DNA of 64,000 nucleotides from positions 13,394,501-13,458,500 of the forward strand of contig OY987244.1 of assembly GCA_963920765.1 (NCBI GenBank), written 5' to 3'. The stretch's first letter is position 1. Every line of letters begins with the position of its first letter. Positions 1 through 64,000 of this stretch are shown piece after piece. This stretch comes from Ulota crispa (lineage: Eukaryota; Streptophyta; Bryopsida; Orthotrichales; Orthotrichaceae). A program made the position numbers and the translations under genes. A model generated the notes under the pieces. It saw nothing but the letters and a program-made list of their open reading frames with translations. It was not told the DNA's origin and searched no databases.

Positions 1-310
1 AAGAGGACGGATTTGGGGAATTGGAATGTGAAGAGTTTAGGACAATAACCATGCTAATCTAAGGTAGCATGTGGCTAGAGGGTTGAACAAACTAAATGAG
101 TACCGGCTGAAAATACACCAATAAATGCAAAAAGGTGGCCATAACAACTAAAGAGTGAGCATAATTCATGATGTATAACACTAAATGCTGCAAGATACTT
201 CCATTTGTATGGTCAAATTTGTGGTAGACATCTATATTCAATAATCCTAAAATGTCCCCCGAATGGAAATACAAAGAATTGCCCACCCCAGAATTGACCA
301 CAATCGTTAA
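1..310. mobile_element. Partial TTAA-flanked element (right half)
   Basis: The last 30 bases before the TTAA at 307-310 (a CCCACCCCAGAATTGACCACA motif) match the right end of the TTAA element at 19578-20181, which has CCCACCCCAGAATCGACCAC before its terminal repeat. The body also aligns loosely with that element. The left end lies outside the window and the terminal GGG is degraded. It abuts the next element at the same TTAA. No gene is seen in it. Confidence 0.55.
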
Positions 311-1037
311 CCCCTAGAGGCACAAACACTGTTTTTTGGCAAAATAGTGAATTTGGGTAGCTCACTACAAGTGGATATTTTATTTTTTTTCTTTGAAAAT
401 TTCACACATGATGTATCCAAGTAGCAGCTTTAAGATCCAACAATTTTCATAACTTTTTACTGCATGATTCAAAAGTTATTGCATGATATGTTGTTTTTTT
501 TGAACTCCAGGTAGCCTAGGCAGCTTAAAAAACTTCTTTAAAATTTATTATTTTTTTAAATTTTTTTGAAATTGGTTCTTTAGACTTATGTTTACTTGGG
601 TAGCTTTGAACCATTCAATTTTGATTGATGATATGAAAGTTATGAGACATTTTAGTTTGTGGGTAGGTATGGAGCCATACCTACCCACAAACTAAAATGT
701 CTCATAACTTTCATATCATCAATCAAAATTGAATGGTTCAAAGCTACCCAAGTAAACATAAGTCTAAAGAACCAATTTCAAAAAAATTTAAAAAAATAAA
801 AAAATTTAAAGAAGTTTTTGAGCTGCCCAAATTGCCCGGAGTTCAAAAAAAAAAACATATCATGTAATAACTTTTGAATCATGCAGTAAAAAGTTATGAA
901 AATTGTTGGACCTTAAAGCTGCTCCTTGGATACATCATGTGTGAAATTTTCAAAGAAAAAAAATGAAACATCCACTTGTAGTGAGCTGCCCAAAGTCCAT
1001 TTTGTCTGAAAGGGACAAGTGGGCTTTTAGGGGTTGA
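307..1037. mobile_element. Fold-back TTAA element upstream of the sHSP gene
   Basis: This is a near-perfect long palindrome centred at 673/674 (GGGTAGGTATGG, two bases, then its complement). The arms are about 360 bp each and run out to TTAACCCCTAGAGG on the left and TTTTAGGGGTTGA on the right, where the terminal TTAA has mutated to TTGA. It belongs to the same broad class as 55491-56410 and 58102-58741, which share the arm motif around TCTTTAGACTTAT and the TCATAACTTTCAT stretch. A transcript through it would fold into a long hairpin. It ends about 240 bp before the heat-shock element of the downstream gene. Confidence 0.8.
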
Positions 1038-1277
1038 AGGGTTGAAGGGTTAAGGAGGTCTGAATCAACTCACAGCAAGACCAGCCCACCCGCCAGCCAC
1101 TGTCAAGCAAAGAGTTCGTCCCGTCTCCGCAGCCAAAGACCCAACCATCGGGATGGTGCCACCTGTCAAAGTCCATCTGGCAAATTGAGAATGCTCAATC
1201 AAGCTGACATGGCATCGGATCAGTCGTACTCACTGAATGGATTCATCCAGAACCGTCCTCTTCATCTCCCCTTCTTC

Positions 1278-1300
1278 TTCTTGAATCTTCTGGCACCTTC
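1278..1300 (+). promoter_or_regulatory. Heat-shock element (HSF binding site)
   Basis: Five alternating heat-shock units with exact 5-bp periodicity: TTC 1278-1280, GAA 1283-1285, TTC 1288-1290, GCA 1293-1295 (one mismatch to GAA), TTC 1298-1300. Three or more alternating nGAAn units is the known binding requirement of trimeric heat-shock factor. It lies about 250 bp upstream of the ATG of a small heat-shock protein gene, which supports function. Confidence 0.8.
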
Positions 1301-1335
1301 TTCCGTAGCTTGCATGCAGCATAGCAGCAGTGAGC

Positions 1336-1377
1336 TTCTAGACTCTTCGACAACAATCTTCTTCTGCAGATTATAAC
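1336..1377 (+). promoter_or_regulatory. Second HSE-like site and TATA-like box
   Basis: TTC 1336-1338, GAC 1341-1343 and TTC 1346-1348 form a three-unit heat-shock element with one mismatch. A TATAA-like string follows at 1372-1377 (TATAAC), then pyrimidine-rich sequence typical of a start region. This would give a 5' UTR of about 150 bases before the ATG at 1550. The TATA assignment is tentative. Confidence 0.5.
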
Positions 1378-1549
1378 ACCTCTCTCCGATTTTCGAATTT
1401 CGTATTGTTCAGTTTTTCTTTACGAATTCAAAAAGCTTAGATCTCACCTCCTGCTCGATCATAGCATTTGTCGCATTTGCATTTGCTGTCTGTGAATTTC
1501 ACGAGGTCTGTATCGTGTTAGGAGCTTGTCGTTGAGCGATCGTTGAGTC

Positions 1550-2990
1550 ATGGATTTTGTTATGCTGGACACGGATCCGTTCCTGACGACATTGCACCAG
1601 CTGGTTCATCATCCTAACTCCAATTCTGATTACGATGTGGAGAGGAAGTTCAAGCGGCAGCGTCGAGAGAACCATAACCATGAAGAGCCGCGACGGCACG
1701 TGACTATTGCCACTCCTGTTGATGTGAAGGATAATAAAGATTGCTACCTTTTCGTTGCTGATGTTCCCGGGTTACGCAAGAGCGACATTGAGGTAAATTT
1801 TCAATGGTCTTCCACTCTTTTTGATTAGTCTTTAAATTCTACTTCAGTAATGACATACTCTGCAATTTCACGTTCACATAATGTCCTCAGGATCTGTCAT
1901 TGTGTGTGTATTTCTAATTGGAGAAGAAGTCGTTTCAATATTTCTTCCACATTTTTTGATTAGTCTTTACACTCTATCTCAGTAATGACGTACTCTGCAA
2001 TTTCACGCTCACAAAATATCCTCAGAATCTGTCATTGTGTGTATACTTCTGATTGGACAAGAAGTCGTAAGTACGAAAAAATGTATCATTGTATCCCCGA
2101 GGCAATGTTAGTATGGAGTGTCGTGTGCAGCTGATTTTGTTAAGCTTCTCTTGATTTGTACCGCGGTTTCATTGCTGGTTTAATAAATGCCGAGAGGAAC
2201 GGTATAGTAATTTTTGGCGAGGTAATTTTTAATGTTCTTCAACTCTTTTTGAGTACTTATTACACTCTACTTCAGGAATGACATACTCTGCGATTTCATG
2301 CTCACAAAACATGCTCAGAGTCTGTCATTGTATGTATATCTCTGATTGGACAAGAAGTCGTAAGTACGCAAAAATGTATCATTGTATCTCCGAGGCTTTG
2401 TTAGTATGGAAAGTCGTGTACAGCTGCCTTCGTTAAGCTTCTCTTGATTGCTCCCGCCATTTCATTGGCGGTTTAATTAATGTCGAGAGGAACGGAATTG
2501 TATTTATTTGGCAGCGTACTGCTCTGAAATATAGGATGTGATACATTTGCAATCAGTTCAAAGGAATTTCTAGTTCTAATTTTCTTTTGGTAATAAAGAT
2601 CGCCAGCGTTTTAGTTTTAGATGCGGATGTAATGCTGGATCACCATGGCCGAGTTCTGACTATTTAGTACGTTCTCAATGGAAGATGTGCTTCAAGATCA
2701 CTAATAGCCATTTAATTGTAATGCAGGTTCTGGTTGACAATGACAATATGTTAACGATGCGGGGCAGAAGAAAAGTCGATGAGAAAGAGGATAACGCAGG
2801 GAACGATACAAAGTTCATACGCATGGAACGGAGTCCTGTGAAGTTGATGCGGAAATTTGCGCTCCCTTCTGATGCAAAAGCTGATGGCATTACTGCTGCT
2901 TGCGAAGATGGTGTGTTGACGGTCACAGTCCCTAAACTTCCGCCTCCTGAACCCGAGAAACCGAAGACAATAAAAATTGCTGTTAGTTAG
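1550..2990 (+). CDS. Class II cytosolic small heat-shock protein (HSP20), two exons
   Basis: ATP-independent chaperone that holds unfolding proteins in the cytosol during heat stress. Exon 1 is 1550-1792 and exon 2 is 2727-2990 (stop TAG 2988-2990). The intron has GT at 1793 and AG at 2725-2726, phase 0, giving 168 residues, the usual class II size. The N-terminus [18 protein letters not shown] is class II-like. The alpha-crystallin domain starts around residue 52 ([21 protein letters not shown]), crosses the splice site, and ends with [20 protein letters not shown], a class II hallmark; the C-terminal IKI supplies the IxI-type motif. No transit peptide is seen. Two heat-shock elements lie upstream. 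Oddities: a fold-back transposon just upstream and an internally duplicated intron that repeats the splice donor. Family assignment is firm; the exact paralogue name is not. Confidence 0.95.
1791..2514 (+). repeat. Tandem duplication inside the sHSP intron, including the splice donor
   Basis: The segment starting at the exon end (GAGGTAAATTTTCAATG, 1791) recurs at 2219 (GAGGTAATTTTTAATG) and continues in parallel for nearly 300 bases. A shorter block (TAATGACATACTCTGCAATTTCACG to AAGAAGTCG) occurs three times, near 1848-1932, 1981-2068 and 2276-2360. The repeat therefore carries a second GAG|GT donor-like site at 2219-2223. Confidence 0.8.
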
Positions 2991-4195
2991 AAGGCGTAAT
3001 CATGAGTATACCCTGGAGATTGCGGAGCAATGCAGAGCTGCAGAAGACATCCTTTCTTGGAACATCCATGATTTGTTCAGCAGTCACATCTTCAGCTAAT
3101 GTTCTCAGTCCTGAGTTTCTTTTTCTCGCACCAAGTAGGCAATGAAAAACATTAACGATCGTGTTTTAATTCGGATTTTGGATTGTCTCCCGATTTGCCA
3201 TTGCTGTAGAGATTTACAGTTTAGAGACTTCGAAGTGATCTGTGATGCAGAGTCGTTTTTCAGGGAAGATCTGGAGACTGAAATGGCCATTGTGAAGCCC
3301 TGTTTTGGTCAATTTTTGTAAGTTCCAACATTTTTCTGCCACCGTATATTCCTTTCCTGTGTTCTCGTGCGATGTCCGGAAACGATGTTTGATTGATTGC
3401 CATTCGCGTTCATTGCTCATAACCGTTAGCACTTAGCATGCTATCAACCTGTTTTTTCTGTACAGGTAATCATAATTTGTTCTTGCTTCTATAATGCCTG
3501 GCCTTTTGCAGCTGAGATCTTTGTCCCTGACACAATCAATGGCTGCGCCATTTTATTGTCTATCAGATATATGCCCTCTACGTCCTTTAGGTAAATACCG
3601 ATTTTTCTATAGACATGTTCAACCGCCAACACAGAAAATTGAAACACAGAACATGTTCAAACATCTCTCATCATAAAATAAATAAAAAAGAGCATTATAT
3701 ACAACTATTAGGTGGGGTAGAAAGATACCTCAAGAATGGCTTGCAATACCCATGCTACTTGAATGACGTATTCTCTTATAGTATGACACCATCTCAAATA
3801 TGACATTACAATTGAACTCATACTACAACCAATTGCATACAAATACAAAAACAAGGAACCAAAGATGAAAAAACATCTAGTCCACCATCTCGACCTACTA
3901 ATCCAAATTTCTTTTGCATAAAAGATTACATTTTCACAAATTCAAAAAAACTTCATACAATCATACGCATTGGTGTTCCCAAGACATGGCTGTATAGAGG
4001 TTTAGATGTACACATTACGCAGGTTTACACCGTGTTTGAATCATCGTCTCAATGAAACATGTTGCATGCACGCAATGAACCAACATTCTAAACCAACTCA
4101 TAAACCTTGTTCCACCAATTATATTCAACCCTCTCTAATGACGTACTTTATAATTGCACATTCCCTGCGTATCTTCAACGTTGGAAAATTTCCAT
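2991..4195. other. sHSP 3' flank and spacer
   Basis: It holds the presumed 3' UTR of the small-HSP gene followed by AT-rich sequence. The short open frames at 3105-3803 show no family motif, intron logic or codon bias. Nothing else is recognised. Confidence 0.5.
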
Positions 4196-4479
4196 ATATA
4201 ATCTCATATTCAATAAAATGGGAGTTTTCCATTGAAATGAGAGGTAATATAAAGGAAAATTGACGAAAGGTTTTATGTCAATTCAACTCGATTTGAGCTG
4301 AATTGACATAAAGCCTTTTAGATTTTACTTAAAATTAGAAGATTTTATTACAATTTAGGTAGACTTGACCTAAATTGCAATAAAACCTTTCAAAACTGAC
4401 TTGAAATTAAAAAATTTATGTTTTTTTGGTTATTTTGGAAGGTGCCCGATCTCCCATTTTACTGAATATGAGGTTATAT
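4196..4479. mobile_element. MITE with about 29-bp terminal inverted repeats
   Basis: The left end ATATAATCTCATATTCA (4196) is mirrored by TGAATATGAGGTTATAT ending at 4479, and complementarity continues inward through AATAAAATGGGAG / CTCCCATTTTACT. Internal sequence holds two further inverted repeats (around 4270-4315 and 4340-4390). The ends resemble the CATATTCATTAAATTGGG ends of the MITEs at 6975-10708. No coding potential. Confidence 0.7.
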
Positions 4480-5391
4480 CAAGTTGTTAATAAATGTGAG
4501 AGGTTTTAGAAAGCCCAGCTGTCTCCCCATGCCAATGTCACTAGAGAGGATAAGATATTATATATACACTGTGTACAATGTAATATATCAACACCACACT
4601 AAAGCATTCTTGCTACATTAAATGTCATGTACGCCGCAATTTTCTCTTCCTCTTCACCTCTATATCTTCGTACGCCCTTGCAACTGAGTTCAAACAAAAC
4701 TCCTACCAGAACTAGCTAAGATCTGCCTGGGAGCTCAACTGGATGCGCTTGCACAATTCTACAAACACACAAGTAGAGATATCAAGTTAGAGCAGCAATC
4801 AGAATGACATTAAGATGTTATTAAAACGAAACCATTGTAAGAATACATGCATTGAACCAAATGAATACATATCGTATGTAAAAATTTGAGCCCTCTTAAA
4901 GCCCCCTAATGTTTGACAAACCAAACTATTATTTGGCTATAGTGAGTATAAGAAAAATCACTCACATCCACAGTTATCTTGTATGAAGGACCTTAGCCAC
5001 ATGTTGCACATTACAAAACAATACAAAAGGCATTGCACTCATAAAACATGTAAATGTACTGACTAGTCATTATTCAAGTACTTCACTCATCTATTCAAAT
5101 AGAGTAAAATAGAATTTTTGATCTTATTGTACATTTGTACCCATTTTTTATGTCTAGTTGAAATAACATAATAATGTAATTTTCATGATTGCATTGAATT
5201 CAAAAAATGAGCAAAAATAGAAGATTAGTGATTTGTTTGTTGTAATAAGTACATATAATCTTAAGACCCTTTTATAGACTTTGAAGGGGACTCTTGGAGG
5301 GCCCAAAATTTTCGTTTGACAAACGACATTCCACATTAGCAATTCTCATTAAAACCATGCTGTTGTAAGTACCTGTTCCCGTTTGTAGCAT
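4480..5391. other. AT-rich spacer between the sHSP and glycosyltransferase genes
   Basis: The two genes converge here, so this is shared downstream sequence and probably includes the 3' UTR of the minus-strand glycosyltransferase near 5150-5391. No gene or clear repeat is seen. Confidence 0.4.
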
Positions 5392-8300
5392 CTAGAGATA
5401 GTTACATTCAGAAGGGACTCGCCAGAGCTTTGGCTGAGGCTGAGAGAGCGTATTGTTTCCTTCCTTCAGGGGATCAGACACTGCATCACGGTAGTTCTTC
5501 CAATCCTCCAGTGCCAGACGAAGATCGTTGAGCTTGCTACTCAACCCTAGGCAGCAATTTGAGTGCATGGTCACAACTTTGCTCATGTCTCGGCTAACCT
5601 GCACATGCGATCCAAATATACTTCCATAACTTACCTTCTTTTAAAGAGGCTGGGAAAAAAACACCTTAAGCTTCATCAGAATTATGGTTCCTTGTTTCCT
5701 GAAAAGTTCATAAAAATAAATTGTATTTGCGAAAGAGTCGTATAGCTTGTGAAAGCGTCAAAACGTGACACTCCGACAATTGACGCTGTTAGTGCCCTAC
5801 AGGCTACAGGCAGTTCACCCTATTATCATTGGGCCCAAATTCAAATATTAATTGCAAAAGTTACAATACATCAAAGTCATGGTTATGGTATCATCTCAAG
5901 ATAATCAAGTCTAGGTTTTGTATCAAGTTTCAAGTTCCTAAATAAGTGAAGTTTGTGTACTTAGAGATTTTGGTCATCATACATGATCATATGTTGTCAT
6001 TTTCATCTTTAGCCTTCTTCCTTTCCTTGGTCTTTGTGGTCTTCCATAAGTGTTAGCTAAGTTAATAAATTTCAGCTGTTTTTTGGTATTTTGTAATTGA
6101 CATGGCTATAGCTAAGGCGTTGAGACAATAAATTGTATATCTAATTGAGGTCTTCATAGCAAATATGCTTTATCTTTAGACAATTTTGATCAAATGAAAA
6201 AAAACTGCACTATTAAAGTAAAGAACAAACCTTTCTTGCAGTGCTTGTAAACCCAAATTTGAAACTAAATCCTAAAAGGTATGAATTTTGAAGATATTCT
6301 ATTTTTCAAAGTAAAGCAAGTTAAACTAAAAATGTTTCAAAGTGAGTGACACTTCCAAGAAGGCAAATCGGCTCGAATAAGGGACGATTACAGCATATCC
6401 GATGTTGGAACTGAGATAATACAGCATTGGACTTCAAATTAAGCGGCATGCAGCAGTGAAGTTTGTTTGAAAGGGAAGGAGTGAAACGATGATTATTTAC
6501 CTGACAAAATCCCGAGAAGAAGACGGTGTCGAAGAACTGCACCTTCAATCCAAGATCACGAATCAAACCGTCATGCTGTTTAAACAGGGAAGTGAGCACG
6601 TGCTGGTCGTTCTTGCCGGGGCTTTGCATGCCCGCTTGGTGCCAGTGGCGGTAGAAGGCGAGGGTGCGGTTGTTGCTGCGAGCGTACAAGAAGCCGGAGT
6701 TGGGGAAGTTGGCGTGCAGGTCGAAGGGCTTGTGCCGGAACCGATCCGTGGAGACCTGGAAGTCCATCGTCTCCGAAAATACTGTCAATGGGTTGCGGAA
6801 CCAGACGATGTCTCCGTCCTGCGTACAAGTCAGCTCTCAATTAACCTTTGAACGTTTCGAACGTCTAAATGTTTCTACTATTTCTTTATTTTATTTGTTA
6901 TTTATGTGTAGGGTAAGGGCCTCATGCAAGAGCATTCTCACACTCAAGTGATTGGCAATGAGGGCAGAGCCTAAAACGTCATATTCATTGATTTGGGAAC
7001 TATGTTTGAATTTGGGACTAATAGAGGTTTAAAGTTATCACCTTAAATCTAACTTTAGGATTAAGCAACTTTTTTTTTGGGTACACGTGCCCTCACCTGA
7101 GAGGAGGAATTTGCGAGAGAACTTAGTGACTCATATTGAATATGATAATTTTGAATATGGTTTAAGGTAACTTTTTGGGTTTAAGGTGAAGTTCAATTTG
7201 GGAACTGTGTTTTCCCAATTTAACAAATCCGGTGTTCCAAATAACTATTATTGTAGGTAAATGTGAGATTGTTTGTGCAAGAGGTCCTTACCTTGCTTAA
7301 TCCTTGCACATCTGAGCGTGCCACAACGATCAGCACAATACGAGATGTTTTTTTTGTATTTGGAATAAATTCACACCTTTACTACATTTGAGATCAATAA
7401 AGAAGTTCACATATTATTCATTAAATTGGAAAAAAACACTTTTTCAAAACATATTGTGAGAAATTTTTGGTGATTTGAAGTGAGGTTTTTTGATAATTCC
7501 TATAAGATATTTCAGGTTATGAAGAAACCTTCATAATATTCACTTTAAATCATTAAATCACCTAACTCTTAAAAATAAAAAGTTCAAAAGTCCCAATATG
7601 TAAGCTTTTTCCCATTTAATGAGTAATGCGTTCAATCAGTATCTACTATGCCCTGGGGACTTTTAAGAGTTAAAAATCGCCATGGAAACTTCTTGATTTT
7701 TTTTAAAGACGAATGTGACATTTATAATGTATTTGTGAGGATGAGTCAATGTAGTTACTAGTTAGTAGTGTGAGCGGATGGGATTGCAAAATCCTGAGAG
7801 AGAGACAGTAAGAGTGGTACCGAGAAGATGAAGCTGTAGCCAAGCTGCAACACGTCGCCCAGAAACTCGATTCTCCGCCTCATCATGAGCAAGAAATCCT
7901 GGCTCATGAACGGCTTCTCTGCGCCGAATTCCACGCCCGGAGTTCGCATTTGGAAGCAATGCGGGTGCAGCGCTAGGCATCGGTCGAAGGCCTTCTGGTC
8001 GACGCACACGATCACCACATGCTGCAGCAGAGGCAGGGTGCCCTCGCCGCTGCGAAAGCTCTCCAGGAACACATCGATCATGCTGTTGGTCGCCGCCCAC
8101 GCCTCGTTCAGCGTCGTGATGATTACCGTCTTGTTGCCCCCCATGGATGCCTGCTCTAGCACCTCCTCCAGCCCCTTCGGCACCCCAGGGCTCCTCCTCC
8201 CCCCCTGGAATCACCACCCCCGGTCAGCTAGCTCCACATATCAACCAACAGCCCCTTTGCATTTCCAAATTTGTACCAAAACCCGCCAAAACCCGAAATC

Positions 8301-9461
8301 AAGTTAAAATTAAACGGAGGGACCATTTTGTATTTCACTTTAATCTTACATACAATCAATGTAGACATAGCTGTAGCTCTAAGTTGTAATTATTTGAAAT
8401 TCTTGGAGGCAATCACTGAAACTTCACTATTGTACAAGAAAACAAATAACATCATATTCATTAAATTAGGAATTTTGCAATATTTTGGGTTTAAGGTGAC
8501 CAATTTAAACTGATCATTAGGGTACAACTTGAGAATCTGGTTTTCTCAATTTAATGAATATGGTGTTAAATGCTTCTTTTTTTGTAATATGCTAAATTGT
8601 ACATAATGACAGAAACAATAAAAGTCACAGAATTTACTATTTTTCCAGTTTGCATTTCTGACCAAAACCCAAAACCAAGTTAAACCTTTAGGGGTCCGTT
8701 TCAAAATCTGTTCCAACTTGCTATTCATAGCAAGCAGCACCAAAATCATATCCTCGTGGCTTTGAACACCCAATTCCCCCATTGAGACGTCGAAAAAAAC
8801 CACTGTTAGAAAACAGAACACCTAATTCCCCATTGAGACGATGGAAAAAACCATTACTCTAGAAAACAGGATCGGAATCAGAACTATAACTATTGTGTTG
8901 ATTTGGATGTCCTTGATTAAGACATTTTGAACAAACTTGTGTTGATTAGGACGTGTTTGTGTTGCTTAGCAAAATCTGTTCCAACTTGCTAGTCATAGCA
9001 AGCTGCACCAAAATCATGTCCTCCTGCTTTGAACATACAATACCCCCATTGAGACGGTGGAAAAAACCACTACTAGAAAACAGGACCCGAATCAGTACTA
9101 TTGTGTTGATTTGCATGTTTTTCATTAGGACATTTTGAACAAAGTTATGTTGATTAGGACCGCTTAATTTGGACCCTGTTTTGTACTACAGAACGTGAAC
9201 GTTTCATTGCACTTGTGTACGCTAGAAGATTAGAAATGTACGTCAGAATGGAAGGGCAATTACAAGGTCATGTGCGCAACTTACTGGGATTTCTGGCTCC
9301 TGGCCAGCGTCATGAATTCCACTCAACTTGTGGTAGGCGGATTGGATTTGCTCGGAGGAGCCTTGGTGGTTCAGCAAACTGGGCACGGTTAGAAACACTG
9401 TCGCTACCAAAGCGGCGAAGTAGACTATGCTCACTCCATCCCGCTTCAACGGAGTCGCCAT
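5392..9461 (-). CDS. Nucleotide-diphospho-sugar transferase family protein (GT77-like), four exons
   Basis: Golgi-type glycosyltransferase, probably acting on cell-wall glycans or glycoproteins; the sugar and acceptor cannot be told from sequence. Exons: 9285-9461, 7821-8204, 6501-6818, 5392-5598, all phase 0 with GT-AG introns, giving 361 residues. Start at ATG 9461 (MATPLKRDG); the open frame extends upstream only from a TTG. Residues 10-30 (VSIVYFAALVATVFLTVPSLL) form a single N-terminal membrane anchor of a type II protein. The catalytic region begins with NKTVIITTLNEAWA; the metal-binding DxD is SDGDIVWFRNPL at about 188-190, split precisely by the exon 2/3 junction. NFPNSGFLYARSNNRT, NDQHVL and VQFFDTVFFSGFCQ are typical of the plant Nucleotid_trans domain. 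The 361-residue length is within the family range. Introns carry MITEs and a tandem repeat. Confidence 0.9.
6975..7236. mobile_element. MITE, CATATTCATTAAATTGGG family, copy 1
   Basis: The left end AACGTCATATTCATTGATT and right end CCCAATTTAACAAATCCGGTGTT are inverted repeats. The core GGTACACGTGCCCTCACCTG at about 7079 is shared with the copies at 10435-10708 and, in part, 10108-10355. It lies in the intron between exons 2 and 3 of the glycosyltransferase. Confidence 0.75.
7345..7420. mobile_element. Fragment of a TTAA element in a glycosyltransferase intron
   Basis: The stretch TTTGTATTTGGAATAAATTC then CACACCTTTACTACATTTGAGATC matches the interior of the element at 33430-33669 (about 33475-33540). 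No terminal repeats are preserved here. It is probably a decayed copy. Confidence 0.5.
8448..8567. mobile_element. MITE, CATATTCATTAAATTGGG family, short copy 2
   Basis: Ends AACATCATATTCATTAAATT and AATTTAATGAATATGGTGTT are inverted repeats around only 120 bp, so this is an internally deleted member. It sits in intron 1 of the glycosyltransferase. Flanking bases allow a TA target duplication. Confidence 0.75.
8697..9165. repeat. Diverged tandem repeat in glycosyltransferase intron 1
   Basis: The block CAAAATCTGTTCCAACTTGC ... CCCCCATTGAGACG ... GAAAACAGGA ... TTGTGTTGATT ... GACATTTTGAACAAA occurs at about 8702-8958 and again at 8969-9160, with an extra partial copy of the CCCATTGAGACG part (8775-8850). 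It is non-coding. Confidence 0.7.
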
Positions 9462-10107
9462 CACCTCAATTAACAAACTGTTAAAATTAAAAATTAAAAA
9501 AGGCTCACATAGCTAGTCTACAGAACCAAACGATTCCAAAGGCCGACTGTAGGAATCGTACAACAGGCCTGGACTTCAAAAAACTGGTTTGAGTTAACCC
9601 TGGACCTGTAACTTGGATCCTCTCGTCTTATGATCCTGGTAGCTTTATTTTTTGTACAGTATTGTGGGATTGGTGGAAGATTATGGGAGTTTTTTTTATG
9701 ACTAAGCTTTAGTCGTGCTGCTCAGGACTTGCAGCACCGCTAGCTTGCCGGTTTCCAAGGCTGCGGAGTCTGTCTGTCTGTCTGTCTGGCCGTGTGCTGT
9801 GCTCCGGTGGACGGTGGACCGTTTGCTTGCCGGTTTAAAAGGCAGCGGAGTGCGTGTGCCGTGCTACAGTGGAAAGCACGACATGGTGATTCAGGGCCGG
9901 TTCAGAGTTTTCAGACCTGAAGTGGACGTCCTGTCCTGTGAATGTCCTAGTGTACGAAACGCTTTGTCCAATGTTTTGTACACCTTTGTTTGGTGGGAAA
10001 CTCCCATGTCATCATTGATTTTGCTTGTCCATGGGAAGGTTTCAAACTAGGAACTGGATATTTGGTGGAGTTATGATTTTGCCCCCACTTGTTAGTACTT
10101 TGTACAA
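9462..10107. other. Upstream region of the glycosyltransferase with a (TCTG)n run
   Basis: Promoter side of the minus-strand glycosyltransferase. A TCTG microsatellite spans about 9768-9788. The phrase GCTTGCCGGTTT ... GGC(T/A)GCGGAGT is repeated at about 9743 and 9826, a local duplication. The open frame at 9715-10050 is probably chance. Confidence 0.4.
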
Positions 10108-10355
10108 AACATCATATTTGTTAAATTGGGAAAAAGGTTACATTTTGGGACTGTACATGATCATGTACAACCGAGCTAGCAACTTTTTTTTTGGTACACA
10201 TGCCCTCATCTAAGAGGAGGAATTTGGGAGGGAAAAAATATTAGTGGCTCAGACTGAATCTGATACCTTCAAATCTAATTCGAGGTGACTATTATGGATC
10301 AAGGTGAAGTACAAAGTGGGACCACTTTTTTTCCCAATTTCACAAATACGGCGTT
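10108..10355. mobile_element. MITE, CATATTCATTAAATTGGG family, copy 3
   Basis: Ends AACATCATATTTGTTAAATT and AATTTCACAAATACGGCGTT are inverted repeats. It shares the interior TTTGGTACACATGCCCTC and GAGGAGGAATTTG with copies 1 and 4. Confidence 0.75.
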
Positions 10356-10434
10356 ACAAGTTAGGTACCCATTGTATCAATGGAGGCAAATTTTGCAATA
10401 GCAATCTTTTCACAAAATGTGGCCAATTTGACTT

Positions 10435-10708
10435 AACGCTATGTTTGTTAATTTGGGAAGAAACGCCCATTTTGGGAATAAACTAAGTTTAAGGTGACCA
10501 CCTTAAACTGAGCTCTAGGTTTCAGCAGCGTTTTTTGGTACACGTGCCCTCACCTGAGAGGAGGAATTTGCGAGGGACAAAATCTCAGTGGCTTAGATCA
10601 AACCTGATAATTTCAAATCTAGTGTATAAACAGTTTAAGGAGAAAAAATGAGTTTAAGGTGCAGTACAACTTGGGAATCTGGTTTTCCCAATTTAATGAA
10701 TATGGCGT
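10435..10708. mobile_element. MITE, CATATTCATTAAATTGGG family, copy 4
   Basis: Ends AACGCTATGTTTGTTAATTT and AATTTAATGAATATGGCGT are inverted repeats. The core GTACACGTGCCCTCACCTGA and GAGGAGGAATTTGCGAG is shared with copy 1. It lies 80 bp from copy 3. Confidence 0.75.
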
Positions 10709-11555
10709 AATTTTATTTAAATTATGAGTGAATGATTAACTCACAATTGCCAACAACTTGATTCAAAGTAAAGCCTTAGTGTAAACCACTTTATGCATGT
10801 ACCCCTTTATCCTCTGTTAGTTCTTTGCTAAAAAGACAAATGGGTCATTAGATGTTGCACCACAACACTCTCTCTTAGCCAATCAAATGAGCAGCTTTAT
10901 TAAACAAATTTTGCTATATATATAGATATATATTTAGATTTACCTCACTTGAAGGAAAAAATAACCAAAATAACAATAAAGAGAGTGTTTTGTACAATGT
11001 ACAAGATTTGAGATCATCTTGGGAAGTGATCCCAAATCTTGTTTATTACAAGTGAACTCCTCTTCAATTTTAACAAGAGTATGTAATGACTTAAAGTTGA
11101 CATCTACTGACCGTCAACTTCACTGTAAAAGTTCCACTAAATGACTAAAACCCTCTCACTAACCAATGAGATCTCCCTAAAGCTCGTCCACTTCCCATTC
11201 TGAACCGGCCCTCAACTCAAGTCCGCGAGCTACCATCAACCCTGCTTTTGCGTGGACTTTGGTGTGCCAGCAAGCAAGCTGGGCATCGGAAAGAGATTTG
11301 TGGAGAAAGAGAGGATGTCGACCTATTCACGCGGTGCCTGGTTGTCTGGAAATGCACTCCACCAGTTTATGCTAACATTCCTAATTCAGCATGGCCGGAA
11401 ATTTCCTAGTCTGATATGGAAAAAGGCACTTAGGATGCTTATTTGTAGCTGTCAATGATTGAAAATTCAACAAAATAATTTTGAGCAAAAAAAACGGCGT
11501 TTGCAAGTGCATCAGTGCATGATGCCTGGGCCACACAAGGCAAAACAGCCAGGGT
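10709..11555. other. AT-rich spacer
   Basis: An inverted pair around 11005-11045 (CAAGATTTGAGATCATC / GTGATCCCAAATCTTG) suggests a small decayed hairpin element. The open frame at 11252-11458 has no recognisable motif. No gene is supported. Confidence 0.35.
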
Positions 11556-11921
11556 TTAACCCTTAAACGTTGGGCTCATCCCCATGGCCAGCCGGCCCGG
11601 CCCGCTACAGTGACTTCTATAGTGTTTCTAAGAATTTTAGAACTATGATTGGTGTAACAAGTGTCCAGGTAGCTGCAAAAGTGAAGAGTATAGGCCAACC
11701 TCACAAAATTGTAGGAAGGGCAATATGGATCTTCTCATAATTTGGATTGTTTAAAAATATGAGTGTATTTAATGAAGTTATTTTTTGCCTTCCATGATGG
11801 AGCATGTGTTTATGATCACTTTTGGGAAAAAAATCAAATGAAAATCTGCTTTCTTCTACCATACCAAATGTTTTTTCAGAAGCAAAAAACAAAAAATGTT
11901 CTTCTAGACGTTTAGGGTTAA
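11556..11921. mobile_element. TTAA-flanked MITE
   Basis: TTAACCCTTAAACGTTGGGC at the left and ACGTTTAGGGTTAA at the right give matching inverted ends with TTAA outside. The right half (CTTCCATGATGGAGCATGTG, TTTATGATCACTT) matches the element at 17258-17610, so the two belong to one family. Confidence 0.75.
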
Positions 11922-12817
11922 TTTTTGTTTTTGTGAGGATAGAGCTATCCGCACCCCAGAATGTAGGTAGATAAGGAAAATTTGTCTAAATTGGAACAAA
12001 TGAATGATATATGAAAGTTCATCCAAAAAATTGGCTACTTTCATCCTAATTCTAGTGGATTTGGATTTTGCCCCAAGAAGGATCTCACAATTTTGTCCAA
12101 ATTTTTACCAAAATTTCTTAGTGTAATGATTGCCAACGTTAGTTCAAGGTAAGATTTAGGTGAAAATTTGTCAAGAAATTAAACCCTAAAAAAGCCGGTC
12201 ATAAACTGATGAAGATATACATTACATTCTTTAAAAACCAGGATAATCACTTTGCCAAAGGTTTTATACAATATGTTGTTTTATTAACTCCTAAAATTCC
12301 TTTTGTGTTTACATGCTCAAATGGCTTGATACTGACCTCTCTCAATAAAATGATTAGTGGATTAAACTTTTGAAACTTTTTCAATAATTCAACCATAAGA
12401 TGTATTTTTTCACTTACTTATATACACCCTCTCAAAATTTCAGACTTTGTAAGGACATACTTCATTAAATAATAACACTCAAAGTAGGGTCAAAACTTTT
12501 ATTGAAGCTTGTCTAATTCCAAAATGATATCTTCCACTTTATGAATTTCTTGTGCAATTTGAATTTCCTATAGAGCCTAAAGTTGGCTATGTGCCTTACA
12601 AATTGCATGATCACCCAATGCTTAAAACATGGTGGAAAAAAGTTGGAAATGTGAATTGCTTCATTGAAATTCTCATTACACTAAGAAAATTACATAGAAG
12701 AGATTCTTTTAGTATTAAGTCTCAATCACAAAATCTATAAGGTGTAAACCTAGAACATCATGTAGAGTACTTGCTAATGTAATGTGTTTCTAAAAATTAA
12801 AATTAAAATAGAAGTTG
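11922..12817. other. AT-rich spacer without recognised genes
   Basis: The sequence is low-complexity AT-rich. Short open frames such as 12552-12740 carry no family signal. It may be decayed transposon sequence. Confidence 0.3.
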
Positions 12818-13733
12818 TTAACCCTTTAAGGACCACGCGACCATGTTTTGGTTGCTAGGAGTGGTTTTTGGCGTGTAGGTTGAAATTGCTCAATAATTTG
12901 GAATTTGGTCTTGAAGTATGCATGTGATCACAAGAATTTTGCATCCATCTAAAAAAATAACAATGCAATCACGTATGTGAGTTGACAAATAATGATGTTT
13001 ATACGGCATGGCTTCAAAATACTTATCCATTTTTTTTCAAAGATGGATCAAAGCAACAACACAATACATCAAACATCCAAGAAGAATTTCAAATTTCAAT
13101 TGCACTATTCAAAAAAAATTCAAATTGCTTAAGAAATATGCTTGTATTGTTTTCCTATATGGTAGTAGTATAATTGTAGTATTTGAAGATCTACTAAAAT
13201 GGTGTAGTCATTTTTGGCTTTTAAATACGTCATCCTACATTTAAGGCCAATACTTCATTGTTTTCACTAATCAGATTTTCCATAACATTTATCAAATTTC
13301 TTGTAGAATTGTTTTAGGGTAGCAAAGAAAATGAGATTTTTTATCCTCTTTGTCCACTTAGCTACACCTTGTGATTGGTATTTTTGTCTATTTTGTGTGA
13401 AACTAGTCTTGTTGGAAAGGTGGGAAACCCAGCTTTCTAGAAATGTAAGGCTCTTTTCAATCAAAGCTTGCATGAAGCAGTAACATTCAAAACCACACAA
13501 GCATGAAACACTAAAGATTTTCTGCATACAACTGGCTCAATCATTATAATGTTTCACCTCCAATGGTAAATCTAGCTAAAATTTTGGTGCTTTAAAGTGA
13601 ACAAGGTGTACTTCCCATTTGTACAGTTGGATTACTAAAAATGGGTCCATATTTGAGTTAATTGCACATTTAAGCTTACAGCCCTTGTTTTTAGTGGATT
13701 TTGTGAAAATGGGTGTGGTCCTTAAAGGGTTAA
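12818..13733. mobile_element. TTAA-flanked element, 916 bp
   Basis: The left TTAACCCTTTAAGGACCACG and right GTGGTCCTTAAAGGGTTAA form terminal inverted repeats with the TTAA target. The whole element is collinear, in inverse orientation, with 33666-34571; both share the ACACCTTGTGATTG, GGAAAGGTGGGAAA and CAAGTGTTTC-type segments. The open frames at 12982-13527 are short and do not resemble any known transposase. Confidence 0.85.
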
Positions 13734-14301
13734 GTAGTCAAGGAGAGTTGACTGCAAATTTTGCCCATTGACAAAGCCATTGTAAAGTGCTTTTGAACAA
13801 TTTGTGGGCAACATCCTTCCTTGATCCTTTTGTTTTGATTTTTTTTTCAAGATGCCCATGTTGACACCTAAATCACATGTGGTACCAATGATCGAGGAGA
13901 ACCGGCTGTTAGGGTATTGTCAGCCGGTTGAAATTGCAAAAAACCCGGTTGAAACTGAAACTACTGGATTAAAAACTAGCCAATTTTCTCCAAAAATCTA
14001 ATTATAGAATATTATAGTATATTTTTGGAAGTTTCACAAAAAATAACCAGTGCATGCTTATGAAAATCCGGTTAAAATTGGAAAATGCTAGATTTTAGCG
14101 GGTGAAGCTACAATTTCTCCCCAACCCTTGTATGGTACCATATCTCACTCAAAAATCATTCAATTTCAATTTTCTTTGGAAGGAATGCAAGCTTTTCAAT
14201 ATGAGCACAAACAAATTTATTTTCACTATCTTATCTTGTGTATTTTACATGGGAAAGGCTTGCCCAAATATTCAAAAAGTCCAAAGTGGGCTCCTTGAGC
14301 C
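13734..14301. other. Spacer, possibly a decayed TTAA element
   Basis: Its last 50 bases (CCAAAGTGGGCTCCTTGAGC) match the right end of the element at 51922-52844. A left end could not be placed. No gene. Confidence 0.35.
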
Positions 14302-14382
14302 TTAACCCCTCAACTCTTGACCAGCAGAAATTTGGCTGCATTTTCCATGTACTTTGTGATACCCGGGGCGTTGAGGGGTTAA
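14302..14382. mobile_element. Minimal 81-bp TTAA element
   Basis: TTAACCCCTCAAC on the left and GTTGAGGGGTTAA on the right are exact 13-bp inverted repeats around only 55 internal bases. It may be an extreme deletion derivative or two facing ends. Confidence 0.5.
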
Positions 14383-14929
14383 GGGGTTGAAGCTTGCTAC
14401 CGGCTGTTATGGATAGATGGCATGTCGTTTTGTGTGGGCAAGGTGGAAAATCTAACCTTTTTCACCCAACAAAAAGTGTAAGAATTTAGATATTTACCAT
14501 CAGGAAATTGAATTAGGGAATTTTGAACTCGAATTTGGATTCATAAATCTTGATTCAATCTGGATTGATAGAGTATGACAAAATTAACCACCTCCAACAC
14601 ATGGCCACCTCCAACACATGGCCAAGGTGAATTGACTACCTCATTGACTTATTCAATTGTATCCACTTTTTTAATTCTGAACTAAAATAGGGTATGGAAG
14701 TTTGAATGAGAATTCAAAATTCCCAAATTTAATCCACTAATTGCAAAATTCTCAAAATTCCACAATTCTCAATATGTGAAAAAACTCTACTTTTTCACTC
14801 TAGTCATACAAATTCATAAAACAATTGACCAAGTTCTAGGCCCATCCATCCAAGCGGGGGGCAATGAGGGCCACTGTGAATCGACCCCCTCATTACCCTT
14901 TTCCTAAATGAATGGGTTTAGAGCTCAGG

Positions 14930-15180
14930 GGGAATGCTATTTTGTGAGCGGGGATCCATGAGCCGTGAGCACTGAGCCTAGATTTTTTGTCAAAATACTC
15001 AATTCACATGTAACCATGTGCATAGGGTCCTATAATTTTGCATTTTAAACTTTTATCTTTTCAAAAAGTAACTTTTTAAAGTTTTTTCATTGATTTTGAG
15101 ATTAGAATTGATTCTTGCTAACCAAATCTTGACTCACCACTCACATGCTCATCATTTTACGCTCACAAAATAGCCTCATC
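14930..15180. mobile_element. MITE with long diverged inverted ends (CTATTTTGTGAGCG)
   Basis: GCTATTTTGTGAGCG ... ATGAGCCGTGAGCACTGAG on the left is the diverged reverse complement of CTCACCACTCACATGCTCAT ... CGCTCACAAAATAGC on the right, about 50 bp in all. A half copy of the right end occurs at about 50525-50590. It is non-coding and of unassigned superfamily. Confidence 0.6.
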
Positions 15181-16383
15181 CTTCTTGTTTCTGTTGTACC
15201 AACAGGTACCTAAACTTCTAAACAATAAAAATTTGCTTTTGCTTTCTGAAAATTTTAAATTCAATTCAAAAATAGTCAGTTATTTGATTGTGAATTTTTT
15301 TTACGAAATTATCGTTTTTTTGATAACCAAGTTTTAGAAGATATTCTTTTGAAAACCAAAGATTTAAGTTACAACCTGATGATCATCCTTTACCTTCCAA
15401 AAGTTGCTGTGGTGTGCCACGTGTATTGATAGAATGTTTATTCGTTGATTGGCTCGTTGGGCTCTGCATGGTGCGTCAGCATGCAGTATGGGCAATTGGG
15501 CATACACTACAGTAGCCTGGACTTTACTGTTGGTTTTGATAAAGTCTTTCATTATTCCCTCTTCGCATTTTCATCTCCGTTGACTTTTGGCCCATTTCCG
15601 AAAGAATTCACAAGCAGTTTTTAGGAGGGTTTTTAGCTGCACCGGTTCACCCATAATCACCGAGGCGGCTGTTTTTCGACCAATGCAGAACCAAAAAAAA
15701 CACTCTGTAGAATGGAAAAAAAGTTGTTTTTCATCGGGTTTTTTTTCAAAAGCACATGGTTCATAGTGGAAGGTAAAAAATTATCTCAATAAATAAACTC
15801 ATGTTTTTAGGTAATTCAAATTGTGAGAAGATTCATAGACATAGTGTTAGGTTTCATATCGCCCTTCTTGCTTTTTATGAGGTCAACATGCAGTGTTGAA
15901 TATTGCAACTTTTAGAAACAATATTATAATGAATACACATTTGTCACACCATTGTAAAGCACTGTAGAGCCACTATAGAGGGGCTAGTCACAATGACTAG
16001 CCGAACATTTAGTGGATTTAGGGGTTAAGGGTCCAATTCCATGGATGTGTGGGTTTGTTTAGAAAAGCTCAACGCTAAAATAATTAAAGAGACAAACATA
16101 TAAGTATATGTTAGACGAACTATTATCCACTTAGAATTAGTGTGGACCTTTTTTGAGATTGTTTGTGAAGATGCTCATTCTTAGAAAGAGTAGAATCAAC
16201 TTATTTTTTTATATACATGTTTACGTTGGAGATAGAATTCTTAGAGAAAAAGGTGTAGAGTTTAGGCTTGACATTAACTCCGCATAACTGATTTACTAGA
16301 GAAAGTTTCGAAGAATCTCTCAAAGCTGCTCATTCAGCTATTTTGCATATACTAATGATGTATGATTTTTTTTTGCTTTGCCA
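15181..16383. other. Spacer with one solitary TTAA-element end
   Basis: TTTAGGGGTTAA ends at 16028 and looks like the right end of a TTAA element whose left end is not found. The open frame at 15364-15552 has no motif. No gene is supported. Confidence 0.35.
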
Positions 16384-16875
16384 CTTATAGGTACACGCTT
16401 CGAGCGAGTTGGGCATCTATGGGTAATGCAACATTCAACTTTACAAAATATGGATATTTTAGTTCAATTGACCTAGAATTGAATCTAGATGTATTGTACA
16501 AAATATCAATCTCATAATTGGTTTAAAATCTAACCCTCATACACCATCATTTTGGTAAGGCCAAAACTATACTAATTGTTTCATCATAATGTTACTTTTC
16601 AATACTTTGCTAGGAGGCGCTCGGTGGCATTTTATTAAATTTCTAGCACACAATTGGAAGGGGTTTGATGTTTTATATTTGGGGCATGGCTTATTGTTTC
16701 AACTTTCACTAAAAAATTCTATGGCATTTTGGAAAATAATATGGTTGGAGGGCACTTGGTATTCTATATCTTGTGTGTCCTTTGTTGCTTCAACTTACGG
16801 CAAAAAGTTCTAGAAGTTTTTGGAAAAGGGTGCACAAAGGGAAATCCTCCCACTTAGAAGTATAGATAGATAGGA
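16384..16875 (-). mobile_element. Non-autonomous Helitron, family 2, decayed 3' end
   Basis: Read on the minus strand it begins with TCCTATCTATC after a host A. It is collinear with 50904-51427, sharing GTTGCTTCAACTTA, GCACTTGGT and TCCTCCCACTTAG (plus-strand spelling). It ends after a CGCTCGAAGCG hairpin with CTATAAG, a degraded form of the CTAG terminus seen in the sister copy. No helicase is encoded; internal open frames reflect a duplicated segment of about 95 bp. Confidence 0.6.
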
Positions 16876-17257
16876 TCGGTGATAACTATTGCAAAGATTA
16901 TTTTTGCTTGTTAGGTCATTATGTATAGACTAAACACAACTTCATTGCTACTGAAGCTACTTCTTGGACTTTACAAGTGACAAGAACAAAATAAATTTGA
17001 GTACACCCTAAAAAAACTTACTTTTCAACTTCAAGACAACAAAAGAACATTTGATGGTTTGGTAATTCCCATACCTTCATGTATAGATGCTTCAAATCTT
17101 CTGTACTATAAAACTTTAGATATGATGCAGTGGTAGGGGCACGGAAAGCAAAGTTGTTTGGAGCAAAAGCAGATCAAAGGTACTTGGTATGAGAGATTTG
17201 TTAATAAAGGCAAGTAAACAAGTTACATCAAGTTGTAGTGCATTCTCAAAATTTGTA
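16876..17257. other. AT-rich spacer
   Basis: Nothing recognisable is seen between the Helitron and the TTAA element. Confidence 0.3.
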
Positions 17258-17610
17258 TTAACCCTTGAAGGACGGATGGATCACCGTGGCTTGCCTTGCC
17301 TGTAGCATTCTACAATGTTTTGCACGTGGGCATCAATAGTATTGCTTCAAAAAGCTGGAAAAGTCAACAGTGCATGGTGCCCTCATGAAAATTGCAAGAA
17401 AGGCAGCTCCGGAGCTAACACCATTTATCACAGTTTGGGTTACAAAACAAAATGAATGTATCTCAAGAGGTAATTTTTTACCTTCCATGATGCACTACAC
17501 ATTTATGATCACTTCTAAAAAAAATCAGATCAAATTCAGTTTTTTTAGATACAGAGTTTTTTTTTGGAGGCAAAGGACTCTTTTCGTCCGTGCCAACGTT
17601 TAAGGGTTAA
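17258..17610. mobile_element. TTAA-flanked MITE, sister of 11556-11921
   Basis: TTAACCCTTGAAGGACGG on the left and AACGTTTAAGGGTTAA on the right define the ends. The right half shares ACCTTCCATGATG and TTTATGATCACTT with 11556-11921. The interior open frame at 17370-17603 is not recognised. Confidence 0.75.
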
Positions 17611-19058
17611 AGGATGATGTTTTAGGAAGCGAAGATGATAATTAAATATAGGAATTAATTGTTAATTGAATTGCCTCTTTAGACCATTCAATCAACTTCT
17701 AATTCTATTCCTTCATTGATAGATGATGAAAGTATAAATTTGAAAGAGTTGATATTAAAGTTCAATCCATATCAAGTGACTCCAACCATGATGTTTTTTT
17801 TCCATTTGTGGATGTTCCTAGATGTAGAACAACTTACAAAACGAGACTCATATTTGCATTGAGTTTGTGTGCTTATGATAAGTAGCTTTCAGAGAGGTTG
17901 AGACATGTACAACACATTGTACCATCAGAAGGTGAGCAATTAAATGTTGATAAAATTGTCATTTGATTGCTCAATGATGTGGCCAGGGATTCATTTTGAA
18001 GGTGTAAAGTCATGGTACATTAGTAAGTGCCAAAATTTTGTAAAAATGATTGGAATTAGGTTTATAAAGTATCTAGAACCTATTTAATAAATCTATCGTA
18101 TAAATACGTTTTAAATGTTACAAAGTTTTGGGTGGAAACAAATTCAATGTGGAGGATATGAAATAGTTGGAGAAGCATAAACGCAAGAATTTATATCTTA
18201 TATGTATGTAGTTTTTTTATGATTTCTAATCCTATTTCTAAGTTGTTTGCTTTGAAGGCAAAAGATGGATTATTTGGATAAATTTATTTAAAGCAACAAA
18301 GATTTAGTGATGTTGGAATTCTTCCTATAACAACTTCATTGGCACATTGTCACTTAGCCATGTCTTCTTGTTAAGCACCATGATACATAGTAGAACTACT
18401 ATAAAAGTATCAAAAATTTGTATTTCCTAACAATCAATGTTGCATTTTTTACAAATCTTAACATTTGCAAAATTTTAAACTTTTTTCTAAACAAGAGAGT
18501 CTTGCTTTGAAGGTTGATGAGAAAACTAAGAATCACAAATATAATTGCATACTAAATCTAAATGATGTTCTTGTTAATATTTCTATGATGTTTTTATTAT
18601 ATCATTTTATTGAGTATCCAAAGTTGAAAATGCATTAAATAGGTTGTAGTCTTGTTTGAAACAGAATGGTTCTTTTTGAATTACAATAAATTTACAAACA
18701 CATGTATAATATTCTCTTAAATTGACATATAATGGTTCTCAAGAATGAGAACCTAAATGTTGAATAGTGATTTTTACAATGTTTATGAGTGTTATGAGCC
18801 ACATTTAGAAGAGACAAAGCACGGACTTTAAAAGGAAGCCAATAAGCCTATGAGGTTTTGCAATTGCAAAGAAAACCATCATAGCTTAAATACTGGATAA
18901 TGTTTACCTTGCTCTTAATTTCATAAATTATGAATCTCTTAGAAGTACTAATTTATTTATTTATTTTGTGCCTCAATAAGTGCTATAGACCAGACTGGGG
19001 GAAGCCGGGAAAGCTGTGGGATAGAAGGCATCTTCCCCACAGCAAAGAATGTTTTCTA
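17611..19058. other. AT-rich spacer without recognised genes
   Basis: No long open frame, intron-exon logic or inverted-repeat element was found. The sequence may include old, unrecognisable transposon DNA. Confidence 0.3.
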
Positions 19059-19581
19059 TTAACCCCTAAACGCCCAAGGGGATAAGGGCAAAACATAGAT
19101 GCATTTTAAAACAATATTTATGTAACTTTGATGAAGTTTGCTTCAAGAGAGAAAACAATAATCATGATGTTTTGTAATTATTCATATAATCAAACATTCA
19201 AAAGAAGTTTTGGATTTTTATTTAATGAATTTAGAAGCATTTACCATTTAATATTCACCAAAATTACAAATTTTATTCATGGATTTTAAAATTTGGTATG
19301 ATTTGTTAAAAACATACATTCTATAGTAAACTTCAAAAATGCAATCTTTTCAGAGGAGAGAACATCATTAGTTTCCCAAAATAGAAAATTTTACAACACT
19401 AACAAATATTGAAGTGTTTGTCTTTGAAAAATTATCCTTGATGGAGTTTAACTTCGATTGACATGATTCAAGTTGGATTGGAAAGTAGACTTGATTCTTC
19501 AACAAACAAAAAATCATCTCAAGAAGCCCGCAAAAGACGGGTAGCGACCAAAAAATGGTCAATTGAGTGCTTAGGGGTTAA
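19059..19581. mobile_element. TTAA-flanked element (CGCCCAA family)
   Basis: Left TTAACCCCTAAACGCCCAAG and right GAGTGCTTAGGGGTTAA. It is the inverse-oriented paralogue of 38358-39115 (shared GCAAAACATAGATG, GACCAAAAAATGGTC and the segment around TTACAACACTAACAAATATT). At 19407-19409 it keeps the empty target (ATA) that is filled by a CACTA MITE in the other copy. Confidence 0.85.
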
Positions 19582-20181
19582 CCCATTAAGGTTTGGTCAA
19601 TCAATTTTTGGTCCATTTTTACTCTTTTTAGTTGGTAGGGAGAGCATGTCAAGGAATTTGAGGATGCGGTAAAGGGGATAGGTGTAGGCAATTAGGAACC
19701 CCATAGTTTGGAACAAATATCAAGTTTAGCTAAGCTGCCACGTGGTCATGGCATTGGAAAAACTCAAGAAGTAGTATCTGCCAAAATACAAGAATGAATG
19801 TAGAAAGATGGTCATAATTGGTAAAGATTGAATATTTGTACGCGTTCCCAAGAATCCAAGTTTTCCCTAACCCATCATCAACCTAAAGAATTGCAACATA
19901 GTTCATTAAGTAACAAGAAAGAACAATACATAAAGAAAAACAATCCACCACTGTAGAAACCACCGTATTTGTACAAAAACGCATATGGATACATTTAAAC
20001 CTACCTGCAAACAAAATCAAACATTAAAAAATGATGCATACCCATAAACCATGCATGACATTGCCATCTGTATGGTTGAATCTTTTACATGCATTCGTAT
20101 TCTTTGTTAGTATGAGTTTTTCCAAAGCACCAGAAAAGGCCTTGCCCACCCCAGAATCGACCACAGGCCTTAATGGGTTAA
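19578..20181. mobile_element. TTAA-flanked element sharing its TTAA with the preceding one
   Basis: TTAACCCATTAAGG on the left and CCTTAATGGGTTAA on the right are exact 14-bp inverted repeats including the TTAA. It begins at the very TTAA (19578-19581) that ends the element before it. A half copy lies at 1-310. Confidence 0.85.
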
Positions 20182-21065
20182 AGCTTCCAATTCAATAAAA
20201 ACTAACATATTGCAAACAACAAAATAACTTCTGAGATTCATTTTGATTTTTCCCAAAATTACCGCAATAATCAACATCTCATTATCCTTCTAGAAGGCTG
20301 GGGGTAGACAAATATCAGTTGATCAACTGGTAGTCTGGTAGTATGCAATCTGAGCCCTTCTCGAACAAGCATGTCTAAGGACGTCAGTTGCATCAATTAA
20401 TTAAGTAGGTGAGCCAATCAAATCAGGCTCTGAGAGTCTAAACCGAATTGGCCTGGCAATAAAGAAATAGTGGCCCTCAGTGTAAAATGCAAAATTCATT
20501 TATTTTCCAGCATAATTCACTAGCATAGTTCTTATCACACAAACGTTCAAATGGATCAAGCTAAACCACAGTGCAAGCAAAAACTAGTTTGAAGTAAATG
20601 AAGCACTCAGTCAGGGGCTATCTATATTCTGGAACTGAGATCGTGGCAGTAACTCCGTTTACTTACAAGTCAAGTCACACAGACTGTACTCCTTGCTCAT
20701 CCCGTGAGTAGAAAGTGACTCCTGGTAAATATGTAACTTACTGGCACTACGAAGGGGTAAACATCCACATCACAACTGCCAGATTAGCACTGCCTTAAAG
20801 TAAAAGCGTACCTCTCACTGCAGTTTGATTTTGTTGGAGATTGCAAATTGACAGGAAAATTGACAGGCCTATTGGAGAATAAAAAATTAACGTGAGGCCA
20901 TGTTCCGTGATCCACAGCTGACATCTAGTGAGGATAAACAAGGAGGCAATAATTCATTGCCGCGGAAAAACTGCATTTGACGGACATCTAATCGGCAGGT
21001 TTCCAGAGATAATAGAGAAGAAATTAAATAAATAAGTGGATTCACAAGCCTTCTGGGTGATCGGA
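20182..21065. other. 3' flank of the phosphorylase gene
   Basis: Downstream of the minus-strand PHS1 stop; the part near 20700-21065 is likely 3' UTR. No other gene or repeat is recognised. Confidence 0.4.
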
Positions 21066-24000
21066 TCATGGGACTGGATTTGGCCTTACTCCCCAGATGT
21101 CCTTGGCATACTCATGAATAGTGCGATCGCTGCTGAACTTGGCCGACCCAGCTGTGTTGAGAATCGACATCTTTGTCCACTTCTGCAAAAGCTTATAAAA
21201 CGATTTTAGTTTTGGACCACTTCTCAGTGCCCAAGTATGATTTTCACTTTTATCACAAGTGGCTAAAAACACTGCTAAAAAAGCTAAAATTTTCAAATTT
21301 AACACAAAAAGTTTACTTTTTTGTTAGCTGCATGGAATTTTTGTTAGCAATCCTACGAAATTTAGCCAGTTTAAAGAATGCTGGTAATTCTGAATATAAT
21401 GAGCAATTTAAGCAGAAATAATATGTTGAATTCAAGGATGAGGTCAAAGGCGGTGCCTCTTGATCTCGGTAGGCTTGGTCTACTTTCTCCTGGCATTCAA
21501 CGTATAAGGGAAAGTCCTTGCCAACCAAGAAGTAATCTGCCTTTCCAAATCCTTCGTTTCCCTCCAAGGAATCTAGCAGAGGTGCGTAGTCATAGTCTCC
21601 AAGCACGCCACCTCTGATCCAGTTCTTCGTTTCTTCAAATCCCTGCCATGGGGTGAACTGGCCCCCGGAGCATGCAAAAGAAGTTCCCATGAGATGCAGG
21701 TGGGTAAACTTAACGCTCTGCATCATTCATGCCAGTGTTACACTCGTACATTGAGCGTGCCGCAGGTTTTTTGTACTTATACAATTGGGGTAGTCACACC
21801 TTCGTCAAAAACTGAAACTTCTATAAAGAATGAGAAGTTGTGGAGTGATTATAGGAGCCAACGGAAGCACTTCTCCAAGAAGAAGGTATGACTCCCCTTC
21901 AGTAGGAAGTGGAGAATGGAGAATGGTTTATTTAATGAAAGCAGGCGGGGCGAGCATGAAAGCAAGAGGAGCAAGGGTGAAAAAGAGAAACAAACAATGG
22001 TGAAAAAGCGACAAGCAAGGGTGAAAAAGAGAAACAAATAATGGTGAAAAAGGGATAATTAATGGTGAAAACTTTTCTTGCAAAGATTTCTTCACCCCAT
22101 TCTTCTCCATTCTTCTCCCCTATAGGTGAAAAGCTCAATTTTCAAAGAATGGGACCTCCGCAAATCAAGGAGAGACTGTCACATCCCCATTCTTTGAAGA
22201 CTGAGAAAGGGGCGGAGAAGGTGTGACTATCCCTATTATGTGTACAGGTTCTCGTTACCAGCAGGATATATCAACTTCAAGCTACAAGTTCATACACCGG
22301 TCAATACGAGTGTCAAGAACCAGTTCAATACTGAGGTTGCACCGATATACCAGTAGCCAGGAGGGTTTTGATAACCGTTCTATACTTATACCAGTCTGGC
22401 CCTAGATTCGTCTTAAGAGCTTCGTATTTAGACGGATGGATCAATCTATTACTGTATTGGAAAAAACGATACTCGTACAACACTGGTTCATATTTGCAAT
22501 AAATGTAAGCGCTTAACAATTTTGACATTATCTTAAATTTTTGGTGCAAGATGAAACAGTTAAGGTTATATTGATCACCTTGCCAGCTGCTCGCTCGGCC
22601 CTAAAACCCTTGATTTGATCAAGAGTTGCGCCGAACAGAAAGAAATTTTCTTGGCCGACTTCTTTCCGGATTTCAACGTTAGCGCCATCCAGGGTTCCGA
22701 TTAGCACGCACCCATTCATGGCGAACTTCATGTTACTCGTTCCGCTGGCCTCCATCCCAGCCGTACTGCATAGTGCAAGGTAATTTGCGCCTTTGTGATC
22801 TCATGACGAATAGTAATTAAGTTTGCATTTACGCTATTATGTCAAATTAGTGCAAAACTGACGAAGTTTTAGTCAAAGAAATGTGCTTTTCATATCTTGT
22901 TTCGTGGACTAAGACTACGTTGAATATATGAGTTACATAGCCCTAGTGTGTCACCTGATGTGTTGGGAGAGGTCGCTCGCAGGAATGAGCATCTCTGCCA
23001 CACTAACATTGTAATCCGGAATAAAGATGACCTTCAGTAAATCTCCTATTTCGGGATCGTTGTTCACAAGGGTGGCCACGTCTGTGATGAGCTTCACAAT
23101 GCGCTTTGCTTGCACATATATAGAAAAAGCTTTTCCACCAAATATACAAACCCGAGGCACGCACTTGGCCGCGCGTTCCTCGGCTCCCATCTCTTTCATT
23201 TTCTTGTACCGGTAAATTACACCCATGATGTTCATGAACTGCCTTTTGTACTCATGAATTCGCTTGATCTGCAATCAATCACTTCACTCTCTATAAAGAT
23301 GTTTTTGAGCATCTTCTACCCCAGTCTAGCTTCAGGGTTGAGCTTCTAACGGGACTGCAAAGTAAAATATTCACGCACCTGAATGTCAAACATAGAAGTC
23401 GGGTTGACAGCATAACCAGTTTTTCCCTTGATGAAATCTGCCAGTAATTTCTTACGAACTTGTTTTGCTGATTTCCATTCCTTCAGAAAATCCTGATTCG
23501 TTACATGCTGTTCAATTTGAAAAAGGAAAGTTTAGGTGAATATTATAAAGCCATCTCTACAATTGAATGAAAACCTCCTCAACAAGGGCAAAGATTTAGG
23601 GTTAGGTGCTCAACCTTGCGAAGCCCCACCAGGAGCTCAGAATGGAGGACCCAGTCTCGACTGCCCAGCCATTTAGTGATGACGTCGCTCAGTTCAGGAT
23701 TGCAGTAAGCCAGCCAGCGTCGAGGAGTTACTCCGTTTGTTTTGTTCTGGAACTTCTCCGGCCATAACTGATTCGAACAATAGGAAAATAATTTTAGGAT
23801 TTTCTCTTACGATCCTTCATACGTTCACCACTGATCAGTCCCTCAAGCACATGTTGCAATACCAAGTTCAATACCTTGTAAAAGTCATTAAAGACTTCGT
23901 TCTTCACTATTTCACTGTGAATAGCTGCAACACCGTTCACTTTGCTGCCTGCAATCACACTGAGATGTGCCATTCGCACCAATATCTCTGGTTTCGCTGG

Positions 24001-27000
24001 TTCTGTCTTGGCTATGGCAGTTTTTCTCGCTTCGTCTCTCTCTTTGATCTTAGCCTTGATATCAGCGTTCTCCTTCATCTTCACTTCTGCCTTCTCTTTC
24101 GTCTCCGCGGGGCTTTCAGTATTTGGCTTCTTGTCAGGAACCACTGTCTTTCTCAAAGATTCCGGTAGCTCGACGTTTTCAAGTATCCTCATTCTTGCAA
24201 CCATCACCTCAAGCTCGTCTTGCTTTACCTTCTTTGCAAGACATTTGATGAACTGCAGATAGAAGAAGACCCCATGAAAAACTAAACTGCATTATTCGAG
24301 TCATTTAAAATAAAGTGCCTCTCAAATCAAATTTCATCGCATCCACGTGTGCAGTCATGAATTGCAATGAAAATTTTCAAACCCAAGTGTGGAATAAAAA
24401 ATATGCCTTCGTACCATCTCATCGATTTTCTCAATAATCTCGACATGACGAGGCAGGAGTTTCTTGAGAATGGGCAAAGGCCACTTCTCCAATGCCTCCG
24501 GCAGAACTGTGTGATTTGTATACGCCACCGTCCTATACAGAAAAGATGAAATAAAATCGTTAAGGAGACGAGGATTTTGGGTAAAATGAGCGTACCGTAT
24601 AAACACAAATGGCCACAGAATGCCGGAGAAGGTATACATGACAATTCAAGGATGAATAAAAAGCTCTGCTACAGTGACAGAGTTAATTACGAACGCTCGA
24701 GTGATGTCCCAAGCTTGGTCCCATGCTAGACCCTCACAATCAATAAGGATGCGCATCAGCTCCGGAATGCAGAGTGTTGGGTGAGTGTCGTTCATTTGAA
24801 TCACTACTTTCGAAGGAAAATTGCTGAAGTTTAGCTTGGCTCCCGACCATTCCTTGTAACGAGCGATCATGTCTTGTATGGAAGCCGAGCAGAGAGTGTA
24901 CTGCTGCTTCAAGCGGAGTATCTTCCCTTCCACAGTTGCGTCCCCTGGATACAACACGTGACAGATCTGGCAATCACGACCAGGCACCGCATCAACTCTT
25001 GTGGCGCAATCAAATTCGAATGCACAAGAAGAAGTGAGATCATGGGAGGTAGCCATGGAATTAATATAGAGCCTAAAAGATCAAGGATTCACAGTATAAA
25101 AACAACCAATTCAATGATCATGTTAATATAATCCAGATGGGGCCAAATTATACAATGAAGAAAATCGCATGTGCTGATCAAAACATGAACATGATTGAAG
25201 TAAAGAAAACCGCCATATGACCTACTAAAAACTAGTAAATAAAAACATTAGGCTTTGTTTGGGCTTGTTGGTCCTTTACGAAATAACAATGCATTGTCAG
25301 GTTTAGGGTCTAGTACTCTTTGTGCATTGTTTCGCAGCGATGCTGCTTTATCGAAGTTACCGGCGTTGAAAGCGTCCAGGTCGAAGTACTTAGGATCAAC
25401 TTTTGTGGACCATAGCCGCAAGCAAATGGTATTTTTGGTCTTGTAGCCGGGAATAGGAACATCATATGCAACTGCTTCAACGTTTTCTCCAGCGATCCAC
25501 TCTTTCTTTCCGGCATATGTCTCGAACGTCTTCCCGTAAAACTTAATCGGATAACATATGTCGTGCCTTGCAATTTCCCACGGGTATCCCATCTGCACTT
25601 GTGAGCACGATTCATGGTTTCAATATGTCCAGTTCGATTGATCATGTTGAAAAAATTTACAACTCGAATGAAGTTACATTTTACATCAGTAGAACCAGTG
25701 CGGAACACCGCTTATGTTGGTGAGAAAAACGTAAACAACAGAGAGTTCCCAAATGCCCTACTCCAACTAGTGTTACACTTTATCGGCATGCAAATGTTGG
25801 TGGATTTTCTATTGATGTAAGTATTTTTATGACAGTACCTCCAGCCAATTTTCGACCACCTCGTGTTGGCCATCCTTGTCAATTTCTTGACGGAATAGGC
25901 CATACTTGTAGCGCAATCCGTATCCCCAAGCAGGATAATTGAGCGTGGCTAAAGAATCCAAGAAGCATGACGCCAATCTTCCGAGTCCTCCATTGCCAAG
26001 AGCTGCATCTGGCTCCTACAATCAACAACGCATCTCTTATATCAAGCTGAAAAACAAAACTATGTAGAATTTCAGTTTCGAATTTCCCAACAAATGTGGT
26101 CTACAACTAACCTGCTCAGCGATATCATCGTACTTATATCCAAGTTTCTTTAAGGCTTCAACGTATTCGTCGCTTAACTCAAGGTTACCAATGGCATTGG
26201 TCAAAGCTCTGCCCTACAACAGCCAACTGTGAGCAATCAAACCAGGGACGATGAAGAAGACAATGGGCCACTGCAGAAGAATCTTTTTTAGAATCTGGAA
26301 AGGAAGATTCAAAGTGAAAGGGAATGGTTCTAGTTCAACGTAGTACAACCTGCAGGAATTCCATGGAGAGGTAATGAACGGTCTTGGCATTGGTAGTCTG
26401 GAAATGCTTGTACGTTTCATTCCATCTGTGTATCACCTTGTTTTTCACACTTTGAGCTGTGGCGAAATAAGCTTGTTTCGGCCCAAATTTCAACGGATTG
26501 AACGAAGGTGAATACTTCGCATGGTACTCGATGTCCATAGCGATTCCTTCAGGATCCGTGACCGCCGGATTGACAAAAAAAGAGGGACCTGCAATACAAA
26601 ATATAATCACCAAGGCTCGGTGTCGCTGTCAGTGACCTAAAGGCAAGTTTCTCGACCAGCAATGAAATCTCTCCATATAATTGCAGACCTAGCAACAGAG
26701 CGATGTTTTTTGCTACTAGCATGTCCTTTAAGCCGATCGAAGAGTAATTTGTCGGCGAAAATTAATTTCACTGTTTTCTCACTATCATCTACTGATTCTT
26801 TCCGTATCGAAATTCTGAATTTAGATCTCTTTAGTGCTAATATCTTTCCAATATTGAAGCAGCCTTCGGCCAAGATGTTTTGGTGCAGGTAGAACTACTA
26901 TGAAATCGCAAAGAAAGCAATGCACCAGCCAAGAAAATTTACCTTTCGGTTCAAACGAGTAAGGCTTCGAAGGTGGCGGCGCTTTAAATTGGTCGTCTGG

Positions 27001-27249
27001 TTTTGCCTGATCGCCTGTCAAGCACCGCAACGGAGGCACGATCACATCGAAAGGAAAGGAACGTCTATTCTCGGAATGAAACGAAGGGCTACTACTCTTA
27101 AAGTTTGTCTTCACAGCATTTCCCGACAAGAAAGTTGTCTTGGAATGCGAGCAATGCGTGCTGGCCCGATTGCCGCAATTTTTCCCTCTCTGTGGCGGGC
27201 ATGAGAGGGACAGGCAATAGACGGCTCCCTGCGTTAGACTACTTGCCAT
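21066..27249 (-). CDS. PHS1: Plastidic alpha-glucan (starch) phosphorylase, 14 coding exons
   Basis: Releases glucose-1-phosphate from, or adds it to, alpha-1,4-glucan ends in plastids (starch metabolism; PLP enzyme, GT35). Exons (high to low): 26943-27249, 26350-26588, 26112-26213, 25839-26015, 25317-25592, 24695-24966, 24415-24532, 23875-24252, 23615-23767, 23379-23507, 22955-23268, 22579-22765, 21457-21657, 21066-21182. They total 2970 nt, 989 residues. Residues 1 to about 100 are Ser/basic-rich and transit-peptide-like. The catalytic domain includes [66 protein letters not shown] and KRIHEYKRQ. The PLP lysine lies in [15 protein letters not shown] (about K835). A Lys/Glu-rich insertion (about 531-589) between [13 protein letters not shown] and [10 protein letters not shown] matches the L78 loop that marks the plastid isoform. 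Intron 13 uses a GC donor; the exon 5 donor (AGA|GTACTA) is weak but keeps [13 protein letters not shown] in frame. Confidence 0.95.
21787..22233. mobile_element. MITE in PHS1 intron 12
   Basis: GGGGTAGTCACACCTTC (21787-21803) is mirrored by GAAGGTGTGACTATCCC (22217-22233), 16 of 17 matching. The interior holds a repeat GGTGAAAAAGAGAAACAA / GGTGAAAAAGCGACAA (about 21975-22065) and a second inverted pair (CATTCTTTGAAGACTGAG side). No target duplication is obvious. Superfamily is unassigned. Confidence 0.65.
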
Positions 27250-28416
27250 TGTGGAAAACCTCGTCTTCGAGACACTACACTACCACTTCCCTACTCTTCC
27301 AATTGCTGTTGATTCAATGGTGTAGAGAGAATCTTTCAGATCATTGCAAAGTTGTGTAAAGAAGAGAAATTCCAGCTCTGAGGTTTGAGATAATTAGCTA
27401 CCTTATTGAGGAAGTGTCTTTTGAGTGAAAGGGTGTGGCACCCAAAGCATTGCCCTTCATCGACTTGCCCCTTCATCTTTTTTAGTTCCTCTCCACGATT
27501 CTCGAGTCTTCCACATGACGTTCTTTAGCAGAATTCTCAGCTCTTTCACACTTAGAACATTTCTTGGTTTTCAGCAGTTGTGAGTAACTTACTCGCCCTT
27601 CTCCATTGACAAAAGTAAAATAAAAGTCGACATTATAACATTCAAAATGAAGAATACGTATTAAAGCTTAGTGAAGAGCGCAGGCCTTCTTCTTGTAGCT
27701 AGCTCTTCATTCCTTGCTCTTGAGATAGGCTCGATGGAGTACACAAAACGGACCTTCGTTCTTTTTATATGGGTACTGAGGCAGGTCCTTAAGATGTTAA
27801 GTTGTCCGCTTAAGAGTGAGCAACCATTTGAAGCGCAGGCCAGCAGCTCCAGATTATCTGTAAACGAGTATCATGGGTAGATTATCAAAATCTTTGAAAA
27901 CAAGTACTAGTATCTCAAGAAAAAAGCCGAACTTCCATATTTTAGAGCAAATAAAAACCTCAGCAATTGTAGCCAACAGTTAGCTACCGGTAAATCGCTT
28001 GTCGAGCATTGAATCCTTTCGTCAGCTGTCATAATTTTACAAAGGCTACTGGTCCATGACAGGAAAGTACAGATATTTCCACACCTTTGGAGCATCTAAG
28101 GGTGGTCAAAGAGACAAAACGACTGGGGGAAGGTAAGCTGGAACTTAATGAACGCCTAAAAATCTACAGGTGGACCACCGCAGAACCAAAATGAAGGGGC
28201 CAAAATTCACAACATCCAGCAATTTTAGTTGCACCTGCATGCAAACAGGTCCTATCGAATGTAGAACCCTAAAAACGCAAGGAAACAAAAAAGGGAAAAA
28301 CGGTCAGCGTCCCTAAAAACATGTGACCACATCCAGCAGTTTTATGGTGATAACTAAGGCACAGAGCCTTCCTTCATCAGCCAGCCCTCACGTCAAAATG
28401 CTTCCAGCCACCCCAA
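27250..28416. other. PHS1 promoter and ELF3 3' flank
   Basis: Both neighbours are on the minus strand, so this spacer holds the PHS1 promoter and 5' UTR (27250 onward) and, near 28416, the ELF3 3' UTR. No transposon was recognised, unlike most of the window. The small open frame at 27671-27880 is unsupported. Confidence 0.45.
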
Positions 28417-31400
28417 TTAGCGCTGTCTTTCTTTCTGTATTGACAATAGTATACTGGCAGCTGATTCTGTAGTAGCAGTCGCTGCTCGAGGCACAACCTT
28501 GATCACACCAGTTTGTTGCAAGATTCGCTTGGCAGGGGACGACATTCCAAACCAGGAGATGACATCAGAGTCTAAGCCCTCTGGACGTGTCCGTTTCAAA
28601 GTTCGACTTTGCAGGAATCCCGCGCCTGCAGGCCAAATGGTCTCTGCCTCCAACTCAGCTTGCTTCGATCCAGGTTCCGAGGAATCGTCCGCTTGTACAT
28701 TGAGGTCTCTTGCACCCACTTCGTCAACAGCCACCTGCTCTCTAATTTTGTATTGCCCATAACCACCATCACCTCGTCCAGTCTCACCTTCTGCACAATC
28801 TGATTCATTTCCTGAAGGGCCAGAAATGCACTTCCCACGATCCCAACGCTCTTCTGTGCTACCCCAGCCACTAGCCCAACCGGGATTCTTAGCAGCAATA
28901 ACTTCAACACCAAATTCCTCTCCAGATGGTCGAGCATGTCCCTTTCCTTTCGATGCGTTGCTTCCTTGAATTTGTTGATCAACCAAAGAGGTGAGATGTT
29001 CAGAATTGAAAGCAGGAGGTACCACCCCCATATTCGACATAGGTGCAGCAGGTGGGACAACCTGTTCACCGTACCACGCTGCTGCTGCTCCAGATTCAAC
29101 GGCACCCCAGGGCTGTGAGATATCTGGCTGCTGCCAATTAGGGAATCTGGCAGCTTGCATGCCTCCAGAGTTGCCATACATAGGCATACCCATGTAAGGA
29201 TATGCTGCATACCCAGGGGAGCAAGGTCCTGGATATGGTGCATACATTAAGGGCGATGACATTCTTGCTGCCCACGGATTGGCAGCGTACGGCATTGCCT
29301 GCCATGCAGATCCAGAATTGAAATTCTCTTGATAGGGTACGGAAAGAGGGTATATGGGTTGAGGAAGTGCTTCTGGTACTGGTCTCTGGTTATCATTAGA
29401 TGGTTGGTTGAGATTCGCTTCTGGACATCTTCCGGGTATCTCTGGAACCTCTGGAACCTCTGGGACATCAGCAACCGGGCTCGGAGGCATGTGCACATTG
29501 TCGGCTTCGTCTTCTTCTAGTGCTTCTTCGTAGTTAAGAGAAAAACTAGACGTTTTTCCAAGAAGCAGCTGAACTTGAATAACACGGTGGAGTTCGAAGA
29601 GCTGTTTCGAAAAAATCTTCTGCTGCCTGGAAAGTAGGCAAGGCACTTATCAGAATCAAGAAGAATCATGAAAAGAATTGGATGAAAACTTACAAAAGAA
29701 CTGAATAAAATAGCATGGTGTCTTCGAGAAGTGCAGGAGTAAGCATGTAGCCATTTAATTTAAGAAATAAGATATTGGTAGAAAAATATAATAGGTGTAT
29801 CCATTCTGCCAGTACAGCATAACTTAATATTTTTCTTAATGTAAACTTAAAGCATCAGTACATACGACCACAAGGAGGAAAGGGTTCACAATATGATTAT
29901 CGACAAATAATTCGACAAGGTGCTAGAAATTTCACTGCCTCTGCCCACTTCATCCAGGACTGGATCTACATATGATATTTCCAGAACCTCGGAGAAGACA
30001 CAAGCACAGAACACATACAACAACACATACCCTTACAACATCCCAACGCCATCCAACATATGCTGACTGAACAGTTTATCAACTGTACCATACGTATCTC
30101 TGCATCCATTTCGGGAAGGGAAAGACTTGAATCTGATATCCCATTTTTGCATGCAAATTGCAAGATTCCTCCAGATACTCTAAAAGACAAAATGTTGCAC
30201 CCAGTTAGATCGATAGATCAAAGCCATGAATATTACATACCTTTTGATAGTGCTCTGAGCTTTCCAGAACTCCTGCTGGCCAAAAGCATCCACGACATCT
30301 AGGAAATTTATGGAACCGATCGACGACTCTGTCTCTGCACTGCTTTCTCTCATTGGTTGAGATTGTTCTGATACCTCCCCACTTCTGTTCTCTGAACTTC
30401 GGCAACTGAAGATATCTTGTTCAGGCACAGCCATCAGGCTATCAACGGCATGCACCAATTCAGGAGGGACAGCAACACGGGTGGTAGTGGTTGATTGTCT
30501 GTTAAAGCCTTCCCCACTTCGGTCTGCAACAACCTTGTGCTTCTTGACCCTCTCTTGTCCGCTTTCACTTATATTGAGCTCCAAAGTACTGCCGTCAGAA
30601 CCTCGAGGGCACACACCCATATTTCTGTAGCTGAGTTCTAAAGTACTCACATCGTCGTCGATGGCAGAAACAGTTTCGCATTCCGCACTAGCAGAGGTCC
30701 AGCTTGCATCATCTTCCATACAATTCCCTTTCGTGATACGCCGTGCTTGATCCATGCATGCAGAAGATCTGTTCCCCAATGCAATCTCCTTGCCTTTCTG
30801 TACAGCCCAACCCCCGCTGAAACCTTGTCGATCATGGAAAGGATTTGTGGATAACGCTTGGCTACTAGCTTGTGTGGCCGAGGAATACGTAGGCACTGCA
30901 AAATCGTCATTCTCCTTTCTTTTCTTGCTGGGCGCAGAGAGTTTCGACTGACCGGAAGAATTGTTCTGACAGGAAAACGTTTCTCCACCCCAGGGCACTC
31001 GCTGCGATTCCGTACTCGCTTCTACAACAGTGCTCCTGGCACTGCTCCCATTCATAGAAGAGGTTGCTGTCGCTCCAGCTGCAACACTGTAGAGCCCCAT
31101 ATTCATCATGGGCATGTATCCCATCGTAGGAATCATGGTACTCATATAACCCATCGGCATATACGAATACCTGCTGTCGTACGACGAAGCTTGCATCTGC
31201 AAATAGAACCAACGTTCACATTTATGTGCTCAATGAAGTTCGAAAGTGCATTCAAATTATCGACTTCTATTGACACTAAATCCCTCTGTATCATTCACAT
31301 CAAAAAACAAGGAAATCTGGGAAAGTCACAAGCTATTATGTCGTATCACAACTATCTCTGACTTTGACTTAGATAGGCAGGTCAATGTAAGAAAAACTGG

Positions 31401-31870
31401 CTACTACATCTCTGCAAAAAAAACTGGAGCTTCACGGTACAAATATGCATAAGAGAAGCAGACAGTCGACTGTTCACTGTGCACATACCACACTGTTGAG
31501 TGTGACTCAAAGATAGCCAATATACCAGCCCATGTACTCAAAACTTGCAGCAGAATGCATGTCATCCTTTTGCTTTCAACAAGCTCTAAAATCATACAAT
31601 CCATACCAAGAGTTTGGTAAATGAATGACATCATACCTGAGGTTGATACATCGGAGTGGTCATAGAAGTCATCCGACCAGCTGAAGGAAGAGGCACTAGA
31701 GATGGCTTGTATTTGTGAGATGGAACAGTGAGCTGTTCGTAAAGGGCCATCTTGTTACGGGGTGGACCCCGTGGTCCTGCCTTCTTCGTGTCTGACACAT
31801 GAAGCCGAGGGAACAAAGCAGGTCCAGCTACCTTATTCCCATTGTCTTTCTTTTCCCTTGATCCCTTCAT
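28417..31870 (-). CDS. ELF3: EARLY FLOWERING 3-like evening-complex scaffold, three coding exons
   Basis: Nuclear scaffold of the circadian evening complex (with ELF4 and LUX in flowering plants), a repressor of growth and flowering genes. Exons: 31637-31870, 30241-31196, 28417-29626; GT-AG introns; 2400 nt, 799 residues. The N-terminal block ALFPRLHVSDTKKAGPRGPP then RNKMALYEQLTVPSHKYKP (about 15-57) is the conserved ELF3 start. The central block FWKAQSTIKRQQKIFSKQLF then ELHRVIQVQLL spans the exon 2/3 junction (about 385-415). The C-terminus GVIKVVPRAATATTESAASI then LLSIQKERQR is the conserved end. Between lie Met/Tyr-rich (MPMGYMSTMIPTMGYMPMM) and Pro/Tyr-rich low-complexity stretches; no long polyglutamine run is present. 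The first ATG of exon 1 fits the family start MKG. Confidence 0.93.
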
Positions 31871-33429
31871 CTTGAACGTCGTTTTCTAATCCTCGTCGTC
31901 TGCGTCGAACATAATCGAATAGAGGAGATGCTTCAATAGTAAGGCGTCTCCGTCTTTCTCCTTGAGAGAAAATCTCAGCGCAAACCAGCTACGTGAACTT
32001 GACAATCCACGCGTCCATAAAACTAGAGCCCCTTGGTCGTAGCCCTTTCGTCAAGTATCTTCTCTTCTATGATCAAGTATCTTCTCTTCTGTGATCCTCC
32101 TGAAGCGGTTCATTTAGCATCTTTGGAAACATGATTCCTAATATACCTAAATGCCTCCTGCCACTTTCGAGACACTCACAACATGACAACGATGTTTTGA
32201 AGCTTTATCGATCCAACGTACAAATATATACGGGCTTAAGAACATATACAGCTTTCATGCACTATTAATATCTACTTCTTCAACATTATCAGAGTCGTCT
32301 TGTCACATTCTCAAAGCTCCCTACGAGTTGATCCAGAAGCCGCTCTCAGGCTAATATAGTGAAAAAGGAGCCAAGAAGCACAAACCTTCACTTACTATAG
32401 CGTAAGCGCAAACCCAGTGGTCTGCATGTCGTCACACCAGCATAATTCGCATGATATACTCAGACAGAGCAAAATAGCACGGTATTTTGCCACTAGTTCG
32501 AGCAACTTAAGGAATCATCACAGCAAAAACTCGCTTGCACTAAGAAACAAAATCGTGGCGCCAAAACTGCAACAGCAGTCGTACTAAACACAGTATATGC
32601 TGCACATTCAGTGCCAAGAACGAGCACTGTGTCGTCACGAAAGCATTGCCGTCCCTCTGCTTCTTCGTTTCACTATCACCTAAAACACTAAATCTAGCAA
32701 CATCCTCAGCTCCAGCTGCTTCAACACCTCGCTACTCTAGAACTTTACCTTATCGCTTCGAACTCTCAAGAGCGGCTACAAACACACCACGTCACAGCCT
32801 CCTGCAAATGGTACCACGACCAAAGTCCCGCACTGTTCCGTTGTCCGTACAAGTCTCAATGCTCACTAGCTTGCCATGAAAAACTCCATTCCGTAGTACA
32901 AAACCGCATCAAACAGGAGCAAAACAACGCCCGCAACAGAAGAGCGAGGCGAGGTCACCACTCCTCCAGTACGTCTCTTGTCCCGCACGCTTCACACCAC
33001 CAAATTCAACGGCACTTGTCCCGAACGAAAGAAGACGATCCAGAGGGTTAGAAATACTCCATGGCGCCGGATAAAAACGAGTGCATCTTGCAAGAGTAGA
33101 TCGCATTGAAAGTTGGTTGTGCAGCAAAGGGGTTTGGCTAGAAACAGAGCAAGCCGGCAAGGTTACTACACTGGGCATGAAGAGGGGCGATGGGCCGGCT
33201 CCTGCTCCCGCTTTTCGCTTTTTGGTGGGCCCGTTCCCAAGTGGTCACTTTCCAAACTTTTTACTAATAAATTTACGTTTTGATTAGGGGCTAATCTGTT
33301 CCTTTTCATCGCCTTAACTCAATCCTTGCCGATGAGCTTTGGAGCTGAGCTGGATGTCCGATGCTGCCAGCTTTTCCTTTTTGGAGCTACACTTTTTAGT
33401 AACTTTGGACCACACTACAGTAACTTAGT
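31871..33429. other. ELF3 upstream region
   Basis: Promoter and 5' UTR of ELF3. A 22-bp tandem duplication (TCAAGTATCTTCTCTTCTRT, 32051-32094) is the only clear repeat. Open frames at 32646-33287 have no motif. No transposon was recognised. Confidence 0.4.
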
Positions 33430-33669
33430 TTAACCCTTAAAGGACCGAGGAGCCCTTTGCTGTCAATACAATATTTTGTATTTTTTTGTTTTTGGAATGT
33501 ATCCACACCTTTACTACATTTGAGATTAACAAAGAAGTTAGAATATAGATCAATGCGGTTCTAGTGAGCAAGTCAAGATCCCAAATTAAAACTTTTTATT
33601 GGTAGCAAATGCCAGTTATACGGCAGCATATTTACTATGTAATGTGTAAAGCGGTCCTTTAAGGGTTAA
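33430..33669. mobile_element. TTAA-flanked MITE, 240 bp, 18-bp perfect ends
   Basis: TTAACCCTTAAAGGACCG on the left is exactly complementary to CGGTCCTTTAAGGGTTAA on the right. These are the cleanest ends in the window. It shares the right TTAA (33666-33669) with the next element. A fragment of its interior lies at 7345-7420. Confidence 0.9.
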
Positions 33670-34571
33670 AGACCACACATGCTTTCACAAAATCCACTAG
33701 AAACCGGTGTGGTAAACTTAGATGTGGAATTCAATCAAATTTAGACCCAATTTTAATAATCCAACCATACATATGGGGAAAACACCTTGTTTATTATAAT
33801 TGTCAAAATTTCAATGAGATCTATCATTGGAGGTGAAGTATTATAATGATTGAGTGAGCTACAAGTGGGAAATCTCTAGTTTTTTGTGCTTGTGTGGTTT
33901 TGGATCTTACTGCTACATACAACATTTGCTTGAGAAGAGCCTTATACTTCTAGAAGGCACGCTTTCCCACCTTTCCAATAAGACTAGTTTCACACAAAAT
34001 AAATAAAAATAGCAATCACAAGGTGTAGCTAAGTGGACAAAAGGGGTAAAAAATCCCACTTTATTTGCTAACCCTAAAATGGTTTAACAAGATATTTGAA
34101 AAATTCTACAGAAAATATGATCGATGAAAACAATCAAGAAATGGCCTTAAGTGTAGGATGACAAATTTAAAAAATGAAATGATAGCACCATTTCAATAGA
34201 TTTTCAAATACCACAATTATATTGCTACTGTATAGGAAAACAATACAAGCGAATTTCTTAAGCAATTTGAAATTTTTAAGACATCACAATTGGAATGTGG
34301 CATTCTTCTTAGATGTTTGATGTATTGTATTGTTGCTTTGATCCATCTTTGACCAAATATGGATACGTATTTTGAGGCCATGATGTATAAACACCATTAT
34401 TTATCAACTCACATACACAATTCCATAGTTGTTTTTTTGGTTGGATGCAAAATTCTTATGATCACAAGCGTTCTTCAAAACCAATTTCCAAATTGTTGAG
34501 TGATTTTACTATATATGCCAAAAACCGCTCTCCTGAACCAAAATATGGCTGAGTGGTCTCTAAAGGGTTAA
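33666..34571. mobile_element. TTAA-flanked element, 906 bp, inverse copy of 12818-13733
   Basis: TTAAAGACCACACATG on the left (terminal CCC lost) and GAGTGGTCTCTAAAGGGTTAA-type right end. Collinear in reverse orientation with 12818-13733 along its length. No intact open frame remains. Confidence 0.8.
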
Positions 34572-35007
34572 GTTATAATTCAATCAAGTTGAAGCCTCCA
34601 ACCGACACTTGGCTGAGAGAGTTTTCTACAAAATCAATAGAATTGTAACGCCTAGGGACATTATGGCCATTCAATGAGCGGGATAAATATGTGAGATGTT
34701 ATTTAAGCTCAAAATCTTCCAATTCAAAAGATGTCTTGAAATATTTCAACCCGTAGTGCAATTGGGCCTCATAAACTCTTCTTTTATAATTATTGCACAA
34801 TGAAGAATAATTCAAAATATGTTATTTTTGGAAAGGCTTTACTTACGAGCTAATATGGAGTTATATGAATGATGGACAAAATACTGGAAAAGCCCTTACA
34901 AAAAAATTCATAACAATGACATTGTAAAAAAAAAAAACAAGAGATTGTTGAAACAATTGAAAATTATCTTTTTGTGCAAAAAGTATTCTTTCACAAGATG
35001 GTCATGT

Positions 35008-35149
35008 CACTAGAAGAAAAATGTGAACTAAACAACTAGTTCACAACAACTGCAAATGTCATAAACAACTATAAACAAGTTATTGTACAGTTATTTAGGA
35101 CAATTACAGTTGTTGTGAATCAGTTAATGAGGACACGTTTTTCTACTCA
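35008..35149. mobile_element. Decayed CACTA-type hairpin MITE
   Basis: CACTAGAAGAAAAATGTGAA on the left and ACACGTTTTTCTACTC on the right are diverged inverted ends, followed inward by TTCACAACAACTG / CAGTTGTTGTGAA. It has the same end type as 38554-38767. No clear target duplication is visible. Confidence 0.5.
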
Positions 35150-38089
35150 CATGTGAGCAAGTTGATTTCTGGCAACAATTTGCATTTTAGTTGACATGGA
35201 TTAATACACTTCAAGTTTAATTTTAATGTTGATCAAAGTGAGATATCATTTAAGAGACTACATTTTTTTGTCTAAGTTCTAAAAACAAGATATGGTTTAA
35301 TGATTTTATTGATATATGTTGCAATTGGCTTAATAGTTGAACAAAAAAGTACTTGGTTGATACAAAACCATTATTTTTTCATGAAAAATTCCTATTTTCT
35401 CAAAAGACTTATATTTTTATCCTAAAAGTTTCTTGATACTTTCTTCTAAATAATTGATCCTTACTCTATGTTTTCTATTGTTTTTCTAGCACTACAATAT
35501 TATCACGTAAATATATACATGATTTTTTTAAAATGGTGATCTTTTAACAAGTTCAAGGATGTCATAGCTAATGCCTTGGTTCTATGTAATTTGATTTATG
35601 ACCATAAATCATGTTGCATTACATATAAATATTTGAAACATCACCTTATTAGGTTTCATCTTCAAGTTGTTTACCAAACCTTAGGGTAATTATTCTTTTA
35701 TTCTTGCACTTGAAATAAAATTGGCATAATATAATAGGGTTTGAAAATGTTAAATTTATATACAACAAATTCATGATTTCTACAAGCTAAATCATTCTTT
35801 ATAGTTCAAACACAACATTATGCTACCCCTATAAATCCCCATACTATCACATGCATTTCAAACTCCTTGTTTGTAATATTGACCTTAGCAATGCCTAAAT
35901 GTCAATTGTAACTATTTACAAACTTCTTGGAATCACAAGTAATCTTCAAAAAAAATTGGAAAAAAGGCATAAAAACACAATAACAAAAAAGAGTAAACCA
36001 TAACCAATAGAAGTTTAATTTTGAAATTATCATGATTGAGCAATAGCTACAAATTTAGGTTTTCACTAGTTTTTAGAGAGCTAGGAAGGAATATATTTGA
36101 AATTTCAAACATGAATATGTCAATTAATAATTTGCAATGTTGCCACATGTTGAATTTAGGGTGAAACTTCAATTTTCAATAATAATCTATAAAAATTGTT
36201 TGTGTGTTTAGGACATTATTCATAGGTGATTTTGTTCTAGAAATAATTAATAATAGGAGATAAGAACAAAGGCAATTGTATTTTTATTTCTAAGTAACTA
36301 GATGGATTATAATAATTTAGGACATGCTTTCCGTTTTTATCACGCAAAAAATAAATTGTCATAGAAAGGTAAGTGTATGTATATTGCTTTATCATAACTA
36401 GTATGTCTTGCATGCACTATTCTTAATTTGAAGCGACTCTCCACCCTCTCCTTCCCTTCATTTTCCTCTCCCACTCCTTCAAATTTATGGTGACTTTTCA
36501 TTTTCAATTTCCTTGCCTTTTCCTCTCCCTCTCCCCTCTCAAAATTCCTAATTTCATGTAACATATAGATGCCCAATTATCGACATCAAATGCTTTATAA
36601 TACAAAAAATCAAACTTCGAGTTAATACAAGAATTCTGAATTTCTTTTTACACACATGATGGTTTATATTAGATATTTAAAAAAATCAATAAAAACAAAT
36701 ACGTTCATATCCATTTCTTTTACAAATTGAAACAAACAAAATAATAAAAAAATGCAAGGTGTCACAAGTATATAAGATATGAAAAGGTTCTATAAAACTT
36801 CTTTTTTTGTAGAGATTTGGCCTCAAAATGTCTCTTGGAACTTTAATTCATGGCTTTTCATTCCTAGTTTATCCTTCACAACTTGTATGTTTAGTGTTCT
36901 AGTTCATCCTGAATGATTTATATCTTTAATTTTTGTTTTTTTAATTGTTAATTTGCAATCAAAACAGTAATAGTTCGTTGGAATTTTATCATCTTTGCTT
37001 TTACTTTTTATTGTGTATAATATCTAAAGTGGTTGTAATAGCTGAAAATTTTGGTTTTTGTACTTTCAAAGCTTAATCAAAAAAATCGTAGAAGATTATC
37101 CTTCTTCATGAAAACACTTTTAAAAATTGTGGATTATCCTCTTCCAAACTCAAAAGAGTAGTACCATTTAATGCACACAATTTATCTCTTATAAATTTTT
37201 TTACCTTTTCAATGCCTTTGTTGTGTAATCTCCTGAGATGAGTCATTATGTCAAGATGCAAGGAAGTAAGGGTGTTAATAATGTGACTAAATTTTTCAAC
37301 TTAAAATGGATCATGTTTTAACAACTTTAAAATTAGAAACAACAATATAAAACATTAGGACAAAAGCATTTTGATAGCAATGTAGGTCCTTAACTCCTAA
37401 GAGCGCCTTTCCATGGAGCAAATTAGAGGGGATCTTGGACCCGTCCTATGCTTGCCATGCCGGCTTGGGGTTTAGGATTCCTTCTAAGTTGGGGTCTAGC
37501 CTCCAGCTTATGTATTTAGGCTTTGTGGAGGTTGGAAAGTTTGGACCCTTATTCTAAATGGGGGGCCCATGCCAACTTTACCTAAAACTGGAAAATTTTC
37601 CTTACTTAGGGAAAAAGTTTATGGCAATTCAAGTTACATATGTTGTAGAATATGTTGAATAAGAGGTTACAACTTTGCAAAAAAAATCAAGTTTGTTTTT
37701 TATTTTATTTTAATGAGGTTTGAAATTCAGATGGTTTCCATAAAGAAATAGTTTTTTTTGGGATTAAGTTCAAATTTATTTTTATCCACTAACAACACAT
37801 TATGGATTATAATAAAAATATCATATAATTCACTAATTTTTTAATATTAGAGAAAATACTACAAACTAATTCTCCTAGTACATATTTTTATGGGAAATAT
37901 CAATAACACCCTTCAATGCTCTCAAAGTATCATATATACCCCTCAATACTTTCAAAACATTAAGTATTCCCTTCAAAGATTTGAAATATCAAATATAGCC
38001 CTCGCTTTAATTTGTGCAAGAATATTATGAATACCCCTTGTTATCTTTGAGAATATCAATAATAGTCCTAGCTTTTTGGAAAAACATAA
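35150..38089. other. Very AT-rich spacer without recognised genes
   Basis: Nearly 3 kb of low-complexity AT-rich DNA. Only a less AT-rich stretch at about 37385-37580 stands out, and it shows no open frame. Nothing is supported as a gene. Confidence 0.3.
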
Positions 38090-38357
38090 AAATGCGCCTC
38101 AATTATTTCAAAATATCAAATACATCTCTCAATTACTTTGAAATATCAAATATACCCCTATGTTACTTGAAATATCAAAAATTCCTGTGCTTTTGTGTAA
38201 GAATACCAATTAGAACATACAAATGATTATTTTTTAGAATATTATAACTACACCTCGTTTTCTTATGTGATTTGCTGTAATTTTTTATAGAATGACAACA
38301 AAAATTACAAAGAGTAGATGCAAGTTTAATGCAAGTCAAATCTTGGAAGCAAGCTCT

Positions 38358-39115
38358 TTAACCCTAAGCGCCCAATCGACCATTTTTTGGTTGCTACCCA
38401 TTTTTTCTGGGCTAAACAAGACAACAAAAAAATTCAAAAAAACATTCTTTTGTTGTAATAGAAAATCAAGTCTACTTTCCAACTTAACTTGAATCATGTC
38501 AATCCAAGTTAAACTCCACCAAGGAGAATTTTTCAAAGACAAACATTTCAATACACTTGAAGAAAAGCAAGGATAAACGACTGCCACAAATCACAACAAC
38601 TAAGTCACCATAACTGCCTTGCAACTGCACAAACAACTACACAACAACTGCACGACTAGGTTGTAGTTGTGCAAATGTCTTGCAATTGTTGTGCAGTTGC
38701 AAGGCAATTTTGGTGACTTAGCCGTTGTGATTTGTGGCAGTCGTTTATCCTTGTTTTTCTTCTAGTGATATTTGCTAGTGTTGTAAAATTTACTATTTTG
38801 GGAAACTAATGTTGTTCTCTCCTTTCAAAAGATTGCATTTTTGAAGTTTAGGATAGAATGTCTACTTTTAACCAATCATACCAAATTTTGAAATGTATGA
38901 GTAAATTTTTTTAATTTGGTGATTATTAAATGGAAAATGCTTCTATATTCATTACATAAAAAACCAAAACTTTTTTTGAGTGTTTGACCATATAGATAAT
39001 TACTAGGCATGATTCTTATTTTCTCTTTTGAAGAAAACTTCATCAAAGTCACAAAAGTACCATTTTATAACACATCTATGTTTTGCCCATACCCCCTTGG
39101 GCCTTTAGGGGTTAA
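38358..39115. mobile_element. TTAA-flanked element with a nested CACTA MITE
   Basis: Left TTAACCCTAAGCGCCCAATC, right GGGCCTTTAGGGGTTAA. Without the nested 214-bp MITE and its 3-bp duplication it is about 541 bp, close to its inverse paralogue at 19059-19581. Confidence 0.85.
38554..38767. mobile_element. CACTA-type hairpin MITE with ATA target duplication
   Basis: CACTTGAAGAAAAGCAAGGA on the left and TCCTTGTTTTTCTTCTAGTG on the right are inverted ends that continue inward for about 60 bp. ATA flanks both sides (38551-38553, 38768-38770). The paralogous element at 19059-19581 has the uninterrupted site TTCAATATTTG with a single ATA, which proves the insertion and the 3-bp duplication. Confidence 0.88.
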
Positions 39116-39425
39116 AGTTTCTATAGAATTTTTGCATGTAGGTCTATTGTGTACAAAGCCATTGCATAATTTGCATTGATTGCATAGTAATTTCCTTTGT
39201 CATTCTAGTATTTACAATAAATTGCAATAAAGAGGCGCAAGAAACCTAGGGGTAATTATTTGTGATGTTCTCAAAGATAACCATGGGTATTGACCAATTG
39301 ATATTCTTGCATAAAAGCAAAGGAGTTTTTGATATTTCAAGTAGCATAGGGGTATATTTGATATCTCAAAATAATTGAGGGGTGTATTTGATATTTTGAA
39401 ATAATCAACTGCATTTTTGTATTTT

Positions 39426-40557
39426 CTCTATTTCCACTCCCTCTTTAAAATGTGACATGACTTATGTTTGTAATTTAGCTCTAACAGCGTTGAAGATTGT
39501 GTAGAGGAAGATTTTCAATTTGCAGTTTTCTATAATAAATAAAATTTTAAAAGAGATATATAAAAATAAAAATAAATCTATTACTGAATTTTCTTAGAAT
39601 AAAAAACATAAAATGCATTGACAATATTGTATAACAAAGCAAGAAATATCGAATTATGTACATATTGATAGAAGAAGCTAAAGACTAACCTATAATTCCT
39701 TAGGAAATTGCAGTTCACAGTGGTATATAACACTTCAATGTTCTCATAATTCAAAATTTAGGTTTTTTACATATTTTAGAGGTTGCCAAAATTTGAGGAG
39801 CAACTATTGCATACGTTATCCATGGTGTAATCATTGAAAATTCTTCATTTTAAAATGATAATAGTGCACATACAGTTTATGCTACATGACCTAGTGTAAA
39901 AAGGGTTTTAATATTCGAGAAACCAAACTTATAGAAGTTAGTTTATGTTTTATAGGACCATCTATTGACCTTAAAGGGCATGAGGAAAATATATTGTAAG
40001 GGTACATTCCCAATAGATTTTTAGTTTTATATGATAATATTGATTTCCTTTTGTAATGACCACCCTTAGGTTTCTAAAATATGATCTTCCAATCCAAGGT
40101 AAAAATAGTGACATTTTTTAACTTGGAGAAAACAACATATTTTTGGGAATATTGAATTTTGCATTTGTGTGAGTATTTTGGCAATTTAAAATGAATTTTA
40201 TGATAATTCCTTTAGTATACTTCATCATTGATGTAAGATATTTTATAAGTCATAATAATATTTGCTATAAATCATCAAAATACTCTCAAAAACACAAAAT
40301 TTAGGAGTCCTAAAATAGGTTGTTTTTCCCTCATTATTGAAAAATGTATACAAACAAAAGTCAACCCTTTGATAATGGTGCGTGAGTGAGTTTCAAAAGG
40401 AGATTTACCCATTTTGTCCTTCATGAAATTATAATTTGAGGCCTAGAATTCTACATTTCAGTTTGTATATCTCAAACAATAGCAAAAGTGAGAAGAAAAA
40501 TGATTATGATTTACCACAAGTAAGAAACTTTCTCTCTACCATTGTTTATATTTCATA
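39426..40557. other. AT-rich spacer
   Basis: No gene, structured repeat or element end was recognised. Confidence 0.3.
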
Positions 40558-41205
40558 CTAGTATAGGCACCCGTTGGTCCAACGGGATGCAGCATAAGAT
40601 CAAATTCAATTACACAAAACATTTCCTCCGCAAGATAATAATTTGTACTTTTTCTCAACACACTCCAATTTCAAATTTTACCCATGCACTAAACATTTGT
40701 CATTGTTTACAAAACATTCCCTTACAATACAATTTTTTTTTCAATACCCATAGAGTTTTTTACCCATGCAACAAAAGAAACGTCACAGTTTTTCATGCAA
40801 AAAAATAATATTTATTTTCTACCAACACAATTTTTTTACCCACATGGTAATTATCTACTCAATTTTTTTATCAGTTTATTTGTTTTTTTACCCACACAAA
40901 TTTGTCACATTTTATTATTATTTACCCACACACTTTTTTATGCACACAATTTCTTTACCCATACATTTATTTCTCATGTAAATTTTTACCTATGCAAGTT
41001 TCTTACCCAGCCAAGTTTTTACCCATACATGCTTATTTACCCATGCAATAAAAATATTGCAATAAAAGTATTGCTAAATGGGTAAATCATATTTTGTGTT
41101 TCTTACCCAGCCAAATTTTTATCCACGCATGTTCATTTACCCATGCAGTGAAAATATTGCAGTATAAAGATCGCCAAATGGGTAAATCGTATTTTGTTAT
41201 ATAGA
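40558..41205 (-). mobile_element. Non-autonomous Helitron, family 1
   Basis: On the minus strand it starts TCTATATAACAAAATACG after a host A (complement of t41206) and ends with the perfect hairpin CCCGTTGGACCAACGGG, eight bases, then CTAG, followed by a host T. This is the canonical Helitron signature: 5' TC, 3' hairpin and CTRR, insertion between A and T, no target duplication. The interior (about 41000-41200) has a tandem duplication of roughly 108 bp containing TTACCCAGCCAA and AAATGGGTAAATC. No Rep/helicase is encoded. Confidence 0.85.
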
Positions 41206-41542
41206 TAAATGTTTTTATTCTTGATAAGCATTTGCATTGAATACAACTGTTTCACTATTCCAAAAATCTACCTTCTAGAAACTAAATGTCATGTAACTGA
41301 GTTATGCTCAATTCTAAAAGTCCATGTATGTTGACATGATTTGTAATGCACCTTCATGCTAAAATTTGAATGTTCAATAAAATTTAAAAAATCATTAAAA
41401 AGCAGTATTACAATACATAAAGAGTACAATTAGATTCAAATATTGAAAAATAGAACATTTTTTATTAACATTTTTTTTTGCAAATAACATATTTAATAGA
41501 CAAATATCACATAAAATATTAAAAACCTAACAATTCTACTAT

Positions 41543-42412
41543 GGGAATTGATACATGTACCACCTCTTCTTGACTATCCTACCACAGCCTACTATATATG
41601 GTTAATATTTACAACATTAAAATAGGTGTGGACTACAAGAAAAACTCCACTAATTTGAAAATACAACTTGACATAGAAAATACAATTTTTATTTTATTTT
41701 TTAGCTCTCAGTCCCGCTCATAGTATCAACTTTATAAAATAAAAAAATTTAGCTTAAGGGAAAATACAAATAGGGGCATGAAAATGAAAAATATTACAAA
41801 TAGAGGCACAGTTTCAAAACAATTACAAATAGGGGTGCAATTTCAAAATAATTTGTAACTTTTTGTAAATTTTTTTGGTTTGGACATAGGTTGATTTAGA
41901 TCTATCACATTAAAGTTAGCTAATTTCCAAAAATTTAGAAGTTTTTCCAAAAATTGCCATCCCTTTTACTAAAATTGATTTATTGAGGCTTGATTTGGAG
42001 AGGCTTTTAAGTTTTTTGGAAGTTAGCTAACATTTAATGTGTTAAATCTAAATCAACCTACGTCCAAACCAAAAAAAAATTACAAAAGTTCATAAATTAT
42101 TTTGAAATTGCACCTCTATTTGTAATTATTTTGAAACTGTGCCCATATTTGTAATATTTTTCATTATAATGCCCCTATTTGTAATTTCCCCTAAACTAAA
42201 CCTTTTTTTTATAAAGTTAATACTATGAGCAAGATTGATAGCTAAAAAATAAATAAAAAATTTATTTTCTATGTCAAGTTGTATTTTCAAATTGGTGGTG
42301 TTTTTTTTTGTGGTCCACACCTATTTTAATATTGTAAATATTGACCACATATAGTAGGGGTGTGGTAGGATAGTCAAGAAGGGGTGGTACATGTATCAAT
42401 TCCTTTCCACTA
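41543..42412. mobile_element. Large fold-back element with about 400-bp arms
   Basis: GGGAATTGATACATGTACCA at the left is mirrored by GGTGGTACATGTATCAATTC at the right, and the arms remain complementary inward to about 41960 and 42000 (GTTTGGACATAGGTTGAT / ATCAACCTACGTCCAAAC). Only a short loop remains. A transcript would form a hairpin of several hundred base pairs. Confidence 0.8.
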
Positions 42413-42429
42413 TATGTGCATTTGTAATC

Positions 42430-43650
42430 TAAATTAATTTTCCATGAGCAACAAAATGTCCTATTAATGCCATTGTATTTGCAATAGAGTAAAGAGCCCT
42501 AACAAAAGCTTGAGTACTTTTCTTGTTTGCTTCTATTTTCTTTTGTTTGAATTTCATAAGCTCCTTATGTTGTACACCTTCCCTATTTTGAATTCTATGT
42601 TGAATTTAGTGTTGACCTTCCACAAGTTTCTTTCTTCTTGAAAGAAGTGCATTTCATAAAACTTCTTTGGATCAAGGTAATGTTCTCCTTCTCTTGGCTA
42701 TATTATGTTGAATCCCCATTTCAATTGCATTATTTGGATTGTTGTCATCAAGGTCAATAGCAACATGTCCTTCTTGCCTTGAACCTAAATACATCATAAA
42801 ATTGTGTATTACTACAAAGCATTCTACAAAAAAAGTGTTCTACAATTTTCATTAAAAAGCTACACGAGAAATTGCAAAACATGTTGTAAAAATTACATGC
42901 TCCAAAAAAAAGCATAAATGAAAGAGTTTAAAATCAAAAAACACAAGCAAAAAAGATTATAGAGAAATGTGAAATTCATGTACTGAATGCAATGTTGATA
43001 TTTGTGGTGTGCATCAATATACCAAGTTGCACTTTTCAAGATGCTCTTGGCAACCACAACATCAATTGATCAAACGGTTCCCTCTTCATGATGATCTTAA
43101 TCAAACAGTTCCCTCTTGATGATCTTAATCAAACACTTCTCTCTTCTTGATGGTCTTGAGTTTAAATATCCATTTGGTATCACACTTAGAGAAAGTCTAA
43201 AAAGAAGGTCTCCCATTAGGCAAACTCTTTTCATAATCATATATTTTTTTGAAATTAGCCCTCGCTTGATCCCATTTATTATTACACTAATTAGAACTTT
43301 TATTAATTCCTAATTCAAAACTCCTTTTAAAAATGTTTTTTACCTTTGATTTTTTGTTTGATGAAGCACATGCCAATTAGCACTATTAGGTTCTAATCTC
43401 TTTGACCATCCTTAGTAAGATGTACAAAGGACTAACAACTTGTCATTAGACCATGGCCCATTAGCAAAAACACTACTAGGACGCACACCTTGAATGTCTT
43501 CATCATCAACCTCATCTTGATTTGGAATGTTCATGTCAAATGCTTGAGTTTGACTTTCATCCAATTCCTTGAATGTCATTTGAAATTGTTGATTTTCCAT
43601 TACATTTTGTAGATATGCAAAACAAATATAGTATTGATCACAAATCAAGT
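42430..43650 (-). pseudogene. Decayed PIF/Harbinger companion protein (Myb/trihelix-like ORF1)
   Basis: Plant PIF/Harbinger elements carry, beside the DDE transposase, a Myb/SANT-like DNA-binding partner. The minus strand here reads VFANGPWSNDKLLVLCTSY near 43430-43480, then in broken frame NKWDQARANFKKIYDYEKSL near 43200-43270, a pattern typical of the conserved tail of that partner. The segment 42450-42720 is Lys/Glu-rich and may be its C-terminus. Several stops and frame shifts are present. It faces away from the transposase remnant at 46041-48790, consistent with one dead element. Family call is moderately sure. Confidence 0.6.
43030..43150. repeat. Short tandem repeat, about 31-40-bp unit
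   Basis: The phrase GATCTTAATCAAACAGTTCC (with variants GATCAAACGGTTCC and CAAACACTTCTC) occurs three times in a row, each followed by CTCTT and TGATG. It interrupts the ORF1 remnant. Confidence 0.65.
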
Positions 43651-44880
43651 CTCAAGGAGATCACTAGCCTATGTTTTAGAAACCACATGAGTTAAAAGAT
43701 AAGGTCAATTTAATTCAAATGACAAAAGAATTACTTAATATATAGGGCTACTATAGAGTTCATGAAATATTAAATATTTCAGTATATATAAATTATGGTA
43801 TGTAAAAACATTAGGTAGTAGGAATTTTTACTAACAAAGTAGCCTTGACAAATAGGGGTTGTAAAAGTTTACAATGTTGTTTGTTGCTCTCCATGTTAAA
43901 TTGTTTTAAATACATGCCATAGAATTGAGAAATACTAAAAACTTGTTAATAAATATTTTCATTAGGAAAATAGCCTTTTAATTCACATGCTTGTTATTGG
44001 TTTCATGGTGAATACCATGTGTGTGTATGTAACAAAAAGAAATATATTTTTTGATGAATAATGAAGATAGGATAAAATTGGACAATCAAAATTTATACTT
44101 AAAATAGCCCCATTTAGAAACCAAATGAATAAATTTATAAAAAAACATAAAGTACCAGAAATGTGATCCACATAGCTTTTTATATTAAAAAATGATCATT
44201 TTAAATACCACATTTTAGATAAATAGGCTTACATCAAAGACTCTCTTAACTCATGTGTATACCATAAAATTACAAGGGGTGATCTCTCCAAGAAATCAAG
44301 AATTAGTAATTTTAAAAACAATAGCTATTATGTGATAAATTAAGACGTACGGAATAAAAAACAAACAAACATTACATTTGTGCATTTGCAAGTACTTAGA
44401 ACATATAATTCAAGTAAAAAATAAGCAATATACCTTTAGAAATGTAATAGAACTATTTCAACTTTGAATCTAAGCAATAAATTCAAGCTAATAAATAAAT
44501 AATTCACAAATTTTTTTTCTTGAGGTGTATCCAAAATCCTTCTTTTAAAAAGGTAAAAAAATAAAATATCTACAAGTAACTAAAATATTAAAAAAAATCA
44601 TGAGTAAAAATTTGAAATGTTATACAATTTTGAATAAATGTAGCATGTGTAAAAGTAATGCGCATGCTATATGAAGTCAATTGTTTATACCGCATAATTG
44701 AATAAATACTTTACAAATACAATGTGTAATATCTATTAATATAATTTGTAAATTTACTTTTGTAAAAAGAAGTACGCATAAACATATACACATGACAAAC
44801 AATTTTAACTTGTTTTTATTATTTATTTTTATCAATAAGCAAAATGAAAAAAAAATTAAAATACAAATTTACTTTTTTCT
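43651..44880. other. AT-rich interior of the Harbinger remnant
   Basis: No coding motif is seen between the two divergent remnants. The sequence is about as AT-rich as the flanks and is probably the central intergenic part of the dead element. Confidence 0.35.
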
Positions 44881-45778
44881 CTAACCTCTAAATGCCTAAG
44901 GCCATTTTTTCTCAAAAAAACACTCAAAACCGCCATTTCTAGATATGAGATTTCAAAAAATTAATTTTGTTTTTATTAAAATCTAATCATAAGATCTTTT
45001 ATAAGACTTATGCAAGGAGCCATGGTGAAAATTTCATGAGGTTTGACTATACAAATTGAGAGATGTGATCATTTAAAGTTAGAATGTATAGTTTCTTTTA
45101 ATCTTTGTCTTAAATCTTCAAACCCCTTTGACCACATATTAAGAACATCATTTGAAGAATGAATATTGTAAAAAGTTGTCCAACATACTCTAAATCATGT
45201 TATACTTACTCCCTAAAATTTAAAACCAATAAAGACATGGAACACAACCTAAGTGGCCTTGCATTGCAAACATGTGCTTGGAATTCACACTATATAGAGA
45301 ATTTTTGAAACCAATTTTTTGAGGGCTGATTTTGAGTTACAAAAATTTAAGAACTAGATTTTAAAGTTCTTACCTTTATTAAAAATCACAAATAAAAAGT
45401 ACTGGAAAAAAAAAAAAATCTCTAATAGTCGTGGAATTTTAAATGCTACTATATTTTTCATAAATAATAATGCATTTATCTAATTCACAATTGCTTTAGA
45501 TGTACTTCAATGAAAGGTTATGCCTCCATTGGTTGCTTTTGGGAGAAGTCAATGAAAAATAGTTTGTCCAACCCACCCTATGAACAAACAAAATCCTTAA
45601 AATACATATAACGTTCAAATCGTAACTTTAATTTCAATAAAGAATTGTACAAAAATGTAACCCTTACAAAGCTCTATTAGAATTAAAACTAAAAAAATGA
45701 TAAAAAATCCCAATAGAATAAGCTTGCCCAATATCCATTTTGTCCCTTTCATAGGGACAATGGGCTTTTAAGAGTTAA
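44881..45778. mobile_element. TTAA-type element, 898 bp, inside the Harbinger remnant
   Basis: Left CTAACCTCTAAATGCC (first T of TTAA mutated) and right GGGCTTTTAAGAGTTAA. The interior (TTTCATGAGGTTTGA, ACAAATTGAGAGATG) matches in inverse orientation the broken element at 50700-51498. Confidence 0.7.
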
Positions 45779-46449
45779 TAGTAAACAATCAATTATCATT
45801 GGTTTTTGTTTGTGCATTATTATTACTTAATCATGTTTTGCATTATTAATAATATTCACCTCAAACACATACAAATATATCAAAATGTACTATCTATGTT
45901 TTAAGGATTTCATTATTAAAAATATAAAATATTTATATTTTAGAAATGAGTATACGCAATATAAAAGTATACTCATTTTGTACTATCTATCATAATTATA
46001 TTGAATTTTATTTTTACAAATTTAAAAATTATATATTATAATGAATAACTCTAGCATAAATTTACTAAATTTGAGGTCTACCACATGTGTATCTCTTGCC
46101 ATTATTGCTTTACATAATATTAATAGTTTATTGTTTTCAACTAAGAGAGAACTCTACGACAGAGTAGAGAGTCTTTGTCTTCTTGATTTAAATCATATTT
46201 TTTTGATGCATTGGTTTCCACAATAGAAAAGTAAGCATGAAATTTCTCTTAATTTAACCTTGATTGCAACCAAAAGATATATTTGGTATTCAATGGGGAC
46301 TTTGATATATGTTAAACCAAAATTCTTGCATTGGTGGAAACTTTATAGTAAATAAGTAATGCATGATGATCTAGAGAAATTTTGAAAAATGTTTAGGATT
46401 TTTGTGAGAATATTTAATTATATATGTGAGTTATTAGGCAATACTATGC

Positions 46450-46551
46450 CACTATGGGAAAACCATGGTCTTTTTGACAGAAAAACGTGACCAAATCTAC
46501 TGTAGATTTGGTCACATTTTTCTGTCAAAAAGACCATGGTTTCTTGTAGTG
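46450..46551. mobile_element. 102-bp CACTA-type MITE with TGC target duplication
   Basis: CACTATGGGAAAACCATGGT on the left and ACCATGGTTTCTTGTAGTG on the right; the whole element is an almost perfect hairpin centred near 46500 (AAATCTACTGTAGATTT). TGC flanks both sides (46447-46449, 46552-46554). CACTA ends with a 3-bp duplication are diagnostic of the CACTA (En/Spm) superfamily. Confidence 0.9.
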
Positions 46552-47194
46552 TGCATTGCAATCCACCAATATTGTTGCAAACTATATAAAGTCAATTATT
46601 GGAAGTAGAAAAACAAATAGCTATGTTCTTGCATAGATTGGCTATTAGGGCCTCTTTATTAAGTATGTATGAGTTATTTGGAGTTTTTGAATCAACAATT
46701 TCTAAAATCGTGTACATATTCATAGCAACAATGCTTTTATAGGCCAACCTCACTTGCAGTGGCCTAATAGTGACAATATAAACATTGTGAAGAGGAAGTT
46801 TGAAAATTTATGGAGCATACCACAAGTTTGTGGTGCCATTGATTGCACTCATGTAGAAGTTGAATTGCCAAGCAATTTTATATTCATGGATTTCTATGAT
46901 AAATATTATAATCATAGGTTATGTGACCCAAACAATTTTGATTCAAGGTTGCGGTTTTTAAATGTATTTGTTGGATTTCTAAATATAGTGCATGATTTAT
47001 AAGTTTTGAAGAATTAAGGGTTCTTCAAAGCAATTGAAGAAGATCAACGATTGAATGGACAAAAGCAAAGAATTGGAGGTACATGAATTCCGAAGCTTAT
47101 TATTAAAGATGTTGGATATACACAATCCAAGTGGATGTTGGTTCTTCTTCCAAAAAAGAATCTATAAGACATGTAAGAAAGTTATAGTCACATA

Positions 47195-47776
47195 CTCCCT
47201 CTATCCCATTATAAAGCTCCAAAAAACTTCTCCATGAGGGATTAACTCTATTTTTAGTCATCACACTAGTGACAAATGCATTCTAGAATCAATACATCAC
47301 CTACCAAGTATTTGCAAAATCTCAAGTTTTTATGTTTCCGTTTAGGCATCCAAACTCCATGTAATAAGTACCATATTTGTACATAGTTTGTGAAGAATGC
47401 CACCTCCTCATTGTTTTAGTCTTTGTACTAATGACACATGCATTCTTGAATCAATATACCATCTACCAAATGTGTGCAAAATCTCCAGCTTTGATGTTTT
47501 TGTTTGGGCACCCAAATTCCATGCAAAAAATACCATACTTGTACATGTTATTAGCTCCTCATTATTGATGATTTAAAGATTAGTAGCAACAATGGTACCT
47601 CATATGGTCAAGGCCAAGCTTGTTTGGAGAGGAGTGCTCTTTAATTGCTTAACTTGCCCCCATGAGATCATTGGACATGACAAATGCTTTCTCAATAGTT
47701 GAAATTGACAAAAAGGAGCTTTTTAGTGGGACAAGAACTATGCCTAATTTGGAGCTTTATATTGGAACAGAGGGAG
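47195..47776. mobile_element. Stowaway (Tc1/mariner) MITE, TA target duplication
   Basis: CTCCCTCTATCCCATTATAA on the left and TTATATTGGAACAGAGGGAG on the right, each flanked by TA (47193-47194, 47777-47778). CTCCCTCNGT-type ends with TA targets are the Stowaway hallmark. At 582 bp it is long for Stowaway. A degenerate internal duplication (GACAAATGCATTCTAGAATC / GACACATGCATTCTTGAATC, 47270 and 47431) is visible. Confidence 0.88.
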
Positions 47777-47905
47777 TACAAAGTAATGCTTACATTGTAG
47801 TTGAACTTGCTTTTGGAAGATTGAAGAATATGTAGAGTATTTTATATAAACCCATGTAGAATCCTATTTAGGCTATGATGCCCAAGATCATTTATGTTTG
47901 TTGTA

Positions 47906-48653
47906 TCTAGTATATATAAAAGAATCTTGTGGGATGTTTTGGATGAAAAGTAAAATAAAGCAAAGTAACACTAAAGTATGACAAATCACTAGAAGTTACA
48001 CCACTCACTACAAGTTATACCACAACACTTTATTTTATCTGCATATAACACTATTTTTTATTTGCTTCACCAAAAGTTAACAACATGTCATTGGCAATTG
48101 CACAACAATTTTCTCTCGGCCAATGGGGGGAACGGGGATATGGGAGGATGGAGAAAAGAGGCATAGGAATAGGGGGCATGGGGATAGGAGGGCACATGGA
48201 TATGGGGCACATGCAAATATAGGAGGGCAAATGCAAAGATAGAGGGACACGGGGATATGAGGCTTGGTAATAATTATTCATGGAGATAGGGGGGCCTGGG
48301 GATAGGGGGCATGGAGATAGGGGCACGAGGATGGAGGGGCATGAGGATAGGGGCACGGGGATAGGGGCACGGGAATGGGGAGCACGGGGATAGGGGGCGT
48401 AAGGATAGGGGGCATGGGAATAGGGAGGCACGTGAATAGGTGGCATGGAAATAGGAAGGCACGGGAATAGGGGGCATGGGAATAGGGAGGCACGAGAATA
48501 GGGGGCATGGGAATAAGGAGGTACGGGAATAGGGGGCACATGGATAGGAGGCATCGGGATAGGATGACACATGGATAAGATTGCTTTTGCACAATTTTTT
48601 TATTGCAAGGACATTTTTGTTGCCTCTGTTGGTACAACGGATACATAAACTAG
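47906..48653 (+). mobile_element. Non-autonomous Helitron in the Harbinger transposase
   Basis: It starts TCTAGTATATATAAAAG after a host A and ends with hairpin CTGTTGGTACAACGG, ATACATAAA, CTAG, before a host T. Removing it rejoins TGTTGTA and TATTGCAT, which restores the transposase reading CCILHNILLEHD. Its 3' hairpin (GTTGG-CAACGG) is like that of 40558-41205, so both are one family. Most of the interior is a G-rich minisatellite. Confidence 0.88.
48121..48570. repeat. G-rich minisatellite inside a Helitron
   Basis: About 450 bp of variants of GGGGCATGGGAATAGGGAGG and GGCACGGGGATAGG, unit about 12-24 bp, strongly strand-asymmetric (G on plus, C on minus). The proline-rich minus-strand open frames here are a by-product. 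Confidence 0.85.
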
Positions 48654-48790
48654 TATTGCATAATATTCTCTTAGAGCATGATAAAGTTGTTGATAAGGAT
48701 TTTTTATTTCTAGGCCATTATGATGAAGGTATGCATCAACAAATATCTAGAGAAGTCATGACAAGTGATGCAAAGCTAATAAATTAATCT

Positions 48791-50690
48791 ATTATTAAAT
48801 ACTTGGTTTTTGTTGAAGCTCGCTCAAATAGATTGTATTATATGCCTAATTGAGAAAGACAATAATTTTTTAATTATATTTTTGCAAGTGCATTAAATGA
48901 TTGTAGTTCTTCAGATTTTCACTTAGTTATCCATTTAAAACCAAAGATGTTTGTTTGAAGCAATTTATGGTGGTTTCTTTCAAATTTCAAAATAAAATTT
49001 GCAATATTTTTTAAAGTATTTACAAATTTTTAATGATAATTTATAACTGCGTTTTTTTTTTTTTCTTTTTTTTTTCTTTTTTTTTTTAACGAATTTCTTC
49101 TTTACACTATACAAAATATGATTTTTTTTAATAACCAAAAATCAATATAATTGTAGTAGCTTATTTAGAATACTCACGGTGAAAGAACAACTAAATTAAT
49201 GAGGTCATTTTAGAGGTTTTAACACTTTTTAATATTTTATGTCAATAGGGTTCCAAATTCCTTGTTGCCTGCATCAAAATTTATCAATACATTATTTATT
49301 ATTTAAGTTGCAGTGCAAGAGGACATTTGACAATATTTGAGGAAATATATTATAAATTAATGCAAAAGCATAATAGCCATTTTCAAAGCGTATGTGAGTA
49401 ACAAAGAGAATCATGGAAATCTTGATAGGAATAGGAAGCCTAAGCCTAATGTTGTATACAATCTCAACTTTAAAGATTTGCAATATAACTAAATGTTTCA
49501 TAAGTGATTGTTATTGGCTTTTTGTGCATCCAGTTTTTTCCAATATTTATTCAAGTCAAAAGCCTTGTTTTTATGAGTTTCATTTTTGTTCAAATACAAA
49601 ATACCAAATGTTTTTAATTCTTTGTAATATTTTTGAAACTTGAAAATTTTGAATTCACATTTGAGATCAGAACCCTCAAATTAGCTACTAGAAGAGATAT
49701 ACAATTTCAAATAATCAAAGCATAAAACATAAAGTCTGTCTTCTCAAAAAGTTATGTTTAGAATTTGGATGAAATAAGTTCTACAGGAGTAGATTTTACT
49801 ACTACATTGCTGAACCCTCCAGGCCTTTTGTACAAAAGCTCTGGCGGCTTGTGGACATCTAGCAGCCTATGATTGCCCTCTAATGGTCATTTGGACATCT
49901 AGCAGCCTGTGATTGCCCTCTAATGGCCATTTGGCTCCTAGACATCCACAAGTTTCATGGGAGGCACTTTAAAGTTTCATTATCCCTATGAGGGATAAAA
50001 CACATTTTGAAGAGGCTTGTACATTTTCAATATTTATTGTGATTCTTCTAGTTTTTTGTGTGAAATACACTGAGCTTAGTGTGCATATAATTTTTACGCT
50101 AATTTGACCTAAGATTCAGAAGTTAGAGTGGAAAAACCACAAATTTTAGTTCTAGAGCAAAGCGGACATGACAAAACTCATTGACTTTCAATTGCGGTAG
50201 CAATAGCATAGTGGAGGCAACGAGCATTTAAAGGGCTAGGCAACAAGTGAACTATGGTGAGTTTGAGGAGAAAGGTGATGACTTTTGGCCGATTGGAGGA
50301 GGGGAGGTGCAAATGGGAATGGAAATTGCATTTTTCAAAATGACATATATATTGTCGATTCAAAGCACATGCACACTGCAAAAATTTATTGGATGTGTTC
50401 CACATCTTAGTTATATCTAAAAATTGGCGAGGAAATTACATACATAATCCTCATTAAAAGAAAATTATAAAAAAAAATTGTTTTAAAAGTTTTCCATTGA
50501 TTTTGGGCTCAAAATGGGTTCCTACTCACAAAATCTTAGCTCACCGCTCATGGGTTCACCAGTTTACGCTCACAAAATAGCACTATCCTCTATGGATTGT
50601 TCTAAGTCTCTGGTGGCCTTGAAAACTCGTGGAGATATGCCTAACATGATTTAGAGCAAGTTGTACAAATCTTTCCTGCATTCATAGTGC
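48791..50690. other. AT-rich spacer with a 39-bp tandem duplication
   Basis: A poly-T tract spans about 49050-49090. A two-unit tandem (GGACATCTAGCAGCCTATGA, 49854-49931) is clear. A half copy of the 14930-15180 MITE lies at about 50525-50590. No gene is supported. Confidence 0.4.
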
Positions 50691-50860
50691 AAAAAATGTA
50701 CACAATATGCAATCAAAGGGACCTATTTTTTTTGGGTAAAGACCAATTTTTTATTTTTATACTAACTCCATATGCTCATATCTCTCAATTTGTATGATCA
50801 AACCTCATGAAACTTTCAACATGTCTTCTTGCATAAGTAATATGCAAGGTCCTACATTAT

Positions 50861-50865
50861 GTATA

Positions 50866-50903
<38 letters not shown>
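50861..50903. repeat. (TA)n microsatellite
   Basis: About 40 bp of uninterrupted or nearly uninterrupted TA, directly abutting the 3' end of the minus-strand Helitron. A second (TA)n lies at about 51398-51425, just inside its 5' end. Confidence 0.9.
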
Positions 50904-50904
<1 letters not shown>

Positions 50905-51427
50905 TAGTATACAAGCACACGCTTTGCGTGAGTAGACATGTATGAGTAATGCCACATTAAGTTTACTTTTACAAAAAAATTAATATCTAACAAATCAATT
51001 GGTGTAGAATCTAATCTTAATGTACTAACCAAAATATCAATCAATTTCATAAGTGGTCAAGAATCTAATCCACATGTACCATCGTTTTGGTCCTTTTTTG
51101 AGATCAACAATACCAATTGCTTTCTTTACAATGCTACTCATTTATATTTACTAGGAGGCCCTTGGCATTTTATTAATTTATAGCACATGGTTGGAGGGAG
51201 TTTGGTGTTCTATATTTGGGGTATCCTTTATTGTTTGAACTTCCACCAAGACGTTTTACAAAATTTTGGAAATGGACATGGTTGGAGAGCACTTGGTGTA
51301 CTATATGTTGGGCGTTCTTTGTTGCTTCAACTTACAACAAAAAATTTGAGAAGGTTTTAGAAAACGGAGCACTTAGGAAAATTCTCCCACTTAGTATATA
51401 TATATATATACATACATATATATAGGA
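50904..51427 (-). mobile_element. Non-autonomous Helitron, family 2
   Basis: On the minus strand it starts TCCTATATATATG after a host A and ends with hairpin CACGCAAAGCGTG, then TGCTTGTATA, CTAG, before a host T. Collinear with 16384-16875. Internal open frames (WLESTWCTICWAFFVASTYN) are repeated in the sister copy but match no known protein. Confidence 0.82.
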
Positions 51428-51921
51428 TCAAATGACTAAAAATTGCAGCTCTTTTAGTGTTTTTCAAAAAATTAAGGGCTTGGGTTTTGAGGGGTTAAGG
51501 CCATCTAGGCTGAAATTTTGGTCAAAAGGCCCCAAGTTTTCAGTGCTAACTCCTAGTGTAAAGCAGTCCTATAACTCACGTTGAATTTAATGACTCTAAC
51601 ACCTTGTGAAGCAAAGATGAAAATGTTCCACTTTTTTGCATGACAAAACATGTAAGAATTTGAAAAAGTATTATTAAAATTTAGAATTTGTATTTCAATT
51701 TGAAGAACCTAACATGTACTAGAACTCCCTACACTAAATATTACGTTTTGGTTGCCCTAGACTAATTTCTTGACATTTTACGCCATGTAGATATATTCTT
51801 GCTACAATGATTTTCATTAATAATTACTACAATAATAAAAATTTAAAAGTCTTGACAACAACAATGATGCTGCAAATAAAAAAACAACATCCATGTTGTT
51901 AACCACGTGAAATCTTAGAAT

Positions 51922-52844
51922 TTAACCCCTAAAATTCTTTTGTGTTTAGAGGCCCAAAACTGCTTCAAAATACTAGTCCCCAAACTAGGGTCAAAATCTT
52001 CATTGAAACTTACTTTCTCACAAATCCAACCGTAGGATCCTTTGGTTGACTTGCACAACTACATTGTCCCAAAATTTCAGAATGAATATCCCCACCAATT
52101 GCAAGATCAATGTGCCTAAACTTCAAAGTGTAGGCTTTTCTAATCCTTCTAGAAGGTGAAGTTTTGTTTTTCAAACTTTTTAGAGAAAAGCATGTACATT
52201 GTATTTCTTGCGCAATTTTTGCAATATGTTGGAAAATTGGCTAAAAGCATACATAAAAAAATTTAACCAAAAAAAATTTTAGATTCATTTTTACAAAAAT
52301 TGTAAAGTGAAAGGTATTGATGAATGAAAGATGTAACTTATATGCTAATAAGTTTTGGAAGAATTTGAAAATTGTAAATCCCAATGGTGAGAATGCTTTA
52401 ACAGACAAGTAGTAACTTTAATTTTCATTTTCATTTGAAACTTTTCAAAATTGAGAGTAAAAGATAACTTTCTATATTTTTTCTACCCTCTTCCTACCTT
52501 CATTGCCCGCAAAAGAAAACTCCTTTTAACTCTTACCTCATTATTTGGAATTGAGTGATTCAATTTTTTTTTTGAGTAGGTATCAATCTATACAATTCTA
52601 TAAAAATAAAAATAAAAATTTTAGAATACATTTTTTGCTGCCTGGTTTGACATTGAAATTGAAAAAACCTTATAACTTTTGCATTACTTATTGGAATGAC
52701 ATGAAATAAAGCTTCACATGTAGATTATGATGAGTAGCATCCATCCTAAAAATTTCATGAAAAAATTTCAAATTATGAAGTCAATAGAGCCTACCCGAGT
52801 TCTCATAAAGCCCAAAGTGGGCTCCTTGGGCTTTTAGAGGTTAA
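51922..52844. mobile_element. TTAA-flanked element, 923 bp
   Basis: Left TTAACCCCTAAAATTC, right GGGCTTTTAGAGGTTAA. The right-end motif CCCAAAGTGGGCTCCTTGGG also occurs before 14302. It shares the right TTAA with the next element. Confidence 0.75.
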
Positions 52845-53077
52845 CCTCTGAGCACCCAGAGTAATTTTAGGATTTAGGAGAAAATGGGGGGTTTAATGGC
52901 CACCACAGCTTGGAAATTACATCCAAAAGAAGTGATCGCGGGATTTGAAAATGGACTACCTTCTTTGCTGATGGGGACCAACCATGACTGTTTTCACCGT
53001 ACGGATTGAGAGAAAAAGTGAGATAAAGTTTGTGGGCCCATTGATAGTATAATGTCAACCGGGCGCTCGGGGGTTAA
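52841..53077. mobile_element. TTAA-flanked MITE, 237 bp
   Basis: Left TTAACCTCTGAGCACCC, right GGGCGCTCGGGGGTTAA; inverted repeats with four mismatches, bounded by TTAA. It begins at the TTAA that ends the preceding element. Confidence 0.8.
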
Positions 53078-55490
53078 AGACTTGCATGTGCCTTCAAGTA
53101 ACCAAACATGCGTCATGACATAACTTTCTAAGGTAAAGCAACCTAAATACAATACTTTGTGTAGATGGGAATGAAGGGCCATTTGCACTTGTACTTTGAA
53201 TTTCTGAAAGAGCGGTTGCTTGGGCACTTTGGAATGTGCATGTTCACACATGGTGCGGTTTTACCACCCAAGCCTATGTGGCCTCCTTGCTGGCAGGTAT
53301 GGAACAGCGCCTTTAGTGAAAGGTCGGGAGATAGGACCTCGGGATTCAAGGAAACTTTGCGAGCTTTTCGTAACTTGAAATTCCTCGTGAAACATAGATC
53401 TAAGAACAAGTCGGGGTGATAACGGCGTTCTTTACTATTTGAGCTTCCATGGGTCGATTACAAAATAGCGCCACTTCGAATTCCCAAACCTTTCGGGATT
53501 TTCACTTTTTCAAGGGAGCTGCTATAGCAACGCCACAGCAAGGCGGCCGCACCGGCCTGCACAGAAGGGCGTACGTAGCGCCGCAGCTGTGCAGCCGCAG
53601 TCGCTGCAGCATCCGATCTCTACTTCAATCAAGCTTGGACAGGTATGGATACAACATTCACCCTTGTCTTTTTTTTTTTTGGTTTTTTTGTTTCTGCTTG
53701 GGAATGGAAGGGCTTCGTGCCGCCTCTGTTACTTTAGTGTCGACCAAGATCAGCAATGCTGGTAGGTTCTCTTGAATGAAGCACGAGTGACACAATGCGA
53801 GTTCAGAGTTAATATAATATTTTATTGACTGCATCATGCATGGACAGGAATGAGAAGTCATCAAGAAATGGAAAACCAGTTACAGCCGGGGTCAACGCCG
53901 CCTGAGCCTCCGCCATATTGTCCATTGCCTCTCGCTGTAGATTCAAAATCCTTGCAGCCACATGGGAGGGCAACGTCAAACAAAACAACAAGTGAATTGC
54001 TGCAAGAAAAGCGGCGCCTGAAGATATGAAGGAGGAAAGTGGGAAAAAAATTCTGCCTCCCAGAAATGGTCAAAAAAACCAAGCGATCCTAACCGGATCA
54101 GAGGGGGGGGAGGTAAATAAACCCTAGAAGCTTAAACCGGAGTACCTTTACATCAATCCTTTGATCGTGTCACTATAAAACATAATGCACTTAAAACGAC
54201 AAATGCAGAAATGACAGAGCACATGGGACGAACCTGCGGAATTCAATTAGAGCTGGTGAAGCAGGACCCGGAATCAGAACAATTTTGGGCTGTTTTAACT
54301 ATACAGCTTCGATCCCGCCAAACCGCGACTTCTGATTTTGGAGTGAAGGAGGGGACACTTTGTAATCGACCCCTGGAGCGCTCATCGGCGTCTCGTCAGA
54401 GGAGTCGACTGGCATTGAATATGCGCTGACGACAAGTCGCGCGAGAACCACCACTGAACAGAAACCGACAAAACAAAACAGACGTGTACCAGGAGGAGGC
54501 GTAGCTAGCGTAGGTAAATTTTTTTGCAAATTCACAACGGCGACTGAAAACCACTGCGAACGAGTTCAGGAACGATACCTGCAGCGCGCCACAAGCACAG
54601 CGAGAGGACAATGCAAAATCGAAGTGTACGAAGGGAAGAGTTGTGTACACAGACCACGCGCAACGACGCTCGAGAACAACGCCAGAAAGAAGAAGAGCGC
54701 GCACAACGAGAAGGAGACACAAAAAGCAAATAGAGAAAACGATACTGACGTTCAAAGATGTGAATGTTTGTAAAAACAACGAGGGGATGTGCAAACCCCC
54801 CGCTCCTAGCAATGATAAATTTTGTCAAGCTGGCAGGATTCAACGGCAGAAGTTAACAAAAACCTCATCAAGTGTGAACAGAGCGTTCCTATGGCCACGA
54901 GCTATTTTGTCGCCACTCCTTTTCCGTGTTCTCAGGCCAAAACCCTACCTCCGCGTGAACAGTAACTGCTTTTTCACTTACACAGCTCTCTTACTTAAAG
55001 CCATGTGTGAATGGCCCTTGAGTGTGACCAACTCCAAAATAGAGGTAGATTCTTATTTTTATCCATGTTCGTATAATATTGGACATATTTTACCCTGACC
55101 CATAACATCATTACATCAAGGTATCGGAGTCATTAAGTCCAACGTGAGTTTGAGTGAAATCCGCAAAGGGACCGCAGTATTAATCTGATGCAACGGATTG
55201 GTCCACGGTCCTGACTGGAGGTCTAGTTGGGCCAATGACCGTGGTTGTTCCGCTTGGATCGCTGCACTTGATCATTGGTCGACATTGGATACGCTGTTCC
55301 GCTAATTCGCTGATGTGGCAGCAACATCACCCATACGTTGCCAACTATGGTCCCACCTCCCAACTTTGAATTTTCGTAAAATAGAGGTTTCACAGCTCCG
55401 TACATTTAGTAGTTCTGGTTTTTTGGATCAGTTTTGCAAGGGAAAAAAAAAATCTCATCATTTTTATCTTATTATCCCACTTAACCCCTC
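53078..55490. other. GC-richer patch, possible 5' end of an unrecognised gene
   Basis: The stretch from about 53160 to 55000 is markedly richer in GC than its surroundings and free of TTAA elements. Telo-box-like AAACCCTA motifs occur at 54119 and 54943, a feature of plant 5' UTRs. Possible coding pieces are a plus-strand frame at 53449-53645 ending at a GT, and minus-strand frames at 53809-53991 (REAMDNMAEAQAALTPAVTG) and 54300-54415 (MPVDSSDETPMSAPGVDYK). None matches a family I know and they could not be joined into one consistent gene. Confidence 0.35.
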
Positions 55491-56410
55491 AAGGACCAAA
55501 GTCCTATCGGGGGACAAATGGGATGACAAATGGGATTTCAAGCATGTAGCTATGGTTAATTTACTTTTTGTGATTTTTTGAAACTTTTATTGAAGGTGGG
55601 GAATTCAAAAATCTACGTGGGCATCTAATTTTTTCTTCATTCCGACATTTGATGAAGAAGTTATGCATGAATTTATGAAAAATGGTGTTCAAGGGCAGCC
55701 AAAAACTTTTTTAAAAATTTCATTTTTTTCAAATAAAAATCCGAAATAGGTTCTTTAGACTTATATAGATGTGGGGAGCTTTGAATCATTCAATTCTCAT
55801 AGATGAGATGAAAGTTATGAGGAGTTTTTGTTTGCGGGTAGTTCTAGATTCTCTACTCTAATAAACTTTGAAGTCCTTTATTTTACTCAATTTTCAATAT
55901 TTTGAATAAAAAGCAAAACCTAAGGAAGTAGATTGTTTATCACAACATTATAACCGTTGGGATTTGCATTTTTCATTTTTATAATGAAATTCTTAACAAT
56001 TTAGTGATTTGACTCATTCTATACTTCTTTTTACTTTACTATTTTCCCCCATGTGTTGTATAGTTCAAATTGATTTGAAAATTCTCCCACACATTTGCTA
56101 CATGGAAAAAATAAACCTCAACTTTGTGTAGAGTAATTTTTTTCATGTAAGGGTGTGGACAAAGGCTTCAGATTTTTTTTGGATAGCACAAAAAGAAACC
56201 TTTTTTTCACTTTAGATGTAAGTATCTCCCTTCTCTCCATTTAGAATGACATGATTTTTTCCCAAAAGTACCTCTTTTAGTTTAAAGCAAGCTCCTATGG
56301 TTGGATTTGCAAGACAAACTTTATTTCCTACTTTTTCTACTCATTCCTCCCAAAGTGACAGTTAACAGTGATTTTCACTATAGAAAACTGCTTGGGCCGT
56401 TAGGGGTTAA
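55491..56410. mobile_element. TTAA-flanked element, 920 bp
   Basis: Left TTAACCCCTCAAGGACCAAA, right GGGCCGTTAGGGGTTAA. Its left third (GTGATTTTTTGAAACTTTT, GGGGAATTCAAA, GAAGAAGTTA) matches the arm of 58102-58741, while the right half differs, so it may be a chimera. Confidence 0.8.
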
Positions 56411-57177
56411 ATGATCGGGTATTGATGGTGCTACCTTACCCTTGTAAAATGAAAAAAAAGAAATCAGCACCTCAGCATTTTTCTCCTTATTTAGGGGTGT
56501 CATAATTTCATGTATATTTCTATAATTATTGCAGCAATGCAATTGGTGCGCATCTTGCCCAATCTCCGGGCCTGGTGCTGACTAGACAAAGGAAAAGCGT
56601 GCTCCTATCATGCTTCGGGACCAATAGGAGACTTGAGATTTGCATGACCAGATACTTGAAATGAACAACTTTTCAGGGGCACTGTCTACTGTGTAGACGT
56701 AGCTGAGGGGCCCGTAATTCCATTATGTTTTGGTCAGGGTAGAGTGGTAGACAGGTAGAGTGACCCTTGAGCCAAGATTTTGTACGCAGGAACTAATTTT
56801 GAGCTCAAAATCAATAAAAAAAGGGGAAATATCTAAAATGATCCTGACAATTGGTCTTACATTCATACTTGGTGTTAGGGGTATTAGCGAAGGAAAATTA
56901 AATGTCTTTGGACGCACTTTTAGACTACATTCATATTGCTAATACTTTTCCGAACACCAAGTGCAAATGTACTCTAGTCTTGACATTATGAAAATATCAG
57001 AAATAGGTCCAAGCAAACACTATGAGAAACCGTCCCTCTGAAAAACTTGTTCATCATGGTATCTCTCCCACCAAAACTAATTTTCTCATGATCTATTGCA
57101 AAATCAAGAACAAAAATTGAATCCAGGTCTTTGTAATCACACTCAAGTCCAACCCTTGAGGGATTTTGCTAAACGTC

Positions 57178-58105
57178 TTAACCCCTAAAGGACCATGGCC
57201 TTTATTTTGTCAAAAGACACTCAGAACTGCCACTTCTATGGCAAAGAGTAAAAAAGTTTGAAAATCGGTCTTTTTGCAAAATTAACCATAGGGTCTTCTA
57301 CTAGACTTGTATAAGAATGTGTCATTCAAAACTTAAAAACTCAACTAGCACAAATTGCAAGATATTTGCTTTTGAAGTATAAACAATAAGTTCTTTTGCA
57401 CCTTGCACCACTAGGTTATTTAACTTTAAACTTTTTTAACTTCAATTTTTTGCACCATGGAGTTTTGAGGTTTATTTTTTTATGCTGGGGAATTGAGTTG
57501 AGAATCTTTGGAAAAAAACCAAAACAAAAAATACTTAATTTTCATTCTTTACAAAAACATTAGGTAGAAGAAGGTATGAGATTGAACAAAAACTTAAATT
57601 GCTACTAACCTTGCAATGGAATTGAAACTCAATAATCCCAATGGTGAGGTTGTTCTAGACAGAAAACTTCACCCTCTCCAACAATTTTTTTGAAAAAACG
57701 TTAAGCTTCCATTCCAAAATGAATTGTATAAGTTATTTTTTCAAGAGGATGCTTGAATTGCCCAAAAAACAAGATTGTCCATAACTTTCTCATAACTAGT
57801 CCAAATGGAATGAATCAAAGCTTCAAATGTAAAAAAAGATATAATCTACAAGGGAAAAAAATTTAAAAAATTAAATCAAGTTTTTGTACATAATTTTTTG
57901 CTGCCCGGGCCCCCCAAATTTTTGGTTATTTGGGCATAACTTTTGCTCCTTGGTATTGATTGGAATAAAAATCATATTCCCCAAAAGCTAATGTGTTTTC
58001 CTATCTTCAAAAAAAGTTTTAAAAATCATGACACAAATTGAGGCCCTAGGTACCTGCCCAAAATTCCATTTGTTTCCCAAAGGACAATGGTCCTTTAGGG
58101 GTTAA
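57178..58105. mobile_element. TTAA-flanked element, 928 bp
   Basis: TTAACCCCTAAAGGACCAT on the left and ATGGTCCTTTAGGGGTTAA-type right end give 18-19 matching terminal bases including TTAA. Its right TTAA (58102-58105) is the left TTAA of the next element. Confidence 0.88.
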
Positions 58106-58741
58106 CCCCAAAAAGACTATTGGCCCTTTTGGGGGTCAAATGGGATTTTGGGCATGTACTTACAACTAAATTGCTTTGTGTGATTTTTTGAAACTTTTGT
58201 GAATGATGGGGAATTCAAAGATTTAAGTGGGCATTTAGTTTTTACTTCATTATGACATTTATTGAAGAAGTTAAAAATGAATTTATGGAAAACAAGTGAG
58301 ATCGGGCAGCCAAATTTTTTCCTTAAAAATTTCATTTAAAAAATATATATATATCAAATAAACTCTTTATACTTATATAGGTTTAGAGCGTTTAATCATT
58401 CAATTTTGATATATGAGATGAAAGTCATGAGAAGTTTTAGTTTGCGGGTAGGTGTCCCCACCTATATATAAGTCTAAAGAACCTATTTGATATTTTTATT
58501 TGTTTAAACGCAATTTTTAAGGTAGTTTTTGGGCTGCCCAATCTTGCTTGTTTTCCATAAATTCATTTTTAACTTCTTCAATAAATGCCAGAATGAAGTA
58601 AAAACTAAATCCCCACTTAAATCTTTGAATTCCCCATCATTCATAGAAGATTCAAAAAATCACAAAAAGCTATTTAGTTGTAAGTACATGCCCAAAATTC
58701 CATTTGACCCCCAAAAGGGCCAACAATGTTTTAGGGGTTAA
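58102..58741. mobile_element. TTAA-flanked fold-back element, 640 bp
   Basis: The arms are complementary nearly end to end: GTCAAATGGGATTTTGGGCA on the left and TGCCCAAAATTCCATTTGAC on the right; the turn is near 58430-58470. Ends TTAACCCCAAAAAG and TTTTAGGGGTTAA. Related to 307-1037 and the left third of 55491-56410. Confidence 0.88.
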
Positions 58742-58990
58742 GATGTTTAGCAAAATCCCTCAAGGTTTGGACTTGAGTGTGATTACAAAGACTTGGATTC
58801 AATTTTTGTTCTTGATTTTATAATGTATCATGAGAAAATTAGTTTCAGTGGGAGAGATACCATGATGAATAAGTTTTTTAGAGGGATAGTTTCTCATAGT
58901 ATTTGCTCAGGCTTATTTCTGATATTTTCAGAATGTCAGGACTAGTTTCAAAATAAGACCAATTGTCAGGATCATTTTTGATATTTCCCC

Positions 58991-61789
58991 TAAAAAATAC
59001 ATTAAAAATAGGAAGTTTTTGGAGGGATGAACATTTGTATTGTACAATATAAGGCCACATGTACATATTTATAGGTGATATGTAATATTTGGATAAATAA
59101 GCTAGACTTACATCTCACGACTCACGGATCACAATTTAGCATTCCTCTACATGCAGATAAGGAAAATTTGGTTGGATTTGGAAAGAGTGAATGATATGTG
59201 AGTTCATCCAAAATATTACTAATATAAGTTACTTTCATTCAAAATTTGGCAAAAGGTTTTTGCTCAAGGAGGGATAAATTTCTTATGGTGATGATAGCTA
59301 GAGGCAATTTGAGGTAAATTTAGGCAAAAATTTGTTAGAAAAAGGAACTTTGGTAAAGCAGGGTGAAAAAATGCTATTTTTTCACTAGCCAAAAAATGTG
59401 AGAGTTTAGATATTTACCATCGAGAGATTGAGTTTGGGAATTTTAGATTCATAATTAAATCTAGAGACCCTGCTGTAATCCAAAACCTAGTAAGAGAATA
59501 CAATTGAACAACAAAAAATAGGGAGCAAATTATTATTACCCTTGTTTGAAAAACAGATCAAGCTTTTTCACCTTGATCCCACATTGATGTATGTGTAGTA
59601 ATTGAGCCCTTTTCAAGTGTACGCACTCGGTTGACTAAATTGGTGGAAGCAGCAAAATGGTACTATAAGGGCATCTTCACTGGTGCCCTCCCAGGATTTG
59701 ACACATGCCCAAAGTGGATGAAAGTGCCAAGGACCCTTTCAAAACCCTCTCAAAAAGCTTTGTCTTACCGTTTCTAACATGGGTCCTTCAAGATACTATT
59801 CATTGCTATGCATTATCCTTTACTTTTCTTGATAAGTGGTCAAATAATTATTTATAGGGCATGTTGAAGTACAATGCTACCTATTTAAAAAACATGGGTG
59901 AAAATCAAGGAGCTTTAAGGGCCCTTTAAAATTAGATGGAAACCCTTGAACGAGCCAAGACCAATGGAGATGCTCTAAAACCCTAAAATGCGGCGCCTTT
60001 GAGTTTTGTCCCGTGCAAGTCTAGGGTAGAAATAAAACTTGGATGGGCAAAAAATGAAAATAAAAAATAGGGGCCAAATAAAAACTTTGAAGGGTTTTTT
60101 GGATGGGTAAAAAAATGGCGGCCAAAAAGAAGCTTGTAGGCTTTGCGGATGGGTTCAAAAGCGACGTTTTAAGTTAGAATACTTTATCATCAAAGAGGTG
60201 CATGGTTTGGCACAAATTTTATCGCAACAAATATTCTTCATTTTGATGGAAGTACAATTTCACAACATCCAGCAGCATCATTGCAAGCTTTAGCGAGCAA
60301 TTTTTGCCACTTACTATAAGTGAGGAAAAGTGGACTACGGACAATAATATTGGGTCCTTGAGGTCAGGTTATCAAGCTAGTTTATCACTTGATGAGCGAT
60401 AGGTTTTTTCTTGATAAAACTTGCATGATACGTAGGTGTTTTTCTATCCTAACTTTGAAACTATCGTAAAATTAAGCTTGGAAGTTGACCATGAAAAAAC
60501 TCATCCATTTCAAGTGAGTAGTTTTTTCTTGGGCTTGGTTTGAGATTTTTTTCCTCATTGGAACCTAATGTAGGATGGCTTAATTCTCTTAAAAGTTCTT
60601 CACACTATCTCCCATGTCCCCACTAAAATCTCAAAATACAAGTGGCAGAGAGCTAGAATGGGGACAATTAAAGACTTAAAACATTGCGTGCAAGAGCTAT
60701 GTGATTGACTAAATAATAATTAAGTATGTCTAAAAAGAAATTTTGGTATGTTCTTCAACTATGTGAGTAGTTGGATCATTGAATGTTTAATGTCTTTTGT
60801 GCAAAGCTTTTGAATCATTTCATGCAGAGATGGAAGCAAAGAGAAAAAACTTGCACAAATGAAGATCTCATTGCTGAAATCTTCGTAGGCCGTGATTTAT
60901 TTTGACCATATGGCTTCAGATCGACATGCCCCTGCGGTCTTCGTTGTTGAGATTCCTTCACCGTAAATTTGTAGGGTTGTATCCAAACCGACATGTATAT
61001 AGTTTTGGTCAAAATCTGATAAAATTTACTCAAAAAGAGAACCACCGGACTGAGGACTGCCATATACGCTTCTATGGCGAGCAATATAAGAGCATCTCCT
61101 TCAGCACGTTAGAATAGTCCTTTGCGTTCAACCCGTAACGGCTTCTCCTATTCAAGTCCCCAAGAGCACTTGACACGTCTCTGTGCAGGTCGCAAATTGA
61201 GCTGCATACCTGTTAAATTTCAGCTTTCTCTATGCCTCCTTCACGGTCCCTAGCAAGCACTGTTCACGCATTGTTCACTCACGACCCCACTCCATAGCCA
61301 GGTGTACCCGTGCAATTCGTTGTTATGCATGTGCAAGTCCAAAAGGTTTCAGAGCTGCAGGAGAACTTCAAGCTTCAACGTGAAGGTTTGCGTCATTCTC
61401 CCCGTGAAATCTCATTTATCCAAGTGTTACAAAGCGTGCTGCAGGAGATCCCTAAGGGTCCTGCGAGTGCCATGCGGCTTGCTTTGCGATGTGGGGCCAA
61501 GGTGCTTTTTCACATTACAATTTTTTTGAAATTTCAAAATTTCACTATCTACAAATGGAATTTGAGAATTTTGAATTCAGATTTGGATTCAAAGGCGCTG
61601 CATTAGTTTGCAGACTCTAGAAGAGATTATAATTGAACAAATAAAAAATAGGGGGCATATTATCACTATTATCTCTACTACTTGGAAATTGGCTCCACAC
61701 CCACATAGCACTCGCAAGACCAAAATATCGTCAAACCACATCCATTGCCAAAAGTAAAATGAAAGCCTTGATAAAGCGCCCTCTCACAC
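58991..61789. other. Spacer with sparse repeats
   Basis: Holds the element at 59668-59976. Open frames at 60815-61117 and 61302-61606 are unrecognised, although 61280-61500 is somewhat richer in GC. No gene is supported. Confidence 0.35.
59668..59976. mobile_element. MITE with AGRGCATCTYCAYTGGT ends
   Basis: AGGGCATCTTCACTGGTGCC on the left and GACCAATGGAGATGCTCT on the right are inverted ends around about 270 bp. A related end, AGAGCATCTCCTTCAGC, stands alone at 61089. No clear target duplication; superfamily is unassigned. Confidence 0.55.
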
Positions 61790-62805
61790 ATGCCCCATTC
61801 CCATTGACATGTTCACCAGCCATTTTGTTTGTTGTGAACATTGTTCTTAATGAGTCACCAAAAATTTCATTCTCATTAACAAAAAGCGTCAAATGAATGA
61901 ATATGAATGAAAAAATACAAACAAAAACAAAAAGCACAAGAAAATTTCAGAGCCCCACCACCTAGAAGGTCCCACTACCACTTTTTGGGGTCATATATGG
62001 AACCTTTTCATTGGTTGCTTGTAATGGTAAAATGCGTCATGTGAGAGAACATCATTTATTGACTCATTCCAAATACATTTGAGAGACTTCAAAGCCATGT
62101 TCTTGAACTAACTTCCAAGAAAAAAAACAAAATTTAATGCTTCTCACCCAAACATGTCCAACTGTCCAATGCGAATGGGCCTTCATGCAGCAGCAGTGGA
62201 AACATGAACCGGCCTGGCGGGAGGTTTGGGAAGCTTGCCATTTGCCAATGTTGGCTTTAGCGTAGAGCTTTGGAGTGGCGCACCAATGGCTAGCAAAGCA
62301 CTCCTTTGTGGCCAAGCTCTGCATGTGGTTATCCGCAAGCATCAAATCTTGCAAAAAGCATTGCGCTTGCACACTCAACTGTTTGTTCTCCGGCCTTTGA
62401 AGGCCCATTTCCATTGCTCAGGTGAACATCTTTTGGTGAGAATCTTTTTGTCTTCTTCCCTGACGTGTGCCCACCAACATGGGTTTGAAATGAGTTTCTC
62501 AAACGTATTTAGAATGCGTCAGTGAAACAAGTTCTCTTGTATGACGCATTCCCCCATTTCAAGCAACTAATGAGAAGGTTCCATGTATGACCTCAAAAGG
62601 TGGTAGTAATGATGTGGGACCTTCTTGGTGGTGGGGTTTTGAAACTTTCTTGTGCTTTTAGTCTTTGCTTGTATATTTTTGTCCATGCACATTCCTCTCA
62701 CGCATTTTATCAATGAGAATGAGATTCAGTATGACTCATCTTAGAACAGTGAACACAGCTGACGAACGAACTGCTGATGGACGTCCCGGTGAGAATGGGT
62801 TTTGA
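61790..62805. mobile_element. Long-arm fold-back element with a unique centre
   Basis: Left arm about 61790-62200 and right arm about 62395-62805 are diverged reverse complements (GTGAACATTGTTC / GAACAGTGAAC; AAAATGCGTCAT / ATGACGCATT; CACTTTTTGGGGTCATATAT / GTATGACCTCAAAAGGTG). The centre (62201-62394) is GC-richer and not repeated elsewhere in the window. Long inverted arms around unique DNA recall Mutator-type or Pack elements, but no 9-bp duplication was found. Confidence 0.65.
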
Positions 62806-63006
62806 GGAGGCTGAGCCTCTCAGCACTGCCCTCACGTGAGCGCTTTCCACCTTTTTATGATCTCCAAAAGGGCGTCCATTGATCCACCCTCACCTAAGTT
62901 ACTCTGCCAGTGACTGGTTTTTCCTGTTCAAGCTTCTGATTACAATCCTGGACCTCACTTGGGGACTCTCATCACCTGCAATCAAGTGCTCAGGGAGAAC
63001 CGGCAG

Positions 63007-63764
63007 TTAGTCCCTGAGCGCCCAGGCTGTATCCACCAAAATCGGGGTTTTTGGAGATCGACAACTTTGATGTATCGTATCTCAATCAATCAGATGATCC
63101 ACAAAAAATGATCATTGAAAATAGTGAAACGCCTACTAAGAAGAAGGCTTGCAAATTCTAGGAACAACTCATCGTGGGAGATGGGAGATTATAGCATTTG
63201 ATCAAACAACATGTGATGACAAAATTTCATTTTTTGGTAAGTAGTTGCTATTTGATAATTTTTACAAAATTCTATAAGCCCCGGATTCATCTCAAATTTT
63301 GTGAGCAGCAAGATCAAAAGTGAATGCACACACTTGTAAATTATTGAAGATGTCAAGTTTTAGGGCTTCAAATTGCTAATGCACGGAAAACAATAACCGC
63401 CACAATTGGTGACAGTTGCCATAATAAGGGTCTAGAACATGCTTGAACACTTGCCAACAACTTTTTCGCTACCACAAAGCTTACACAAGGAAGCTTGCAT
63501 GGGATATTGACCGATTGCAGCATGTAAAACGTTGCTTGCTAAATTGCCCCCATTGCCCCGTACAGTGTTTCACCAAATCAAATCTCTTGCAACGCTTATA
63601 CAATAATTTGGCTTTCCTTGCCATTACTCCATTGACATGAACAACTTGAATGCCTTCATAATTGTAGTTTATAGCAAGACCAAAAAATTAGATCCAATGC
63701 CTCAAAACAAGGTTTTAAAATCTGGAGCGACCAGAATCTGGTTGCTAGGGCACTCAGGAGTTAA
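63007..63764. mobile_element. TTAA-type element, 758 bp
   Basis: Left TTAGTCCCTGAGCGCCC (TTAA mutated to TTAG) and right GGGCACTCAGGAGTTAA. The ends match 52841-53077 (CTCTGAGCACCC) better than the CTAAAGGACC group. It shares the right TTAA with the next element. Confidence 0.7.
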
Positions 63765-63977
63765 CCCCTAAAGGGCCCTTGGGCTCTAGAGCTACGGTAC
63801 CAAATATAGTTCCAACTAATATTCAAAAGTTTGTATCAACTAGAAATTAAGTGTTACAACCATACATATTGAAGGGTTGTATGATGGATGCATCATTTTT
63901 TTTGGAAAGCCCTCATAGCAGCTCAAATACATCTGTACATATGGCCACAAAAGACTTTTGTGACGTTTAGGGGTTAA
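63761..63977. mobile_element. TTAA-flanked MITE, 217 bp
   Basis: Left TTAACCCCTAAAGGGCCC, right GTGACGTTTAGGGGTTAA; the outer 12 bases match exactly. It begins at the TTAA ending the previous element. Confidence 0.82.
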
Positions 63978-64000
63978 GGTAGGAGGCTCATAAATTGACC

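Follow-up and report, generated by a model that had tools for sequence, protein, structure and literature searches.

Double insertion of transposable elements on one target-site duplication has already been described. In the available text of a review (PMC12628747), which apparently cites McGurk and Barbash (2018, Genome Research), two elements are inserted at a single target site; as at the junctions described here, the later element uses the target-site duplication of the earlier one and the two share it. There, elements of the same type form tandems, whereas at 26 of our 29 junctions the two partners share no match, with a same-family pair at locus L023. The coral CMITEs, according to the available part of PMC2872659, resemble the elements studied here in being short and non-coding, in their TTAA duplication and in their CC[C/T]T-type ends, and include one that is reported to have arisen when a TTAA between two direct repeats received an insertion. 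CMITE arrays consist of tandem copies of one element and are ascribed to replication slippage, whereas here unlike elements abut. The autonomous piggyBac superfamily (PF13843) is the third close system, and its transposase domain, TTAA edges and CCC-starting inverted ends are all found in two elements of about 5 kb in the same genome. Judged by eye, the ends of these two resemble the MITE ends, the agreement extending over a short stretch only. Among open-licence papers, we found no report of unlike piggyBac MITEs in this exact pattern.

The window, that is, the whole stretch of 64,000 nucleotides that was analysed (C3:13394501-13458500 of a 274.8-Mb genome in 157 contigs), contains about 20 short TTAA elements of the piggyBac type, which start with TTAA-CCC and finish with GGG-TTAA. 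They combine the features by which MITEs are recognized: a TTAA duplication with CCC-starting inverted ends, short length, lack of coding capacity and many copies. Genome-wide, the two strands carry 26778 and 26839 exact copies of TTAACCCC, compared to 4949 and 4995 for the reversed control, an excess of approximately 21,800 per strand. Ends were scored with a weight matrix built from a 264-kb sample, consisting of the window and 20 loci (L005-L024) that together carry the 22 GGGGTTAACCCC sites at the head of the list for contig C1 and are therefore a non-random sample. At a score of at least 4, the matrix recovered 223 of 3906 TTAA sides in this sample versus 10 of 7460 in reversed controls. 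Among the 443 TTAAs of the window, 18 right-facing and 22 left-facing ends scored at least 0. A second TTAA lies at most 16 bp from the end in 37 of the 221 ends in the sample, mostly 7 or 8 bp in; examples of terminal repeats with an inner TTAA 7-8 bp inside are CCCTTAAA and CCCTTTAAA.

No piggyBac-like frames were recognised by eye in the open reading frame lists of the window and the junction loci. Frames in L019 resemble a retroelement (by eye), and others resemble starch phosphorylase, small heat-shock, WRKY and expansin proteins, which we take by eye to be land-plant-like genes. Long proline-rich repetitive frames at 48051-48717 on the minus strand of the window are probably a tandem repeat, not a gene, again as judged by eye.

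The piggyBac transposase domain PF13843 (DDE_Tnp_1_7) has at least 120 matches in the genome (best E-value 1.3e-73) and none in 14 control genomes. By our own count, about 110 of the 120 matches listed contain stop codons. Two of eight transposase loci examined are TTAA elements, at C3:13130262-13135288 (~5.0 kb) and C2:15046195-15051296 (~5.1 kb), with ends CCCCTCATCGCC / CCCTTCATTGCC and CCCTTGACCGCC / CCCTTCACCGCC, respectively; no end was found within 1.5 kb at the other six. Of three frames compared, two match PF13843 and one matches nothing. The genome's autonomous elements thus carry the DDE_Tnp_1_7 domain, and the likeness of the ends suggests that their transposase may move the MITEs. 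The loci with transposase copies include L025, L030, L033 and L034. Two pairs of matches with the same score lie on opposite strands, roughly 15-20 kb apart (C7:18203169 / 18223004 and C2:36765124 / 36779670), which suggests recent inverted duplications.

The sequence-only reading had listed seven positions, one of them (14302) as probable, at which a pair of elements shares one TTAA. At four of these, 19578, 52841, 58102 and 63761, terminal repeats indeed flank one TTAA on both sides, the right side of 19578 with a low matrix score of 3.6. Exact GGGGTTAACCCC is present at only one of the four true junctions, 58102, where it occupies 58098-58109. The remaining three positions, 307, 14302 and 33666, have a different anatomy: one partner lacks the C-run and starts at a TTAA that lies at, or matches a place within, the terminal repeat of its relatives. 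We interpret these three as insertions into a TTAA within the terminal repeat of the partner. The left partner at 307 starts with TTAA-CGAT-TGTGGTC, and the aligned relative at 20178 reads CCCA-TTAA-GGCC-TGTGGTC; a severed tip, GGGG-TTGA-AGGG-TTGA-AGGG-TTAA, lies beyond the insert and ends at 1053. The left partner at 14302 starts where its 52841 relative reads TTTA, 4 bp inside the end, and again the severed tip is found beyond the insert (TTAA-GGGG-TTGA at 14379-14390). At 33666, the right partner (element B in Table 1) starts with TTAA-AGACCACAC, and its aligned relative (12818-13730) has TTAA-CCCT-TTAA-GGACCACAC. Element A appears to have entered a TTAA in element B's terminal repeat; left of 33430, where the tip would be expected, none is clearly recognisable, and there is only a doubtful TAAC-TTAG-TTTAA.

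The paired elements span 77-930 bp. At 11556, a further candidate junction, only one of the two sides shows a good end. In L012, a third element at 5930 is joined to the 5004 junction, a triple stack of which there are too few to count. The 58102 pair is centred in a large near-palindrome (window 56822-58991) whose outer flanks mirror each other around the TTAA; its arms are 56974-57189 / 58730-58945 (91% complementary) and 56822-56869 / 58944-58991 (90%).

Table 1. Elements at the junctions of the window, with their ends and relatives
Feature	Positions	Ends and other details	Relatives
Element A	33430..33669	240 bp including both TTAAs; ends CCCTTAAAGGACCG / CCCTTAAAGGACCG; TIR pairing score 14	Left-terminal likeness in L018, L023, L012
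Element B	33666..34571	~0.9 kb; starts at internal TTAA of repeat, tip missing; right end CCCTTTAGAGACCAC intact	12818-13730 (aligned); a further relative, with ends at L034:1997 and L034:2906
Putative insert in inner TTAA of left partner's repeat	307..1037	Own right end GGGG-TTGA at 1030-1037	
Putative severed tip(s) of split repeat	1038..1053	AGGG-TTGA-AGGG-TTAA	
81-bp element, putatively in left partner's inner TTAA	14302..14382	Tip GGGG-TTGA next, 14383-14390	L014
19578 left partner	19059..19581	Ends CCCCTAAACGCC / CCCCTAAGCACT; pairing score 9	
19578 right partner	19578..20181	CCCATTAAGG at both ends; pairing score 12	
52841 left partner	51922..52844	Ends CCCCTAAAATTC / CCTCTAAAAGCCC; high-copy family; start inferred from relatives	916-bp relatives in L008, L022
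52841 right partner	52841..53077	237 bp including both TTAAs	
58102 left partner	57178..58105	928 bp; ends CCCCTAAAGGACC	
58102 right partner	58102..58741	640 bp; near-palindromic, 242-nt arms	
63761 left partner		Right end CTCCTGAGTGCCC at 63764	
63761 right partner	63761..63977	Ends CCCCTAAAGGGCCC / CCCCTAAACGTC	

We consider it probable that these arrangements arose by repeated independent double insertion, clustered near older elements and with the edge favoured at most weakly. The elements of the window are short, non-autonomous piggyBac-type MITEs that require TTAA. Each insertion leaves a TTAA at both edges, and some repeats offer a second one 7-8 bp in. A later element, usually of another family, would create a shared-TTAA abutment by entering an edge TTAA, and a split terminal repeat by entering an inner one. 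The paired elements would be separate insertions, with no moving pair, and insertions cluster near older elements for a reason that we infer rather than observe.

Shared junctions had been claimed to be far above chance. In the window, the four shared junctions compare with 0.89 expected by independence (Poisson P 0.013) and with 0.82 expected from the mean of TTAA lags 1-39. The comparison with a random TTAA model was extended to the genome by exact pattern counts, in place of a full annotation. Exact GGGGTTAACCCC occurs 1074 times, its reversed control three times, and the independence expectation is about 340-380, given 1.9-2.1 million TTAAs in the genome as estimated from densities; this amounts to a 2.8-3.2-fold excess. 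The claim therefore stands against a uniform model, at about threefold, but is weak when the local rate is taken as the reference. Statistics of uniform placement taken alone were discarded as misleading, given that TTAAs close to ends already have an elevated rate. The abutments reach about three times the uniform expectation because insertions cluster near older elements, and most of the excess consists of this clustering together with the fresh edge TTAA that each insertion provides.

The clustering is visible as a distance gradient. We defined the rate as the share of TTAAs outside a GGGGTTAA end that are themselves TTAACCCC. From a genome mean of about 0.013-0.014, this rate rises to about 0.019 at 400-430 bp from the end (119 matches, with an assumed TTAA density of 0.0075), 0.0231 at 61-91 bp (149/6439), 0.0342 at 0-30 bp (228/6658) and 0.0400 at the shared TTAA itself (1074/26839). 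The repeat-internal TTAA has a rate of 0.046 (TTAACCCTTAACCCC 262 / TTAACCCTTAA 5658), which is 2.0 times that at 61-91 bp. The shared TTAA exceeds the 61-91 bp class 1.73-fold (Fisher p 1e-11) and all TTAAs 0-30 bp away 1.17-fold (p 0.03). The denominators 6439 and 6658 are reverse counts, for which the listings suggest one per TTAA; counted per end (denominators 5653 and 5787), the ratios drop to about 1.5 and 1.0, respectively. In the 0-30 bp class, 12-15 of 50 listed plus-strand places are, by eye, TTAA-CCC-TTAA, its complement or near it, and TTAA-CCC-TTAA is the stub left behind by an inner-TTAA insertion. With the stub share of the denominator put at about 13%, by eye from some 100 listed places, the stub-free 0-30 bp rate is about 0.028-0.030 and the shared TTAA exceeds it by about 1.3-1.45-fold.

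The steady rise in rate with proximity is what would be expected if insertions simply gathered where the DNA is accessible or AT-rich, without any special role for the edge TTAA, and we give such purely regional clustering somewhat less than an even chance. A lag test in the 264-kb sample, which omits the junction at position 5004, is consistent with it: the rate was 0.080 (8/100) at lag 0 versus 0.062 per TTAA at lags 1-20 (p 0.28). The per-end ratio of about 1.0 to the 0-30 bp class points the same way. Since the genome-wide excess over the 61-91 bp class is significant, however, clustering at that distance is not the whole explanation, and the excess over stub-free 0-30 bp TTAAs, with stub shares estimated by eye, also speaks against it. 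We conclude that any preference for the edge is weak at most and sits on top of the clustering gradient.

Such a preference might reflect self-targeting, in which transposase on a resident terminal repeat draws an incoming element and the TTAAs at or just inside repeats are hot spots. Rates do climb towards the end and peak at the edge and repeat-internal TTAAs, which exceed the 61-91 bp class by factors of 1.7 and 2.0, respectively; the internal excess may be larger than its ratio indicates, because that site would be usable only after the first insertion. The small or vanishing excess over the 0-30 bp class (per TTAA and per end, respectively) counts against self-targeting, which we regard as doubtful. 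The proposal that the transposase prefers the palindromic junction made by an earlier insertion retains an edge excess over the 61-91 bp class, and little at 0-30 bp. A single insertion makes no GGGGTTAACCCC, and therefore at most the half-site GGGGTTAA could attract.

Target context also bears on self-targeting. Directly outside the TTAA of single insertions, GG occurs 22 times versus 6.7 expected and CC 8 times versus 4.5 expected, among 175 flanks from L005-L024 and the window, a set that retains some inner-TTAA cases. GG is thus about three times as frequent as next to other TTAAs, possibly a target preference beyond TTAA. It does not explain the excess at edge TTAAs, because what an older element presents there is CC. 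The inner site offers CC-TTAA, and base preference may explain the repeat-internal insertions without self-targeting. Insertions around ends are asymmetric between inside and outside. Among TTAAs 10-120 bp from ends in the sample, nested starts were found at 0 of 103 inside and 10 of 151 outside, and at 120-240 bp at 6 of 201 inside and 12 of 136 outside. Roughly half the outside rate would be expected inside elements because interiors are presumably exposed for less time, and the complete absence at 10-120 bp inside is a further point against self-targeting.

A more specific idea, which we put forward as unlikely but worth stating, is that resident repeats serve as landing marks: bound piggyBac machinery would steer newcomers to the edge and repeat-internal TTAAs and so stack unlike elements. 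If so, the rise in rate across a few hundred bases, peaking at the two repeat TTAAs, would be the trace of this steering.

Independent double insertion can also be contrasted with a composite, in which two abutting elements are mobilized jointly through their outer ends. We compared the partners over their nearest 250 bp at 29 junctions, the seven of the window and 22 strict ones. At 26 there was no match, and at L015 only 17 bp; partners as copies of each other are therefore rejected for 27 of the 29. The partners of 58102 and L023 are related. For the window, the observation that the partners are not copies of each other is confirmed at six of seven positions, whereas at 58102 the partners are related (96 bp alike at 74%). 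L023:4761-5248 contains one 243-bp element twice, head to tail on a shared TTAA and 79% alike, possibly the seed of a tandem array.

Whether the same pair recurs differs between the two junctions searched. A 164-nt query across 58102 is matched over its full length at 78-85% at seven or more other loci, and at least seven more span the junction, so that this pair recurs at at least 14 other loci; 40 of 2560 candidates were scored, and these numbers are lower bounds. Each half also occurs alone, ending at TTAA, with up to 92% identity for the left and 94% for the right. Three of the 14 loci (L035, L036 and L037) were read to their outer ends. The likeness starts at the outer left TTAA in each and reaches the outer right TTAA in L035 and L037, ending 24 bp short of it in L036, while the flanks (60-160 bp per side) do not match. 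These like outer ends at first favoured a composite unit at 58102, although independent insertions by the same two families would produce them as well.

The composite unit was rejected after phylogenetic analysis of the partners. The left-partner tree (seven rows) set the same-pair copies of the window, L035, L036 and L037 against copies from L005, L018 and L010, the last of which abuts another family at 5004; the L018 and L010 rows were shortened for the tree and longer in the AU test. In this tree L035 and L037 are sisters (98/96), the window copy stands apart, and L005 and L018, which lack the 58102 right partner, fall among the same-pair copies. The right-partner tree (nine rows) compared the window, L035, L036, L037 and L021 with L007, L008, L019 and L033, the orientation of these four being chosen by alignment score. 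Here, the window groups with L035 (94/95, just below the program's mark) and L036 with L037 (98/98), so the two trees disagree. The AU test rejected the same-pair copies as one clade for both the left (p 0.002, four versus three rows) and the right partner (p 0.027, five versus four).

The 52841 pair gives a similar picture. None of its 39 other scored matches (40 of 2105 candidates were scored) covers both sides, the longest extending about 24 nt past the TTAA, and its halves occur separately with up to 95% identity. At four loci (L038-L041), picked for a match 14-16 nt past the TTAA and thus giving no rate, the right element abuts another element each time, from two families at two loci each. 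In a five-row tree of the right element, a branch with 100/99 support unites copies whose partners differ and parts loci with the same partner family. Both pairs thus point to separate insertions of abundant families.

A single origin of a pair with a common partner history was thus found in none of the trees (seven, nine and five rows), whereas elements that also occur alone, with one duplication between them, were found at 58102 and 52841 by genome-wide search. The suggestion that the pairs move as composites is weakened by these results, despite the recurrence of 58102; we hold it improbable, and repeated independent insertion fits better. Some loci of the 58102 type may have a partial composite history, given the sister grouping of L035 and L037 in the left-partner tree, and precise excision of one partner could also make same-pair copies look polyphyletic. 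That a junction is internal to a single longer element, for which the recurrence of 58102 alone speaks, is highly improbable and is rejected for 58102 and 52841, where either half is also found alone.

Repeated independent double insertion thus indicates how a strict four-base target combined with many copies leads unlike elements to stack at one site. Such stacked pairs can mislead annotation, as they resemble composites or longer elements. The distance series used here offers a simple means of telling self-targeting and clustering apart and can be applied to any genome with TTAA elements. Finally, the many piggyBac transposase copies in a land-plant-like genome are useful for asking what limits such elements.
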